From assembly GCA_018817425.1 (NCBI GenBank), contig JAHITX010000090.1:1-41146 (forward strand): a DNA stretch of 41,146 nucleotides. The letters run 5' to 3'. A program made the position numbers and the translations under genes. The stretch is from Pseudomonadota bacterium. Lineage in GTDB: Bacteria; Desulfobacterota; Desulfobacteria; Desulfobacterales; RPRI01. A model generated the notes under the pieces. The model searched no databases, was not told where the DNA came from, and worked only from the letters and a program-made list of their open reading frames with translations. Positions 1 through 41,146 of the stretch are shown piece after piece. Every line of letters begins with the position of its first letter. The stretch's first letter is position 1.

Positions 1-150
1 GATAAAATGCAATCTCCCAAACGGGATAGCGTTGGGCTTCACCAGTGAGGTTGCCGCCACCTGCCCGGACCATGCTCCTTTGCGGGTATTAAACACCAAT
101 GGAAAACCGGTCTTCTTTTCAGAACACATCGTTTTCTCTTGGTGTATCAT
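1..150 (-). CDS. Partial unidentified reading frame running off the left edge
   Basis: A minus-strand frame opens with ATG at 148-150 and stays open to the window edge (50 codons). A purine-rich AGGGAGAG-type ribosome binding site lies just upstream (152-160). The translation starts MIHQEKTMCSEKKTGFPLVF and I do not recognise it. The stretch 1-240 is visibly less AT-rich than the rest of the window, which could mean it is the end of a transferred or mobile element, but I see no transposase, reverse transcriptase or integrase motif. It may also be a chance open frame. Confidence 0.3.
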   Translation of the reverse strand, partial: MIHQEKTMCSEKKTGFPLVFNTRKGAWSGQVAATSLVKPNAIPFGRLHFI

Positions 151-543
151 ATCTCTCCCTTCCACGCCTTCAGTTTATCCCTTTGGTTAATTTGCGAAGC
201 AATCTACGAGCTCCTTATGTTTTTCCCTGCTCCCCATTTTATAACTTGACATAAGACCAGCACAAATAGTATGAATTTATAGAGATTTATGGATATTTTA
301 TATGCTTAAGTATTTAGTATGCTGTGCCGATATTATAACATGGTGCAAATCTTAAATATACAAAGCAGGTACAAAAACCTTAAATGATTCTTATTCGTCA
401 TATCTTACTGCGGGGGGAGGGTTAGACGAATAGCCGTGAATTTGCATTCTTTAATACTCCCTTTTGCCTTTTACTTTATCAGGCTTAAATATCCGTTTTT
501 AAAATACTTAGTGTGGTTTTAATGATACTTGCGGAATTCGAAT
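151..543. other. Gene-free stretch upstream of the envelope cluster
   Basis: No convincing coding frame in either strand. A possible plus-strand promoter is TTGACA (246-251), 18 nt, TATGAA (270-275), which would start transcription about 260 nt before the first gene of the cluster. A G-rich run lies near 412-420. No tRNA-like fold or terminator is seen. Confidence 0.4.
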
Positions 544-1626
544 ATGAAAAATATTAAAATAAATAAGTTATTCCTTTTTATATCTGTTTTGTTTTTATTT
601 CCAACTAATCTTATAGCCGGTATCATTGTCACAGCTAAAGGAATAAGTTTTTTTGAACCTGGAAGAGAAGTTATAGCAAGAGAGAGAGCCATTGATGAAG
701 CTAAAAGAGCTGCTCTGGAACAGGCAATCGGTTCTGCTGTTGAATCAAGTACAACGGTTGAAAATTTTGTTGTGATAAAAGACCAGATATTAAGCAGGAC
801 AGCAGGATATCTTAAAAACATAAAGGTTATCAAAGAAAAAAAAACCGACATTGGGACATTTGAAGTTGAAATCGAAGCGGATGTTGAAACATCGGCAATA
901 CTTGAAGATCTTGACAGATTTAAAAAAGTATTAAGCTGGCAAAAAAATCCCCGTATAAGTATCATAATCGATAAAGATATGGATAAAAAATATCTTCCTT
1001 CAGCCCGGAAATCAGCGTCTATTCTTGCCGATAAACTCAAACAGGGCGGGTTTAAAGTATTTAAATACTCTAAAGACCGTGAGTCTCAGATGGGCCTTTT
1101 GGTCAGCCTGTCTATAGAGCTTTCCTCAAGTCAGTCTTCATATCAGGATATGGATCTTTCAGTAAATGAAATCAGCTTAAGCGCAAACATTTACCGACCT
1201 GATGATGGAGAAATATTAGGCACGTCCAGTGCGGTAAAATCTCTTCCCGGAGAAAACAAGCTTATACTTATCGATAAAGGTGCAAAGTACTGTATTGATT
1301 CGATCTGGACCGACCTTCGGAGCAAGCTTGTACAAATATGGGAAAAAGAGCTTTACAGCGAAAGAGATATAAATATGATTATTAAAAATATCCCTTCTCA
1401 TGATAAAGCTCTTGAAATATCCAATGCTTTTAAATCCGATGTAAGTGGGATTCTTGATGCAAGCCTTGCAGGCTTTAAAAAAGGAACCGCTGAATTTAAT
1501 ATCAAATACAAAGGTTGGCCGGAACACCTGTTAAATGAAATGCAACTGTCATATTTTAAAAGAAAATATTTTAACCCAGCAGTTGAAAAAGTTGAAGGAA
1601 ACAAAATAATTATAAGAATGAATTAA
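544..1626 (+). CDS. Secreted FlgT-N-domain-like protein
   Basis: A 360-residue exported protein. I start it at the ATG at 544, because the only upstream in-frame start is a TTG at 529 and the ATG gives a clean signal peptide (MKNIKINKLFLFISVLFLFP, cleavage near LIA-G). Residues about 26-118 resemble the N-terminal domain of the flagellar outer-membrane protein FlgT: an AxGxxFF start, a long helix with RERAIDEAKRAALEQAIGSA, then VENF and SRTAGYLKNI. The rest (120-360) looks like the FlgT middle/C-terminal mixed fold. No flagellar gene is nearby. It is followed after 20 nt by a CsgG-like lipoprotein gene, so it is probably the first gene of an envelope operon. The exact function is unknown; the family call is by pattern recognition. 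Confidence 0.75.
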   Translation: MKNIKINKLFLFISVLFLFPTNLIAGIIVTAKGISFFEPGREVIARERAIDEAKRAALEQAIGSAVESSTTVENFVVIKDQILSRTAGYLKNIKVIKEKKTDIGTFEVEIEADVETSAILEDLDRFKKVLSWQKNPRISIIIDKDMDKKYLPSARKSASILADKLKQGGFKVFKYSKDRESQMGLLVSLSIELSSSQSSYQDMDLSVNEISLSANIYRPDDGEILGTSSAVKSLPGENKLILIDKGAKYCIDSIWTDLRSKLVQIWEKELYSERDINMIIKNIPSHDKALEISNAFKSDVSGILDASLAGFKKGTAEFNIKYKGWPEHLLNEMQLSYFKRKYFNPAVEKVEGNKIIIRMN

Positions 1627-1646
1627 TATGCAATCGGAGGCTGAAT

Positions 1647-3644
1647 ATGATTAAAAGGGCAATATATGTCGGGCTGATTTTTTTGCTGACTGTTTTCATG
1701 TTTTCTTGTGCTGCAGGAAAAAAGGATTATGAAGTCGGTATGCAATTACGCCAGGCAGGTAAATTTATGGATGCAATTTCCTATTTAGAAAAGGCTATTC
1801 AAAATGAACCGGATAATGCAGACTATAAACAAGCTTTATCGGAACTTAAGGAGAGCGTTATATCCGGGTATGTTGCAAATGCTTCAAAAACATTAAACGC
1901 TAAATCCCCTGTTACAATTGAATCTTTAAATTCAGCCAAATCCATTATATCAAAAGCAAAAGAAATTGATTCAAACCATCCTTCGGTAACAAAACTTTCA
2001 GATGAGATTAATAAATATGAAGAACAAATTATATCAAAAACAAAAAAATTATACGAAGAAGCCAAGACTATGCTGGCAGCGGAAGAATGGCTTGAGGCAA
2101 ATGCCGGCCTGAAACAGATTCAGGAAATATTTCCCAATTATATAGATTCATCCCAGCTTTTAGAGCAAACATCAGAAGAAGGCTCACAAGCTTTTTATAA
2201 CAATGCCAAGGTTCTTTTTGACAAAGATAATTATAAGGGGGCAGCAAAAAATCTTTATGATGCAATTTCCTTGAAACCTGATCACGAGCCTTCTTTGACA
2301 CTACTTACTGTAATAAAACAAAGGGATAATAAAAATTATTTTATTCAAAAAGGCAGACAAGCCGTTTCGGAACAGGATTGGACTACAGCACTTAAGGCAT
2401 ATAATAAAGCTTTGGAATATTCTCCAAACGACGGGACTTTAAAATCACTGATTGCCGCAGTTTCACAAAAACTTGGCACATATTATGTCAAAACAGTCAG
2501 AGACCAGGTGATGGATGGATGGCTTTTTAAGGCTTTCGAAACCTATAACCTGGCATTAAAAAATGTAGATGATCCCAATACAGCAGAATTCAGAAGTGTT
2601 CGAAATGAACTTGCAGCGAAAGCTAGTTCAATGGGCACTATGTTCAAAGATCAGAAAAAATATGGAGCTGCCTGGTTTTGGTATAGTAAGCTCAAAAGTA
2701 TTTCTCCGGATTATCCTGAAATTTTTTCAAATAATCTTGCAATGGAAGATAAGATAAGACAAAGAGTGCAAAAATCTATAGCTGTTTTTGATTTTTCCAG
2801 CCCTTCACAACATAAAGATTCCGGGATCATAGTAGCGAATAACCTCATAACCTACCTTTTTAAGAATGCAAGCGGAGATATCAAGATTCTTGAAAGAGAA
2901 AACTTAAAATCAATATTGGAAGAAATGAAGCTCGGTCAAATTGGAGTTGTTTCCGAGCAAACTGCAAAAGAGATGGGAAGAGTATATGGAATAGATGTCG
3001 CTGTCATGGGAAGTGTTTTACTATACCAGGTAGAAACATCCGTTTCTCAGGGAATAAAAACCACAAGATACCAGATAGGAACGGAAATTCAGGACAATAT
3101 TGAATACCTAAACTGGTCGGCCAGAAATCCCAATCCTACTCCGGGCCAGCTTGCATCTGCGCCTCCGGCAAAAATAACAACGCCTAAATATACTGAAAAA
3201 GATTATTCCGTATCCAATCATAAGAAGGTGGGCTTTGTTCAGCTTTCATTTAGGATTGTTGATGTTAAAACAGGAGAAAATATTCAGGTCAGAACTATTG
3301 AACGTAAGGAAACCGTTGAGGATGATACAAGCGCGGGTCTTCCGGAAGCCAAGGTTAAATACGATCCTCTTGTTATTCCGACAGATACCGAACTTCTTCA
3401 AAAAATGACGAATGAGGTGGTTGCGGAACTTGGCAGAGAAGCCTTAAAACCTTTAAGTAACCTTGAAAAAACATATTTTCAGGATGGTGAACAGTATTTA
3501 AAAAGAAGGGAAAGGCTTTTGGCTGCAGAGAGTTTTGTTAACTCCATTTTCGATGAAAAAATGAAAATGATTTTAGGATCTCCTCTTACAAAAAAAGCAA
3601 TGGAGCATCTTGATAATATCTTTCGTAACTATAAAGAGAATTAA
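1647..3644 (+). CDS. TPR and CsgG-like domain lipoprotein
   Basis: A 665-residue protein with a type II signal peptide: hydrophobic residues 5-19 and a lipobox FMFSC that would lipidate Cys21. Residues about 25-370 are helical repeats of TPR character (for example AISYLEKAIQNEPDN and ALKAYNKALEYSPND). Residues about 377-470 match the CsgG / curli-secretin-like fold: IAVFDFSS at the start, ILERENLKSILEEMKLGQ near 413, GVVSEQ, then IDVAVMGSVLLY near 450. CsgG is an outer-membrane export channel, and related folds occur in LpoB-type lipoproteins, so channel activity cannot be assumed. A GGAGG ribosome site lies 6-7 nt before the ATG. The stop is immediately followed by the next gene, consistent with co-translation. 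Confidence 0.78.
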   Translation: MIKRAIYVGLIFLLTVFMFSCAAGKKDYEVGMQLRQAGKFMDAISYLEKAIQNEPDNADYKQALSELKESVISGYVANASKTLNAKSPVTIESLNSAKSIISKAKEIDSNHPSVTKLSDEINKYEEQIISKTKKLYEEAKTMLAAEEWLEANAGLKQIQEIFPNYIDSSQLLEQTSEEGSQAFYNNAKVLFDKDNYKGAAKNLYDAISLKPDHEPSLTLLTVIKQRDNKNYFIQKGRQAVSEQDWTTALKAYNKALEYSPNDGTLKSLIAAVSQKLGTYYVKTVRDQVMDGWLFKAFETYNLALKNVDDPNTAEFRSVRNELAAKASSMGTMFKDQKKYGAAWFWYSKLKSISPDYPEIFSNNLAMEDKIRQRVQKSIAVFDFSSPSQHKDSGIIVANNLITYLFKNASGDIKILERENLKSILEEMKLGQIGVVSEQTAKEMGRVYGIDVAVMGSVLLYQVETSVSQGIKTTRYQIGTEIQDNIEYLNWSARNPNPTPGQLASAPPAKITTPKYTEKDYSVSNHKKVGFVQLSFRIVDVKTGENIQVRTIERKETVEDDTSAGLPEAKVKYDPLVIPTDTELLQKMTNEVVAELGREALKPLSNLEKTYFQDGEQYLKRRERLLAAESFVNSIFDEKMKMILGSPLTKKAMEHLDNIFRNYKEN

Positions 3645-3662
3645 TTGGTAGGAGTAAGAAAT

Positions 3663-5693
3663 TTGTTGATGAAAAGATTATCTTGCCTGCTGTCAATATC
3701 AGCCTGTTTATTGCTTATATTAGCTCATTATTCTTATGCTGCGCAGAAAAAGATTTTGGCAATTTTTAACCTTTCCGCAACAAATATCGAAGCCATGGGT
3801 TGCAATGGAGAAATTCTTCAGGCGCTTATTTCATCTATTGAAACCGACAAGAGCATTGATCTGTTGCCGAGAAGAGAAATTGAGGAGGTGCTTTATATAT
3901 CAGATATTGTTTTGGATAACTCTGAAAAAGCCGTGATTGAGGCAGGAAAAGCACTCGGAATAAATTTTGTTGTTTTTGGAGAAGTAACTAAAAAAGGATC
4001 TTTAATAATAGCACGTCTTAATTTGATGGATATTGAAGGTAAAACTATTATAAACAACTGGAGTGTTGTTTTCCCGAACAGCAATTCCATTCTAAAAAAA
4101 ATCCCTGAAATTGCAAAAGAGATCGGCGCTTCTCTTTCAAATCGAAAAAAAGCATCAACTATATCAGTAACTGAGACAGAATCGCTCCCATCATTAGATC
4201 TCGATTATCTCAATGTACTAAATGAAGGCGATTCGGTTGGTTTATCATGGAAAATAACTACCCAAAAATCACCAATATCCTGCAATATTTATCGTTCGGA
4301 AAACAGAAAAGGCCCTTACCAGTTTGTGGGCAAAACATCAGATACATATTTTAAAGACACCACGGTTAAGAAAGGGCAGTCATATTACTACAATATCGGA
4401 ATAATTCATGGAATCGAACCGGAGGTAAAAAGCTCTCACACTGCACAGATTTCAAATGTAGGGCAAAGAATACCGCATCCTCCTCTGGTTATGGGTATAA
4501 AAGGTTATATCAAAAGAGTGGGTATCAATTTAGTTCCATCTCTTAAAAATGAACAGGAATACTTTAATATAATAAAATATACTTTATACCGCCAGAAAAG
4601 TCCAAATGACTGGGAACATATCAAAACAATTGATTTGAAAAACAGGACAGAAACCAACCCGGTCTTGACAGTGTTTGATGAAAAAGATTTAAAAGATGGA
4701 ACAAATTATACTTATGCACTTTCAAGCACGGATGATTCAAATATCGAAAGCCCCCGTTCCGACCCTGTTTCGGTTTCTACAGTACAAACTCCTGTATTAA
4801 CTCTTGAGAAAGATAATCTATTAAGAAAAATAACGCTTTCCTGGAAATTTATTGAAAGCGCATCTGGTTATAATGTATACAGAAAAATTGATAACACGTC
4901 CTGGGAAAAAATAACCGATATCAAAGAAATCTTAACAACAAATTTTGCTGATGTACAAAACATGTCCGATGGGCAGCAGTATTTTTATCATATCACGGCA
5001 TATGACGATAAAAAGGAATCCGGCCCATCAAACGAAGTTAATGGAAAAACAAAGGACCTCCCCTCGTTTCCTGAAAATTTGCAATCTCAAGGTGTTTTTG
5101 CTAAATCAGTTAAAATAACATGGACTGCTTTAGAAGACCCGGATCTTGGCGGTTACAACATTTACAGGGGCATTGATTGTAATAATTTACAAAAAATTGC
5201 TTCAATTAAAAATTACAGATCAAACACTTATCTTGACAAAGGAGATGTCTTAACACCTTTTGAAGATGGCAAGATTTATTTCTATGCGGCAGCATGTTTC
5301 AACCTGTTTGATACCGAAGGAAAACTGAGCAAATGTATTAAGGCGGAGACAAAACCAAGACCGGCATCAGTTAAAGTACTGACGGCATCAGCTGCATCGG
5401 ACCATATTGTTATAAGTTGGAAAGAAAATTTTGAAACCGATATAGCAGTAAATCATTTATATAGAAAAGATGATCAAGCGTCATGGTCTAACTTGCAGGC
5501 GTTATCACCTGTTCAACTATGGTCTGAGATACAGCAGTTAAAACCGGGTCAGACTGATTATAAGGACTTTGACCTTAAAGCGGGAGGAAGTTACAGTTAC
5601 AGAATTATTTCAGAAGATAAAGACGGTCTTGAAAGTGATCCTGCGGAAACTCAGCCTGTGGCAAGTCCGATAGCAAACAAAGAGCAGTATTAA
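3663..5693 (+). CDS. CsgG-like protein with five fibronectin type III-like modules
   Basis: An exported protein of about 675 residues. The AGGAG at 3650-3654 is 8 nt from a TTG at 3663, which I use; an ATG at 3669 is the alternative. The signal peptide ends near SYAAQ. Residues about 25-170 carry a second CsgG/TolB-N-like module (KKILAIFNLSATN, LLPRREIEEVL, GINFVVFGEVTKKG). After that come five modules of about 90-100 residues with the FN3-like pattern ISWK...YNIYR...YFY: about 170-262, 268-371, 372-464, 464-561 and 562-675. FN3 arrays usually mediate extracellular contacts. It begins right after the lipoprotein stop, so the two are probably coupled. No known gene symbol. Confidence 0.72.
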   Translation: MLMKRLSCLLSISACLLLILAHYSYAAQKKILAIFNLSATNIEAMGCNGEILQALISSIETDKSIDLLPRREIEEVLYISDIVLDNSEKAVIEAGKALGINFVVFGEVTKKGSLIIARLNLMDIEGKTIINNWSVVFPNSNSILKKIPEIAKEIGASLSNRKKASTISVTETESLPSLDLDYLNVLNEGDSVGLSWKITTQKSPISCNIYRSENRKGPYQFVGKTSDTYFKDTTVKKGQSYYYNIGIIHGIEPEVKSSHTAQISNVGQRIPHPPLVMGIKGYIKRVGINLVPSLKNEQEYFNIIKYTLYRQKSPNDWEHIKTIDLKNRTETNPVLTVFDEKDLKDGTNYTYALSSTDDSNIESPRSDPVSVSTVQTPVLTLEKDNLLRKITLSWKFIESASGYNVYRKIDNTSWEKITDIKEILTTNFADVQNMSDGQQYFYHITAYDDKKESGPSNEVNGKTKDLPSFPENLQSQGVFAKSVKITWTALEDPDLGGYNIYRGIDCNNLQKIASIKNYRSNTYLDKGDVLTPFEDGKIYFYAAACFNLFDTEGKLSKCIKAETKPRPASVKVLTASAASDHIVISWKENFETDIAVNHLYRKDDQASWSNLQALSPVQLWSEIQQLKPGQTDYKDFDLKAGGSYSYRIISEDKDGLESDPAETQPVASPIANKEQY

Positions 5694-5740
5694 GTAAAGT
5701 ATTTGCTATATGACTTTTCAATTTATTTATCCGTGAATAT

Positions 5741-8700
5741 ATGAAATTGATTAAAAAATTGTTGTTCTGGACAACGTTCTGGAGCGGGATTCTTTTAATA
5801 ATTGCTCTGCTTATATCGCTTTTATTGCCACATATTATAAGCACTAAAGATCTTAAAACCAAAATAGTGGAGCAGGTTTCTTTCAGGATAGGCTATAAGC
5901 TCAAGCTCCACGATGTCGATATTTTACTATTTCCCCGACTTCACGCCGATATAAGAAACGCAGCAATATCGGTACCCGGTAATTTTTCAGTAAACATAAA
6001 CAGTGTCAAAGCATACCCTAAAATCTGGCCACTTCTTACCGGGGATATTAATATTTATAAGCTGTATATTGATAGCCTCAACATAAAAATAAATATTCCT
6101 GAAAAACTTCTTAATGAAAACGATTTTCAGATAAATACTGCTTTACGAAAAGTAGAAAAAAAGTTGTATGATTTTATCAGGAGCCGAACTGTTGAAAAAA
6201 CTGATATAGTTGTTGAAATCAGCAACGGTAATGTAGGGCTTTATAACGGTAGGCATCTTCGTTTCAATTTTACCAGTATATTTTCCCACATTATACTAAA
6301 ACCAAAACATATCAAAATAGCATTAGATGCTAAATCAAATATTACAGATAGTATATCGATAAAAAGCCAATATTACCCTGATAATACAAAAACTAAAGGA
6401 AATATCAGATTAAATAACTTAAATCCCAAACTGCTTTTTTCTTATCTTTATCCTGATTCTGATTTAAAGATTGATAATTCAAAAGCGGATTTAAGATTAT
6501 ATTTTTCGAAAAAAGGAGTTTTGAATTATTACTCAAACTTCGAAGGTGAAATCCCGGTTCTTTCGTTTAAAAGAAATAATGAAAATTTGATTCTAAAAAG
6601 CAGACATCTTTCCGGAAATATAAATATAAATGGAGAGAGAACTTCAATAAATATTGAAAAGCTGATTCTTGATAACACCGGCTCAATTTTTTCAGGAAAA
6701 TATATTGTACATATGCCGGATTCTTCGGTGCAGCTTGATCTTAAAGGAAAAGATATAGATATTAAAGATACAGGCAAGATTGCTCTTTTTCTTACAGGGA
6801 ACTCACCTACACCCCAATCGATATTTAATGTTTTAAAAGAGGGGAAAGTTCCGTCAATAAACATAACTGCCAAAGTACCCAATATTTCTGAGCTGGGAAA
6901 TATAAAGAACATATCTATAAAAGGAAAAGCTTTAAACATTAAATTATCTGTACCCAAACCATCGCTGCTGATTGAAGATATAAAGGCCGATGTAATGGTT
7001 TCGGGAGGAATCCTGGAGGCAAAAAATGCGGAAGGCAGGCTTGGAAATTCCATTGCTCAAAATGGAACTTTTAAACTTAGTCTTTTAGAAGACCATCATT
7101 TGCTTTACCTTGATGCTTTAGTGCATGCCGATCTTTCTCCACTTCCATCCATTCTTAAGCAGGTTGTTAAAAATGAGAGTTTTTTAAATGAGCTTTACTT
7201 AATAAAACAATGCGAAGGAAAAGCAGAAGGTAAATTAACTATAGATGACAAACCTGGGTCATATTTTCTAAAAGTGGATGTTTCAAAATTTGATGTAAAA
7301 GGTGTTTATAACCGTTTTTTAAATCCAATTTCTGTTAGCGGAAACAAGTTCTTTTTGGATAATTCAGTTCTTAAATTTACTGCTGCCAAAGCTATTTCCG
7401 GAAAAACTATTGTTTCAAATCTGTCTGCCGGGTTTAGTTTTGATAAAGATGATTCATTTAAAATTTTATCCGGGAAAACAACCATAGACTCCAAAGAGGT
7501 AAATCAGATTTTATTACCTTTTATAACTTATCAAAATTTGGGAAAACAACTTAATATCAAAAAAGGAACGGTTTCCTTAAATAATGTTGAATTAAAGGGC
7601 CCCCTTTTCATTCCTGCCAAATGGGTATTAACAACAGACGGCATAATGGAAAATATGATCGTTGATTGCAAATCAGTTTTTAAAGAAGCAATTAACATAA
7701 CAAACCTTAAATTTAGTGCTTCCCAAAACAACAGCTATCTTTATATAAAAGTTATTGACGCTAACTTAAGAAAAACTTTTATCCCGGATCTTTCTGCAGA
7801 ATTTGGGCTTGTAAAGAACTACCCCTTTAAAATTAAATCAAAACAAGCGCTAATAGATGTTAAAGAGATTAATTTGTTTACGCCGTATTTTCAATTACCA
7901 AAAACTGCCCAGGAAGAAATCAATATTCAAAAAGGAACTGCCAAATTATATAGCTTTGACTTAAAAGGGCCTTTATTAAATACTGATAAATGGCGTTTTG
8001 CAACTGCCGGCAAAATAGAAAATATGCTTGTTGATTATGAGTCTGTTTTAAAAGAACCTTTTAATATAGCAACTTTAGATTTTAGCGCATCCCGTAATTT
8101 AACAGCTAAAGGGCGTTTTGAAAGTAAATATAATATTGAATATGGATCTATTTCATCAGGCAAAAGCCATGCGACAATAAAAGGTGATATCAGCTTATCG
8201 CAAAAAGAATCGCGAGTGGATATTAGCGCTTTTTGTAAATCTCTATACTGGTTGGATATAAAAGAGATGATAAATCAGCCCGCTTTTAAAAGCTGTCCGG
8301 CAAAAAAATCTTTGAGTCCATTTGTAAAAGGCATTATCCGGGCGCATATAGATAGTTTTATATATGACGATTATGTGCTAAGCCCTGTTAATGCAGACAT
8401 CTTATTCGGACAAAAGAACATAAGTATTGTTGTTTCTGAAGCAAATATTTGTGGAATTTCATTGACCGGGAAAATTGAATCATGCCCAACAAAAGTAGAA
8501 TTTACAATAAATCCATTTGCAAAAGAGCAAGAGATTGAACCTTGTCTCAAATGCTTCTGGGAAGGCAAGCATCTTGCGACAGGGACTTATAATCTTAAAA
8601 GCAATATTTATTCAAAAGGAGAAGGAAAAGAAGTCTCAAAGCTGCTTTACGGAACTCTTGAATTTAATGCGAAAAAAGGAAGAATATACAGGCTTGGATT

Positions 8701-9166
8701 TCTTTCAAAGATTTTTGCTCTGCTCAATGTTACAGAAATATTTCGAGGCAAGCTTCCTGATCTTATAGGAGAAGGTTTTGCCTATAATACAATGATTATA
8801 GATGGAAAACTTGATAAAGGAAATTTTGTTGTAAGTAAATTTGTAATTGACGGCGCTTCAATGGCAATAGTTTGTACCGGTAATATGGATATTAGTAATG
8901 ACAGGGCAGATCTTATTGTTTTGATTTCACCTTTTAAAACCTTTGATCTTATAATTAAATATATTCCTGTGTTAAGCCAGATTCTGGATGGGAATATACT
9001 ATCTATCCCTTTCAGAGTAGTTGGCAAACTCGAAGATCCGGATGTTATTCCGCTTTCGCCTACGGCAGTTGGAACCGGCTTGATGAATATACTGCAAAGA
9101 ACTATATCCCTTCCTGTTAAAATAATGCAGCCTGTCTCTCCGAAAAAAGAAGTTTTGTTAAAATAA
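5741..9166 (+). CDS. AsmA-family (AsmA/YhdP-like) giant envelope protein
   Basis: 1141 residues with one N-terminal membrane anchor (about 12-32) and then a very long beta-rich periplasmic region. The first 110 residues have the AsmA pattern: VEQVSFRIGYKLKLHDVDI, LFPRLHADIRNAAISVPGNF, then VKAYPKIWPLLTGDINIYKL. The last about 190 residues have the AsmA/YhdP C-terminal pattern, with FNAKKGRIYRLGFLSKIFAL and DISNDRADLIVLISPFKTFD. Members of this family bridge inner and outer membranes and move phospholipid. An internal tandem duplication of about 100 residues is visible (564-662 and 685-786, sharing KGT...LKGPL...KW and SAS(Q/R)N). It lies 47 nt after the FN3 gene and may be in the same operon. 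It ends one base from a converging small gene. Confidence 0.8.
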   Translation: MKLIKKLLFWTTFWSGILLIIALLISLLLPHIISTKDLKTKIVEQVSFRIGYKLKLHDVDILLFPRLHADIRNAAISVPGNFSVNINSVKAYPKIWPLLTGDINIYKLYIDSLNIKINIPEKLLNENDFQINTALRKVEKKLYDFIRSRTVEKTDIVVEISNGNVGLYNGRHLRFNFTSIFSHIILKPKHIKIALDAKSNITDSISIKSQYYPDNTKTKGNIRLNNLNPKLLFSYLYPDSDLKIDNSKADLRLYFSKKGVLNYYSNFEGEIPVLSFKRNNENLILKSRHLSGNININGERTSINIEKLILDNTGSIFSGKYIVHMPDSSVQLDLKGKDIDIKDTGKIALFLTGNSPTPQSIFNVLKEGKVPSINITAKVPNISELGNIKNISIKGKALNIKLSVPKPSLLIEDIKADVMVSGGILEAKNAEGRLGNSIAQNGTFKLSLLEDHHLLYLDALVHADLSPLPSILKQVVKNESFLNELYLIKQCEGKAEGKLTIDDKPGSYFLKVDVSKFDVKGVYNRFLNPISVSGNKFFLDNSVLKFTAAKAISGKTIVSNLSAGFSFDKDDSFKILSGKTTIDSKEVNQILLPFITYQNLGKQLNIKKGTVSLNNVELKGPLFIPAKWVLTTDGIMENMIVDCKSVFKEAINITNLKFSASQNNSYLYIKVIDANLRKTFIPDLSAEFGLVKNYPFKIKSKQALIDVKEINLFTPYFQLPKTAQEEINIQKGTAKLYSFDLKGPLLNTDKWRFATAGKIENMLVDYESVLKEPFNIATLDFSASRNLTAKGRFESKYNIEYGSISSGKSHATIKGDISLSQKESRVDISAFCKSLYWLDIKEMINQPAFKSCPAKKSLSPFVKGIIRAHIDSFIYDDYVLSPVNADILFGQKNISIVVSEANICGISLTGKIESCPTKVEFTINPFAKEQEIEPCLKCFWEGKHLATGTYNLKSNIYSKGEGKEVSKLLYGTLEFNAKKGRIYRLGFLSKIFALLNVTEIFRGKLPDLIGEGFAYNTMIIDGKLDKGNFVVSKFVIDGASMAIVCTGNMDISNDRADLIVLISPFKTFDLIIKYIPVLSQILDGNILSIPFRVVGKLEDPDVIPLSPTAVGTGLMNILQRTISLPVKIMQPVSPKKEVLLK

Positions 9167-9167
9167 A

Positions 9168-9332
9168 TTAATCCATACAAATAGCGGTTTCAATTTCGCG
9201 GATGTTATTTAATGTATCATTTTTTTCTTTTTCGGAAAGGTCTGCGTTGTTAAGGCGTATTTTCAGGGCAAGAAGAATCATTTCATTTCTGTATTGCTCA
9301 CAAGTGTATTTATTGTTTTTATCTTCTTTCAT
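9168..9332 (-). CDS. Small acidic/lysine-rich protein, 54 residues
   Basis: An open frame from ATG 9330-9332 to TAA 9168-9170. The protein begins MKEDKNNKYTCEQYRNEMIL and continues through LSEKEK and an IREIETAI helix, so it is predicted to be almost entirely helical, with Cys11 and Cys52. It fits exactly between the stop of the AsmA-family gene (one base gap, converging) and the next minus-strand gene, and the composition is like a real soluble protein. The upstream ribosome site is weak. Function unknown; I would expect homologues in related Desulfobacterota, but have not tested this. Confidence 0.6.
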   Translation of the reverse strand: MKEDKNNKYTCEQYRNEMILLALKIRLNNADLSEKEKNDTLNNIREIETAICMD

Positions 9333-9388
9333 AATCTATAAAACTCTGAAATTAAAAACAGAGAGCATAATATATCCACCATCATTGA

Positions 9389-10138
9389 TTAAACACGGCC
9401 GATTTTTTTCATAGTATCCCTGAATACTTTATAAAAAAATTCATGATCGGTTAATCCGCGGCTGAAGATTTTACCGAAATCGTTAATATTTTTTAAATTT
9501 ATTATGAGGTTAACGCTTTTTTGAAATGCAGTCATATTATCCATAGTGCGAAACCTGTCGCTTAATAGAGTAACAAATATATTACGTCGTGTTGAAATGG
9601 GCAGGCGTTCGAGATTAAACAATACAGGGTTGGCATCCGGATTGGGGTTTTCGAATTTTTCGTTTAATATAATTACGTCATAAACATGATAACGCATCTT
9701 TTTCATCACATCTCTTCCGTTTTTTGCCACTGTAATGGTATATTCCATCAGATTAAGCGTATCTTGTATTGTTTTTCTAAATGCAGGATCTGATTCGCAA
9801 ACAAGAGCTGTTTTTCCTTCTTCTTCTATAAAATCAAAAGGTTTGTCAGCGGCATCATATGATTCTGATGAGGCAGATTTGTCTGTGTCGGATTCATCCG
9901 AGACTGCTTCATCAAACGAAAAGCTTTCATCTAAGCGGGCTTCATTTATTGAATTGGGGGCAGGCTCGTCCTGGGTTTTTAAATCATCATTATCTGTTTT
10001 AATAGTAGTATTTATCGGGATCTTATTTTTACATTTTGGACATGCAATAAATTTTAGTTCCGAAGGAATTTTTTCATCGGCAACCCTGAACCTGCTGTTG
10101 CATTTGTCACAGTTTATATCCATGGTGTCTTTTTTCAT
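9389..10138 (-). CDS. Zinc-ribbon (MJ0042-type) protein with degenerate receiver domain
   Basis: 249 residues. The N-terminus has a zinc ribbon of the MJ0042 / zinc_ribbon_5 type: CDKC (10-13) and CPKC (33-36), with FRVADEKIP between them. An acidic, Ser-rich linker (about 48-105) follows, then a CheY-like receiver fold from about 109 (TALVCESDPAFRKTIQDTL). The usual phosphoacceptor Asp is replaced: the strand YDVIILNEKF has Asn159 where receivers have Asp, and I see no clear conserved Lys. It is therefore likely a pseudo-receiver not controlled by phosphorylation. The start may be ATG 10138 or ATG 10123 (MDINCDKC): a GGGGG run touches the first and is about 15 nt from the second. It lies downstream of the pilT/pilU-like genes, separated by a MITE-like element. 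Confidence 0.7.
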   Translation of the reverse strand: MKKDTMDINCDKCNSRFRVADEKIPSELKFIACPKCKNKIPINTTIKTDNDDLKTQDEPAPNSINEARLDESFSFDEAVSDESDTDKSASSESYDAADKPFDFIEEEGKTALVCESDPAFRKTIQDTLNLMEYTITVAKNGRDVMKKMRYHVYDVIILNEKFENPNPDANPVLFNLERLPISTRRNIFVTLLSDRFRTMDNMTAFQKSVNLIINLKNINDFGKIFSRGLTDHEFFYKVFRDTMKKIGRV

Positions 10139-10174
10139 CCCCCTAATTATGATAAACTTTAGAAACTGTCAACT

Positions 10175-10316
10175 GAGCCACTTTCAAAACGTTTCAGTTT
10201 GATCAAGCTCAAGGCGGGCGAAAATTTCAACCACAGGAATACATTGAGTATTTCGAGGATTGAAATTTGAGCCCAACGCAGAGATCGGTCAAAATGGGAC
10301 GTTTTGAAACTGGCTC
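10175..10316 (-). mobile_element. 142-bp MITE-like palindromic element, copy 1
   Basis: The element runs from GAGCCACTTTCAAAACG on the left to an inverted match on the right whose complement reads GAGCCAGTTTCAAAACG, with one mismatch in the first 18 bases. The two halves remain partly complementary along the whole length, so a single strand could fold into a long imperfect hairpin. It is flanked by direct repeats AACT (10171-10174 and 10317-10320), read as a 4-bp target-site duplication. It is about 96% identical (6 differences by eye) to the inverse complement of 21583-21724. It encodes no protein. Strand is assigned as opposite to copy 2. Confidence 0.85.
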
Positions 10317-11490
10317 AACTTTTATTTCTTTTTCTTGCATAACCGCGGTCAATTTCAAGATCTTCAATATCGGTTGTTTTTTCTCCTCTTGAGCTTTTAA
10401 CTGTATCGATTCCCCGTCCTACAACTCCTTTACGTGAAGCATAAGAGATTGCAGTTTCTTCAGAAATAAGGCTCTTGCTATAAAGGTCTACGATGAAGTC
10501 ATCAAAAGTTATCATTCCGAAGGGCTTGCCTGCCTGCATAATTTCATAAAATGTTTTATCGTCAGACTCTCCGTTTAATATTATGTCTCTGACCCGTAAA
10601 TTGGTGCCGAGAATTTCAAATGATGCTATACGGCCACCATCAGCTTTAGGCAGCAGCCTTTGGCATACTATCCATCGAATTGTATCAGCGAGACGAATTC
10701 GTATCTGGTTTTCTTCTTCTTTGGGGAACATGCCAAGTATGCGGTTTATCGTTGAGCCGGCATCAATTGTGTGAAGAGTTGAAACTACCAGATGCCCTGT
10801 TTCAGCGGCACTAAGAGCTATTTCAATACTATCCCTGTCTCTCATTTCACCCACAAGAATCACTTTTGGAGCCTGCCTTAAAGCTGCTCTTAAACCGTTT
10901 ACGAATGAGTCAAAGTCAATACCTAACTCACGCTGGTTAAAGGTGGCTTTTTTATGAGGATGTTGGTATTCAATTGGGTCTTCAAGAGTAACAATATGAA
11001 CGGATTTGTTTTCATTTATATACTCAAGCATAGCGGCAAGAGATGTTGATTTGCCGGTACCGGTTGCTCCGGTTACAAGAACGATGCCGTTTCTTTCCAT
11101 TGCTATTTTATAAAATACTTCGGGAAGATCCAAGCCATCTATGGTAGGGACTTTTGTTTCAAGACGCCGCAAAACTATTGAATAATTTCCTGATCTGGCA
11201 AAGATATTTACCCTGAAGCGAGCTTTGCCGGGAAGGCTATAGGATAAATCGCAGGAACCTTCCCGCAAAAGAGTTTCGGTTAGACGATGTTCCTGATTGA
11301 TAAGATTTAATGCCATTATTTCAGTCTGGAAGGGTGTCAATGCTTCAAACTTAGGTGTAATATCAATGCTTATAAGTTCTCCTGAGCTTTCAACTTGCAT
11401 TGGCTTTCCAACCGTGAAATTTAAGTCGGACACATCTTTTTGAGCATCGATCATACTTGTCAAAATATGGTCTATTTCTTGTTTTCTCAT
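10315..11490 (-). CDS. pilU: Type IV pilus retraction ATPase, PilU-like
   Basis: 391 residues, secretion-ATPase (GspE/PilT) superfamily. Visible motifs: Walker A GATGTGKSTS, an Asp-box with VTLEDPIEYQHP, Walker B VILVGEMRDRDSIE, and His-box TGHLVSTLHTIDAG (written in the gene as GHLVVSTLHT). It powers pilus retraction together with PilT. Its gene lies 17 nt downstream of pilT; it is longer than PilT with an extra charged C-terminal tail, which fits the PilU branch, although assignment between PilT paralogues is not certain. AGGA lies 7 nt before the ATG. The TGA stop is shared with the end of the MITE-like element; removing the element would recreate the same stop (AGT TGA). Confidence 0.85.
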   Translation of the reverse strand: MRKQEIDHILTSMIDAQKDVSDLNFTVGKPMQVESSGELISIDITPKFEALTPFQTEIMALNLINQEHRLTETLLREGSCDLSYSLPGKARFRVNIFARSGNYSIVLRRLETKVPTIDGLDLPEVFYKIAMERNGIVLVTGATGTGKSTSLAAMLEYINENKSVHIVTLEDPIEYQHPHKKATFNQRELGIDFDSFVNGLRAALRQAPKVILVGEMRDRDSIEIALSAAETGHLVVSTLHTIDAGSTINRILGMFPKEEENQIRIRLADTIRWIVCQRLLPKADGGRIASFEILGTNLRVRDIILNGESDDKTFYEIMQAGKPFGMITFDDFIVDLYSKSLISEETAISYASRKGVVGRGIDTVKSSRGEKTTDIEDLEIDRGYARKRNKS

Positions 11491-11507
11491 GGCTTGATCC
11501 TGTAAGT

Positions 11508-12590
11508 TTATGCGTCAGTAAAATCTGCCGGCGGATTCTTCAATAGCGGTCTGAATTTGGCTTTTTCATTTGCTTTTGCATATGCATCATCTGCGCTGAT
11601 CCAGCCCTTGTTATACAGCTCCATTATAGCGTCATCCAATAGCTGCATACCGTATTTTTTACCTGTTTGTATCATAGATGCTAGCTGATGTGTTTTCGAT
11701 TCTCTGATAAGGTTACGGACGGCTGGAGTTCCTATCATAATTTCAAGTGCGGGACAACGAGCTTTAATATCGACTCTTTTAAAAAGAACCTGAGCGACAA
11801 TTGCTCTTATTCCATCGGATAAAGTTGAGCGAATTTGCGCCTGTTCGTTTGATGGAAATACTTCTATTATACGGTCAACCGTTTTTGCGGCGCTTGAAGT
11901 ATGCAAAGTTGCAAAAACGAGATGGCCGGTAGATGCAGCTTCAATAGCAAGAGATATTGTTTCAAGGTCGCGCATTTCGCCTACAAGTATAATATCCGGG
12001 TCTTCACGTAAAGCACCTCGAAGGGCAGCAGTAAATGATTTTGTATGTATGCCGACTTCTCTGTGGTTTACAATACACCCCTGACTTTTATGAACAAACT
12101 CAATGGGATCTTCAACAGTGATAATATGATCTCTTCTCTGTCTGTTCGCAACATCAACAATTGCAGCAAGAGTTGTTGATTTACCGCTTCCTGTAGGTCC
12201 TGTAACAAGAACAAGTCCTCTTGGGAGTAGAGCAAGCTTTGATATTACTGCAGGTAGCCCAAGTTGTTCCGCCGTCATTATAGTATTCGGAATTTCCCTG
12301 AAAACGGCCCCTATTCCGTATTTCTGCATGAAAAAATTGGCACGGTAACGGGCAAGTCCGGGGATTTCATATCCGAAATCAAGATCTCCCGTTTCTTCAA
12401 ATTTTTTAATTTTTTCTTCTGGTGTTATTTCATATAACATACTTCTTAATGTATCTGAATCCAGCTCTTTATATTTGACTCTTTCTATATCCCCTCTTAT
12501 CCTGAGTGCAGGAGGTTGCCCTGAAACAAGGTGAAGGTCGGAAGCGCCCTGCTCATTCATCAATTTAAAAAAAGCATCAATTTTTGCCAT
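11508..12590 (-). CDS. pilT: Type IV pilus retraction ATPase PilT
   Basis: 360 residues, the normal PilT length. Motifs in order: N-terminal MNEQGASDLHLVSGQPPALR, Walker A GPTGSGKSTT, Asp-box ITVEDPIEFVHKSQGC, Walker B DIILVGEMRDLETI, His-box TGHLVFATLHTSSAAKTVDR, and a C-terminal QLLDDAIMELYNKG segment. A hexameric cytoplasmic motor that depolymerises the pilus for twitching motility. GGGAG lies 5 nt before the ATG. The related pilus platform gene pilC is about 13 kb away in the window, so the pilus genes are scattered here. Confidence 0.93.
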   Translation of the reverse strand: MAKIDAFFKLMNEQGASDLHLVSGQPPALRIRGDIERVKYKELDSDTLRSMLYEITPEEKIKKFEETGDLDFGYEIPGLARYRANFFMQKYGIGAVFREIPNTIMTAEQLGLPAVISKLALLPRGLVLVTGPTGSGKSTTLAAIVDVANRQRRDHIITVEDPIEFVHKSQGCIVNHREVGIHTKSFTAALRGALREDPDIILVGEMRDLETISLAIEAASTGHLVFATLHTSSAAKTVDRIIEVFPSNEQAQIRSTLSDGIRAIVAQVLFKRVDIKARCPALEIMIGTPAVRNLIRESKTHQLASMIQTGKKYGMQLLDDAIMELYNKGWISADDAYAKANEKAKFRPLLKNPPADFTDA

Positions 12591-12649
12591 AAGAACTCCC
12601 GTTGCAGTATTAACTTTTTATAAATTTAGAAAACAATGCATATATTTGC

Positions 12650-13153
12650 CTAAATAGATTGTTTGAAAGGTTCAACTATTTGTTCTTCTTGCTCAATTGC
12701 TATATGTTCTTCTCTGCTCATTTCTATCAGTTTGGAGTAGGTTTCTATTACAGATGTAATCTGAGCCTCCATTTGTATTCTCTGCCTTTTTAGCTCTGAA
12801 ATATCATTTTGCAATTGAACCAGTTTGTTGTTTGCGCTGCTTAATATTTTTTCAGCTTTTAATTCGGCATCAGCAACAATTAGTTCAGCCGATTTTTGTG
12901 CATTGTCTTTCATCTGTTCAATAACATTCTGGGAATTTATAAGAGCCATTTTAAAAGTTTCTTCGCGGTTTATATACTCTTTTATATCTTGCCTGAGTCT
13001 TTCAGTTTCATTTTTTAACTGGTCGCTTTCATTTAATAATAATTGGTAAGCATCTGCAATATCTTCAAGATATCCATCCACTTCCTCTACATCGAATCCT
13101 CTGAAACTTATCTTGAATTTACGTTGAAAAATATCAAGAGGCGTCAATTTCAT
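12650..13153 (-). CDS. divIVA: DivIVA domain cell-pole/division protein
   Basis: 167 residues. The first 45 carry the DivIVA N-terminal lipid-binding pattern (MKLTPLDIFQRKFKISFRGF then DVEEVDGYLEDIADAY). Most of the remainder to about 150 is a charged heptad-rich coiled coil, with ENVIEQMKDNAQKSAELIVADAE-type helix (QNVIEQMK in the gene). DivIVA proteins form curved-membrane scaffolds at poles and septa. AGGAG lies 6 nt before the ATG. Its neighbours yggT and the divergently read proC form the conserved division/proline neighbourhood seen in many bacteria. Confidence 0.85.
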   Translation of the reverse strand: MKLTPLDIFQRKFKISFRGFDVEEVDGYLEDIADAYQLLLNESDQLKNETERLRQDIKEYINREETFKMALINSQNVIEQMKDNAQKSAELIVADAELKAEKILSSANNKLVQLQNDISELKRQRIQMEAQITSVIETYSKLIEMSREEHIAIEQEEQIVEPFKQSI

Positions 13154-13181
13154 TTTATACTCCTACTTTTATAATTTAAAA

Positions 13182-13478
13182 TCATGAAAGCGTTAAAGCA
13201 AGTTGCTGAAGGCTTCTTACAAGAAAATTTTCCAGAAAAACTATTGCAAGAATTACTATGATAGGTGCAAGATCTAAGCCGCCCATATGAGGTATCCTTG
13301 AACGTATCGGATCAAGAACAGGTTCGGTGACGTTATGAATAAATCTGACTATTTGATTATAGGGATCAGGGTTTACCCAGGATAATATAGCCCTTGCAAT
13401 TATAATCCACATATAAAATTTTAATATATATGCGATTACTACAGCAGTAGCAGCAAGAAAATTTCCAAGAATGGACAT
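13182..13478 (-). CDS. YggT family membrane protein
   Basis: 98 residues with two hydrophobic membrane segments (about 8-28 and 66-90) around the family signature RAILSWVNPDPYNQIVRFIH and TEPVLDPIRSRIPHMGGLDL. YggT/CCB3-type proteins are small integral membrane proteins linked to division and osmotic tolerance, with no assigned chemistry. GAGGT precedes the ATG. It is the first gene of a probable minus-strand operon yggT-divIVA, and is divergent from proC across a 188-bp intergenic region. Confidence 0.88.
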   Translation of the reverse strand: MSILGNFLAATAVVIAYILKFYMWIIIARAILSWVNPDPYNQIVRFIHNVTEPVLDPIRSRIPHMGGLDLAPIIVILAIVFLENFLVRSLQQLALTLS

Positions 13479-13591
13479 CTATGACCTCATAAAATATGTT
13501 ATTGACGAATTATCTGCTTTTCATTAAATTCAATTTTATATATAACTAATTATATTTTCAAAGAATAGTCAAGAGATTTTGTTAATAATCA

Positions 13592-13620
13592 TTGACATAA
13601 ACAAAATTTATAAATATTCA
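13592..13620 (+). promoter_or_regulatory. Candidate proC promoter
   Basis: TTGACA at 13592-13597 and TATTCA at 13615-13620 with 17 nt spacing. This would start transcription about 40 nt before the proC ATG. The -35 is a perfect match and the -10 is moderate. Confidence 0.45.
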
Positions 13621-13666
13621 TTCAGGATAAACATTATATTATTTGCATGAAGGATTGGGAGGTTAC

Positions 13667-14518
13667 ATGGCTTTGCTTAACAGAAAAACCGGCTTTATCG
13701 GAGCCGGAAATATGGCTGAAGCTTTTATAGGAGCTATTACCAGATCAGGCATTATCGCTTCTTCAAAGGTTTTTGCAAGTGACGTAAACACGGAGCGGTT
13801 AAGTTTGCTGAAAAAAAAATATGGCATATCAGCAATAAATGATAATTTTAAAGTATTCTCCATGTGCGATATAGTGATACTTGCTGTAAAACCGCAGCAT
13901 ATACCAGCTGTATTAAAACAAATTACAAGTCATGAAGATTATGGCATTGATGGCAGAAAGCTTATTATTTCAATTGCTGCCGGGATCACTTTGGAAAAAA
14001 TAGAAAGCATATTATATTCTCCATTGAATAAAGAAAATATAATCAATCTTCCGATAATCAGAGTTATGCCAAACACTCCTGCACTTGTTTTATCCGGTAT
14101 GTCCGGAATGGCTCCAAACAGGCATGCTACTTCAGATGATATTAATGTTATTAGAACAATTCTTGAAGCAATGGGGAAAGTTATTGAATTTGAGGAAAAA
14201 GAACTTGATGCTGTTACGGCTCTATCAGGTTCCGGACCTGCGTATATTTTTTATCTTGTTGAATCCATGATTCAGGGGGGTGTAAATATAGGATTAGATC
14301 CTTATGATGCGACAAAACTTACCATTGAAACTATAAAAGGGTCTGTAGCCCTTTTGGAGGAAATGAATGAAGCTCCGGAATTATTGCGAAAACGCGTAAC
14401 TTCACCTGGAGGTACAACAGAAGCTGCATTTAAGGTGCTGGAAAAAAAGAAGGTGAAAGAAATAATAGCGGAGGCTATAGCTGCTGCTGCCAGAAGATCC
14501 GCTGAGCTCAGCCGCTAA
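13667..14518 (+). CDS. proC: Pyrroline-5-carboxylate reductase
   Basis: 283 residues. Reduces 1-pyrroline-5-carboxylate to proline with NAD(P)H. N-terminal Rossmann motif TGFIGAGNMAEAFIGAI, ILAVKPQHIPAVL strand, then IRVMPNTPALVLSGMSGM, and the signature ALSGSGPAYIFYLVESM with VTSPGGTTEAA in the C-terminal dimerisation domain. I start at ATG 13667, which has GGGAGG 4 nt upstream; a TTG at 13643 is in frame but has no comparable site. Stop TAA at 14516-14518. Confidence 0.95.
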   Translation: MALLNRKTGFIGAGNMAEAFIGAITRSGIIASSKVFASDVNTERLSLLKKKYGISAINDNFKVFSMCDIVILAVKPQHIPAVLKQITSHEDYGIDGRKLIISIAAGITLEKIESILYSPLNKENIINLPIIRVMPNTPALVLSGMSGMAPNRHATSDDINVIRTILEAMGKVIEFEEKELDAVTALSGSGPAYIFYLVESMIQGGVNIGLDPYDATKLTIETIKGSVALLEEMNEAPELLRKRVTSPGGTTEAAFKVLEKKKVKEIIAEAIAAAARRSAELSR

Positions 14519-14649
14519 GAATCATTCCGGTTTTTGTTAAAACAAAACAGATTTATGGTAATTGTTGAGATGATATTTGAAGATGCAAAGGTTTTTAACA
14601 ACTTGATATTCATTCTCTTATTATTTGGCATAATTGCGCAAAATATTTC

Positions 14650-14678
14650 TTGACACAAAAATTTATAGCTGTTAATAA
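14650..14678 (+). promoter_or_regulatory. Promoter of the ilv operon
   Basis: TTGACA at 14650-14655 and TAATAA at 14673-14678, spaced by exactly 17 nt. The predicted start near 14685 lies just before the leader peptide. Both hexamers are close to the sigma-70 consensus, and the position fits the attenuator that follows. Confidence 0.75.
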
Positions 14679-14713
14679 ACTTAAGGAAAAGGGAGTTGAA
14701 TATTATATTTATT

Positions 14714-14818
14714 ATGAAGATCTTATCCATTAACAACCTTATTTCAAATGTCACAGTACTACTAGTCCTAGTGGGGATAATTCTTCCCCTTGGAAGAAAT
14801 GGGTTGGTAATGGCTTAG
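14714..14818 (+). CDS. Branched-chain amino acid leader peptide (ilv attenuator)
   Basis: A 34-residue frame from ATG 14714 to TAG 14816-14818, beginning MKILSINNLIS. It then carries a dense run of control codons at 14750-14791 that reads V-T-V-L-L-V-L-V-G-I-I-L-P-L, exactly the end products of the downstream genes. An in-frame TTG at 14696 (AAGGA 8 nt upstream, adding NIIFI) is a possible alternative start. The frame lies between a good promoter and an intrinsic terminator placed just before ilvD. By analogy with enterobacterial IlvL, ribosome stalling on Val/Leu/Ile codons would expose 14802-14813 and permit read-through. Function is inferred from arrangement; no homologue was checked. Confidence 0.82.
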   Translation: MKILSINNLISNVTVLLVLVGIILPLGRNGLVMA

Positions 14819-14861
14819 CTTTTCACCATATAAAAAGAAAATACAAAAACCGTTATCAACC
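14802..14861 (+). promoter_or_regulatory. Antiterminator of the ilv attenuator
   Basis: GGTTGGTAATGG (14802-14813, inside the leader-peptide end) can pair over all 12 bases with CCGTTATCAACC (14850-14861), using two G-U pairs. The second arm overlaps the left arm of the terminator, so the structures exclude each other. A ribosome at the leader stop (14816) would cover the first arm and favour termination. A 7-bp hairpin TTCTTCC/GGAAGAA (14781-14798) just before may act as a pause site. Confidence 0.75.
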
Positions 14862-14888
14862 ATAAAAAGCTGATAACGGTTTTTTTTT
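14845..14888 (+). terminator. Intrinsic terminator (attenuator) before ilvD
   Basis: A perfect 14-bp stem (14845-14858 with 14871-14884, core CCGTTATCA/TGATAACGG), a 12-nt loop, and a run of nine T at 14880-14888. It ends just before the ilvD ribosome site, so it must be regulated or bypassed for the operon to be expressed. Confidence 0.9.
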
Positions 14889-14901
14889 GGAGGGAGTTTG
14901 C

Positions 14902-16572
14902 ATGAAAAGTGATCTTGTAAAAAAAGGCATAGAAAGGGCGCCTCACAGGAGCCTGTTTAAAGCAATGGGCTATACCGATATGGAAATTAACAGACCTCTT
15001 ATCGGCATCGCAAATTCGGCAAATGATATTATACCAGGCCATATCCATCTTGATAAAATTGTAGAAGCTGTGAAGGCTGGCGTTTATATGGGTGGAGGGA
15101 CTCCTATTGCATTTGGTGTTATCGGGGTTTGTGACGGTATTGCAATGAACCATGAAGGTATGAAATATTCACTTGCAAGCAGAGAACTTATAGCAGATTC
15201 TATAGAAGTTATGGCTACAGCGCATGCATTTGATGCTCTTGTGCTTGTGCCAAATTGTGATAAAATAATTCCGGGCATGCTGATGGCTGCCGCACGTCTT
15301 GATATTCCTTCAATAGTTATAAGCGGAGGTCCGATGCTGGCCGGGAGAAAACCCAATTCAACGGGTTCGGAAAAGATTGATTTAATCAGTGTTTTTGAAT
15401 CCGTAGGTGCTGTGCTTTCAGGAAGCATGAGCGAGGACGAGCTTTCCTTGATTGAAGATGCCGCTTGTCCTACATGCGGATCATGTGCCGGTATGTTTAC
15501 TGCAAATTCCATGAACTGCTTAACGGAAGCAATAGGAATGGGCTTGCCTGGCAATGGAACAATTCCTGCTGTAATGTCGGCCAGAATAAGGCTGGCAAAA
15601 GAGGCCGGCATTCAAATTATGAGCCTTCTTGAAAAAAATATTACACCAAGTAAGATATTAACGGAAAAAGCTTTTAAAAACGCTCTTGCAGTTGATATGG
15701 CACTTGGTTGTTCCACTAATACTGTTTTGCATCTTGCGGCACTTGCTAGTGAAGCAAATTTTAATTTTGATCTTGATATGATAAATGAGATAAGCAAAGC
15801 TGTTCCTCACCTTTGCTCACTAAGTCCGGGCGGCAAAGATCATATTGAAGATCTTGACAGAGCAGGCGGTATTCAGGCTGTGTTAAAGGAACTTTTTGGA
15901 GCAAACCTTATTGACGGAGGTTGTATAACCGTAACCGGAAAAAGCGTTATAGAAAATATTGAAAATGCACAAGTAATTGACAACAATGTTATACGTCCTA
16001 TTGGAGATCCATACCATAAAGTAGGCGGTCTTGCAGTACTTTACGGAAACATTGCACCTGACGGCTGTGTGGTCAAACAATCCGCAGTTCTTAATGAAAT
16101 GTTAAAGCATGAAGGACCGGCAAGGGTCTTTAATTCTGAGGAAGAAGCAAGCAGTGCAATAATGTCCGGAAAAATACAAAAAGGAGATGTTATAGTAGTG
16201 CGTTATGAAGGACCTATGGGAGGACCCGGTATGCGTGAAATGCTTACTCCGACTTCGGCTATAGCCGGAATGAAACTGGATGCTCATGTTGCTCTTTTGA
16301 CAGACGGGCGTTTTTCAGGAGGAACAAGGGGAGCTGCAATCGGACATATATCTCCTGAAGCCATGCAGGGAGGTCCTATAGCAATTGTTGAAAATAATGA
16401 TATAATAGCTATTGATATTCCGGGCCAAAAAATAACTCTTAAAGTTTCTGATGAAGAAATTGCAAAAAGATTATCCTTATGGACAAAGCCTGCGCCAAAA
16501 ATTTCTCATGGGTATATGGCAAGATATTCAAAAATGGTGTCTTCAGCAAGCCAGGGAGCAATTACTAAATAA
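14902..16572 (+). CDS. ilvD: Dihydroxy-acid dehydratase
   Basis: 556 residues. Dehydrates 2,3-dihydroxy-isovalerate and -methylvalerate to the 2-oxo acids, the third common step of valine and isoleucine synthesis. Iron-sulfur ligand motifs are visible: [10 protein letters not shown] (Cys119) and [16 protein letters not shown] (Cys192 region). At the first ligand position it has IIPGH, as in the E. coli type, which fits a [4Fe-4S] enzyme. C-terminal [19 protein letters not shown] is the substrate/metal site. Start at ATG 14902, with GGAGGGAG ending 5-6 nt upstream; an in-frame TTG at 14887 lies inside the terminator T-run and is rejected. First structural gene of the ilv cluster. Confidence 0.96.
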
Positions 16573-16596
16573 TATCACGGCACACTAAGAGGACTT

Positions 16597-18303
16597 ATGA
16601 AAACAAGTAAAGAAGAGAATATGCTGACTGGCGGTCAGATACTTATGGAAATCTTAAAGAGCGAAGGCGTGGATACCATATTCGGATATCCCGGAGGCGC
16701 TGTTATAGATATTTACGATGAGCTTGCAAAAACAGACATACGCCATTTTCTTGTTCGCCATGAGCAGGGAGCAGTTCATGCTGCCGACGGATATTCAAGG
16801 GCAAGCGGCCGGGTCGGCGTATGCCTTGTTACATCAGGTCCGGGGGCTACAAATACCGTAACCGGCATAGCATCGGCATATATGGATTCCATACCGCTTG
16901 TAGTACTTACAGGCCAGGTTCCGACTCATCTTATAGGAAATGATGCTTTTCAGGAAGTAGATATAGTTGGAATTACAAGGTCATGCACCAAGCATAATTA
17001 TCTTGTAACAAAAGTAGAAGATCTTGCGGAAACATTGAAAGAGGCTTTTTATCTGGCAAGATCCGGCCGTCCCGGGCCGGTGCTTGTTGACCTGCCGAAA
17101 GATGTCATAAAAGCAACGACAGCATATAAAGTGCCTGTAGAAGTAAATCTCAGATCATATAAACCGACTTATAGTCCTAATTTAAGACAGCTTCAAAAGA
17201 TTATTGATCTTGTAGGCAAAGCCAAAAAACCTGTTATTTTTGCAGGAGGCGGGGTTATCTTGTCAAAAGGTTCTGAAGAACTTACAGAATTTGCAAAAAA
17301 AGCAGTAATACCGGTTACTACATCATTAATGGGTCTGGGTTCTTTTCCTGCAAGCGATCCTTTATGGCTTGGAATGATAGGTATGCATGGAACATACAGG
17401 GCTAATATGTCAGTTGGAGATTGCGATCTTCTTCTTGCAATAGGAGTGCGTTTCGATGACCGTGTTACAGGCAAGACCGATTCATTTGCTAAAAATGCAA
17501 AAATCGTACACATAGATATAGATCCGACTTCAATAAGAAAAAATATTCCCGTATCAGTTCCCGTTGTCGGAGATTGCCGTATTTCTTTGGAACATCTTAA
17601 TCGAATGTTTGATGAAGCAAATTTGGTGGATCTTGCTCAAAAAAGAGAAGACTGGCTGAATAAAATAAATAAGTGGAAGGAGAAAATGCCGCTTTCTTAT
17701 GATCAGAAAGATATAATAAAACCCCAATATGTTATTGATACTCTTTTTAAGCTTACAAAAGGAGATGCGATAATAACAACTGAAGTAGGTCAGAATCAGA
17801 TGTGGACAGCTCAGTATTATCATTTTGACAAGCCGGGGCATTTTATTACATCAGGAGGTCTTGGATGTATGGGATTCGGACTTCCGGCAGCCATAGGAGC
17901 CCAGGTGGCCTGTCCTGATAAATTGGTTGTAGATATTGCAGGGGACGGAAGCATTCAGATGAATATCCAGGAAATGGCAACTGCTATTCAGTACGGCCTT
18001 CCGGTAAAGATTGTTATATTAAATAACGGATATCTTGGGATGGTAAGGCAATGGCAGGAACTTTTTTACGGTAAACGGTACTCCTGTACTGCAATGGAAT
18101 GTTCGCCCGATTTTGTTAAGCTTGCAGAGGCATATGGTGCACTAGGCTTAAGAGCAACAAAGCCTGAAGACGTAATACCGGTTCTTACTGAAGGCATTAA
18201 TTCAAATAAAACGGTTATAATGGAATTTTTGGTTGATAAAGAAGAAAACGTATATCCCATGGTTCCGGCTGAAGCACCTATTACTGAAATGCTTCTGGTC
18301 TGA
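16597..18303 (+). CDS. ilvB: Acetolactate synthase large (catalytic) subunit
   Basis: 568 residues, thiamine-diphosphate enzyme joining pyruvate with pyruvate or 2-oxobutyrate. Seen: N-terminal PYR domain with TIFGYPGGAVIDIYDEL and the catalytic Glu in VRHEQGAVHAADGYSRASG; central FAD-binding domain (GVRFDDRVTGK); C-terminal PP domain with the ThDP motif GDGSIQMNIQEMAT...NN (about 448-475) and MVRQWQELFYGKRYS. Full length for the family. AGAGGA lies 5 nt before the ATG, and the gene starts 24 nt after ilvD. It pairs with the regulatory subunit encoded next. Confidence 0.96.
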   Translation: MKTSKEENMLTGGQILMEILKSEGVDTIFGYPGGAVIDIYDELAKTDIRHFLVRHEQGAVHAADGYSRASGRVGVCLVTSGPGATNTVTGIASAYMDSIPLVVLTGQVPTHLIGNDAFQEVDIVGITRSCTKHNYLVTKVEDLAETLKEAFYLARSGRPGPVLVDLPKDVIKATTAYKVPVEVNLRSYKPTYSPNLRQLQKIIDLVGKAKKPVIFAGGGVILSKGSEELTEFAKKAVIPVTTSLMGLGSFPASDPLWLGMIGMHGTYRANMSVGDCDLLLAIGVRFDDRVTGKTDSFAKNAKIVHIDIDPTSIRKNIPVSVPVVGDCRISLEHLNRMFDEANLVDLAQKREDWLNKINKWKEKMPLSYDQKDIIKPQYVIDTLFKLTKGDAIITTEVGQNQMWTAQYYHFDKPGHFITSGGLGCMGFGLPAAIGAQVACPDKLVVDIAGDGSIQMNIQEMATAIQYGLPVKIVILNNGYLGMVRQWQELFYGKRYSCTAMECSPDFVKLAEAYGALGLRATKPEDVIPVLTEGINSNKTVIMEFLVDKEENVYPMVPAEAPITEMLLV

Positions 18304-18335
18304 TTAAAATAAAAGGAGCCGAAAAGGAAAATATT

Positions 18336-18815
18336 ATGGCAGAAGAAAAACATGTACTGACAATGCTTGTTGATAACAAGCCGGGGGTTCTTTCCAGAGT
18401 GGTAGGATTATTTAGTGGAAGAGGTTTCAATATTGACAGCTTATGTGTTGCAGAGACTATGGAACCACTTGTTTCCAGAATTACCATTGTAACAAAATCA
18501 TCCCTTGCGGAAATGGAACAAATAGAAAAACAGCTTAACAAGCTGATAAACGTAATAAAACTTCGCACTGTGTCGGGGCCACGGTCTGTTCAAAGAGAGA
18601 TGGCCCTTATATATGTTATAGCCAAAAACGGCCAGCGGTCCGAAGTTTTAAGAATAGTTGATATATTCAGAGGAAAGGTCATAGATGTCGGCCCTGAGCA
18701 TTTTATTATAGAAGTTACAGGCAATGAAGAGAAACTTAATGCTATAATAAATCTTCTAAGACCCATGGGGATTAAAAAACTGGCAAAGACAGGGACATTG
18801 GCCCTGTTCAGATAA
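18336..18815 (+). CDS. ilvN: Acetolactate synthase small (regulatory) subunit
   Basis: 159 residues. The first about 75 are an ACT domain (TMLVDNKPGVLSRVVGLFSG, then RGFNIDSLCVAETME), which binds valine for feedback inhibition. The second half is the ALS_ss C-terminal domain (RSEVLRIVDIFRGKVIDVGP). Length is typical of the IlvH/IlvN family; I use ilvN, though ilvH is an equally used symbol. Located 32 nt after ilvB, AAGGA upstream of the ATG. Confidence 0.95.
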   Translation: MAEEKHVLTMLVDNKPGVLSRVVGLFSGRGFNIDSLCVAETMEPLVSRITIVTKSSLAEMEQIEKQLNKLINVIKLRTVSGPRSVQREMALIYVIAKNGQRSEVLRIVDIFRGKVIDVGPEHFIIEVTGNEEKLNAIINLLRPMGIKKLAKTGTLALFR

Positions 18816-18854
18816 ATTAGAGACAATAAATATATATTTAACAAGGAGAAAATC

Positions 18855-19904
18855 ATGGCAAAAATTGATTTTGGTGGAGTAGTAGAAGAAGTTATAACAT
18901 CGGAAGAATTTACTATTGATAAAGCAAGAGAAGTGCTCAAAGATGAAACTATAGCAATTCTTGGCTATGGTGTTCAGGGACCGGCACAGGCCCTTAATTT
19001 AAGAGACAACGGATTTTCGACAATTATCGGTCAGATGGAGGGTGATGCTTACTGGGAAAAAGCAATTGCTGATGGCTTTGTTCCGGGCAAGACGCTTTTT
19101 CCGATAGAAGAAGCAGCAAAAAGAGGAACGATAATTAAAGAACTCCTCTCCGATGCTGGACAGGTTGCTACCTGGCCGACTGTAAAAAAGTGCCTTTCGG
19201 AAGGTGACGCCCTTTATTTTTCGCATGGGTTTGCCATTGTATATAAAGATCAGACAGGAATTATTCCGCCGAATAATATTGATGTTATTCTTGTTGCACC
19301 GAAAGGTTCGGGAACAAATGTGAGAAGAAATTTTTTGGATGGCAGCGGAATCAATTCCAGTTATGCTGTTTTTCAGGATTATACCGGACGTGCAAAGGAA
19401 AGGACACTTGCCCTTGGAATTGCTATAGGGTCCGGGTATCTGTTCCCAACTACATTTGAACAAGAAGTATATAGCGACCTGACAGGTGAAAGAGGTGTGC
19501 TTATGGGTTGCCTTGCAGGTGTTATGGAAGCTCAGTATAACCTGTTAAGAAAGCATGGCCATTCTCCCAGTGAAGCATTTAACGAAACCGTTGAAGAACT
19601 GACTCAGAGCCTTATCCGTCTGGTAGCTGAAAACGGAATGGACTGGATGTTTGCAAATTGCAGTACTACCGCACAAAGAGGTGCTCTTGATTGGGCACCA
19701 AAGTTTCGCGATGCAGTAGTTCCGGTTTTTGATGATCTATACGATAGAGTTAAATCAGGGAAAGAAACAAAAAGAGTTCTTGAGGTAAACAGCGCTCCCG
19801 ATTATCTTGTAAAATTAAGAAAAGAGCTGGATGAAATAAAAAATTCCGAAATGTGGAAAGCTGGAGCAGCCGTCCGCTCGCTTAGGCCTGAAAACAGGAA
19901 ATAA
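18855..19904 (+). CDS. ilvC: Ketol-acid reductoisomerase (Bacteroidetes/fungal-like form)
   Basis: 349 residues. Isomerises and reduces 2-acetolactate or 2-aceto-2-hydroxybutyrate using NAD(P)H and Mg. The Rossmann motif is IAILGYGVQGPAQALNLRDN (33-52), followed by VAPKGSGTNVRRNFLDGSGI, the metal-site region DLTGERGVLMG, and the knotted C-terminal domain AENGMDWMFANCSTTAQRGA. The GVQGPAQALN form and the long NFLDGSGINSSYAVFQDYTG loop resemble Bacteroidetes and fungal enzymes more than the standard proteobacterial VGYGSQGHAHALNL type. AAGGAG lies 6-7 nt before the ATG. Fourth gene of the ilv cluster. Confidence 0.95.
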   Translation: MAKIDFGGVVEEVITSEEFTIDKAREVLKDETIAILGYGVQGPAQALNLRDNGFSTIIGQMEGDAYWEKAIADGFVPGKTLFPIEEAAKRGTIIKELLSDAGQVATWPTVKKCLSEGDALYFSHGFAIVYKDQTGIIPPNNIDVILVAPKGSGTNVRRNFLDGSGINSSYAVFQDYTGRAKERTLALGIAIGSGYLFPTTFEQEVYSDLTGERGVLMGCLAGVMEAQYNLLRKHGHSPSEAFNETVEELTQSLIRLVAENGMDWMFANCSTTAQRGALDWAPKFRDAVVPVFDDLYDRVKSGKETKRVLEVNSAPDYLVKLRKELDEIKNSEMWKAGAAVRSLRPENRK

Positions 19905-19967
19905 GTATCTTCTAAAGAATTATTTGTATTTTGTACATCTTTTAAAGATCAGTATTTCCGGGAGAAT

Positions 19968-21557
19968 ATGATGGAACCGATCCTTTTATATGACACAACC
20001 TTAAGAGATGGAACCCAAGGAGAGAATGTCAGTTTTACCGCCGATGAAAAGCTTGATATCGCAACAAGACTAGATAACCTTGGGATACACTATATCGAAG
20101 GTGGGTGGCCAGGTTCCAATCCAAGAGATAAACAGTTCTTTGATCTTGCTAAACGGATACAGTTTAAAAACAGCCGGCTTTCTGCATTTGGCGCAACACG
20201 AAGATCCGGTATTTCTCCGGATGATGATCCCAGTTTGAAAGCACTAATCGAAAGCGATACGCCGGCTGTAACTGTTTTCGGTAAAAGCTGGGAGCTCCAT
20301 ATCCTCAAAATTATGGAAAATACTTTAGACGAAAATCTTGAAATGATAAAAGATACTATAGAGTATTTGAAGCATAATAATCGTGAAGTAATTTACGATG
20401 CCGAGCATTTTTTTGACGGATATAAAGAAAATAATGAATATGCACTAAAAACTTTAATCATTGCGGCACAAAGCGGTGCCGATATTATTGTGCTTTGTGA
20501 TACAAACGGCGGCACTCTTCCTTTTGATATTGAAACAATAACAAATGATGCGAGAAAAAAACTCGAAAAGCATTACGCTGGAAAAAAGGCTGTCAGAATA
20601 GGAATCCATGCTCATAACGACTGTGGCCTTGCTGTGGCAAATTCAATAATAGCCGTCAAAGCTGGTGCGATAATGGTACAGGGAACTGTAAACGGATATG
20701 GAGAAAGATGTGGAAATACTGATATGACGTCAGTTATCCCCATACTTTGCCATAAAATGAACAGACAGTGTTTTCCCTATGAGAATCTTGCCAAATTGAC
20801 TAAATTATCTCATTTTGTCAGTGAAACCGCAAATATGATTCCATTGAAAAGTAGGCCCTTTGTAGGAAAAAGCGCTTTTGCACATAAAGGCGGCGTGCAT
20901 GTCAGTGCCATCATGAAAGAGCCTAAAGCCTATGAACATATGAATCCGGAGCTTGTAGGAAATGTACGTCGTGTTCTTATCTCGGATTTGTCCGGTAAAA
21001 GTAATATAGAATATAAAGCAAAAGAACTTGACATCGAGCTTGGGAATAAAGGATTTGACAGCCGCAAAATTGTAAATGAGATAAAGCGTCTTGAACAGGA
21101 AGGTTATCAATTCGATACAGCCGACGGATCTTTTCGGATATTAATAGAAAAATATACCGATCAGTTCAAGCCGCTTTTTGAGCTTGAGTCGTTTCGTGTT
21201 ACAGTTGAAAAAGATAAAGACAGGCCATGTACGGCTCATGCGACAATTAAAATTAAAGTTGATGAAAAAAGCGAAATAACTGCTGCCGAAGGACATGGCC
21301 CGGTGAGTGCTCTTGATAATGCATTACGTAAGGCTCTTGCACAATTTTATCCCGATCTTGATTCAATGCGTCTTATTGATTTTAAGGTAAGAGTTATGGA
21401 TGGCCGCGAAGGCACTGCTGCTAAAGTCAGGGTTTTGATAGAATCGCGGGATAAAGATGATCTTTGGAGTACTATAGGCGTTTCAGAAGACATTATAGAA
21501 GCAAGCTGGCATGCGCTTGCGGACAGTTTTCAATATAAATTAGCAAAAATGCTGTAA
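19968..21557 (+). CDS. cimA: (R)-citramalate synthase
   Basis: 529 residues, DRE-TIM metallolyase family. Condenses pyruvate and acetyl-CoA to citramalate, the first step of the threonine-independent isoleucine route. N-terminal signature YDTTLRDGTQGENVSFTADE, with GGWPGSNPRD and FGATRRSG following, which separates CimA from LeuA. HAHNDCGLAVANSI gives the metal His pair, with VQGTVNGYGERCGN beyond it. The C-terminal about 120 residues are the LeuA dimer/regulatory domain that binds isoleucine. GGGAG lies 4 nt before ATG 19968 (a second ATG follows directly). 63 nt after ilvC, so likely the same transcript. Confidence 0.93.
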   Translation: MMEPILLYDTTLRDGTQGENVSFTADEKLDIATRLDNLGIHYIEGGWPGSNPRDKQFFDLAKRIQFKNSRLSAFGATRRSGISPDDDPSLKALIESDTPAVTVFGKSWELHILKIMENTLDENLEMIKDTIEYLKHNNREVIYDAEHFFDGYKENNEYALKTLIIAAQSGADIIVLCDTNGGTLPFDIETITNDARKKLEKHYAGKKAVRIGIHAHNDCGLAVANSIIAVKAGAIMVQGTVNGYGERCGNTDMTSVIPILCHKMNRQCFPYENLAKLTKLSHFVSETANMIPLKSRPFVGKSAFAHKGGVHVSAIMKEPKAYEHMNPELVGNVRRVLISDLSGKSNIEYKAKELDIELGNKGFDSRKIVNEIKRLEQEGYQFDTADGSFRILIEKYTDQFKPLFELESFRVTVEKDKDRPCTAHATIKIKVDEKSEITAAEGHGPVSALDNALRKALAQFYPDLDSMRLIDFKVRVMDGREGTAAKVRVLIESRDKDDLWSTIGVSEDIIEASWHALADSFQYKLAKML

Positions 21558-21582
21558 ATTATTTGTTACTGAGTAAAAGATA

Positions 21583-21724
21583 GAGCCAGTTTCAAAACGC
21601 CCCATTTTGGCCGATCTCTGCGTTGGGCTCAAATTTCAATCCTCGAAATACTTAATGTATTCCTGTGGTTGAAATTATCTCCCGCCTTGAGCTTGACCAA
21701 ACTGAAACGTTTTGAAAGTGGCTC
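21583..21724 (+). mobile_element. 142-bp MITE-like palindromic element, copy 2
   Basis: Same length as the element at 10175-10316 and its inverse complement at about 96% identity. The ends are GAGCCAGTTTCAAAACG and the inverted GAGCCACTTTCAAAACG. It is flanked by direct repeats GATA (21579-21582 and 21725-21728). It sits in the ilv cluster between cimA and leuA, 25 nt after the cimA stop and 32 nt before the leuA start. The long palindrome could fold in the mRNA and change leuA expression relative to the upstream genes. Confidence 0.85.
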
Positions 21725-21756
21725 GATAATTTGTTGTTTTTTTAAAAGGAGAAAGT

Positions 21757-23304
21757 ATGAGTGACCGCATATATATTTTTGATACCACTTTAAGAGACGG
21801 CGAGCAATCGCCTGGAGCCAGTATGAATACCGCTGAAAAGTTAAGAGTTGCAACACAGCTTGAAAAGCTTGGAGTAGATATACTCGAAGTCGGCTTTCCT
21901 GCAACTTCCGAAGGAGACTTTGAAGCGGTTTCGGCAATATCCGAAAAGATAAAAGTTGCACAGGTTGCTGCTTTAGCCAGAGCTAACATCCCTGATATCG
22001 ACCGTGCATGGGAAGCAATAAAAAATGCTGCAAAACCAAGGATTCATACTGTTATTGCGACTTCTGATCTGCATTTGAAATACAAGCTTAATATGACAAG
22101 AGAGGAAGTACTCCAAAGATCGGTTGAAGCTGTAAAACATGCAAAAAAATTTACAGATAATATTGAATTTTCAGCAGAAGATGCATCCCGAAGCGACCGA
22201 GATTATTTGTGCAAAGTATTTGAAGCGGCAATTGAAGCAGGGGCCAGCACAGTTAATTTGCCGGATACGGTTGGATACGCAATTCCTGAAGAATTTGCCG
22301 AACTGATCAGATATGTGATAGCGCATACGCCAAATATTAATAAAGCTATTTTAAGCATTCACTGCCATAATGATCTGGGTCTTGCCACGGCAAATACTCT
22401 TGCGGCGATTGTAGCAGGGGCAAGGCAGGCTGAAGTTACAATAAACGGGATAGGTGAAAGAGCCGGAAATGCTTCTATGGAAGAAGTAGTAATGGCAATT
22501 AATACCAGGCCTAATTATTTTCCGATGACCACAGGGATTAAGACGGAATATTTTTATCCGACCAGCCGTCTTGTCAGTATGATTACAGGTATACTTGTTC
22601 AACCAAACAAAGCTATTGTAGGAGCCAATGCTTTTGCCCATGAATCCGGTATTCATCAGGATGGGGTATTAAAAAATCCCATGACGTATGAAATTATGAA
22701 ACCGGAAACTATAGGATTAAATACTAATAAGATGGTATTAGGAAAGCATTCAGGCCGCCATGCACTTCGGGCTCATCTTAATGATATGGGATATATACTA
22801 TCACCGGAAGAAATAGATACCTTGTTTGTAAAATTTAAAGAACTTGCTGACAGAAAAAAGCATGTGATGGATGAAGATATTGAAGTGTTGGTTGCAGAAG
22901 GATTGCTACAGACTAAAGATGTGTTCTCTCTTGACTACTTAAATGTTATAGCCGGAACTACTGTCATGCCGATGGCCAGCGTACGGCTTATTGTAAACGA
23001 AAGGCCGGTTCAGGGTGCAGGTTATGGCAATGGGCCTATCGATGCGGCTTTCAATACCATTGCCAGGTTAACCGGGACTACATCTGAGTTAATGCGTTTT
23101 TCAATCAGTTCACTTTCCGGAGGAACCGATTCCCAGGGTGAAGTTACTGTCAGATTGAAAGAAAATGGCTTAGAAGCCATGGGCAGAGGAGCTGACCCTG
23201 ATATCATTACTGCAAGCGCCAAAGCCTATATAAATGGTTTGAACAGGCTAGAATATCTTAAGGCTCACCCGTTAAGGATTTCCGAATCTGCTATAGATGG
23301 ATAG
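21757..23304 (+). CDS. leuA: 2-isopropylmalate synthase
   Basis: 515 residues. Condenses 2-oxoisovalerate with acetyl-CoA to start leucine synthesis. Catalytic TIM barrel motifs: [33 protein letters not shown]-like [37 protein letters not shown], and [19 protein letters not shown]. The C-terminal half (about 370-505) is the LeuA allosteric domain that gives leucine feedback. GHKSGRHAL appears as [32 protein letters not shown] precedes the ATG. The MITE-like copy 2 lies directly upstream. The isopropylmalate isomerase and dehydrogenase genes are not in the window. Confidence 0.95.
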
Positions 23305-23345
23305 TTGGAAATTGCGGCTTTTTTGGTGAAAAACTGTTTCAGGTC

Positions 23346-23618
23346 CTACACTGCATTTTTTAGGTTTTTACCGGCTTTGAATTTTACAACATTACATGCT
23401 TTGATTTTGATTGCTGCGCCGGTTTGGGGATTTCTACCCTTACGAGCAGCGCGTTTTGTTTTAGAGAATGTTCCAAAACCAACAAGAGTAACTTTGCCGT
23501 CTTTTGATTTTAAAGCTTTTGTGACATTTTTCATAAATGAATCCAGCGCTGCAACAGCAGCAGTTTTTGTGATTTTTGTATCGGCAGCTATTGCATCAAC
23601 TAATTCTGCTTTTGTCAT
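23346..23618 (-). CDS. hup: HU-family DNA-binding protein
   Basis: 90 residues, the standard HU length. MTKAELVDAIAADTKITKTA gives the helical dimer core, and GFGTFSKTKRAARKGRNPQT contains the beta-arm with the family signature (GFGTF...R.GRNPxTG), ending in FKAGKNLKNAV. A nucleoid protein that bends DNA. AAGGAG lies 8 nt before the ATG. Single gene converging with leuA (41 nt apart). Confidence 0.95.
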   Translation of the reverse strand: MTKAELVDAIAADTKITKTAAVAALDSFMKNVTKALKSKDGKVTLVGFGTFSKTKRAARKGRNPQTGAAIKIKACNVVKFKAGKNLKNAV

Positions 23619-23645
23619 GTACTATTCTCCTTTTTTGGGGGGATA

Positions 23646-23700
23646 ACTATACCAAAAAAAGCCGCATTTGCACAATATCTTAATATAGCATAAGAGTCAA
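23646..23700 (-). promoter_or_regulatory. Candidate HU promoters
   Basis: Two overlapping candidates on the minus strand. The first is TTGACT (complement of 23695-23700), 17 nt, TATTGT (complement of 23672-23677). The second is TTGTGC (complement of 23670-23675), 18 nt, TATAGT (complement of 23646-23651). Either gives a short 5' leader before the HU ribosome site. Confidence 0.45.
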
Positions 23701-23775
23701 ATTTTAGTTTTTATCATTGCAGGCGCTTTTTTAATATCTGCTGCAATGTATTAAGCCGCAATCAGCGGGTAATGG

Positions 23776-24261
23776 CTATGGTTTAGCTCTGTTTGCGGAA
23801 CATCCGGAATGGCGGCAATGTTTGCAATAGTGTAAGGGGAAAGCCAGCAAAGTAGGTAGCCCGAAGATCCAGAAAACTATGAGCAGCGGGATATCTGTAT
23901 ATAACCAGAAATTCGGAATTAGAGCTGTTCCCACCATGATGGCATTGGCAGCTATTTTGCCTATCATAGGTGGTTGAGGTCCCCTGTAAGTATAAAATTT
24001 CCGTAGAAATCCCGAGGGCATAAAAAGGCAGTCCATCATTTTGTAGGGATACGGACAATGGGCGCATAGATAGGGAATAACAATCATGGAGTATCCTATT
24101 ATCACATATGCTATGTATGCCAAGGCCCAGAGCGGGTCTTGCTTATAGATACCGTAAGTTCCTATAATCATGAACCCATTCCAGCCGGTCTGCATGAGGA
24201 TCTTATCTTTTAAAGAGAAACCATCGTGAAGTGTGCATTCAACATTGCTTTTATCAGTCAT
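23776..24261 (-). CDS. Four-helix membrane protein with paired Cys clusters
   Basis: 161 residues, not recognised. Four hydrophobic segments are visible (about 21-39, 44-65, 100-118, 124-143). After the second is CAHC (Cys66, Cys69) with Cys78, and after the fourth CKHC (Cys146, Cys149) with Cys154. The two halves therefore look like the same plan used twice: two helices then a CxHC cluster, which could bind a metal or take part in redox chemistry at one face of the membrane. AAGGAGG lies 4 nt before the ATG. 15 nt downstream of pyrD, so perhaps co-transcribed with it. The role is unknown. Confidence 0.7.
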   Translation of the reverse strand: MTDKSNVECTLHDGFSLKDKILMQTGWNGFMIIGTYGIYKQDPLWALAYIAYVIIGYSMIVIPYLCAHCPYPYKMMDCLFMPSGFLRKFYTYRGPQPPMIGKIAANAIMVGTALIPNFWLYTDIPLLIVFWIFGLPTLLAFPLHYCKHCRHSGCSANRAKP

Positions 24262-24276
24262 TATTCCTCCTTAATA

Positions 24277-25200
24277 TTAACAGTTCGTATCCAAGGTACC
24301 TACAAGTTCTGTAATACTTGAAATTCTATTTTCTATAAGAAAATCTTCTATCCCTTTTATTATTTCGATAGTTGCTCTTGGGTTTATGAAATTTGCCGTG
24401 CCGATCTGAACGGCTGTTGCACCTGCTATGATAAACTCAATAGCATCATCGGCGGTAAGTATTCCTCCGACGCCTACTACGGGAATTTTCACTTTTTGAG
24501 CTACCTGCCATACCATCCGAAGAGCTATCGGCTTGATTGCAGGGCCTGAAAGTCCCCCCGTTATATTAGCAAGCCTTGAACGTCTTGTCTTGATGTCTAT
24601 TGACATACCTGTAATTGTATTAATAAGAGACACAGAATTTGCTCCTGCATCGGCTGCGCTTAAAGCTATTTCCGTAATGTCGGTAACATTTGGGGAAAGT
24701 TTGACCATAAGAGGTTTGGATGTTTTATTACGAACCGCTTTTGTAACTTTATATGCTGACTTTGGATCAACTCCAAAAGCTATTCCGCCTTTTTTTACAT
24801 TGGGACAGGATATATTTACTTCTATACCTGCTATCTCATTAATATCCTCTATCGCTTCAGCAAGCATAGAGTATTCCTCTATACTTGTACCGTAAATATT
24901 AACGATAGCAGGTGTTGATAAAGTTTTTAGAAATGGCAGTTTATTTTTTATAAAATCGTCAAGCCCGATATTTTCAAGGCCTATGGCATTTAACATCCCG
25001 CATGGTGTTTCAACAATGCGTGGCGGCTTGTTTCCTTTTGAAGAATTGAGGGAAAGCCCTTTTACGATTATTGCTCCTATCCTGTTTAAATCAATAAATG
25101 ACTTAAACTCTTGTGCATAACCAAAAGTGCCGGAGGCGGTCATGACCGGATTTTTAAGTTGCATTCCGCCAATATCAACACTTAAATCGGGTTTGCTCAT
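24277..25200 (-). CDS. pyrD: Dihydroorotate dehydrogenase B, catalytic subunit
   Basis: 307 residues, FMN TIM-barrel enzyme of pyrimidine synthesis. N-terminal GGMQLKNPVMTASGTFGYAQ; the catalytic base is Cys132 in VNISCPNVKKGG, marking class 1 enzymes. FMN-binding GVGGILTADDAIEFIIAGA and VQIGTANF follow. Class 1B enzymes pass electrons through PyrK; a pyrK gene is not in the window. The ATG is 9 nt after the pilC stop, and its GGAGG lies in the last codons of pilC (13 nt spacing), so translation is probably coupled. Confidence 0.93.
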   Translation of the reverse strand: MSKPDLSVDIGGMQLKNPVMTASGTFGYAQEFKSFIDLNRIGAIIVKGLSLNSSKGNKPPRIVETPCGMLNAIGLENIGLDDFIKNKLPFLKTLSTPAIVNIYGTSIEEYSMLAEAIEDINEIAGIEVNISCPNVKKGGIAFGVDPKSAYKVTKAVRNKTSKPLMVKLSPNVTDITEIALSAADAGANSVSLINTITGMSIDIKTRRSRLANITGGLSGPAIKPIALRMVWQVAQKVKIPVVGVGGILTADDAIEFIIAGATAVQIGTANFINPRATIEIIKGIEDFLIENRISSITELVGTLDTNC

Positions 25201-25209
25201 GAAAAGCTG

Positions 25210-26421
25210 TTATCCTCCTATTGCGCCGGCCATTTTAAATATCGGAAGATACATTGCTATAACAAGACCTCCGAGTGTGACACCTAAAAACACCAGCATA
25301 AATGGTTCAATAAGAGACATGAGGTTTGCAACCGCCTGATCAACTTCTTCATCATAGAAATCGGCAATCTTTGAAAGCATGGCATCAAGGGCTCCGGTAG
25401 ATTCGCCTACAGCAATCATCTGACATACCATAGAAGGGAAAATGCCGCTTTCAACTAAAGGTTCTGACATGGTACGACCTTCCGAAATCCCGGAACGCAC
25501 ATCATATATGGCTTTTTCAATTACCTTGTTACCCGATGTTTTAGCAACTATATCAAGAGCTTCTAATATTGAAACTCCGCTTGAAAGCATGGTTGACATT
25601 GTTCGTGTAAATTTAGCTACGGCAACTTTACGCAATAAAATACCAAATGCTGGAACTTTAAGGAAAAAACCATCAAGTGCATACCTGCCTTTTTCTGTTT
25701 TGGCAATTCTCTTATAAACTATTACAAAAAGAATAATTGCTATTATAAGATAAATTATTTTTTGTTTAACAAATTCGCTCATAGCAACAACAATCTGGGT
25801 TGGCATAGGAAGTTCCCCTCCAAAATCTGAAAACATCTGCTGGAATACCGGAATAACAAAAACAAGAATTACTATAAGCACTACAAAGGCGATAATAAGA
25901 GTTACTACCGGATAAACCATGGCGCCTTTTACCTGTCCTTTAAGTTTTGCCGCTTTTTCTATATATGCAGCAAGCCGCTGTAAAATAGTATCGAGAACAC
26001 CGCCTGTTTCTCCTGCTGCAATCATGTTTGTAAAAAGATCGTCAAACTGATCAGGATATTTTTTCAAAGCATCGGCTAAAGTTTGACCCCCTTCAACAGA
26101 TTCTTTTATCTTCTTGAGCATAAGTTTGAAGGTCTTGTTTTCTTGCTGGGAGTAAAGAATATCCAGGCATTGGACAATTGGAAGACCCGCATCGATCATT
26201 GTGGAAAATTGCCTGGCGAAAATAATTATATCCGAATCCTTTACCTTAGGCTGTAAAAAAGCAACATTTTCGAAAATATCTTTAGGTTTTTCTTTGATTT
26301 TGATGGGTGTAAGCTTTTGAGCATTAAGTCTGTTTTTTACTATATCTATACTGGAAGCTTCTATCTCTCCTTTTTGGATCTGGCCTCTTTTGTTCCGTCC
26401 TTTCCATTGATAAACAGGCAT
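25210..26421 (-). CDS. pilC: Type IV pilus inner-membrane platform protein PilC
   Basis: 403 residues from ATG 26421, which has GGGAGGG about 6 nt upstream; the open frame extends to 26466 but without a site. Two GspF domains: first about 65-190 with FARQFSTMIDAGLPIVQCLD and MIAAGETGGVLDTILQRLA, second about 268-395 with FTRTMSTMLSSGVSILEALD and MIAVGESTGALDAMLSKIAD. Three to four membrane helices (about 165-195, 215-240, 370-395). The N-terminal MPVYQWKGRNKRGQIQKGEI is typical. PilC anchors the PilB/PilT motors to the pilus base. Confidence 0.93.
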   Translation of the reverse strand: MPVYQWKGRNKRGQIQKGEIEASSIDIVKNRLNAQKLTPIKIKEKPKDIFENVAFLQPKVKDSDIIIFARQFSTMIDAGLPIVQCLDILYSQQENKTFKLMLKKIKESVEGGQTLADALKKYPDQFDDLFTNMIAAGETGGVLDTILQRLAAYIEKAAKLKGQVKGAMVYPVVTLIIAFVVLIVILVFVIPVFQQMFSDFGGELPMPTQIVVAMSEFVKQKIIYLIIAIILFVIVYKRIAKTEKGRYALDGFFLKVPAFGILLRKVAVAKFTRTMSTMLSSGVSILEALDIVAKTSGNKVIEKAIYDVRSGISEGRTMSEPLVESGIFPSMVCQMIAVGESTGALDAMLSKIADFYDEEVDQAVANLMSLIEPFMLVFLGVTLGGLVIAMYLPIFKMAGAIGG

Positions 26422-26518
26422 ACTTGACCCTCCCATTGCTATTTTGGTCATATTGTGAAAAATCAACCAGAACTATATAAAATTCATCGTGGAACAAAAA
26501 AACATAAAGTGTTAATTA

Positions 26519-27463
26519 TCAATTTCTATTAAAATAAAATTCCCCTCGCGGCATTTTCTTTTTGTCAACCCGTTTGCTTTCATACAGAGTGTTAAGATAT
26601 CTCGCAGCATCATTCTCACTTAAATTAAATATGCGAGAAACATCTTTTGCTGTGATAGGGCGCCGTTTGACAGTAGCTATTATAAATTTTTCTATTTCAT
26701 TGCTTAAGATAAGTCCTGATACTTCATCTTTATTGATTAGTGTTGCATCATTTAGGTAAGATGCAATATCTTTTAAAACAAATTCTTCGGCCGGTTCAAT
26801 CCAGCTTTCTGTTCCGGGCCTGTCGAGGGTGTTTAGATGAATGCGGTCAGGCTTTATCAGATTAATAACTTCTTTAATCTTTTTAAGTTCTACCCTGTTA
26901 TCATTTAAATTTTTAACAATAAATACTTCCACCCACAATTCTTTATCGTAGTTTTTTCTTAAATTGATCAGCCCGTCCGTTATCTTAGATAGTTCAAGAG
27001 TTTCATGCGGCCTGTTTATTCGTACAAAATTTTCAAAAGTTCCGGCATCTACGGATATTTTGACAAGATCGGCATCAATGACCTGCTTTAAAATTGACGG
27101 TTCATAAAAAAGAGTGCCGTTAGTCAACACAGCTACCCGGTAGCGCGGGTAGCTAAATTTTATATATCGGATCAGATCTCCAAGACCGCTGTGTAAAGTC
27201 GGCTCACCTGAGCCGGCAAATGTAATATAATCTATATCAGGAGCAGATTGTAAAAAATCCTTAAGTTCATATTTGACGTTTTCAACAGGCACATACTCTT
27301 TTTGGCTGATAGTAAGATTTTTTGTTTTGCCGCATTCGCAATATATACAATCAAGAGTACAGGTTTTTGAAGGTAAAAGGTCCACTCCAAGGGATACACC
27401 CAGCCTTCTTGACGGTATCGGTCCGAATATATACCTATACCCTGAATTTAATTTATTTTTCAT
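26519..27463 (-). CDS. Radical SAM protein with C-terminal winged-helix-like domain
   Basis: 314 residues. The radical SAM cluster motif is CTLDCIYCECG (CxxxCxxC), preceded by FGPIPSRRLGVSLGVDLLPS. Later come the SAM-binding GSGEPTLHSGLGDLI and LTNGTLF, then HLNTLDRPGTESWIEPAEE. The C-terminal about 70 residues (VKRRPITAKDVSRIFNLSEN) look like a winged helix. It resembles the COG0731-type family of uncharacterised radical SAM proteins. The product is unknown. Reads away from the fmdB-hem cluster; the intervening 311 bp separates divergent units. Confidence 0.82.
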   Translation of the reverse strand: MKNKLNSGYRYIFGPIPSRRLGVSLGVDLLPSKTCTLDCIYCECGKTKNLTISQKEYVPVENVKYELKDFLQSAPDIDYITFAGSGEPTLHSGLGDLIRYIKFSYPRYRVAVLTNGTLFYEPSILKQVIDADLVKISVDAGTFENFVRINRPHETLELSKITDGLINLRKNYDKELWVEVFIVKNLNDNRVELKKIKEVINLIKPDRIHLNTLDRPGTESWIEPAEEFVLKDIASYLNDATLINKDEVSGLILSNEIEKFIIATVKRRPITAKDVSRIFNLSENDAARYLNTLYESKRVDKKKMPRGEFYFNRN

Positions 27464-27774
27464 ATATAAAATAATCTATACAAATCTTTGGGTTTATACC
27501 ATAATATGGGGCAAACGACAATAGTTTTAAATTATAACTCATACGGGTTATGAATTTTCACAGAATCAATATTACTGAATCAAACTAAAGTATGCAATAT
27601 ATTTAATTAAAATATCGGATGGATAGAACAAAATATAAAGAACTTTTTGATATCTAAATAACTGCTTGCCCGTAACTTTCTATAATGGTAAAAGAAAAAA
27701 TTAAACAAAAAGTTAATCTGCATAAGGTAAAATCGGTGCAGTATTGATTTAAAAATATAGTAAGGAGCTAAAAT
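27464..27774. other. Divergent intergenic region
   Basis: 311 very AT-rich bases between the radical SAM gene and the fmdB-like gene. There is a perfect TATAAT at 27681-27686 on the plus strand with no good -35, about 95 nt before the next start. No RNA gene or repeat is seen. Confidence 0.4.
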
Positions 27775-28005
27775 ATGCCTATATACGAATTTCACTGTGA
27801 TAAATGCGATCATGATTTTGAGTTTTTGGTATTTGGAAAAGAAAAACCTTTTTGCCCATCCTGTGAGAGCAAAAAAGTAAAAAAACTTATGTCAGCATGT
27901 GGTTTTGTGAGCAAGGGAGCAGGTGGGGAAACCACCGGACAATCGGCATCAGCATCTTCCTGCGGGTCCTGTTCATCTTCAAGCTGTTCGAGTTGCGGAC
28001 ATTGA
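27775..28005 (+). CDS. FmdB-family zinc-ribbon protein
   Basis: 76 residues. The N-terminal zinc ribbon MPIYEFHCDKCDHDFEFLVF with CPSCESKK, then KKLMSACGFVSKG, is the FmdB / Cxxc_CxxC_SSSS signature, a putative regulatory or small metal-binding family. The tail is Ser/Cys rich, ending SSCSSCGH. AAGGAG lies 7 nt before the ATG. Its TGA stop overlaps the TTG start of hemC. Confidence 0.88.
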   Translation: MPIYEFHCDKCDHDFEFLVFGKEKPFCPSCESKKVKKLMSACGFVSKGAGGETTGQSASASSCGSCSSSSCSSCGH

Positions 28006-28931
28006 AAAAACCTAAAATAATTATAGGCACAAGAGGGAGCAAGCTGGCACTATGGCAGGCTCAGTGGGTAAAGTCGTATCTTGTGCAAAAATTTGCCGAT
28101 CTTGATATTGAGCTTAAAATTATTAAGACCAAAGGTGACAAGATACTTGATGTTCCGCTTGCAAAAGTAGGTGGCAAAGGCCTTTTTGTGAAAGAAATAG
28201 AAGAAGCTCTTGTAGATAAACGCATCGATATTGCTGTTCACAGTATGAAAGATATGCCTGCCGAGTTGTATGAGGGCCTTTGTATCGGAGCGATACCGGA
28301 ACGTGAAAATTCCTGCGATGTTCTTATTTCCCATAAAGGTCTTTTATTATCACAGCTTCCCATAAACGCGCGGATAGGTACAAGTAGTCTGCGTCGTATT
28401 GCTCAGATAAAACGCGTAAGGCCGGATTTTGAAATATCTCCTTTAAGAGGAAATTTAGACACAAGAATAAGAAAACTTGAGGAAGGTGAAATTGATGCCA
28501 TAATTCTTGCGGCAGCTGGAGTAAAAAGGCTTGGGCTTGAAAGTATCATAACCCAATATTTAAATGAAGATGTTATGCTTCCTGCAGTAGGGCAGGGGGC
28601 TTTATGCATAGAAATAAGAAAAGAAGATCAAGATATATCGCGTTATATAAATGCTATGGATCATTTTTTAACCCATGCTGTTGTTTCAGGTGAGCGGGCT
28701 TTTTTGAAAAGGCTTGAGGGCAGTTGTCAAATCCCTGTAGCAGGTTATGGAAAAGCTGAAAATAATGTTTTTACTATAAAAGGTCTTGTTGCCGATCTTG
28801 ACGGTAAAACAATTATATCGGATATTCAAAAAGGTCCTCTTGAATCATCGGAAAAAATCGGAGTTGCTCTTGCAGACAAGCTTATTTCTATGGGAGCCAA
28901 AAGATTGCTTGAAAATTTGACTGAGATGTAA
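28002..28931 (+). CDS. hemC: Hydroxymethylbilane synthase (porphobilinogen deaminase)
   Basis: 309 residues. Joins four porphobilinogens into hydroxymethylbilane. IIIGTRGSKLALWQAQWVKS at the N-terminus, KGDKILDVPLAKVGGKGLFV, SMKDMPAELYEGL, GTSSLRRIAQIKRVRP, and the dipyrromethane cofactor Cys242 in EGSCQIPVAGYG are all present. I start at TTG 28002, which overlaps the fmdB-like stop (TTGA) and yields MKKPKIIIGTRGS, the normal N-terminus; no ATG is available upstream in a sensible place. A TTG at 27993 is the alternative. Translational coupling with the zinc-ribbon gene is likely. Confidence 0.93.
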   Translation: MKKPKIIIGTRGSKLALWQAQWVKSYLVQKFADLDIELKIIKTKGDKILDVPLAKVGGKGLFVKEIEEALVDKRIDIAVHSMKDMPAELYEGLCIGAIPERENSCDVLISHKGLLLSQLPINARIGTSSLRRIAQIKRVRPDFEISPLRGNLDTRIRKLEEGEIDAIILAAAGVKRLGLESIITQYLNEDVMLPAVGQGALCIEIRKEDQDISRYINAMDHFLTHAVVSGERAFLKRLEGSCQIPVAGYGKAENNVFTIKGLVADLDGKTIISDIQKGPLESSEKIGVALADKLISMGAKRLLENLTEM

Positions 28932-28939
28932 ATAGAAAA

Positions 28940-30472
28940 ATGGAAAATAAAAAAGGTAAAGTTTATTTGGTAGGTGCGGGTCCGGGAGATCCTGGTCTTA
29001 TTACAGTGAAAGGCAAAAACTGTATAAAGCGCGCTGATGTTATAATATATGATTTTTTGGCATCTTTTACCCTTTTAAAATATGCAAAAAAAGAAGCTGA
29101 AATTTTATATGCCGGAAAACAGGGTGGCAACCATTCAATGTCTCAGGAAAATATCAATGCTCTTATTTTACAAAAAGCCAAAGAGGGAAATGTTGTTACC
29201 AGACTTAAAGGCGGAGATCCTTTTATATTCGGACGTGGTGCCGAAGAGGCCGAAGTGCTTGCCGAAAACAATATCTTGTTTGAAATAGTTCCCGGAGTTA
29301 CTTCTGCTATAGCAGCTGCGGCATATGCGGGGATTCCTTTAACTCATAGATCGTTTACTTCAACAGTTGCTTTTGTGACAGGTCATGAAAATCCTGAAAA
29401 AGAAAAATCCGGGATTAACTGGCAAGCTCTTGTAAAAGGAATCGGCACCATTGTATTTTTTATGGGAGTGAAAAATCTGCCTAACATAGTAAAGAGTCTG
29501 ATAGATAACGGCATGTCTTCCGATACCTCAATTGCTCTTATTCAGTGGGGCACAACCCCAAAGCATGCTAGTGTTTCAGGCAATTTATCCAATATTATTG
29601 AACGTGTTATAGCCGCTGGGTTTAAGCCTCCGGCTATAATAGTTGTCGGTGATGTGGTTAAATTAAAAGATACTCTTTGCTGGTATGAGAAAAAACCGCT
29701 TCTCGGCAAACGAATTGTTGTCACAAGAGCCAGGGAGCAGGCAAGCGATCTTTTAAGCCTGCTATCCGAAAACGGAGCGGATTGTATTGAGCTTCCTACC
29801 ATAAAAGTGGAACCGCCGGATGATTGGACTCTTCTTGATAAAGCTTTTGAAAACCTTTCGGAATATGACTGGCTTGTATTTACAAGTGTAAATGGAGTAA
29901 GTTTCTTTTTTGAGCGCCTTTTTTCAAGCGGGCGTGATGTACGTTCTTTAGGCAGCATTAAAACAGCAGTTATAGGTCCTGCAACTGAAAAAAAACTGCT
30001 TGGATATGGAATTAAAAGTGATATTGTACCTAAAAATTATATAGCTGAATCAATTGTTGACTCTTTTAAAAATGAAGAAATAAAAGGAAAAAAAGTATTG
30101 CTTCCACGGGCCAAAGAGGCAAGAGCCATACTTTATGAAGAGCTTATAAAAATGGGTGCTTTTGTAGATGAAATAACAGCTTACAAAACAAGAGCCGTAT
30201 GCGATGAGTCGGTGGATATTGTCAGAGAGTTAACAAACAGAACTATCGATATGGTGACTTTTACCAGTTCATCGACAGTAAAAAATTTTGCAGCGCTTTT
30301 GCCTGCTGATAATATACAAGAGTTGATGAAGGATGTTGTGGTTGCCGCAATCGGTCCGATCACCGCTGATACGGCAAAAAATATGGGTATCAGTGTTCAG
30401 ATTGTTGCAGAATCTTACTCAATACCCGGATTGTATGAGGCTATTATTCAATATTATACAAAATCCGAGTAA
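28940..30472 (+). CDS. cobA-hemD: Fused uroporphyrinogen-III C-methyltransferase / uroporphyrinogen-III synthase
   Basis: 510 residues, two enzymes in one chain. Residues about 7-250 are the SAM methyltransferase (SUMT): VYLVGAGPGDPGLITVKGKN, RLKGGDPFIFGRGAEEAEVL, VPGVTSAIAAAAYAGIPLTH and IQWGTTPKHASVSG. Residues about 256-505 are the HemD synthase: LLGKRIVVTRAREQASDL, DWLVFTSVNGVSFFFERL, and TFTSSSTVKNFA. Together with HemC it turns hydroxymethylbilane into uroporphyrinogen III and then precorrin-2, the branch to sirohaem, cobalamin and alternative haem. This fusion is common in Desulfobacterota and clostridia. Starts 8 nt after hemC; the ribosome site is weak. Confidence 0.94.
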   Translation: MENKKGKVYLVGAGPGDPGLITVKGKNCIKRADVIIYDFLASFTLLKYAKKEAEILYAGKQGGNHSMSQENINALILQKAKEGNVVTRLKGGDPFIFGRGAEEAEVLAENNILFEIVPGVTSAIAAAAYAGIPLTHRSFTSTVAFVTGHENPEKEKSGINWQALVKGIGTIVFFMGVKNLPNIVKSLIDNGMSSDTSIALIQWGTTPKHASVSGNLSNIIERVIAAGFKPPAIIVVGDVVKLKDTLCWYEKKPLLGKRIVVTRAREQASDLLSLLSENGADCIELPTIKVEPPDDWTLLDKAFENLSEYDWLVFTSVNGVSFFFERLFSSGRDVRSLGSIKTAVIGPATEKKLLGYGIKSDIVPKNYIAESIVDSFKNEEIKGKKVLLPRAKEARAILYEELIKMGAFVDEITAYKTRAVCDESVDIVRELTNRTIDMVTFTSSSTVKNFAALLPADNIQELMKDVVVAAIGPITADTAKNMGISVQIVAESYSIPGLYEAIIQYYTKSE

Positions 30473-30585
30473 AGCAGGATTGACAATACCGTATATGATA
30501 TTTATCTTCAACCCAACAAAACAAAATACATTGATGTTAAATAAAATTGGTGATTTATATGGTAAAATGTAATGGAAACAAATAG

Positions 30586-31605
30586 ATGACAGCAAGTGGT
30601 GCAAATACCGTAAAACTTCCTGAAATAAAACTGGTTGATAAATATAAACGCAGACTTGACTATCTTCGTATATCTGTTACCGACCGCTGTAATATGCAAT
30701 GCATATATTGCATGCCCAATGAAAGGATTCAGAAACTTCTATGTAGTGAAATTTTAAGTTATGAGGAAATGCTGAAGATAGCAAAAATATTTGTTAAACT
30801 TGGGATTTCAAAAATACGTGTAACCGGTGGCGAGCCGCTAGTGAGAAAAGGGGTTTGTGATTTCTTAATGAAAATAGGCTGTTTAGATGGAGTTTCTGAT
30901 CTTTCAATTACAACTAATGGTATTTTATTAAAAGAAAAAATCGAAAAAATTAAAGCTGCCGGTATTAAGCGGCTTAATATCAGCATGGATACCTTAAAGA
31001 AATATAAATTCAAAAGTATAACCGGTATTGATGCTTTCGATGGGGTATGGGAAAGCATAATGACAGCGCATGCTATGGGCTTTTATCCGATAAAACTTAA
31101 CGTGGTTGTTTTAAGTGGAATAAATGACGATGAGCTGGTAGATTTTGCTAAGCTGACTTTTACTTATCCCTTTCATATCAGATTTATAGAATATATGCCT
31201 ATAGGTACATCACAGCTGACCTCCAGACAGCTTTTTGCTCCTGAAATAAAAAGTATCATAAGTTCCATCGGCCGCCTTAATCCTGTTGAAAGAAACCAGT
31301 TTGACGGCCCAGCGCAACGTTTTAAATTTGAAAATGCTAAAGGAGAAATAGGATTCATAAGACCTATAAGCGAACATTTTTGCGATAGTTGTAACAGGCT
31401 CAGGTTGACGGCAAGTGGTAAACTTAAAACCTGCCTGCTATCGGATGTTGAAACAGATCTTAAAACTCCGCTTAGAAACGGCTGTTCTGACAATGAGCTG
31501 GCTGGTATTATTCTTGGGGCGATTTATGATAAGCCTTTTGAACATCCCCTTGCCTCAAAATTCGCAAGTGTTATTTCAGGTCATATGTCTAATATCGGTG
31601 GCTGA
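30586..31605 (+). CDS. moaA: GTP 3',8-cyclase (molybdenum cofactor synthesis)
   Basis: 339 residues. First step of molybdopterin synthesis. N-terminal radical SAM cluster CNMQCIYCMPNE (about 35-46), GGEPLVRKG, LNISMDTLKKYKF, IRFIEYMPIG, and the C-terminal second [4Fe-4S] site CDSCNRLRLTASGKLKTC (Cys266, Cys269, Cys283). It ends NIGG, the Gly-Gly tail typical of MoaA. It begins about 113 nt after cobA-hemD; the ribosome site before ATG 30586 is weak (GGAAAC). No other moa gene is in the window. Confidence 0.95.
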   Translation: MTASGANTVKLPEIKLVDKYKRRLDYLRISVTDRCNMQCIYCMPNERIQKLLCSEILSYEEMLKIAKIFVKLGISKIRVTGGEPLVRKGVCDFLMKIGCLDGVSDLSITTNGILLKEKIEKIKAAGIKRLNISMDTLKKYKFKSITGIDAFDGVWESIMTAHAMGFYPIKLNVVVLSGINDDELVDFAKLTFTYPFHIRFIEYMPIGTSQLTSRQLFAPEIKSIISSIGRLNPVERNQFDGPAQRFKFENAKGEIGFIRPISEHFCDSCNRLRLTASGKLKTCLLSDVETDLKTPLRNGCSDNELAGIILGAIYDKPFEHPLASKFASVISGHMSNIGG

Positions 31606-31764
31606 CAATTATTATCCTCCTATGACGGACTACACATATTATACCTCTTGCTTATTATTTGGAAATAATCTGTACTAATAAGTTAATATCTGTTATTTTT
31701 ATTACTTGTTACCTAACAGTAATAATAATATACAACAGAAAAGATACTAAAAAAGAGAGGCATT

Positions 31765-32694
31765 ATGCAGAAAAAAATTGTTATAGCAGTGGATGATTCC
31801 ATTTATTCCAAAAATTCTGTAAAGTATGCGGTTAGGATTTCCGATGTGGTACAAGATATTTCGTATACTATTTTTAATGTTCAATGCACTGTATCGCAAT
31901 TTCTTGTTGATGAAGCAAAAAAAAACATGAAAGTACAAAGTGAGCTGTCTAAAATTTTAAAAAGAAATGAAAAAGCTTCGCATGATCTTCTTGGCAAGTA
32001 CAAGGAACTTATGATTAATATGGGTATAGATGCAAAAAAAATAGAGATAGCCACAAAGCCAAAATTGTTATTTGTGGCAAAGGACATTTTAGACTTTGGA
32101 CAAAAATTGCCTTATGATGCTATTGCTGTTGGAAGAAGAGGGATTTCCCGCTTACAAAAAACCTTTATGGGCAGTGTTACATCTAATATTTTAGAACATA
32201 GTACGGCTATCCCGCTTTGGTTAATAGATGGAACTGTTAATTCTTCAAAAATCATGGTTACAGTAGATGGGTCTGCAAGCTCAATGAGAGCTATTGATCA
32301 TGTTTGTTTTATGATTGGAGAAAGTAAAACCGCAGATATCACTCTGTTTAATGTTATTCCTAAAATTAAATTAATGGGGGCAAAAAATAGCGATAAAGAC
32401 AAAAAAGATCTTGATAAAATCCTTGCGGAGTCAAGCAAACAAAGTGTTGAAAAGGTTTTTTCTAATGCGAAGATCCTGTTTGAAAAAGCCGGATTAAAAG
32501 AAAATCAAATCCATTTTAAAGCATCGTCAAGATTTTCAAATCCAGGCAAGGCCATAATTGATGAATCGGAAAAAGGGAATTACGGAACCGTTATTGTGGG
32601 AAGAAGCGGTGTCAGTAAATCCATTTTTATTGGGAGCGTATCAAGATATGTAATAAATCATATCTCAAATCGCGCTCTTTGGATAGTATCCTGA
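31765..32694 (+). CDS. Tandem-domain universal stress protein
   Basis: 309 residues with two UspA domains (about 3-150 and 160-309). Domain 1 ends with the nucleotide-binding pattern [15 protein letters not shown] (G-2x-G-9x-G-S). Domain 2 has [13 protein letters not shown], with only seven residues in the second gap, so its ATP binding may differ or be lost. Start signatures are [18 protein letters not shown] and [20 protein letters not shown]. UspA proteins are induced by starvation and stress. GAGAGG lies 4 nt before the ATG. It is 17 nt upstream of the EF-G gene. Confidence 0.88.
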
Positions 32695-32711
32695 GTTATA
32701 AGGAATATAGA

Positions 32712-34805
32712 ATGAATCAAGATATCACTAAATTTCGAAATATCGGAATAAGCGCACATATAGACTCCGGTAAAACCACGCTTACAGAAAGAATACTTTT
32801 TTATACAAAGCGTATCCATGCAATCCACGATGTAAAAGGAAAAGATGGTGTGGGAGCTACCATGGATTCAATGGAGCTTGAAAAGGAAAGGGGCATAACA
32901 ATTGCTTCCGCTGCTACCTTCTGTGAATGGCTCGGTCATGAAATCAACATTATAGATACTCCGGGACATGTTGACTTTACAATAGAAGTTGAACGATCTT
33001 TAAGAGTATTGGATGGAGCTGTGCTTGTCCTTTGTTCTGTTGGGGGCGTTCAATCGCAGTCAATTACAGTTGATCAGCAGATGAAACGTTATAAAGTACC
33101 CTGCCTTGCTTTCATAAATAAATGTGACAGAAGCGGCGCCAATCCTGATAAAGTAGTAAAACAGCTTAGAGAAAAACTGGGGCATAATGCAGTTGCCATT
33201 CAAATGCCCATAGGTCTTGAAGCAGATTTTAGCGGTGTTGTTGATTTGCTGTCAATGAAGTCGATATATTTTGATGGAAATAACGGGGAAGTAATTCGCA
33301 TAGATGATATTCCGGCCAATCTTTTGGATCAAGCGAATAAAAAGAGAGAAGAACTAATCGATGCTGCTTCAAGTTTTTCAGATGAGCTTACAGATGCAAT
33401 TCTTGAAGAAAAAGAGATAAGTGAAGCAATGATAGTTACTGCACTTCGGGAGGGGGCCTTGTCAAGAAAACTGACACCTGTTTTGCTGGGGTCCGCCTAT
33501 AAAAACAAAGGTATTCAACCTCTGCTTGATGCTGTCATTAAATTTCTTCCGTGCCCATTTGATACTGAAAATATAGCTTTAGATATGGATAATAATGAAG
33601 AACCTGTCATTTTGAAGGCAGATATTAGTAAACCTCTTGTAGCACTAGCATTTAAACTGGAAGAAGGACAATACGGCCAGCTGACATATGTCAGGGTGTA
33701 TCAGGGCTTGCTTGCTAAAGGTGATAATATTTACAATGTGCGTACCGGCAAAAAGGTAAAAGTCGGAAGAGTTGTCCGCATGCATGCCAGCCAGATGGAA
33801 GAGATAGAATCCATACCGGCAGGTTATATTGGCGCTTTGTTCGGTGTTGACTGTGCCTCCGGAGATACCTTCGTATCACAAGGTCTTAGTTATACAATGA
33901 CATCAATGTATGTCCCGGAGCCTGTTATCTCTCTTGCAATTAAACCTAAGGATAATAAATCTGAAGTAAATATGTCCAAGGCATTAAACAGGTTTTCAAA
34001 AGAAGATCCTACTTTTAAAACTTTTACCAGTGATGAAACAGGAGATACGATAATTTCAGGAATGGGGGAGCTTCATCTTGAAGTTTATCTGGAAAGGATG
34101 CGGAGAGAATATAATGCCCATGTTATATCGGGTGTACCTAAAGTGGCATACAGAGAAACAATTACAAGAAAAGCTGAATTCAATTATACACATAAAAAGC
34201 AAACAGGAGGTGCTGGGCAATACGGACGTGTGGCAGGTTATATGGAGCCTGCTGATGAAGAATTTGTCTTTGATAATCAGATTAAAGGCGGAGCTATTCC
34301 GACTCAGTATATTGCTGCATGTGAAAAAGGTTTTAAGAATTGCCTGCTAAAAGGCCCGAAACTTGAATATCCTGTTACAGGGGTAAAAATTGTTATAAAT
34401 GACGGTGCCTCGCACGCAGTCGATTCTTCTGAGATGGCTTTTCAGTCAGCTGCCCGTGGTGCTTTTCTTGAAGGTTATTCGAAAGCAAAGTCTGTGATTA
34501 TCGAACCGATAATGAAAGTAGTTGTCGAAACCCCAACCGAATTTCAGGGTGCTGTTTTAGGATCATTGAACCAGCGTCGTGGAATAATTTTCGGCACTCA
34601 GGATGAAGTAACTTCATGTGTTGTTGAAGCGCAGGTTCCTCTTGCTGAAATGTTTGGGTATTCAACGGTGCTAAGGTCAACGACTCAGGGCAAAGCTCAG
34701 TTTACAATGGAGTTTGCAACCTATAAGCAGGCGCCTCAATCAGTTGCCGAAGACTTAGTAAAAAAAGCAGCGGAAGAAAAAAAGAATTTACAAAAAACGG
34801 TATAA
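32712..34805 (+). CDS. fusA: Elongation factor G, spirochaete/mitochondrial-like type
   Basis: 697 residues, GTPase that drives ribosomal translocation. G1 motif [21 protein letters not shown]2/switch [13 protein letters not shown]3 [21 protein letters not shown]4 NKCDRSG, followed by EF-G domains II to V ([48 protein letters not shown]). The Ser in HIDSGKTT and the YYT/FYTKRIH-type extension resemble mitochondrial EF-G1 and the bacterial spdEFG1 subgroup known from spirochaetes, planctomycetes and deltaproteobacteria, rather than the HIDAGKTT of standard FusA. Start at ATG 32712 (AAGGA upstream); the in-frame TTG at 32679 lies inside the previous gene. Confidence 0.9.
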
Positions 34806-34865
34806 ATTATTACAGTTTGCCTGTAAAACAAACCTATTTGCATATAAGCTTAAGGAGTATATGAA

Positions 34866-35579
34866 ATGGTAAAAAATAGTTTTAATCTTACCCATCCATT
34901 GGGAAGACTGGTAGAAAACGAAACGGAAATAATTCAGGATGGCGGTTTTGGCGCTATCCTGGCATATGCGGGTGTAGGTAAAACGGCTCTTCTTATTCAA
35001 CTGGCAATATATAATCTGCTTAATGAGAGAAATGTACTACACATAAGCTTGAATGATCCGGTAAAAAAAGTCGGCCTGTGGTATAAGGAAGTGTACCGCA
35101 ACATTGCATTTCAGCACAGCATTGCCGACCAGGAACAGATATTTGAAAACCTGCTGCCGCACAGATTTATAATGACATTTGAAGTGGAGGGCTTTAGTGT
35201 TCCAAAACTGGAAGAAAGGCTTACCGACCTTATGGAACAAAATATTTTCCGTCCGCGTGTTATTCTAATTGATGGTCTTCCCTTTGATGTTTCGCAGAAA
35301 GAATCTCTTATAGAGCTTCAACGCTTTGCTCAACAACACTCTCTTAAGCTCTGGTTTACGGTTCGCATCAGCAGAGATGATAAACCCCATGGAATTCCGG
35401 CACATTTTAATGATATTGAGTATCTTTTTGAAAAAACAATACTAATTCAGCCTGAAGGAAAAGATATTCAACTTAAGGCTCTTAAAGGAGGAAAACCTGA
35501 TTCGGATGAATCCGAACTTTTTATCGATCCGACAACTATGCTTATTAAAGAAAACAACTGGATACAGCACATAAGATGA
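34866..35579 (+). CDS. RecA/KaiC-superfamily-like P-loop ATPase, uncharacterised
   Basis: 237 residues, not recognised as a named family. The Walker A motif is AYAGVGKTALL (about 33-43), immediately after a strand ILAYAG. A plausible Walker B is RVILIDGLPF (about 129-138). The arrangement (early P-loop, one compact alpha/beta domain, Asp after hydrophobic strand) fits the RecA/KaiC/DnaB superfamily. There is no signal or membrane segment, so it is probably cytoplasmic. AAGGAG lies upstream of ATG 34866. It sits 60 nt after EF-G and 15-24 nt before PBP1A, suggesting co-transcription but giving no direct function. Confidence 0.75.
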   Translation: MVKNSFNLTHPLGRLVENETEIIQDGGFGAILAYAGVGKTALLIQLAIYNLLNERNVLHISLNDPVKKVGLWYKEVYRNIAFQHSIADQEQIFENLLPHRFIMTFEVEGFSVPKLEERLTDLMEQNIFRPRVILIDGLPFDVSQKESLIELQRFAQQHSLKLWFTVRISRDDKPHGIPAHFNDIEYLFEKTILIQPEGKDIQLKALKGGKPDSDESELFIDPTTMLIKENNWIQHIR

Positions 35580-35603
35580 TGCAACAATCAGGAAATGTTC
35601 AAT

Positions 35604-38012
35604 ATGCGAAGAAGTAAAAAAGTTGCAAAAATCATTAAAGAACGCTCAAACCAAAAAGTTGAAACAACAGCAAGGAAAGTATTAAGATGGGGATTATGGA
35701 CATCTCTTATATCTGTTTCTGTCGTTTTGATTATATTGATAAGCTTTTATTTGCATATTACACAGGAAATTCCTAAAATATCCGCACTTAACGATTATAG
35801 TCCGCCCACTATTACAACGGTGTACTCTGACAATAATCAGGAAATAGCTCAATTCTATAAGGAATACAGAATAATACTTCCTATGGAAAAGATTCCTCCC
35901 ATGTTAAAGGATGCCTTCATTGCTGCTGAGGATTCGAGATTTTATAAACACAAGGGGATAGATTTTCAAAGTATTGTAAGAGCTTTTTTGAAGAATATCA
36001 AAGCAGGAACAATTGTTCAGGGTGGAAGCACTATTACTCAGCAGGTTACCAAATCATTTTTACTGACACCTGAAAAAAGTTACAGAAGAAAAATAACCGA
36101 AGCAATACTTGCATACAAAATAGACAAAACTTTCTCCAAGGAAGAAATTTTATTTCTGTATTTAAATCAAATTTATTTTGGTCATGGGGCCTATGGAGTT
36201 GAAGCTGCGTCAGAGAAATATTTTGGTAAATCAGCAATTGATTTGGATTTGGCTGAGTGTGCTCTGCTTGCAGGTCTTCCTCAGGCTCCAAGCAGATATT
36301 CGCCTTACAGAAACTGGGAGAAATCAAGGCAACGTCAGATATATGTTTTAGACCGTATGCTGGAAGAAGGTTATATACTTGAAGCTCAGTATAAGCAAGC
36401 TATTGACACAAAAATAGAGCTTAAGCAGAAACAAAACTTATTTGCTGAAAGCGCGCCCTATTTTTCCGAATATGTCAGACAGTATGTTCAGCAAAAATAC
36501 GGACAGGAAGTATTCTATGAGAAGGGGCTTAAGATATATACCACTTGTAATTATGATATGCAGATAGCGGCTCAGGAAGCAATAAGAAAAGGATTGAAAG
36601 CTCTTGACAAAAGGCATGAATACAGAGGTCCGATAAAACACCTTGATCCGGATGAAATAAAGATTGTTTCTGATAAAACAAAGAATATGCTGGCAGAAAC
36701 TCCTTTAAAAGAAGAAATGACTGTAAAAGCAATAGTAACATCTGTAAATGATGATAATATCATTGTAAATATCGGAGATAATTATGGTATAATACAACTC
36801 GAAGACATGAATTGGGCTTTGAAGCAATATGCCGATTCGCCAGGTTATTCACCTGCGGGAACTTTAAAAATAATTTTTCACCCCGATGATTTAATACTTG
36901 TTAAGATTAAAAACCAAATAAAGGATAAACTAGATAAAGAATTATGGTCTGTGTCACTTGAACAGGAACCGGAGAATGAATCGGCCCTGCTTTGTGTAGA
37001 AGCAAAAAACGGTCATGTAAAAGCAATGGTTGGAGGTTATGCTTTTGCCAGAAACCAGTTCAACCGGGCTATTCAGGCAAAACGGCAACCGGGTTCAGCT
37101 TTTAAACCGATAATTTATGCCGCAGCTATTGACAATGATTTTACTCCTGCAAGTGTGTTAATCGATTCTCCCATTACCTATGAAGACAGTGAAAGCAATT
37201 TTGTCTGGAAACCAAAAAACTATAGTGATACATTCTACGGACGAACATCTTTGCGCGATGCCCTGACACATTCACGCAACATTGTTACAGTTAAGATATT
37301 AAGAGCCATTGGTGTAGATTATGCAATAGAATATGCGAAAAAACTCGGGATTACTTCCCCGTTGAGCAGAAATCTGTCACTTGCATTAGGTTCTTCAGGT
37401 GTTTCATTAATTGAACTTGTTGGGGCTTATTCGGTTTTTGCAAACCAGGGGTGTCTTATTGAACCGGTATTCATAGAAAAGATTGTTGACCGGGATGGAA
37501 ACATTCTTGAAGAAGCAATGCCATCAGTAAACCAGGTAATTGAAAAAAATACTGCCTTTATAATGACAAGCCTTTTAAGAAGTGTTGTAGAAAACGGAAC
37601 CGGCAGAAGAATGCTTGAACTTAAAAGGCCGGTAGTCGGGAAAACAGGTACGACAAATGATTTATATGATGCATGGTTTATAGGATACTCTCCGGAGTAT
37701 ATTACAGGTGTGTGGGTTGGCTCTGATGAATTGGCCACTTTAGGCAAATCCGAAACAGGTTCCAGAGCTGCGGGTCCGATCTGGCTTGATTTTATGCAGC
37801 AAATTCTTGCGGATAAACCTGTGGTAGATTTTCCGGAAACAGAAGAAGGTATTGAATTTGCGGAAATTGATACCGAAACCGGTCTTTTGGCGATACCGGA
37901 ATCCAAAAAAACAATTCTTGAATGCTTTAAGGAAGGGACAGCTCCAGCAGAATTTACTCCTAAGCCGGGTGATATTACGGATACGGAAGACTTTTTTAAA
38001 TCAGGTTTTTAA
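35604..38012 (+). CDS. mrcA: Penicillin-binding protein 1A (bifunctional transglycosylase/transpeptidase)
   Basis: About 802 residues. Builds and crosslinks peptidoglycan. One N-terminal membrane anchor (about 30-50). GT51 glycosyltransferase motifs AAEDSRFYKHKGIDF, GGSTITQQVTKSFLL and LNQIYFGHGAYGVEAASEKY. Transpeptidase motifs SxxK in PGSAFKP (about 498), SRN in THSRNIVTVK, and KTGT in VGKTGTTNDLYDAW. I start at ATG 35604 (AGGA 10 nt upstream); ATG 35595 is also possible but only 1-2 nt from the same AGGA. Usual class A length. Next to typA. Confidence 0.93.
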   Translation: MRRSKKVAKIIKERSNQKVETTARKVLRWGLWTSLISVSVVLIILISFYLHITQEIPKISALNDYSPPTITTVYSDNNQEIAQFYKEYRIILPMEKIPPMLKDAFIAAEDSRFYKHKGIDFQSIVRAFLKNIKAGTIVQGGSTITQQVTKSFLLTPEKSYRRKITEAILAYKIDKTFSKEEILFLYLNQIYFGHGAYGVEAASEKYFGKSAIDLDLAECALLAGLPQAPSRYSPYRNWEKSRQRQIYVLDRMLEEGYILEAQYKQAIDTKIELKQKQNLFAESAPYFSEYVRQYVQQKYGQEVFYEKGLKIYTTCNYDMQIAAQEAIRKGLKALDKRHEYRGPIKHLDPDEIKIVSDKTKNMLAETPLKEEMTVKAIVTSVNDDNIIVNIGDNYGIIQLEDMNWALKQYADSPGYSPAGTLKIIFHPDDLILVKIKNQIKDKLDKELWSVSLEQEPENESALLCVEAKNGHVKAMVGGYAFARNQFNRAIQAKRQPGSAFKPIIYAAAIDNDFTPASVLIDSPITYEDSESNFVWKPKNYSDTFYGRTSLRDALTHSRNIVTVKILRAIGVDYAIEYAKKLGITSPLSRNLSLALGSSGVSLIELVGAYSVFANQGCLIEPVFIEKIVDRDGNILEEAMPSVNQVIEKNTAFIMTSLLRSVVENGTGRRMLELKRPVVGKTGTTNDLYDAWFIGYSPEYITGVWVGSDELATLGKSETGSRAAGPIWLDFMQQILADKPVVDFPETEEGIEFAEIDTETGLLAIPESKKTILECFKEGTAPAEFTPKPGDITDTEDFFKSGF

Positions 38013-38023
38013 AGAAAGATGAT

Positions 38024-39865
38024 ATGACAGAATTAATTAAGAATGAAAAAATAAGAAATATTGCAATTATTGCCCATGTTGATCATGGTAAAACAACCCT
38101 TGTTGACGGAATGTTTAAACAAAGTGGTTTATTCAGAACAGGCCAGCGGGTCGATGAAAGAATAATGGATTCCATGGATCTGGAACGTGAACGAGGTATT
38201 ACTATTGCAGCCAAGAATTGTTCCGTGGTCTGGAAGGATGTTAAAATAAATATAATTGACACTCCGGGACATGCGGATTTCGGCGGAGAAGTTGAAAGAG
38301 CTATTTCAATGTCTGATGGTGCTATTTTACTTGTTGATGCATCCGAGGGGCCTCTTCCACAGACACGTTTTGTGCTTAAAAAAGCGCTTGCCGCAGGTTT
38401 GAAGATTATAGTTGTGATAAACAAAATAGATCGTAAAGATGCCAGGCCGGGTGAGGTGTTAGACGAGATATACGATCTTCTCATAGACCTTGGAGCAAAT
38501 GATGAGCAGCTTGATTTTCCGCTTATTTATGCAATCGGTCGTGATGGAATAGCACAAAAGAGTCTGAATGAAAAAGGAGAAAACCTTCATTTATTGATTG
38601 ATACCATTTTAAAAGAAATTCCTCCTCCATCTTATGATCCCGAAGAACCTTTTCAAATGCTTGTTTCGGACCTTGGATATTCCGACTACCTTGGAAGGCT
38701 TGCAATAGGAAAAGTATTTAACGGAAAAATGGGGCAGCATGATAATCTTATATGCATTAACAGCGAAAACGCTTACATTCCGCTTAAGGTTTCCAAGCTG
38801 CAAACTTATACCGGTTTGAAAATTATTGAAATCAAAAATGCCGAACCGGGTGATATAGTAGTACTTTCAGGAATTGAAGATGTTAAAATCGGAGATACTA
38901 TCTGCACCAGTAATTTCCCTAAAGCTTTAAAAAGAATTACTGTTGATGAGCCGACTGTTTCTATGAAATTTACCATAAATAATTCGCCTTTTTCAGGAAA
39001 AGAAGGAAAATATGTTCAATCCAGTAAAATACGCGAACGGCTTTACAAAGAGACATTAAGAAATGTTGCAATCCAGATAAGCGATGAGCAGGAGATGGAT
39101 TCTTTTATTGTAAAGGGAAGAGGGGAATTCCAACTGGCCATACTTATAGAAACTATGCGCAGGGAGGGATTTGAGTTGTGTGTAGGCCGTCCCGAAGTAA
39201 TTCTAAAATACAAAGACGGTGAAAAACTCGAACCAATCGAGCATCTTTTTATCGATTGCAATGAAAATTTTCTTGGGATTGTTTCCGAGAAGCTTTCTTC
39301 GAAAAAAGGAAGGATGTTAAATCTTGTAAACAATGAAAGAGGAAGAGTCAGAATCGAATTTTCCATTCCGTCAAGAGCACTTATCGGTTACAGGGATGAG
39401 TTTTTAACGGATACGAAGGGAACCGGTATTATGAATTCATATTTTTCCGGTTATGAAAAATACAGAGGTGACTTTCCGGTAAGATTCACAGGTTCTATAG
39501 TTTCAGACAGATCCGGCAATTCGGTTGCATACGCCCTGTTTAACCTTGAGCCAAGAGGCAGGCTTTTGATTGTTCCAGTTACTCCGGTATACGAAGGAAT
39601 GGTTGTGGGAGAGCATAACAAGGAAGGCGATATCAACGTAAATGCATGCAAGGAGAAAAAATTAACAAACATGAGAGCTTCCGGAAAAGATGATCATATT
39701 CTTCTTGCTCCGGTTAAACCACTGACACTTGAAGGTGCAATAAATTTCATACGCGAAGATGAAATGGTGGAAGTAACCCCTATCTCAATCCGCATCAGAA
39801 AAGCAGTGCTTTCCGCCCATAAAAGACATTCTATGAGATCGGCAAAGCTTAAGGCCGGGCAATAA
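38024..39865 (+). CDS. typA: Translational GTPase TypA/BipA
   Basis: 613 residues, normal TypA length. G motifs: AHVDHGKTTLVDGMFKQSG, MDSMDLERERGITIAAKN, DTPGHADFGGEVERAISMSD, and NKIDRKDARP. Domain II and the BipA-specific C-terminal domain follow (SIPSRALIGYRDEFLTDTKG, EGMVVGEHNKEGDINVN, RKAVLSAHKRHSMRS). It acts on the ribosome in stress response and assembly. Starts 11 nt after the PBP1A stop. A strong terminator follows its stop. Confidence 0.95.
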   Translation: MTELIKNEKIRNIAIIAHVDHGKTTLVDGMFKQSGLFRTGQRVDERIMDSMDLERERGITIAAKNCSVVWKDVKINIIDTPGHADFGGEVERAISMSDGAILLVDASEGPLPQTRFVLKKALAAGLKIIVVINKIDRKDARPGEVLDEIYDLLIDLGANDEQLDFPLIYAIGRDGIAQKSLNEKGENLHLLIDTILKEIPPPSYDPEEPFQMLVSDLGYSDYLGRLAIGKVFNGKMGQHDNLICINSENAYIPLKVSKLQTYTGLKIIEIKNAEPGDIVVLSGIEDVKIGDTICTSNFPKALKRITVDEPTVSMKFTINNSPFSGKEGKYVQSSKIRERLYKETLRNVAIQISDEQEMDSFIVKGRGEFQLAILIETMRREGFELCVGRPEVILKYKDGEKLEPIEHLFIDCNENFLGIVSEKLSSKKGRMLNLVNNERGRVRIEFSIPSRALIGYRDEFLTDTKGTGIMNSYFSGYEKYRGDFPVRFTGSIVSDRSGNSVAYALFNLEPRGRLLIVPVTPVYEGMVVGEHNKEGDINVNACKEKKLTNMRASGKDDHILLAPVKPLTLEGAINFIREDEMVEVTPISIRIRKAVLSAHKRHSMRSAKLKAGQ

Positions 39866-39876
39866 TTTTATTAACT

Positions 39877-39910
39877 CCCCTGAAGTAATTGTGTTTTATT
39901 GCTTCAGGGG
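39877..39910 (+). terminator. Strong hairpin after typA
   Basis: CCCCTGAAGTAAT (39877-39889) pairs with ATTGCTTCAGGGG (39898-39910), 13 bp with one G-U pair and an 8-nt loop. The following T-run is short, so it may act for both converging genes or as an RNA 3' end. Confidence 0.7.
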
Positions 39911-39966
39911 GATTTGTCATTCAAAAGTATTATGGCTAACTGGCAGTCAAACTACATAAGAGTTTT

Positions 39967-41010
39967 TCAATATGGATCATAAGCTTCAAGTACGACATTA
40001 ATTTTTTTTGTCCAGGCCCCACGTTTTACTTTTACGACTACCGTATCGCCAATCTTATATTTGTTTTCAGCTTTTACAATCCCGCGAGTGCTTATAATAT
40101 CAGTATCGCCTACCTTGATAATAGTATCACCGGGTTTTAAGCCGGCTTTATCGCCAGGGCCATCATCTACAAGGGAATTTATTGTCGCTGTCTTTGTCGA
40201 ACCGGACCACGAATTTATACCAAGGTAAGCCGGCGCCTGCTGCTTGTAATACAAAAAACCATTTACACCAAAGGTATATCCATTTTCCTTAAAAAGTGGC
40301 AGATATTTGCTTTTTCCCATATGTGCGCGGTTTCGCATGTCAAAATGGATTGTCTTGGACATAGTTGCAATATCCAATTGCCATCCATTATTATTTCTTT
40401 CCAGATAAATAGGAGGACAATTTTTGTGTTTTGGTTCAAAAACAATAATGGCTAATTCACCCCTGGTGAAAACCTTAAATGTCTTGCCCTGGGTATCTCT
40501 TACTTCATTGTCCATCTGTGCATTTGTGAACATCCACTTTTTGCTTATTGCACGAGTTTCATCAGTGTACAAATCAAAGTCATATCCTCTGATGTGCCGT
40601 TTGCATTTTTCAATATCTAACAAATAAGCTTCTTCGGGTGTTGTCTGAGGAATAAAAAGAGATTTAATATCGTCAGGGTAATTGGCTTTGTCGGGGATCG
40701 TAATTTCTTTTATCTGAACTTTTTGGTTGGCTCCCCCACCGCCGGAATAGTAATTGGTAGGTAAATTATTTTTATTCACATTAGGATCATATGCCTGTTC
40801 ATCGATTTTTTCATTTGTCCTGGCAATGATCATTTCCAGCGTTGCTGCAATTCCATCCTGAACCCGGCCTGCTTTAAAAAAGGGTGCCATTTGTTCTCTT
40901 TCTATATAACCTGCAAAGCTATCCGGAAAGATCCATTCAAGATCATAGCCAATCTCAAATCGAACCAATTCTTCTTCCACACTGAGAATAAATAATATAC
41001 CCTTTAGCAA
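39967..41010 (-). CDS. TPM-domain and PDZ-domain protein, apparently 5'-truncated
   Basis: An open frame of 347 residues from TTG 41010. The first about 60 residues match only the second half of a TPM (TLP18.3/Psb32/MOLO-1) domain: KGILFILSVEEELVRFEIGY, DLEWIFPDSFAGYIERE and MAPFFKAGRVQDGIAATLE. The usual first half and the signal peptide are missing. In the same frame a TAA stop lies six codons upstream (near 41026), and no other frame up to 41146 reads like TPM. A Gly-rich linker (about 89-93) and an unassigned central region follow, then a PDZ domain (about 260-345; GDKAGLKPGDTIIKVGD). I call it a damaged or decayed gene, but translation from an internal start is possible. Converges on typA. 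Confidence 0.65.
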   Translation of the reverse strand: MLKGILFILSVEEELVRFEIGYDLEWIFPDSFAGYIEREQMAPFFKAGRVQDGIAATLEMIIARTNEKIDEQAYDPNVNKNNLPTNYYSGGGGANQKVQIKEITIPDKANYPDDIKSLFIPQTTPEEAYLLDIEKCKRHIRGYDFDLYTDETRAISKKWMFTNAQMDNEVRDTQGKTFKVFTRGELAIIVFEPKHKNCPPIYLERNNNGWQLDIATMSKTIHFDMRNRAHMGKSKYLPLFKENGYTFGVNGFLYYKQQAPAYLGINSWSGSTKTATINSLVDDGPGDKAGLKPGDTIIKVGDTDIISTRGIVKAENKYKIGDTVVVKVKRGAWTKKINVVLEAYDPY

Positions 41011-41146
41011 TTCTCGGTGAAGTTAAGAAGATGCATAATATTACCACCCAGAACAAATCTTGAATTTATTTTTCGCAATCAGTAATGGAATATTTAAAAT
41101 CCGGGTATTTTCACAAAAAACTATAACATATTGATAATTAACAAAA

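Follow-up and report, generated by a model that had tools for sequence, protein, structure and literature searches.

The locus considered here raises the question of what a FlgT-like protein does in the company of two further exported proteins. The window, a 41,146-nucleotide stretch of a desulfobacterial contig, carries three genes for exported proteins (P0001, P0002 and P0003) in one neighbourhood at 544-5693 on the forward strand, as was found by ORF analysis in agreement with the first-pass annotation. That annotation also gave gaps of 20 and fewer than 20 bases. The first is indeed 20 bases long; the second is 18 bases if P0003 starts at a possible alternative in-frame TTG (3663, eight bases after AGGAG), but 24 bases if it starts at the ATG. 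Promoter and terminator scans showed no operon-defining excess over shuffles, and the window had no match in Rfam.

All three genes were present, with their order kept, in 59 of the 65 related loci for which both flanks were available, contrary to the refuting outcome named in the first reading, in which orthologues would never occur together. Since the order is kept in other genomes, the cassette is a real unit and more than a chance arrangement. Its carriers belong to the Desulfobacterota and the Alteromonadales, and the divergences of the three proteins are correlated (0.93-0.97, 31 loci). The three genes form a separate, widely inherited cassette.

Table 1. Features of the cassette and of the adjoining gene, in window positions.
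Feature	Position	Strand	Basis
P0001, FlgT-type exported protein, 360 aa	544..1626	+	FlgT_N in family; Foldseek
LPP20/FlgT_N-type N domain of P0001, residues 26-115	619..888	+	Pfam; family profile
FlgT-M/CsgG/PelC/LptE-type middle domain of P0001, residues 133-272	940..1359	+	VIA
P0002, TPR lipoprotein with C-terminal CsgG-type domain, 665 aa	1647..3644	+	Pfam; AlphaFold2
Presumed lipidated Cys21 of P0002	1707..1709	+	Cys in 49/49 aligned relatives
TPR superhelix of P0002, residues 27-374	1725..2768	+	Pfam; model
FlgT-M/PelC/GNA1162/CsgG-type domain of P0002, residues 374-605	2766..3461	+	VIA
Long beta-hairpin with helical tip inside the P0002 CsgG-type domain, residues 451-539	2997..3263	+	Model; alignment
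P0003, exported, CsgG-like N domain and FN3 modules, 674 aa from ATG	3669..5693	+	Pfam; HHalign
CsgG-like N domain of P0003 (profile used residues 26-172)	3744..4184	+	HHalign
Five FN3-like modules of P0003, boundaries by eye	4206..5648	+	fn3 in family
AsmA/YhdP-like gene, 47 bases downstream of the cassette	5741..9166	+	PF13116

The similarities to FlgT and CsgG claimed from the sequence alone were both recovered by domain searches and in predicted folds. As judged by eye, P0001 has a signal peptide; it has no lipobox. Its own match to the Pfam family FlgT_N (E 1.7e-4, 22.5 bits) lies under the family cut-off of 28.8, and FlgT_N was found at E<=0.1 in 41 of 44 family members (best 3.2e-12). 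The family profile also matched chain C of 9hmf ('Lipoprotein, putative', 171 aa; E 7.1e-9), a structure of the C. jejuni motor scaffold. FlgT headed the Foldseek list for the P0001 model (3w1e, E 3.1e-10; LPHT-ring FlgT 8z5n, E 1.6e-9), but the top alignment, although 390 columns long, had a TM-score of only 0.27 and an rmsd of 16.4. By VIA, which re-aligns Foldseek's own candidates, residues 27-264 matched FlgT with Z 10.1 and an rmsd of 11.3, on a par with other families. The middle domain gave Z 10-12 with HpaA-like proteins, CsgG, LptE, PelC, XCC0632 and FlgT, so that other families match it as well as FlgT does; XCC0632/PqiC-type chains were among the structural matches listed for P0001. 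Ring formation goes with an insertion between the SHS2 helix and the second strand, and the P0001 model has 21 residues (69-89) between helix 42-68 and strand 90-100, where the pLDDT is only about 55-67. Weak matches to FlgO were found in 4 of 44 relatives of P0001 and in 2 of 35 relatives of P0003.

P0002 passed the Pfam cut-offs for TPR models and for CsgG (44 vs 20.8 bits), and Cys21, at which it is presumed to be lipidated, is present in all of its aligned relatives, in keeping with the earlier description of a lipidated, CsgG-like TPR protein. The AlphaFold2 monomer model has a mean pLDDT of 88.6 and a pTM of 0.58. With the whole model, Foldseek found only TPR proteins among the first 50 matches listed, none of which was an XCC0632/PqiC-type chain, and the matches of the C-terminal domain stem from VIA. 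These were with FlgT (8z5n, Z 14.8), PelC (5t10, 14.3), GNA1162 (4hrv, 13.2), PelBC (13.2), CsgG (6lqh, 11.4) and LpoB (10.2), placing the domain closer to FlgT-M and PelC than to CsgG. In its long hairpin N484, W490, A505 and P506 are invariant.

P0003 itself had no match to the Pfam CsgG family, which was detected in only 8 of 35 family members, while fn3 was detected in all 35. HHalign nevertheless aligned its N domain with the CsgG-like domain of P0002 (probability 85.1%, E 6.2e-6). The annotation of a CsgG-like protein with FN3 modules was upheld in both respects; the count of five modules is a by-eye reading of the repeated 'YR...G.Y.Y' pattern, a single fn3 stretch being significant on its own in Pfam. 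Phmmer searches of the PDB with single cassette proteins returned TPR and FN3 matches or nothing.

The presence of ring-type proteins in the cassette is well supported. An outer-membrane-associated assembly, as had been suggested, fits these data because the presumed lipidation cysteine is invariant and the domains belong to families whose members form rings beneath the outer membrane; its proposed use in export or anchoring found no direct support. One use of such an assembly would be a CsgG-type outer-membrane secretion pore for protein or polysaccharide. The CsgG match of P0002 above the cut-off and its PelC and PelBC scores speak for a pore, and its joining of TPR to a PelC-type domain is reminiscent of the PelB(TPR)-PelC pair. 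The model also predicts one long hairpin at about the position of CsgG TM1, but its second arm is hydrophilic, its hydropathy is ambiguous as to a transmembrane nature, and no hairpin is predicted at the TM2 position. The recurrent neighbour clusters that were scanned gave no recognisable polysaccharide synthase, and no curli gene was detected in the window ORFs scanned. A secretion pore is considered unlikely.

The scan for curli and flagellar families covered 28 of the 29 window ORFs of at least 100 aa (all but ORF 23305-23646; part of it at E<=1e-8) and detected neither, consistent with the absence of such neighbours noted in the first reading. Moreover, flgI is absent from 19 of the 39 carrier genomes; in the genome of the window it is present on another contig. 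A flagellar H ring proper was rejected on the locus content and on these carriers without flgI. Curli was rejected because FlgT-M and PelC are better structural matches to the P0002 domain than CsgG is, and because the 28 ORFs scanned contained no curli family, the partners CsgA, CsgB, CsgE and CsgF included. The cassette is neither curli nor flagellar.

The AsmA/YhdP-like gene downstream of the cassette matched PF13116, the YhdP C-terminal family (E 1.4e-13, 50.1 bits, cut-off 46), and its product is a possible inter-membrane partner. This neighbour (cluster C46) occurs in only 2 of the 80 related loci besides the window, and was rejected as a fixed fourth member. Two PilT-family ATPases are encoded at 10315-12590 on the opposite strand, more than 4.6 kb from the cassette, a PilC-like gene lies at 25213-26466, and a class A penicillin-binding protein is encoded 30 kb from the cassette. 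No MlaE/ATPase/MCE genes were found in the window. Elsewhere in the same genome, CsgG and a GNA1162 lipoprotein form an operon at a separate locus (C131); this GNA1162 gene was the sole candidate for an own-genome partner of that type, and was rejected as it adjoins the canonical CsgG. A phmmer search with the CsgG of this genome gave no match.

The pil genes bear on the idea that the cassette forms a collar or anchor at the outer membrane for a surface appendage such as a pilus or filament, which was the earlier reading. The FN3 arms of P0003 would suit such a role, and FlgT is described as an appendage-ring protein. However, the position and strand of the pilT genes, their absence from the clusters recurring beside the cassette in 80 loci and the number of carriers without flgI all count against an appendage, and a fibre subunit was recognised at none of the examined loci. 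The recurring neighbours in distant genomes are instead genes for GNA1162-like and LPP20 proteins, murein enzymes and a divergent MlaE/ATPase/MCE transporter, joined in the window by the AsmA/YhdP-like gene; fibres, adhesins and secretion substrates are not among them. An appendage collar is regarded as improbable.

The recurrent gene types comprise LPP20, GNA1162-like together with beta-helix, MltC-like SLT and MlaE/ABC/MlaD. The SLT transglycosylase, Amidase_3 and SLH-TPR neighbours would suit an LpoB/Tol-Pal-like regulator or tether of the cell wall, which would act from the outer membrane to control the enzymes that make or cleave murein. The P0002 domain shares its fold class with LpoB, and the window holds the penicillin-binding protein mentioned above. 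However, the murein enzymes are lineage-specific, the SLT cluster being found at 22 loci, all in Alteromonadales, and the linked MlaE/ATPase/MCE genes would be left unexplained. The probability of this alternative is low.

Linkage of the cassette to one transporter subfamily was observed in both groups. Of the 23 Alteromonadales loci, 16 had MlaE, arranged in three different ways, and MlaE was also found on the contig of the cassette in six Desulfobacterota (L067, L069, G033, G045 (= L068), G209 and G319). The MlaE subfamily (E<=1e-38) was detected in 12 of 23 carriers compared with 40 of 372 other genomes (Fisher 3.6e-6, kinship ignored). At least two ring-type genes surrounded subfamily MlaE in 14 of 35 regions, two of which (L186 and L187) hold the cassette itself, and ordinary MlaE in none of 20 (kinship ignored); 21 of the 35 had fewer than two. 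In genomes without P0002, at least two ring-type genes lay beside subfamily MlaE in 7 of 18 regions. The linked MlaD proteins (318-346 aa) have an N-terminal MCE domain and C-terminal matches to coiled-coil models. CHASE2/FecR genes were rejected as specific partners because CHASE2 is a neighbour of ordinary MlaE too, in 5 of the 20 control regions. The linked subfamily is absent from 20 of 39 carriers, from the seven same-genus carriers searched and from the genome of the window (best E 1.2e-23), which has only two ordinary MlaE genes, located outside the window.

These results lead us to propose tentatively, as a reading somewhat short of an even chance, that the cassette forms a non-flagellar collar, similar to an H ring, beneath the outer membrane, and that a transporter running between the membranes, probably one for lipids, docks onto it. 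The platform would be built of the domain kinds of the Vibrio H ring (FlgT/FlgO/FlgP), independently of a flagellum. Through its lipid anchor P0002 would be fixed to the inner leaflet of the outer membrane, with the C-terminal domain forming a ring and the TPR arm extending into the periplasm. P0001 would form a second, FlgT-like ring, and P0003 would add CsgG-like domains with FN3 arms. The stack may then receive a trans-periplasmic transporter of lipids or other hydrophobic cargo. We infer this transport role solely from gene neighbourhood, and the cargo and direction of transport are likewise putative. In Alteromonadales and several Desulfobacterota the partner would be a dedicated MlaE/ATPase/MCE transporter whose MCE protein would carry a coiled-coil arm, and in the window the AsmA/YhdP-like bridge encoded next to the cassette may take its place; at some loci murein enzymes may open the cell wall for the transporter.

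Because the cassette adjoins a lipid-transport machine in many bacteria, the data point to an undescribed envelope-spanning system, and a full-text search of open-licence PMC papers found no paper describing one. It is conceivable, though doubtful, that stacked FlgT-, LPP20-, PelC/CsgG- and GNA1162-type rings constitute a trans-envelope machine of a new class. In Desulfobacterota and Alteromonadales this non-flagellar H ring would give an MCE- or AsmA-type lipid conveyor its port in the outer membrane, and flagella would have recruited their H ring and basal disk from the same ancient kit of envelope rings. If the collar reading is true, ring proteins so far known solely as accessories of flagella also serve outside the flagellum, and several candidate docking proteins become available for studying how MCE or AsmA bridges contact the outer membrane. 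Protein families conserved together across phyla also receive a named function hypothesis, testable in culturable marine bacteria (Alteromonas, Catenovulum and Pseudoalteromonas).

Among known systems, the CsgG curli channel shares with P0002 the CsgG-type domain and, judged by sequence, the lipoprotein nature, but P0002 is closer to FlgT-M/PelC, a second hairpin is not predicted and the window lacks curli genes. PelC/PelB exopolysaccharide export resembles P0002 in its PelC-type domain and TPR arm; unlike that system, P0002 joins both in one lipoprotein, and no pel-type genes were recognised near the cassette. The CsgG-DUF4810-GNA1162 lipoprotein operon, present in the same genome at C131, also brings CsgG-type and GNA1162-type lipoproteins together, but without a FlgT-type, TPR-CsgG or FN3 protein. 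Pqi (PqiABC) and Brucella Mpc are described as combining an MCE transporter with an outer-membrane lipoprotein that forms a ring and takes up the coiled coil of the transporter. As a precedent for the proposed collar, MlaE/ATPase/MCE is reported to occur together with ring lipoproteins in Brucella Mpc and XCC0632. The cassette likewise has a ring-type lipoprotein and elsewhere accompanies an MCE transporter. It differs in its two to five different ring-type proteins with TPR, FN3, FlgT_N and LPP20 parts (the search covered families other than PqiC/DUF330) and in the absence of the subfamily transporter from the genome of the window. Compared with the Vibrio H ring (FlgT, FlgO, FlgP) and the Campylobacter FlgP basal disk, the cassette locus lacks flagellar genes, its carriers often lack flgI, and it has a TPR-lipoprotein fusion, an FN3 protein and linked MCE-type transporters. 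It has in common with them the FlgT-type and LPP20-type domains, a TolB-N/CsgG-class domain, seemingly the class of FlgO, and an outer-membrane location, which is expected for the cassette.

Three packed ORFs, with gaps of 20 and 18–24 bases, were found where the first-pass annotation had placed a cluster of exported FlgT-like, TPR-CsgG and CsgG-FN3 proteins. P0001 by itself matched the Pfam family FlgT_N only weakly (E 1.7e-4, below the cut-off), but 41 of 44 aligned P0001 relatives matched it (best E 3.2e-12), which upholds the FlgT-like assignment. P0002 exceeded the Pfam cut-offs for both TPR and CsgG, and position 21 was Cys in 49 of 49 relatives, consistent with the predicted lipidation. 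In the P0003 family, fn3 was matched by all 35 members, CsgG by eight, LpoB by three, and FlgO and TolB_N by two each; the N domain matched the P0002 domain (HHalign 85%, E 6e-6), supporting the CsgG-FN3 composition, while the number of five FN3 modules is a count by eye. As the annotation had stated for the adjacent genes, no curli or flagellar families were detected in the 28 Pfam-scanned of 29 window ORFs of at least 100 aa. Downstream of the cassette lie ordinary genes, among them an AsmA-like gene, two PilT genes, a DivIVA gene and genes for branched-chain amino acids and tetrapyrroles, and the assembly probably broke at the repeat at the contig end.

Locations of the cassette, window neighbours and related genes (L, fetched loci; G000, own genome, with contig number)
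Feature	Location	Assignment
P0001	544-1626	FlgT-type, weak FlgT_N match
P0002	1647-3644	TPR + CsgG, Pfam cut-offs
P0003	3669-5693 (alternative start TTG 3663)	fn3 family, CsgG-like N domain
AsmA/YhdP-like gene	5741-9166	47 bases past cassette (Pfam)
PilT/PilU-family ATPases	10315-12590	two, adjacent, next to DivIVA-like gene
Dispersed repeat	24-220	nine own-genome places including this one, 99% identity
GNA1162-like lipoprotein fused to right-handed beta-helix	L067:5551-7686; L118:12819-15575; L051:12624-14789	cassette-linked
Small exported proteins (examples)	L098:14749-15150; L067:14022-14309; L112:7396-7830	right after P0003 homologue
Split P0003 homologue	L057:8871-10705	two ORFs, 361 and 203 aa, one MAG
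Second own-genome cluster	L003/L006 (G000:C80, ~8138-12557)	FlgT_N-like protein (375 aa), two CsgG-type lipoproteins
Own-genome operon-like group	G000:C131:17300-19100 (L001, L142)	canonical-type CsgG, 116-aa lipoprotein, GNA1162-like lipoprotein

P0002 homologues over most of the length were present in 8 of 10 genomes of the genus (own included) and 10 of 49 other genomes of the order; in an even phylum sample, 23 of 395 genomes had one at E<=1e-40, six by partial matches. Homologues of P0001 and P0002 (P1 and P2) occurred together in all 17 fetched relative loci, with that of P0003 (P3) next in 14; P3 was missing in two, and in the remaining one the contig stopped at that point. In a wider set (the best 80 of 120 relatives from a scan of named genomes, 23 of them from Alteromonadales or other Gammaproteobacteria), P1 was found in 68 of 74 loci with at least 1.5 kb upstream, P3 in 64 of 66 with at least 2.5 kb downstream, and both in 59 of 65 with both flanks. 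The six exceptions were L070, L079, L084, L086, L092 and L132; in L070, P1 was nonetheless detected just upstream by a further analysis. The proposed grouping is thus borne out, and P0001-P0003 are a conserved cassette. The split P3 gene is either a sequencing error or a pseudogene. Divergences of P1, P2 and P3 correlated at 0.97, 0.93 and 0.94 over 31 loci, values inflated by common descent. In the midpoint-rooted P2 tree the gammaproteobacterial proteins formed one group (support 100/99) nested inside Desulfobacterota diversity, which suggests a single transfer.

The AlphaFold2 model of P0002 (49 alignment rows, mean pLDDT 88.6, pTM 0.58) comprised a TPR superhelix (~27-374) followed by an alpha/beta domain (376-603) and, at the C-terminus, three helices. 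A single, very long beta-hairpin of the alpha/beta domain (451-483/509-539) carries a helical tip. Structural re-alignment of Foldseek candidates with VIA placed residues 374-605 nearest to the FlgT middle domain (Z 14.8, 147 residues, 2.6 A; 3w1e Z 14.6), followed by PelC (14.3), PelBC (13.2) and GNA1162 (13.2); CsgG ranked after these (Z 11.4, 4.6 A over 165), and its second hairpin had no counterpart at that place in the model. In a hydropathy comparison the long hairpin looked neither clearly membrane-entering nor clearly soluble.

For P0001 (pLDDT 83.9, pTM 0.66) the first Foldseek matches were FlgT (E 3.1e-10 and 1.6e-9, with a low TM-score of 0.27), and HpaA-like, CsgG, LptE, PelC, XCC0632 and FlgT chains lay within ~2 Z units for its re-aligned middle domain. 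The family profile matched 9hmf chain C (E 7.1e-9), presumably FlgP judging from chain length and name; PMC12222027 gives 9HMF as the deposition of the Campylobacter motor's periplasmic scaffold. The same source relates ring formation in the family to an insertion in the SHS2 fold, after the helix and before the second strand; there P0001 has 21 residues of low model confidence. Since the matched families (PelC, PqiC relatives, CsgG, FlgT) are described as building rings that sit beneath or within the outer membrane, ring formation by the cassette proteins may reasonably be inferred.

Clusters built from the ORFs on either side of the cassette in the 80 loci comprised LPP20-like proteins in 44 (22 gammaproteobacterial), GNA1162-like lipoproteins with beta-helix in 26 (8 gammaproteobacterial), MltC-like SLT transglycosylase in 22 (all gammaproteobacterial), MlaE permease in 19 (16 gammaproteobacterial plus L067, L068 and L069), MlaD/MCE in 15 (14 plus L069), and an ABC cluster with unrelated ATPases mixed in (20). 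MlaE-ABC-MlaD lay directly upstream of the cassette in Catenovulum, downstream in the Alteromonas group, and in a divergent block in Pseudoalteromonas, Colwellia L094 and L129; it was not in the sequenced flanks examined of 7 of the 23 gammaproteobacterial loci. In Desulfobacterota it occurred on the cassette contig, within ~12 kb, in L067, L069, G033, G045 (the same record as L068), G209 and G319. The L051, L055 and L068 loci carried varying sets of SLH-TPR, FecR, CHASE2-cyclase or amidase genes. Small exported proteins (~95-130 aa) followed P3 in 33 of 80 loci (clusters C9, C34 and C23: 18+10+5); the one scanned had no Pfam match, and the window has no protein of this kind.

A profile of the cassette-linked MlaE proteins (A7, threshold E<=1e-38) set these apart from ordinary MlaE, with 19 of 39 carriers of P0002 homologues reaching the threshold and the next best at 1e-31 or weaker. 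The subfamily was found in 52 of 395 genomes of the phylum sample, in 12 of 23 P0002 carriers versus 40 of 372 others (Fisher 3.6e-6, relatedness ignored and both 395-genome samples treated as one draw). At least two ring-type genes (P1, P2, P3, FlgT_N, LPP20 and GNA1162 profiles) surrounded A7-type MlaE in 14 of 35 regions versus 0 of 20 for ordinary MlaE (p 8e-4), and L186 and L187 among the 35 carry the cassette itself; for A7-type MlaE in genomes without P0002 the figure was 7 of 18, against the same 0 of 20 (p 2.5e-3). L167, L169 and L170, which lack P0002, share the order FlgT_N protein, GNA1162, CsgG-like (weak matches, E 2e-7 to 2e-4), SLH-TPR, LPP20, MlaE, ABC, MlaD; L184 resembles this compact operon-like order. 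Against a transporter link, 21 of 35 A7 regions had fewer than two ring-type genes and 20 of 39 carriers lacked the subfamily.

The subfamily is also absent from the own genome, where both MlaE genes are of the ordinary type (best E 1.2e-23). AsmA-like proteins are inter-membrane phospholipid bridges, and YhdP is so named in the title of a reference; with an AsmA/YhdP-like gene next to the cassette, a lipid-bridge partner is plausible in the window. Among the 80 loci this neighbour was common to L060 and L061 only. At position +3, L069 and L071 carry a different long gene; in L069 its N-terminus resembled YhdP weakly (E 0.0014, far below the cut-off), and a DUF1318 gene comes next. A trio resembling the second own-genome cluster lies beside an A7-type MlaE in L155.

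The analysis shows which domains the proteins contain, how they are predicted to fold, that their gene order is conserved, that the three genes diverge together and that ring-type genes are enriched beside one MlaE/MCE subfamily. The proposed model goes further: P0002 would be lipidated and sorted to the outer membrane, the cassette proteins would form rings with P0001 stacked on P0002, and this collar would dock either the coiled coil of an MCE protein or a bridge of the AsmA kind, with an SLT or amidase opening the wall and lipid as the putative cargo. The chain as a whole is proposed tentatively, at slightly below an even chance; the ring platform taken alone is fairly probable.

A full-text search of open-licence PMC papers found no paper combining such ring proteins with an MCE/AsmA partner. 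Nearest in parts is the Vibrio H ring, described as a ring at the outer membrane made by FlgT and FlgO with FlgP (PMC6504787). Nearest in plan are PqiABC and Brucella MpcEFDA, in which an octameric lipoprotein ring is reported to meet an MCE needle (PMC10897342, PMC12436622), and the elongated MlaD bridges described in Veillonella indicate that MCE proteins may cross the periplasm without MlaA/MlaC (PMC10665443). The cassette shares the domains of the FlgT and CsgG systems in part but not their system-level features, and is therefore best described as a variant whose ring proteins are non-flagellar and may have an MCE or AsmA partner.
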